Position numbers and translations under genes: made by a program. Of a stretch of DNA of 9,385 nt, positions 1-9,385 are shown one piece after another. The notes under the pieces are model-generated. The model made no database searches. It was not told where the DNA came from and saw only the letters and a program-made list of their open reading frames with translations. The stretch comes from an uncultured Cellvibrio sp. (GTDB lineage Bacteria > Pseudomonadota > Gammaproteobacteria > Pseudomonadales > Cellvibrionaceae), in NCBI GenBank assembly GCA_946886255.1, contig CAMPIG010000165.1, forward strand, positions 1 to 9,385, given 5' to 3'. Every line of letters starts with the position of its first letter. Position 1 is the stretch's first letter.

Positions 1-2
1 TC

Positions 3-218
3 GTCGATGTCGGCGGTATCCAGCGGGCGGTCAATCTCAGTTGCATTGCTGAACCGAATACAGACCTCCAGCAATACCTCAACAATTGGGTGCTCGTGCA
101 CGTCGGCTTCGCCATGAGTGTTATCAATGAAGCCGAAGCACAGGCCACGCTCGCAGTGCTCACCGAGTTGGGCAACATGCAGGAAGAGTTGACGGCGATC
201 CAGGAGGGAGAATCCTGA
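3..218 (+). CDS. hypC: HypC/HupF-family hydrogenase maturation chaperone, 3' part only
   Basis: Partial gene; the first visible codon is at position 3 and the stop is TGA 216-218, leaving 71 residues. The segment [19 protein letters not shown] followed by a Leu/Glu-rich end is the typical C-terminal half of HypC (small beta-barrel, then helix). The N-terminal Met-Cys that contacts the Fe ion lies outside the window. HypC binds HypD and carries the Fe(CN)2CO unit to the hydrogenase large-subunit precursor in the cytoplasm. The stop codon overlaps the next start (TGATG), so translation is probably coupled. The family call is firm. A closely related HybG-type paralogue cannot be excluded from this fragment. 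Confidence 0.9.
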
Positions 219-928
219 TGAATCACTCCGACAATAACACCAGCTTGCAGGCACTTTATCCATTCCTCCATAACACGCCGTCCGACAGCGCAGTTTTGAA
301 TCATGCATTGCTGGATTCCATTGACAAGAAAATCGCGGAACACCAACGCGTAGTCGCAGGATTTTTCGGCTCTCATGCGCAAGCCTTAGTGAATTGCGCC
401 CAGGCAATCGCCGATGTTTACAACCGTAAGGGGCAACTTTTCACCATGGGTAACGGCGGCTCCAGTTCCGATGCCGCACACATTGCCGTGGAATTTTTAC
501 ACCCGGTCACAACAGGGCGGCCGGCGCTGCCCGCCTACGATTTAAGTTGCGACAAAACCGTGATGACAGCCATCGCTAACGACGTAGGCTATCAACACGT
601 CTATGCCCGACAGGTCGCAAACCTGGTTAAAGAAAATGATGCACTGATTGCCGTCTCCACCAGTGGTAATTCGGAGAATCTGCTACGGGCACTGAAGCAG
701 GCACAAAAGATCGGTGCAACCACCATTGCGCTGGCTGGCGGTACCGGCGGAGAAATGGCCAAGCTGAAACTGGATCATTGCCTGATTGTTGAATCCAGCA
801 GCATTCATCGCGTGCAGGAATGCCACGTGGCGATCTATCACGTGCTGTGGGATCTGGTGCACACCCTACTGGCTGATACGCGCGGAAAAACAAGTACAAC
901 AAAGGAGACTGGCGATGAAATACGTTGA
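218..928 (+). CDS. gmhA: SIS-domain phosphosugar isomerase, GmhA-like (sedoheptulose-7-phosphate isomerase)
   Basis: A 236-residue cytoplasmic protein with a single SIS domain at about 45-220, preceded by a longer N-terminal arm than in typical GmhA (about 190-200 residues). The phosphate-binding loop GNGGSSSDAAH is at 78-88 and the second loop STSGNSEN is at 147-154. The four residues matching the GmhA zinc ligands are present: H88, E92, Q200 and H208 (spacing Q-x7-H). This suggests an active isomerase converting sedoheptulose 7-phosphate to D-glycero-D-manno-heptose 7-phosphate, or a related sugar-phosphate reaction. The start ATG 218 follows a strong AGGAGGGAG and overlaps the hypC stop by 1 nt. 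The 3' end overlaps hypD by 14 nt. No other heptose-pathway gene is visible, so a hydrogenase-specific role is inferred from position. SIS assignment is very secure; the exact substrate is not. Confidence 0.85.
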   Translation: MNHSDNNTSLQALYPFLHNTPSDSAVLNHALLDSIDKKIAEHQRVVAGFFGSHAQALVNCAQAIADVYNRKGQLFTMGNGGSSSDAAHIAVEFLHPVTTGRPALPAYDLSCDKTVMTAIANDVGYQHVYARQVANLVKENDALIAVSTSGNSENLLRALKQAQKIGATTIALAGGTGGEMAKLKLDHCLIVESSSIHRVQECHVAIYHVLWDLVHTLLADTRGKTSTTKETGDEIR

Positions 929-2072
929 TGAATTTCGCGATCCACAGAAAGCAAAAGTCCTGCTTGGTAATATTATCGATATTGCCAACACACTGGCGGA
1001 CGATCAACAACGACCGACCTACATCATGGAAGTCTGCGGTGGCCATACCCACTCTATCTTTCGCTACGGCATTGAAAATATGTTGCCGCCGAGCATCGAA
1101 TTAATTCACGGCCCCGGCTGCCCGGTATGCGTATTGCCACGAGGTCGCGTTGATGACTGTGTCGCGATTGCTGAGCAAGAGAACGTTATCTTTACAACAT
1201 TTGGTGATGCGATACGTGTGCCCGGCTCGCAAAAAAGTTTATTGGAAGCAAAAGCCGACGGTGCCGATGTGCGCATGGTGTATTCGCCGATGGATGCACT
1301 GAGCATTGCGAAAAAAAATCCGGACAAGGAAGTGGTATTTTTCGGTTTGGGCTTTGAAACCACCATGCCCAGTACAGCACTAACCGTACTCCAGGCCGAA
1401 GCCGATGGCATCACCAACTTTTCGTTGTTCTGTAATCACATCACCATAATTCCTACCATCAAGGCGGTGCTCGATTCGCCGGATTTGCAGCTCGATGGCT
1501 TCCTCGGACCGGGACACGTCAGCATGGTGATCGGTAACCAACCCTACGGTTTTATTGCCGAACAATATCATCGGCCTGTCGTGGTAGCGGGCTTCGAGCC
1601 GCTGGACATTCTGCAATCCCTGTGGATGGTCCTGAAACAATTACAGGCTGGCGAAGCGCGGGTAGAAAATCAGTACAACCGCATCGTACCGGAATACGGC
1701 AACAGAATGGCACTGGAAGCGATCAGCAAGGTGTTTGAGTTGCGACAATTTTTTGAGTGGCGTGGCCTGGGTTCCATCGATCATTCCGGGGTTCAGTTGA
1801 ATAAACAATACAGCGCCTATGATGCAGAGAAAAAATTCTCTACCAAAACTGTCACCATCGCCGATCCGGAATCCTGCCAATGTGGCGAAGTATTGAAAGG
1901 TGCAATCAAGCCTTGGCAATGCAAAGTATTCGGTAAAGCCTGCACGCCGGAAACGCCAGTGGGCGCATTGATGGTCTCCAGTGAAGGCGCCTGTGCGGCC
2001 TATTACCTATACGGCGGCGATCGCATTGATGCGCTGCAAGTGGATGAAGATATTGAGGAACTCAGAGCATGA
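915..2072 (+). CDS. hypD: Hydrogenase maturation protein HypD
   Basis: A 385-residue protein, normal length for HypD (about 370-385). HypD is the iron-sulfur scaffold that works with HypC and HypE to place CN and CO on the iron destined for the NiFe site. Signatures are the EVCGGHTH motif with C41, GPGCPVC with C69 and C72 (the redox-active cysteines), GFETT, and GPGHVSMVIG. The C-terminal cysteines are C321, C323, C336, C343 and C360, in the region that holds the [4Fe-4S] cluster. I chose ATG 915 because AGGAGA at 903-908 sits 6 nt upstream and the protein then begins MKYVDEFRD, a normal HypD N-terminus. The open frame reaches back to 786 but that part lies inside the isomerase gene. It overlaps the upstream gene by 14 nt and hypE by 4 nt (ATGA). 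Nothing suggests loss of function. Confidence 0.97.
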   Translation: MKYVDEFRDPQKAKVLLGNIIDIANTLADDQQRPTYIMEVCGGHTHSIFRYGIENMLPPSIELIHGPGCPVCVLPRGRVDDCVAIAEQENVIFTTFGDAIRVPGSQKSLLEAKADGADVRMVYSPMDALSIAKKNPDKEVVFFGLGFETTMPSTALTVLQAEADGITNFSLFCNHITIIPTIKAVLDSPDLQLDGFLGPGHVSMVIGNQPYGFIAEQYHRPVVVAGFEPLDILQSLWMVLKQLQAGEARVENQYNRIVPEYGNRMALEAISKVFELRQFFEWRGLGSIDHSGVQLNKQYSAYDAEKKFSTKTVTIADPESCQCGEVLKGAIKPWQCKVFGKACTPETPVGALMVSSEGACAAYYLYGGDRIDALQVDEDIEELRA

Positions 2073-3163
2073 ATATCGCAGAAAGAAAATCCGTTGAGGA
2101 AGCCGCACCAACTTCACGCATTCGCCAAGGAAAGTTATTGAGCAATGTCATTACCCTGGCACACGGCGGCGGCGGTAAAGCCATGCGCGACTTAATCGAC
2201 GATGTCTTCATCGACGAGTTCAGCAATCCCGCATTGAACACGCTGGAAGATCAAGCACGATTTTCTCTGGAAGATCTGGCGAGCTACGGTGATCGCCTGG
2301 CAATAACCACCGACTCTTACGTTATTGACCCACTGTTTTTTCCCGGCGGTGACATCGGCAAGCTGGCGATCTGCGGCACCGTCAATGATCTCGCTGTGGG
2401 TGGTGCCACACCCTTGTATTTAACCTGCGCGATGATCATCGAAGAAGGCATGCGAGTGGACACATTGCGCCAGATTGTCAGCTCCATGGCTGCCACCGCC
2501 AGGGCTGCGGGCGTTCATATTGTAACGGGTGATACCAAAGTCGTAGAGCGCGGTAGTTGCGACAAAATTTTTATTAATACCGCCGGTGTCGGTGTGATTC
2601 GCGAAGAATATCACCTGGGCGCGCATCAAGCGCGCCCAGGTGACCATATTCTGGTGAACGGTTTTTTAGGCGATCACGGTGCCGCGATCCTGAATGCCCG
2701 TGGTGATATGCAGCTTTCCTGCCCGATAGAAAGCGATTGTGCACCGCTGCATACCTTAATACAAAGTTTGCTGCATGCGGCTCCCAATACGCGTTTTATT
2801 CGCGATGCCACGCGCGGGGGAATTGCTTCAGTGCTGAACGAAATTGCCGAGACGTCGCGCTGCGCCATTGAAATCCACGAAACGCTTACACCGATTCGCA
2901 CAGAGATCAAAGGCTTCTGCGAAATACTCGGACTTGACCCCTTGTACTTGGCCAACGAAGGCAAACTGGTTGCCGTGGTGCCCGAGGCGGAAACCGCAGC
3001 AGCTTTAGCAGCCATGCAAGCGCACCCGCTCGGGCAAGACGCTGCTGACATAGGCTCGGTACTGGCTACAGGGCGCGCCGGGCGCGTTCATATGCAAACC
3101 AGTTTTGGTGGTAAGCGTATTGTAGACATGCTGGTCGGTGAACAATTGCCACGCATTTGTTAG
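2069..3163 (+). CDS. hypE: Hydrogenase maturation protein HypE (carbamoyl dehydratase)
   Basis: A 364-residue member of the AIR-synthase/PurM-like ATPase family. HypE dehydrates a carbamoyl group (delivered by HypF) on its C-terminal cysteine to thiocyanate in an ATP-dependent step, supplying the CN ligands. Visible signatures are LAHGGGGKAMRDLI near residue 30, the ATP-site segment TGDTKVVERG, the segment RDATRGGIASVLNE, and the essential C-terminus PRIC ending in C364. The start overlaps the hypD stop as ATGA, with GAGGAA at 2055-2060 placed 8 nt upstream. This gives about 25 residues ahead of the usual HypE N-terminus. A TTG near residue 25, after AAGGAAA, is a possible shorter start but is less likely. 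A perfect 14-bp inverted repeat lies inside the gene at 2611-2643. hypA, hypB and hypF are not in the window. Confidence 0.97.
   Translation: MNIAERKSVEEAAPTSRIRQGKLLSNVITLAHGGGGKAMRDLIDDVFIDEFSNPALNTLEDQARFSLEDLASYGDRLAITTDSYVIDPLFFPGGDIGKLAICGTVNDLAVGGATPLYLTCAMIIEEGMRVDTLRQIVSSMAATARAAGVHIVTGDTKVVERGSCDKIFINTAGVGVIREEYHLGAHQARPGDHILVNGFLGDHGAAILNARGDMQLSCPIESDCAPLHTLIQSLLHAAPNTRFIRDATRGGIASVLNEIAETSRCAIEIHETLTPIRTEIKGFCEILGLDPLYLANEGKLVAVVPEAETAAALAAMQAHPLGQDAADIGSVLATGRAGRVHMQTSFGGKRIVDMLVGEQLPRIC
2611..2643 (+). repeat. Perfect 14-bp inverted repeat within hypE
   Basis: The arms TCACCTGGGCGCGC (2611-2624) and GCGCGCCCAGGTGA (2630-2643) are exact reverse complements around a 5-nt loop ATCAA. 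With a short bulge, GAATAT just upstream can also pair with ATATTC just downstream (2646-2651). The element is GC-rich and would form a very stable mRNA hairpin. It is coding (Y-H-L-G-A-H-Q-A-R-P-G-D), so it may be an accident of codon choice. There is no T-run after it, so it is not an ordinary terminator. Confidence 0.75.
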
Positions 3164-3201
3164 CACTATAAACAATTAACGTGATGCTCATTTTTTTTAA
3201 A

Positions 3202-3206
3202 AAGGA
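3202..3206 (+). promoter_or_regulatory. Ribosome binding site that fixes the FmdE-like start
   Basis: AAGGA lies 7 nt before ATG 3214, supporting that start over the in-frame GTG 3181 and ATG 3184, which have no recognisable Shine-Dalgarno sequence. The 50-nt gap between hypE and this gene is otherwise AT-rich, with a T8 run at 3191-3198, and shows no hairpin. Confidence 0.7.
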
Positions 3207-3213
3207 TCTTCTC

Positions 3214-3825
3214 ATGAACGCTATATCCCCTATTGATCATATTCCTGCAGAAGGATTACTTATCCGTGTTCTTGACCACGGTAAGTTATTGACACTCGAT
3301 TATCAGGAAGCCACCGCACAACACCAGCGTTCGCTCTGGTGGGGAACTGCTGTGGGTTATCGCGCGATGCAGGTTGCTGCCCTGGAGCTATCGGAAAAAC
3401 AATTATGGAGCCGCGATAATCTCGTCGTGGTAAGCGGTCACCCCGGCCCGGGTGTACTCGACTCACTCAATTACGTGACCGGCTGCGCCGACCGTGATTG
3501 TATGACTGTTATGCAAAATGAAAACTGCGTGAACCGTTGCAACAGCGAGATGAAATTTGAGTGGTGGGTGAGCGATGGACAGCAAACCGCACATATCAAA
3601 TTACGCGACGATTTTGTGCCCATCGAGTTTTATCAATTGATTGACCGCCGGGTGTACAACGAAACCCGCGCCGATGACGACAAGCTGTTCGAGCTATTTA
3701 AAGTCAACCTTTCATCCCGCATTTGGGTGGCACCCCTGGAGGAAAGTTTTTCCGTTGAACGTATTGCACCTCTCGCCAAAGGTGAAATACCCGGCAACCA
3801 CGTGTGGAACAAAGCAACGGCTTGA
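3214..3825 (+). CDS. FmdE-like domain protein with a four-cysteine cluster
   Basis: A 203-residue soluble protein without signal peptide or membrane segment. The middle resembles the FmdE/FwdE domain (named after formylmethanofuran dehydrogenase subunit E): WWGTAVGYRAMQVAALEL, then SGHPGPGVLDSLNYVTGC with H76. Four cysteines follow at C91, C96, C105 and C109 (C-x4-C-x8-C-x3-C), suggesting a metal site. The C-terminal zinc ribbon of longer FmdE proteins is absent. Aerobic bacteria with this domain generally lack the methanofuran pathway, so the name should not be read as a function. It follows hypE by 50 nt on the same strand, so it probably belongs to the hydrogenase operon. A role in metal handling or one-carbon chemistry is inference. 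The domain call rests on motif memory, not on an alignment. Confidence 0.65.
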   Translation: MNAISPIDHIPAEGLLIRVLDHGKLLTLDYQEATAQHQRSLWWGTAVGYRAMQVAALELSEKQLWSRDNLVVVSGHPGPGVLDSLNYVTGCADRDCMTVMQNENCVNRCNSEMKFEWWVSDGQQTAHIKLRDDFVPIEFYQLIDRRVYNETRADDDKLFELFKVNLSSRIWVAPLEESFSVERIAPLAKGEIPGNHVWNKATA

Positions 3826-3857
3826 GGTGGATAACAGCCGATCAATGACATTTTCAT

Positions 3858-3863
3858 GGAGAG
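3858..3863 (+). promoter_or_regulatory. Ribosome binding site that fixes the cytochrome-like start
   Basis: GGAGAG ends 7 nt before ATG 3871. The site overlaps the in-frame ATG 3856, which has no Shine-Dalgarno sequence of its own, so 3871 is the better start. It also gives a normal signal peptide directly at the N-terminus. Confidence 0.7.
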
Positions 3864-3870
3864 TAATCCA

Positions 3871-5544
3871 ATGCAACCGCAACCCCTTCTTCTTAAAATC
3901 ACCAGTGCATTGCTGTTAACCTTTACTGCACATATGGCTTTTTCTGCCGCACCGGACAACGGCGGCAGCATCACCAAAGACGATTTAACGAAACCGGTCA
4001 CAGATTTTCCTGCCGATCTGGTGAGTGGCGCTAATCAAACACAATTCGCCAACTACGCCTGGCGGTTATTTATAGCAGCAACGCAACAGACCACAGCCAC
4101 GCTCAGCAGTGGACAAGGTCGCGCCGTGGGCAATGGCAAGAACAATTTTATCGATACTGGAGCATCACCCGGCGTTGATAACCCACTGGTCTTTGAGAGC
4201 TTTTACCATCGCACCGAAGCCTTCCCTTTTTACACCAGCCAAAAACCACCATCCCCAATTCAGCAATTGCCGGTGTATTACACCTTTTACACCGACAACA
4301 ATCACAAGATGGTACCGTTGACGGTTAGTAATCAGAATTATGTTTACCTGGATGAAACCAACCAGATCAGCCAGAACTTCCTGTATTACCAGAATTCTTA
4401 TGCGCCGGAATTCCCGGTATTGTTTATGGCCAAGGTTAATCAGACTGAAGCAACCTATGCGCTCGATCCAGCGCGCAAAGCCCCCAGTTCGTCAATCTCC
4501 TGGGATTTCCCCGATGGGGTCGTGGAAGTGAAGTCAGCGTGGCGCCGCGTAAAAGATATTAAGAATTCAAATCCACAAACCTATCACCAGGCCAGCGCAA
4601 CCTACTATGTGGTTGACGCCAGCGGAGTACCGACGATTCATACAGATACCTTTGCGCTAATCGCTCTGCATATCATCCAGAAGACGGCGAATTACCAGGA
4701 ATTTATTTTTACGACGTTTGAGCACGTGGATGCGGTGACGCGCGATAGTAACAATAAGATTACCGATCCGGCTTACCAAACCACTTACAATAATTTGTCT
4801 TACCAGAAGCCGAGCGATGATCCTCACACGGCTACCGCGACTGGGGCATATTCAATCAATGCACCCGGTCAACCGGCACAACAAAATAAACAAACTACTT
4901 ACGACTTGCCGGATGCCGGAGCCATCTCGCAAGACTATACGACAGTGGTGCAACCCAACACGATCATCAAGGAAGTAAACGATGTGAATAACCAGGTGAA
5001 TACGCTGATTAAAAGTCTGGACCAGGATAATATCTGGGCCAACTATCGTCTCAAGGGCGTTCAGGCCGTTCCCACCAGTGACTCCACCGCAAGCAACTAT
5101 TTTCTCGCCAATATCGTGGTGGAAAGCAGTCAACCGGGCATTCAATTATTCACCGGAATTCTGTTAAACGGCGGCGTACCTGTACAGGGCGTTAAGGATA
5201 AGAGTCAACAATATTTTGTGAATTGCCGTGGTGATATCGGCAGCACCAAATGTATTTATCCTGACCCGGCACTCAACACCTCAACACCACCGACGACTTA
5301 CAACAACGTGTCACTCAATGTGCAGCAAAGCCAACCGGTTCCGGCGGCACAATTCAGCATGGGTGGCTGTCAGGGCTGCCATGGTGCTGCGCAACAACTG
5401 GGACGCGACTTCAGTTTCCTCGCCAACGGTGTTGGCGGTAAAGGCAAAGAACTGGATGCGGTTCCGTCGAGTGGATTACCCGCTGCGCAAAAAGCAGCGG
5501 TTAACCGCAAGATGATTAAAAGCTCAGCGTTTGATCTCCGATAA
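3871..5544 (+). CDS. Exported monoheme c-type cytochrome-like protein
   Basis: A 557-residue protein. The N-terminus is a classic Sec signal peptide: K9, hydrophobic residues to about 24, and a likely cleavage in AFSAAP near residues 23-27. One heme c motif, C500-Q-G-C503-H504, lies near the C-terminus, followed by GRDFSFL. An extra cysteine pair is present at C452 and C461. The body carries blocks I associate with a poorly characterised 'cytochrome c family protein' group: AWRLFIAAT near the N-terminus, EVKSAWRR, FALIALHIIQKT, TFEHVD (about 282-287), and NIWANYRLKGVQ. Expected location is the periplasm or outer face of the inner membrane, with heme attached by the Ccm system. It starts 45 nt after the FmdE-like gene, so co-transcription is likely. 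It may exchange electrons with a hydrogenase, but no direct evidence shows this. A hairpin follows the gene. Confidence 0.75.
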   Translation: MQPQPLLLKITSALLLTFTAHMAFSAAPDNGGSITKDDLTKPVTDFPADLVSGANQTQFANYAWRLFIAATQQTTATLSSGQGRAVGNGKNNFIDTGASPGVDNPLVFESFYHRTEAFPFYTSQKPPSPIQQLPVYYTFYTDNNHKMVPLTVSNQNYVYLDETNQISQNFLYYQNSYAPEFPVLFMAKVNQTEATYALDPARKAPSSSISWDFPDGVVEVKSAWRRVKDIKNSNPQTYHQASATYYVVDASGVPTIHTDTFALIALHIIQKTANYQEFIFTTFEHVDAVTRDSNNKITDPAYQTTYNNLSYQKPSDDPHTATATGAYSINAPGQPAQQNKQTTYDLPDAGAISQDYTTVVQPNTIIKEVNDVNNQVNTLIKSLDQDNIWANYRLKGVQAVPTSDSTASNYFLANIVVESSQPGIQLFTGILLNGGVPVQGVKDKSQQYFVNCRGDIGSTKCIYPDPALNTSTPPTTYNNVSLNVQQSQPVPAAQFSMGGCQGCHGAAQQLGRDFSFLANGVGGKGKELDAVPSSGLPAAQKAAVNRKMIKSSAFDLR

Positions 5545-5554
5545 CGGAAGAATA

Positions 5555-5586
5555 ATTGCCACGCGGAAGAATATCCGTGTGGCAAT
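5555..5586 (+). terminator. Strong intergenic hairpin without a clear U-tract (terminator, attenuator or mRNA-processing element)
   Basis: The arms ATTGCCACGCGG (5555-5566) and CCGTGTGGCAAT (5575-5586) pair over 12 bp with one G-U, around an 8-nt loop. Beyond a single mismatch the flanks keep pairing (AAT and G at 5550-5553 with C and ATT at 5588-5591), giving a longer imperfect palindrome. It starts 10 nt after the cytochrome-like stop. No T-run follows, only CATTCCTCAT, so strong intrinsic termination is doubtful. It may lower read-through, stabilise the upstream message, or be a member of a dispersed repeat family. The rest of the 113-nt gap shows no clear promoter. Confidence 0.6.
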
Positions 5587-5642
5587 CATTCCTCATAAAG
5601 AGACCCAACAACACCGAATACCAATAGACAACGTGCTCTAGC

Positions 5643-5650
5643 AGGAAGAG
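5643..5650 (+). promoter_or_regulatory. Ribosome binding site before the phosphoribosyltransferase-like gene
   Basis: AGGAAGAG ends 7 nt before ATG 5658. The in-frame TTG 5652 is only 1 nt from this site, so it is a poor start. Confidence 0.7.
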
Positions 5651-5657
5651 TTTGTTA

Positions 5658-6569
5658 ATGAGAAACCCTGTCATGCATCATTCACCATTTTCAAAAAACA
5701 CTCATGCGCTCGAGGAAGTCAACTCATTGCCTTTGGTGCTGGATCAACCGCGCTACCGGCACTACCCCGGGATGAAGCTCGGTTACCTGCCTGACGTTAC
5801 CTTTTTTGCTCAGCAACTCAGCGCGTTGGCTCTCGCTATATTGCAACAACAAGAAGGCCAAAATTGTGAGTGGGTGTTAACAGCACCCGCGTTTTATCAA
5901 GTACCTGCAGCTGCGAATTTGATCGCTCGACAAGTCCAGGTTCTCCTGCATCAACAAGGTATATTTATGCCCTTGATTGAGCCACGCTTGAGCCCCCAAC
6001 AAATAGAAATTCGCACACGGAAGGATATCAAAAACTACAACAACTACAGCAAAAATAAAGTGCAACAACGCATCGCGGAGAGACAACGGGTTCAACAACA
6101 TATTGACAGCAACAGCTTATTGCCACAGTTCCAGCATAAATCCGTGATCGTTATTAATGACATCAATGTGACGGGAACGCAGCAGCAATTTATGCAAGCT
6201 CGCTTTGAACAACTTCAAGCACGCGAATGTACCTGGTTATATATTTTTACCGTTGATAAAAACCTGGCCCACCGCTATCCCGACATTGAGTATCAAATCA
6301 ACAGCAGCCAATGGCAATCGCTCGATCAATTCGCGGAACTGCTGTGTGATCAAAAAACGTCGCCGACCGCACGCTGCCTTGGCCGCCTGTTTAATGAAAC
6401 CGTCGAAAATTTTTGTTATCTCATCAGTGCGATTGATCAGGATACACGCCAAAAAATTTATGCGCTTGCGCAGTTGGAGGGGCGTTACAACGGCCCCTTT
6501 TTTTCCGACAAGATGCAATTTTTGGCCGCCGATGGCGAACACCTTCACACCTCACAATCTCCAGGATGA
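5658..6569 (+). CDS. Phosphoribosyltransferase-fold protein (divergent PRTase)
   Basis: A 303-residue soluble protein. Its best landmark is the segment VIVINDINVTGTQQQF around residues 164-179. This matches the PRPP-binding loop of type I phosphoribosyltransferases: a hydrophobic strand, two acidic residues, then T-G-T. The first acidic position is N167 and the second is D168, with T172-G173-T174 following. The earlier segment WVLTAPAFYQVPAAANLIARQ fits the N-terminal half of the Rossmann-like core seen in ComF-like PRTases. A long charged, Gln-rich stretch (about 110-150) separates the two. The usual reaction would move a phosphoribosyl group from PRPP to or from a base, but no substrate can be named. 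The start ATG 5658 is chosen for its AGGAAGAG site; the stop lies 5 nt before the next start. Tight packing with the hydrogenase large-subunit gene suggests a shared function. An alternative is a regulatory PRTase without catalysis. Confidence 0.65.
   Translation: MRNPVMHHSPFSKNTHALEEVNSLPLVLDQPRYRHYPGMKLGYLPDVTFFAQQLSALALAILQQQEGQNCEWVLTAPAFYQVPAAANLIARQVQVLLHQQGIFMPLIEPRLSPQQIEIRTRKDIKNYNNYSKNKVQQRIAERQRVQQHIDSNSLLPQFQHKSVIVINDINVTGTQQQFMQARFEQLQARECTWLYIFTVDKNLAHRYPDIEYQINSSQWQSLDQFAELLCDQKTSPTARCLGRLFNETVENFCYLISAIDQDTRQKIYALAQLEGRYNGPFFSDKMQFLAADGEHLHTSQSPG
6563..6566 (+). promoter_or_regulatory. Ribosome binding site favouring the ATG 6575 start
   Basis: AGGA lies 8 nt before ATG 6575, an ideal spacing. 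The alternative in-frame ATG 6566 overlaps this site and has no room for its own. ATG 6566 would overlap the upstream stop as ATGA, so it cannot be dismissed completely. Confidence 0.55.
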
Positions 6570-6574
6570 CGCTT

Positions 6575-7405
6575 ATGTACGACATTGATCACAAGATTCC
6601 TTTGGTAGATCTGCAGCTGATTCGTGCACCCCACTACCAAATTCCCATTGATGAAGCATCACCGCTTTATAACGAACCCTTGGTTAACCTGAAACACTAT
6701 GACCTGCCCTTTTTATCCTGGCACGCTGTCACAGACGGCAGCAATACACCGTATAAAAAGCCGATTCAGGGCGCGCGCCAGGAAGGTTGGCTACGAAAAA
6801 CCATCGCTGAAAAATTGGCACGCGCCAATCAATTACTTCGTCCCTATAACGTCGAGTTGCTGATACTGGATGCCTATCGTCCCATTGAATGTCAGCGCGG
6901 TTTATGGACATTTTTTTACGAACGCGGTCGTCGTGAACTTCCCCACGGCAACGAAGATGTGTGGCGACAGTATGCCCTGGGTTATGTGCGCGATCCACGT
7001 AACTTTATTCCGCATGATGCCCGTACATTTCCGATTCATATCACCGGTGCTTCGATTGATGTCACATTACGACAACGTGACAGCGGACGCTGGATAAATA
7101 TGGGCACACGCTTTGAAGAAATTATTGACGCCAGCACCACGGATTATTTTGAGCAGCAATGGCAACAGGGACTTATTGCCGACGATGATGAACGTTTGTG
7201 GAACCGACGCTTGATGGATTGGGCATTGCGCAGTGAAGGCTTCCTTAATGATCCCATTCTTTATTGGCATTATGACTGGGGCAACCAGATCTGGATAAAA
7301 GTCAAAAACGCCCTCTATAGCGATGCGCCAGAGCAAGCCTGGTATGGCTATATTGCCGCACCGGCCTGGGAAGTTGAAGAAGCACACCTATCAGCTGAAG
7401 CGTGA
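6575..7405 (+). CDS. VanX/DdpX-like M15D family protein lacking the catalytic Glu
   Basis: A 276-residue protein without a signal peptide, so probably cytoplasmic like VanX. Family landmarks are L-D99-A-Y-R102-P103 (the DAYRP motif with the substrate-site Arg), H155-I-T-G-A-S-I-D162 (two zinc ligands of the S-x-H-x(6)-D type motif) and Y230-W-H232-Y-D-W-G-N-Q-I-W (third zinc ligand). In active D-Ala-D-Ala dipeptidases the last motif reads E-W-W-H, with Glu as the catalytic base; here that position is L229. The Ser before the first His is also replaced (P-I-H). The metal site is therefore kept but peptide hydrolysis is doubtful. The start is ATG 6575 (AGGA at 6563-6566); ATG 6566 would add three residues. 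It ends 19 nt before the large-subunit gene and likely shares its mRNA. Its job in a hydrogenase operon is unknown: a repurposed metal- or peptide-binding protein is possible. Confidence 0.75.
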   Translation: MYDIDHKIPLVDLQLIRAPHYQIPIDEASPLYNEPLVNLKHYDLPFLSWHAVTDGSNTPYKKPIQGARQEGWLRKTIAEKLARANQLLRPYNVELLILDAYRPIECQRGLWTFFYERGRRELPHGNEDVWRQYALGYVRDPRNFIPHDARTFPIHITGASIDVTLRQRDSGRWINMGTRFEEIIDASTTDYFEQQWQQGLIADDDERLWNRRLMDWALRSEGFLNDPILYWHYDWGNQIWIKVKNALYSDAPEQAWYGYIAAPAWEVEEAHLSAEA

Positions 7406-7416
7406 AACTGCACCAC

Positions 7417-7421
7417 GAGGA
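7417..7421 (+). promoter_or_regulatory. Ribosome binding site before the large-subunit gene
   Basis: GAGGA is only 3 nt from ATG 7425, a short spacing. A second candidate, GGAG at 7427-7430, lies 6 nt from ATG 7437. The true start is therefore one of two positions four codons apart. Confidence 0.5.
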
Positions 7422-7424
7422 AAC

Positions 7425-9290
7425 ATGGAGCACACAATGGAATTGCAATTAGCCGAATTGATCAACACAGTTAAAGTAACTCAGCGCGACGCCCATACAC
7501 CGCGACTGAGCCCCGCCATGCAAGAACTGGTCAAACAGCAGAATGCCATCACTCAGGCATCCGACCCCATGAGCAAACTGGAAGGCGGGCTGGCGGTGAA
7601 TTGCCGCGTCGACTTGAATGATAAAAGCATCATCGAAGCAGCATCCATGGCAACCGCATTTCGCGGCTATGAATCGCTATTACCGGGACGGGATCTTCGC
7701 CAGGTGGGGCTGGTCAGCGCTACCGCCTCTGGTATTTGCGGCGGTGTACACGCAACAGCTTCCGCGCTGTGTCTTGAAATGGCTCTCGGCATAAAACCGC
7801 CGCCCTTTGGTATTGTGCTACGAAATTTGCTGCTCAGTTGTCAGTACCTGAGTGACAACTGTATGCATTTATTTGTCCTCGCCGGTCCGGATTATTCTCA
7901 AGCCACCATTGAAAAAACCAACCCGGAAATCTGGAGCAAGGCACAACAAAGCAAGAGTCAGTTTGCGCATCTGCATGGCTATTCGCGCATCAGCGACATC
8001 ATGATTGAGTTGAATAAAGGGACAGGCGCGTTGTATCGCGAAGCCTTGCAGATGGTATCGCTTGCACGCCAGGCCTATATTTTACTGGGTGGTAAATACC
8101 CGCATTCAGAATCCATCATCCCCGGCGGGGTCAGCATTACGACCGATGCGCACAAGCTGACGCAGTTCAGTATATTGCTGCAACCCTTTATGAAATACAG
8201 CCAAAAAGTTACCGTTATTTGGGACGATATTTTTGATTTTATGTTGTCGGCCAATCCGCGTTATGAAGATCTGGGACGCAGCGACGCCTCGTTGTTGGAC
8301 TTCGGTCAGTGGGATCATCCGGATCATTATGATGGTCGCTATCAGACCTGCGACATCTGGGGCCGAAATCGCTGGTCTACACCCGCCGCCATTATCGACG
8401 GCAAGCTGGCTTGCATCTCACTTAGCCAATTAAATGCCGGTATGGAAGAATGCCTGGATTATTCTTTCCAATCGCGCATTGATATTCCCGCCGCCGAGGT
8501 CATTAAAAAGGATCCACTGGGCAACACCATCAGCCAGCTCCATCCCTGGAATAAAAAAACGTACACAATTAAAAATACAAACCCGAACGCTTACAGCTGG
8601 GGATCAAGCCTCACCTGGCGCGGACATAATTTCGAAGTCGGTGCCTACGCCCGCCTCTATCTCACCGCCGCTGCACAAAAAATTCCCAAGAGCCCCTACC
8701 TTCACGCCACAGGCTCCAGCATGCATTTCCTACTCAGCGCAGCGAATGAAAAAACTGCCGAACTGGAATGGCATATACCGGACGTATGGAATACGTTTGC
8801 ACGCAATCGCGCACGCGCTTACGCACTTGCGTTTAATCTGGCCGTAACCCGGGAAAATATTGACAACGCCTACCGTTTGCTCGCCGTGGGCGAAACAAAA
8901 ACCCATGCCGCATTAAACGATGCAAACACAAATGAAGGCCAAACAAAACAACTCGGCGTGGGATTATGGGGTGCCAGCCGCGGATTCCTCGCGCATTGGG
9001 CAGTCCTTAATAATCAATGTATCGAGAATTACCAGATCGCTATTCCCTCACGCATCAACGCCGGCACCACCACACCCACCCGCACGCCGGGACCAATGGA
9101 AAAAGCATTGCTGAATACTCCGATATTAGAAACTGGTTTTCACAATGCAGAAGACTTCGCCGCTATTGATATTCAACGCACGATTCAAAGCTTTGATCCC
9201 TGCATGAATTGCACGGCCCATGTGCTGGTGAATGGTAGTGAGCAGGTGTTGAGTAAGGTGATTGATACGAGTTTTGTGCCGGTTAAATAA
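7425..9290 (+). CDS. [NiFe]-hydrogenase large-subunit homologue (group 1h-like) with an altered L1 nickel motif
   Basis: A 621-residue protein; ATG 7437 is an alternative start four codons in. It follows the large-subunit pattern throughout: R80-G-Y-E83 (RGxE), LPGRD, HLFVLAGPDYS, PHSESIIPGGV, ATGSSMHFLL, ELEWHIPDVW, NRARAYALAFNLAV, SRG around R519 and D591-P-C593-M-N-C596-T-A-H599. The overall pattern resembles the high-affinity, oxygen-tolerant group 1h (formerly group 5) enzymes. Canonical L1 is R-x-C-G-[IV]-C; here it is T100-A-S102-G-I-C105, so the first Ni-ligand cysteine is serine (codon TCT 7728-7730). Other changes: Q588 where H or R is usual before DPC, G516 where Glu is usual in E-A-x-R-G, and R543-I544 after PS541-542 where T-W is common. 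A 22-residue tail follows H599, as expected of a precursor cut by a maturation protease. No small-subunit gene adjoins it. It could be an active variant, a repurposed paralogue or a decaying copy. Confidence 0.88.
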   Translation: MEHTMELQLAELINTVKVTQRDAHTPRLSPAMQELVKQQNAITQASDPMSKLEGGLAVNCRVDLNDKSIIEAASMATAFRGYESLLPGRDLRQVGLVSATASGICGGVHATASALCLEMALGIKPPPFGIVLRNLLLSCQYLSDNCMHLFVLAGPDYSQATIEKTNPEIWSKAQQSKSQFAHLHGYSRISDIMIELNKGTGALYREALQMVSLARQAYILLGGKYPHSESIIPGGVSITTDAHKLTQFSILLQPFMKYSQKVTVIWDDIFDFMLSANPRYEDLGRSDASLLDFGQWDHPDHYDGRYQTCDIWGRNRWSTPAAIIDGKLACISLSQLNAGMEECLDYSFQSRIDIPAAEVIKKDPLGNTISQLHPWNKKTYTIKNTNPNAYSWGSSLTWRGHNFEVGAYARLYLTAAAQKIPKSPYLHATGSSMHFLLSAANEKTAELEWHIPDVWNTFARNRARAYALAFNLAVTRENIDNAYRLLAVGETKTHAALNDANTNEGQTKQLGVGLWGASRGFLAHWAVLNNQCIENYQIAIPSRINAGTTTPTRTPGPMEKALLNTPILETGFHNAEDFAAIDIQRTIQSFDPCMNCTAHVLVNGSEQVLSKVIDTSFVPVK

Positions 9291-9291
9291 C

Positions 9292-9385
9292 TTAACCACC
9301 CACCACCCCGGTACTGTTCCGCACAATCAACTTGTGCGGCAGTATCTTGTTGCACTCTTGCATCGGCTCGCCATTTAACTGGGGC
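9292..9385 (-). CDS. LacI-family transcriptional regulator, C-terminal end only
   Basis: Read on the - strand, the last 30 codons give a protein end with P-M-Q-E-C, then ILPHKLIVRNST and VVGG before the stop (TTA at 9292-9294 on the + strand). The L-P-x-x-L-I-V-R-x-S-T block close to the C-terminus is typical of LacI/GalR-family sugar-responsive repressors, in the last strand of the ligand-binding domain. The N-terminal helix-turn-helix is beyond the window, so its target and ligand are unknown. It converges with the large-subunit gene; the two stop codons are separated by 1 nt. Assignment rests on a short segment. Confidence 0.65.
   Translation of the reverse strand, partial: PQLNGEPMQECNKILPHKLIVRNSTGVVGG
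9319..9339. repeat. 8-bp perfect inverted repeat at the convergent gene ends
   Basis: CCGCACAA (9319-9326) and TTGTGCGG (9332-9339) are exact reverse complements around TCAAC. The element is inside the 3' coding end of the LacI-family gene and 29 nt past the large-subunit stop. It could act as a hairpin at the 3' end of the + strand transcript, but no T-run follows on either strand and it encodes the conserved P-H-K-L-I-V-R block, so chance is a fair alternative. Confidence 0.35.

Follow-up and report, generated by a model that had tools for sequence, protein, structure and literature searches.

A serine-type relative of the [NiFe]-hydrogenase large subunit, encoded with a HypCDEF set, that may hold Fe(CN)2CO without nickel

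To our knowledge, Fe(CN)2CO is known in biology only from the [NiFe]-hydrogenase site, of which it forms one half, and from the proteins that make it. The roles of the Hyp proteins and the order of assembly are described in the accessible parts of PMC12134894 and PMC11565642: Fe(CN)2CO comes first, HypA and HypB then add nickel, and the tail is cut afterwards. The accessible part of the latter paper (PMC11565642) also describes a Ni-free large-subunit intermediate carrying five-coordinate Fe(CN)2CO, presumably via two cysteines. On plasmid pHG1 of C. necator H16 the genes follow one another as small subunit, large subunit (with the L1 motif RICGIC), NifU, DUF5947, DUF6084, a hypothetical gene, protease, hypF, hypC, SIS, hypD, hypE, hypA and hypB, and a nickel transporter lies on the opposite strand ahead of the small-subunit gene. 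The small-subunit gene itself (L066:14878-15933) is annotated 'hydrogenase expression protein HypE', yet it is 52% identical to the small subunit of L019, a Cys-type locus discussed below.

The stretch of DNA analysed here, 9,385 nucleotides from an uncultured Cellvibrio sp. and hereafter called the window, carries the following features.

3..218, + strand: hypC, 5' end outside the window; clusters with the HypC of locus L006
218..928, + strand: SIS-domain (GmhA-like) protein (PF13580, 3.9e-20); a SIS gene has the same place in C. necator pHG1
915..2072, + strand: hypD, start ATG 915, conserved cysteines intact (TIGR00075, 513 bits)
2069..3163, + strand: hypE, C-terminal PRIC intact (TIGR02124, 453 bits)
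3214..3825, + strand: FmdE-fold protein, directly 3' of hypE (model pLDDT 88.4; Foldseek 2gvi 2.8e-6, 2glz 7.7e-6)
3856..5544, + strand: one-CxxCH c-haem protein with an N-terminus resembling a signal peptide by eye; no Pfam match
5652..6569, + strand: PRTase_3-like phosphoribosyltransferase (PF15610, 2.6e-11)
6566..7405, + strand: M15 (VanX-like) peptidase homologue, Glu of ExxH absent (PF01427, 5.2e-14; alignment of 15)
7437..9290, + strand: Ser-type large-subunit homologue, 617 aa, likely start ATG 7437; longest open reading frame 7323-9290
7722..7739, + strand: L1 motif, changed from canonical R-x-C-G-[IV]-C to T-A-S-G-I-C; Ser encoded by TCT 7728-7730, kept Cys 7737-7739
8979..8981, + strand: invariant Arg aligning with D. 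fructosovorans R476 (counted on the alignment)
9048..9053, + strand: Ser-Arg after Pro; the Ser aligns with D. fructosovorans S499 (counted on the alignment), new Arg codon 9051-9053
9195..9212, + strand: L2 motif DPCMNC, intact; first Cys invariant, second Cys replaced by Thr, Ser or Ala in 17/110 Ser/Ala-type sequences
9213..9287, + strand: C-terminal tail, 25 residues past L2, a predicted strand pair

The reading frame of a PF00374 large-subunit homologue has ACC GCC TCT GGT ATT TGC (T-A-S-G-I-C) at positions 7722-7739; its likely start, ATG 7437, gives 617 residues, as many as in its two closest relatives. In a gapless alignment this motif stands opposite R-I-C-G-I-C of the Ralstonia eutropha actinobacterial-type large subunit 5aa5, which bears out both replacements reported by the initial annotation (Arg to Thr, Cys to Ser). 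That annotation was also correct in calling the protein a hydrogenase large-subunit homologue, the nearest among solved structures being group 1h, and in reading the L2 motif DPCMNC at 9195-9212 as intact. The protein has both the [NiFe]-hydrogenase large-subunit fold and PF00374; the four-cysteine Ni-ligand set of L1 and L2 is incomplete in it, with Ser at the first L1 position.

We scored 7997 candidates, which gave 1169 protein matches, and aligned the query with the best 120 of these, a sample in which the proportion of Ser to Cys is skewed toward the query. Of these 121 sequences (query plus best 120 of 1169 matches), 106 have Ser at the first L1 position, 4 have Ala and 11 have Cys, so the serine is not a sequencing error, as had been argued from the window alone. 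The second L1 cysteine and the first L2 cysteine are present in all 121, and the second L2 position is occupied by Cys (104), Thr (10), Ser (6) or Ala (1). Among the 110 Ser/Ala-type sequences this last cysteine is lost in 17, and all three remaining site cysteines are found in 93. Sublineages missing this second Ni-site cysteine too (Thr, Ser or Ala at the second L2 position) include P0052, P0071, P0089, P0090, P0097, P0112 and L010. A genome scan with two short peptide patterns, drawn from a 14-sequence alignment of Ser/Ala-type proteins, returned 22 loci, 21 of which have the Ser motif; the other genomes that the initial annotation had proposed to look for thus exist. The remaining locus, L019, has RACGVC. 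Isolates carrying Ser-type genes are three Undibacterium and four Dyella; one of the latter, Dyella subtropica (G022), has a second, partial large-subunit copy (L065, frame from about 4055, 351 aa) that matches only the C-terminal part of PF00374. Plasmids gave 123 matching records, all below 60% identity (about 33% at the top of the best 15), and the one examined, pHG1, is Cys-type.

A tree was built from 48 chosen rows (24 of the 120 proteins, 23 loci and the window) by a quick search with the L1/L2 columns left in. Despite its long-branch warnings, it places the 37 Ser/Ala rows in one clade (SH-aLRT 100) with the Cys-type rows outside, next to the rows L023-L025, L019 and the P0088 rows lying between. 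On these 48 rows the first L1 position changed state at least five times, Ser-Ala changes counted, and the second L2 cysteine was lost at least four times. A single clade together with these change counts suggests that the L1 cysteine was probably lost once, and that another ligand then began eroding.

We then compared the residues around the metal site in the 110 Ser/Ala-type and 11 Cys-type sequences. The L1 arginine is Arg in all 11 Cys-types and in none of the 110 Ser/Ala-types, whereas the residue following P-S is Thr in 11/11 Cys-types and Arg in 110/110 Ser/Ala-types. The Arg and the Ser aligned with D. fructosovorans R476 and S499 are invariant (121/121); we take those at 8979..8981 and from 9048 to be the equivalents of these two residues, which presumably hold the cyanides. 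The new arginine sits beside this cyanide pocket. Fold and cyanide-pocket residues are kept and the L1 arginine is lost, as would be expected of a site that had retained its Fe(CN)2CO half but given up its Ni half. The histidine of the cleavage site is found in 85 of the 110 Ser/Ala-types, versus 11/11 Cys-types.

Its reading would be refuted, according to the initial annotation, if the lineage placed a compensating cysteine close by and were canonical in other respects. This is mostly not what the alignment contains, but one lineage-specific cysteine exists, 42 residues upstream in sequence: residue 94 (numbering of P0001) is Cys in 109/110 Ser/Ala-types and Ser or Thr in 11/11 Cys-types. We rejected C94 as a compensating ligand, since the E. 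coli Hyd-1 chain also has an aligned Cys there, yet keeps R-x-C-G-V-C and DPC-x-x-C. C173 and C343 were set aside as well, being common to the Cys-types (11/11), though L019 is without them.

The genomes of 21 Ser-type relatives (MAGs and seven isolates) were searched for maturation genes. HypD was found in 18 of the 21, the three without it (G003, G010 and G013) all being MAGs. HypA and HypB exceeded the cut-off in two genomes each, the same two: in G010 they share a contig with a second PF00374 gene, and in G004 they lie on a contig of 3.5 kb that shows no hydrogenase, nor was a second hydrogenase seen in that genome. A HypA fragment below the cut-off stands at a contig end in G002, along with pieces of another hydrogenase; a second strong PF00374 match occurs only in G002, G010 and G022 among the Ser-type genomes. 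Six of the 21 gave HypB matches below the cut-off (about 71-85 bits), which we read as UreG-like, and four Dyella genomes (G007, G008, G009 and G022) gave no match to the HypB profile at all. In the seven isolates (three Undibacterium, four Dyella) HypD is present in 7/7, and HypA and HypB are over the cut-off in 0/7. A HycI-type maturation protease was found in none of the 21 genomes, and the small-subunit C-domain PF14720 was over the cut-off in none (one 24-bit match, in G011). Likewise, neither the small subunit of L019 nor the protease had a match at any of the 21 Ser-type loci, several of which run off contig ends. PF01058, a domain common to small subunits and NuoB, matched in 21 of the 22 genomes, in Ser-type frames of 59-261 aa versus 439 aa for the L019 small subunit; one of the two matches in G010 is on the contig of its second hydrogenase.

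Controls were taken from 245 genomes of the family of U. pigrum, in which HypD occurs in 21; four of these are Ser-type and the other 17 served as controls. HypA was detected in 14/17 and HypB in 15/17 of them. The query matches 15 of the 17 controls, and the first L1 cysteine is present wherever the motif was read, which was not in every control. The two with no large-subunit match to the query, G090 and G168, are also the ones without both HypA and HypB, and G108 is without HypA only. With kinship ignored, although the Ser-type genomes are related, Fisher's test gives p 7e-6 for HypA in 2/21 Ser-type genomes versus 14/17 controls, and p 3e-4, kinship again ignored, for the isolates (0/7) versus the same controls. 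One Cys-type MAG, G019, also shows neither HypA nor HypB over the cut-off, and the absences from MAGs are therefore read with care, as weak evidence alone. The conserved cysteines of HypD and the C-terminal PRIC of HypE are present in 17/17 cases (16 loci and the window), and Cys2 of HypC in 17/17 loci having a 5' end, hypC of the window being cut at its start. Because these residues are present, HypC, D, E and F of the cassette look able to work.

As for gene order, the window holds C (partial), D and E of the Fe(CN)2CO-assembly set, and hypF precedes hypC in relatives. Nine Ser-type loci of beta- and gammaproteobacteria (L002, L004-L009, L020 and L022) carry, on one strand, hypF-hypC-SIS-hypD-hypE-FmdE-like-PRTase_3-M15-large subunit, in maps that miss some genes, so that single genes are undrawn in some of the nine. 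The window has the same order from hypC to the large subunit, with the c-haem gene added after the FmdE-like gene. L001, L003, L010, L016, L017 and the alphaproteobacterial loci are arranged differently. Over the 21 Ser-type loci, several of which end at contig borders, we counted HypF in 18, FmdE-like, PRTase_3 and M15 genes in 17 each, SIS in 16, either c-haem cluster homologue in 15 and YcaO in 7. The group 1h clusters of two controls (L053 and L057) have SIS and HypF, and none of the FmdE-like, PRTase_3 and M15 genes.

The product of 3214-3825 has the FmdE fold according to its predicted structure and Foldseek. The fold search alone found FmdE: Pfam FmdE (PF02663) stays below its curated cut-off (13.5 versus 22.9 bits, E 0.076), and a profile search against PDB sequences gave nothing convincing (best E 0.32). 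The gene adjoins hypE in 14 loci and the window, where pHG1 has hypA-hypB, and in the family of U. pigrum the protein occurs in 4 of the 245 genomes, exactly the four Ser-type ones. Residues C105, C109, H37 and H76 are invariant in 40 aligned sequences.

The remaining neighbours suggest a biosynthetic setting: besides the phosphoribosyltransferase there are an M15 homologue whose usual catalytic Glu is absent, YcaO in seven loci and glycosyltransferases in three. The M15 homologue at 6566-7405 keeps HxxxxxxD and WH; no Glu stands three residues before the last His in 15/15 aligned sequences, window included. Taking the Glu of ExxH to be the catalytic one, we regard this VanX-like protein as probably not an ordinary dipeptidase. 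The YcaO loci are six titled alphaproteobacterial (L011, L012, L013, L015, L018 and L021) and L014, which is titled 'bacterium' and groups with L011 in the tree; the gene (PF02624, 6e-48 for the copy L014:12109-13284) lies downstream of the large subunit in L011, L013, L015 and L018. YcaO hints at peptide modification. Proteins with a repeated K-[STADE]-A-F motif, some of them YCF48-like, occur in the large-subunit neighbourhood (L001:5059-5673, L001:6390-7262, L003:4990-6585 and L017:14338-15963), near weakly ATP-grasp-like (E 0.018) and glycosyltransferase genes; one has KKSAFA five times, and the repeats are possible sites of repeated modification. The accessible part of PMC7794033 describes a cluster in which hypE and hypF homologues accompany an ATP-grasp gene. 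Four Ser-type loci also encode proteins that by eye resemble multicopper oxidases (L001:3282-5003, L003:2796-4433, L011:11684-13345 and L017:15994-17826).

We put at about two in three the probability that the window protein belongs to a nickel-free kind of large-subunit relative that receives Fe(CN)2CO from a HypC-HypD-HypE-HypF set dedicated to it and matures no further. This set would make Fe(CN)2CO, and HypC would pass it to the large-subunit homologue, which would then remain in that form. The ligands would be the two invariant cysteines (the second of L1 and the first of L2), in most members joined by the second one of L2. With no nickel, an uncut tail and no small subunit, the protein would resemble the Ni-free intermediate of maturation, here in a natural and permanent form. 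It would serve some process other than H2 turnover with its cassette partners (the FmdE-fold, phosphoribosyltransferase, M15-like and c-haem proteins, and YcaO in some). We infer a bound Fe(CN)2CO, the absence of Ni, a staying tail and a role outside H2 turnover from sequence-level evidence: a terminal Ni cysteine lost throughout the lineage; the scarcity, across the genomes searched, of HypA and HypB as well as of protease and small subunit; conservation of the HypCDEF residues, the fold and the cyanide pocket; and a group 1h order with hypAB exchanged for the FmdE-fold gene. An ordinary H2 enzyme appears unlikely, since neither a small subunit nor a protease turned up in the 21 genomes and most of them seem to be without Ni loading. 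Two roles are plausible: the Fe(CN)2CO protein could act by itself in redox chemistry or ligand binding, or the FmdE-fold protein could supply another metal for a new bimetallic site. Some observations count against the nickel-free reading. In known enzymes the second L2 cysteine serves Fe as a bridging ligand, so where it is lost (17/110) Fe binding would rest on other ligands. Moreover, the Cys-type G019 is without HypA and HypB, G004 has both with no second hydrogenase seen, and HypD was not found in three Ser-type MAGs.

The initial annotation had offered an altered Ni site with an oxygen ligand, a different metal or no metal. That the metal site is altered remains likely; the oxygen-liganded Ni site is not supported, given Ala in 4/110, the second L2 Cys lost in 17/110, and HypA and HypB each not over the cut-off in 19/21 Ser-type genomes as against HypD found in 18. 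A true [NiFe] enzyme of this kind, with nickel loaded independently of HypA/HypB, seems to us very improbable. Ser is indeed the commonest residue (106/110), three cysteines usually remain, and HypB matches below the cut-off, UreG-like in our reading, exist in 6/21 genomes; these are however outweighed by the Ala and L2 replacements just cited, by the lack of any PF14720 match over the cut-off and of any protease in the 21 genomes, and by the four Dyella genomes devoid of any HypB-profile match. As between a different metal and no nickel, we favour no nickel with Fe(CN)2CO kept.

A second metal (Fe, Zn, Cu or Mn) could nevertheless occupy the former Ni place beside Fe(CN)2CO, with the FmdE-fold protein as its loader. 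The position of the FmdE-like gene beside hypE, at the hypA-hypB place of pHG1 (14 loci and the window), its presence in 17/21 Ser-type loci and, among the 245 genomes, in just the four that are Ser-type, its invariant C105, C109, H37 and H76, and the three site cysteines remaining in 93/110 all speak for this. But every Ser/Ala-type has lost one ligand and 17/110 have lost another, and the new invariant Arg beside the cyanide pocket could fill the empty place instead, so that we consider a second metal unlikely. A metal-free protein that keeps only the fold, as scaffold or binding protein, with the hyp genes serving something else, is improbable in our view. Complex I NuoD is a fold-only analogue, the neighbouring M15 homologue seems to have lost its catalytic Glu too, and ligands erode in sublineages; yet a residue-intact HypCDEF set travels along, a second strong PF00374 match for it to serve occurs only in G002, G010 and G022, and the cyanide-pocket Arg and Ser and the two cysteines persist in 110/110. 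The odds are about even for a broader proposition, namely a new organometallic class in which the large-subunit fold carries Fe(CN)2CO alone or paired with a non-nickel metal from an FmdE-fold chaperone replacing HypA/HypB, in a metabolic or peptide-modifying pathway rather than in H2 metabolism.

If the nickel-free reading is true, Fe(CN)2CO has a biological use outside hydrogenase, evolution having found it another one, and the protein would offer a stable form without Ni, provided by nature, in which the transfer and holding of Fe(CN)2CO could be studied. The metal site, if as proposed, would be of a new kind in a new variant of a known fold. Family members are annotated 'nickel-dependent hydrogenase large subunit', 'hydrogenase large subunit' or 'cytochrome C', and genome-based claims of H2 use in Ser-type bacteria may therefore be wrong. 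We found no description of the Ser-type family among the titles and abstract openings listed by searches of the open-access literature.

Among known systems, the group 1h operon (C. necator, HofG; PDB 5aa5) has the order hypF-hypC-SIS-hypD-hypE in common with the Ser-type cassette. It differs by RICGIC, an adjacent small subunit, a protease, hypA-hypB and a nickel transporter, whereas at the Ser-type loci no small subunit or protease was seen and hypAB are mostly missing; in turn, these loci add the FmdE-like, PRTase_3, M15 and c-haem genes. The Cys-type sisters (the P0088 group and L019) are about 44-51% identical, with a GGVHAT/GGVHST context and a C-terminal tail of similar length, but they have RACGVC and all four cysteines, and in L019 genes for a small subunit and a HycI-type protease stand alongside. 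The complex I NuoD and Ehr-type homologues have also lost the Ni cysteines on the same fold. They are parts of membrane complexes that include a small-subunit homologue, and have no Hyp set; of such a membrane-complex set (small-subunit homologue, pump subunits) we found nothing in the mapped clusters of the 22 loci and the window. In state, the protein would be like the Ni-free intermediate of the C. necator membrane-bound hydrogenase large subunit, which, in the accessible part of PMC11565642, carries Fe(CN)2CO without Ni before small-subunit assembly; there it is a maturation state of a four-Cys protein, whereas in the Ser-type protein the state would be permanent.
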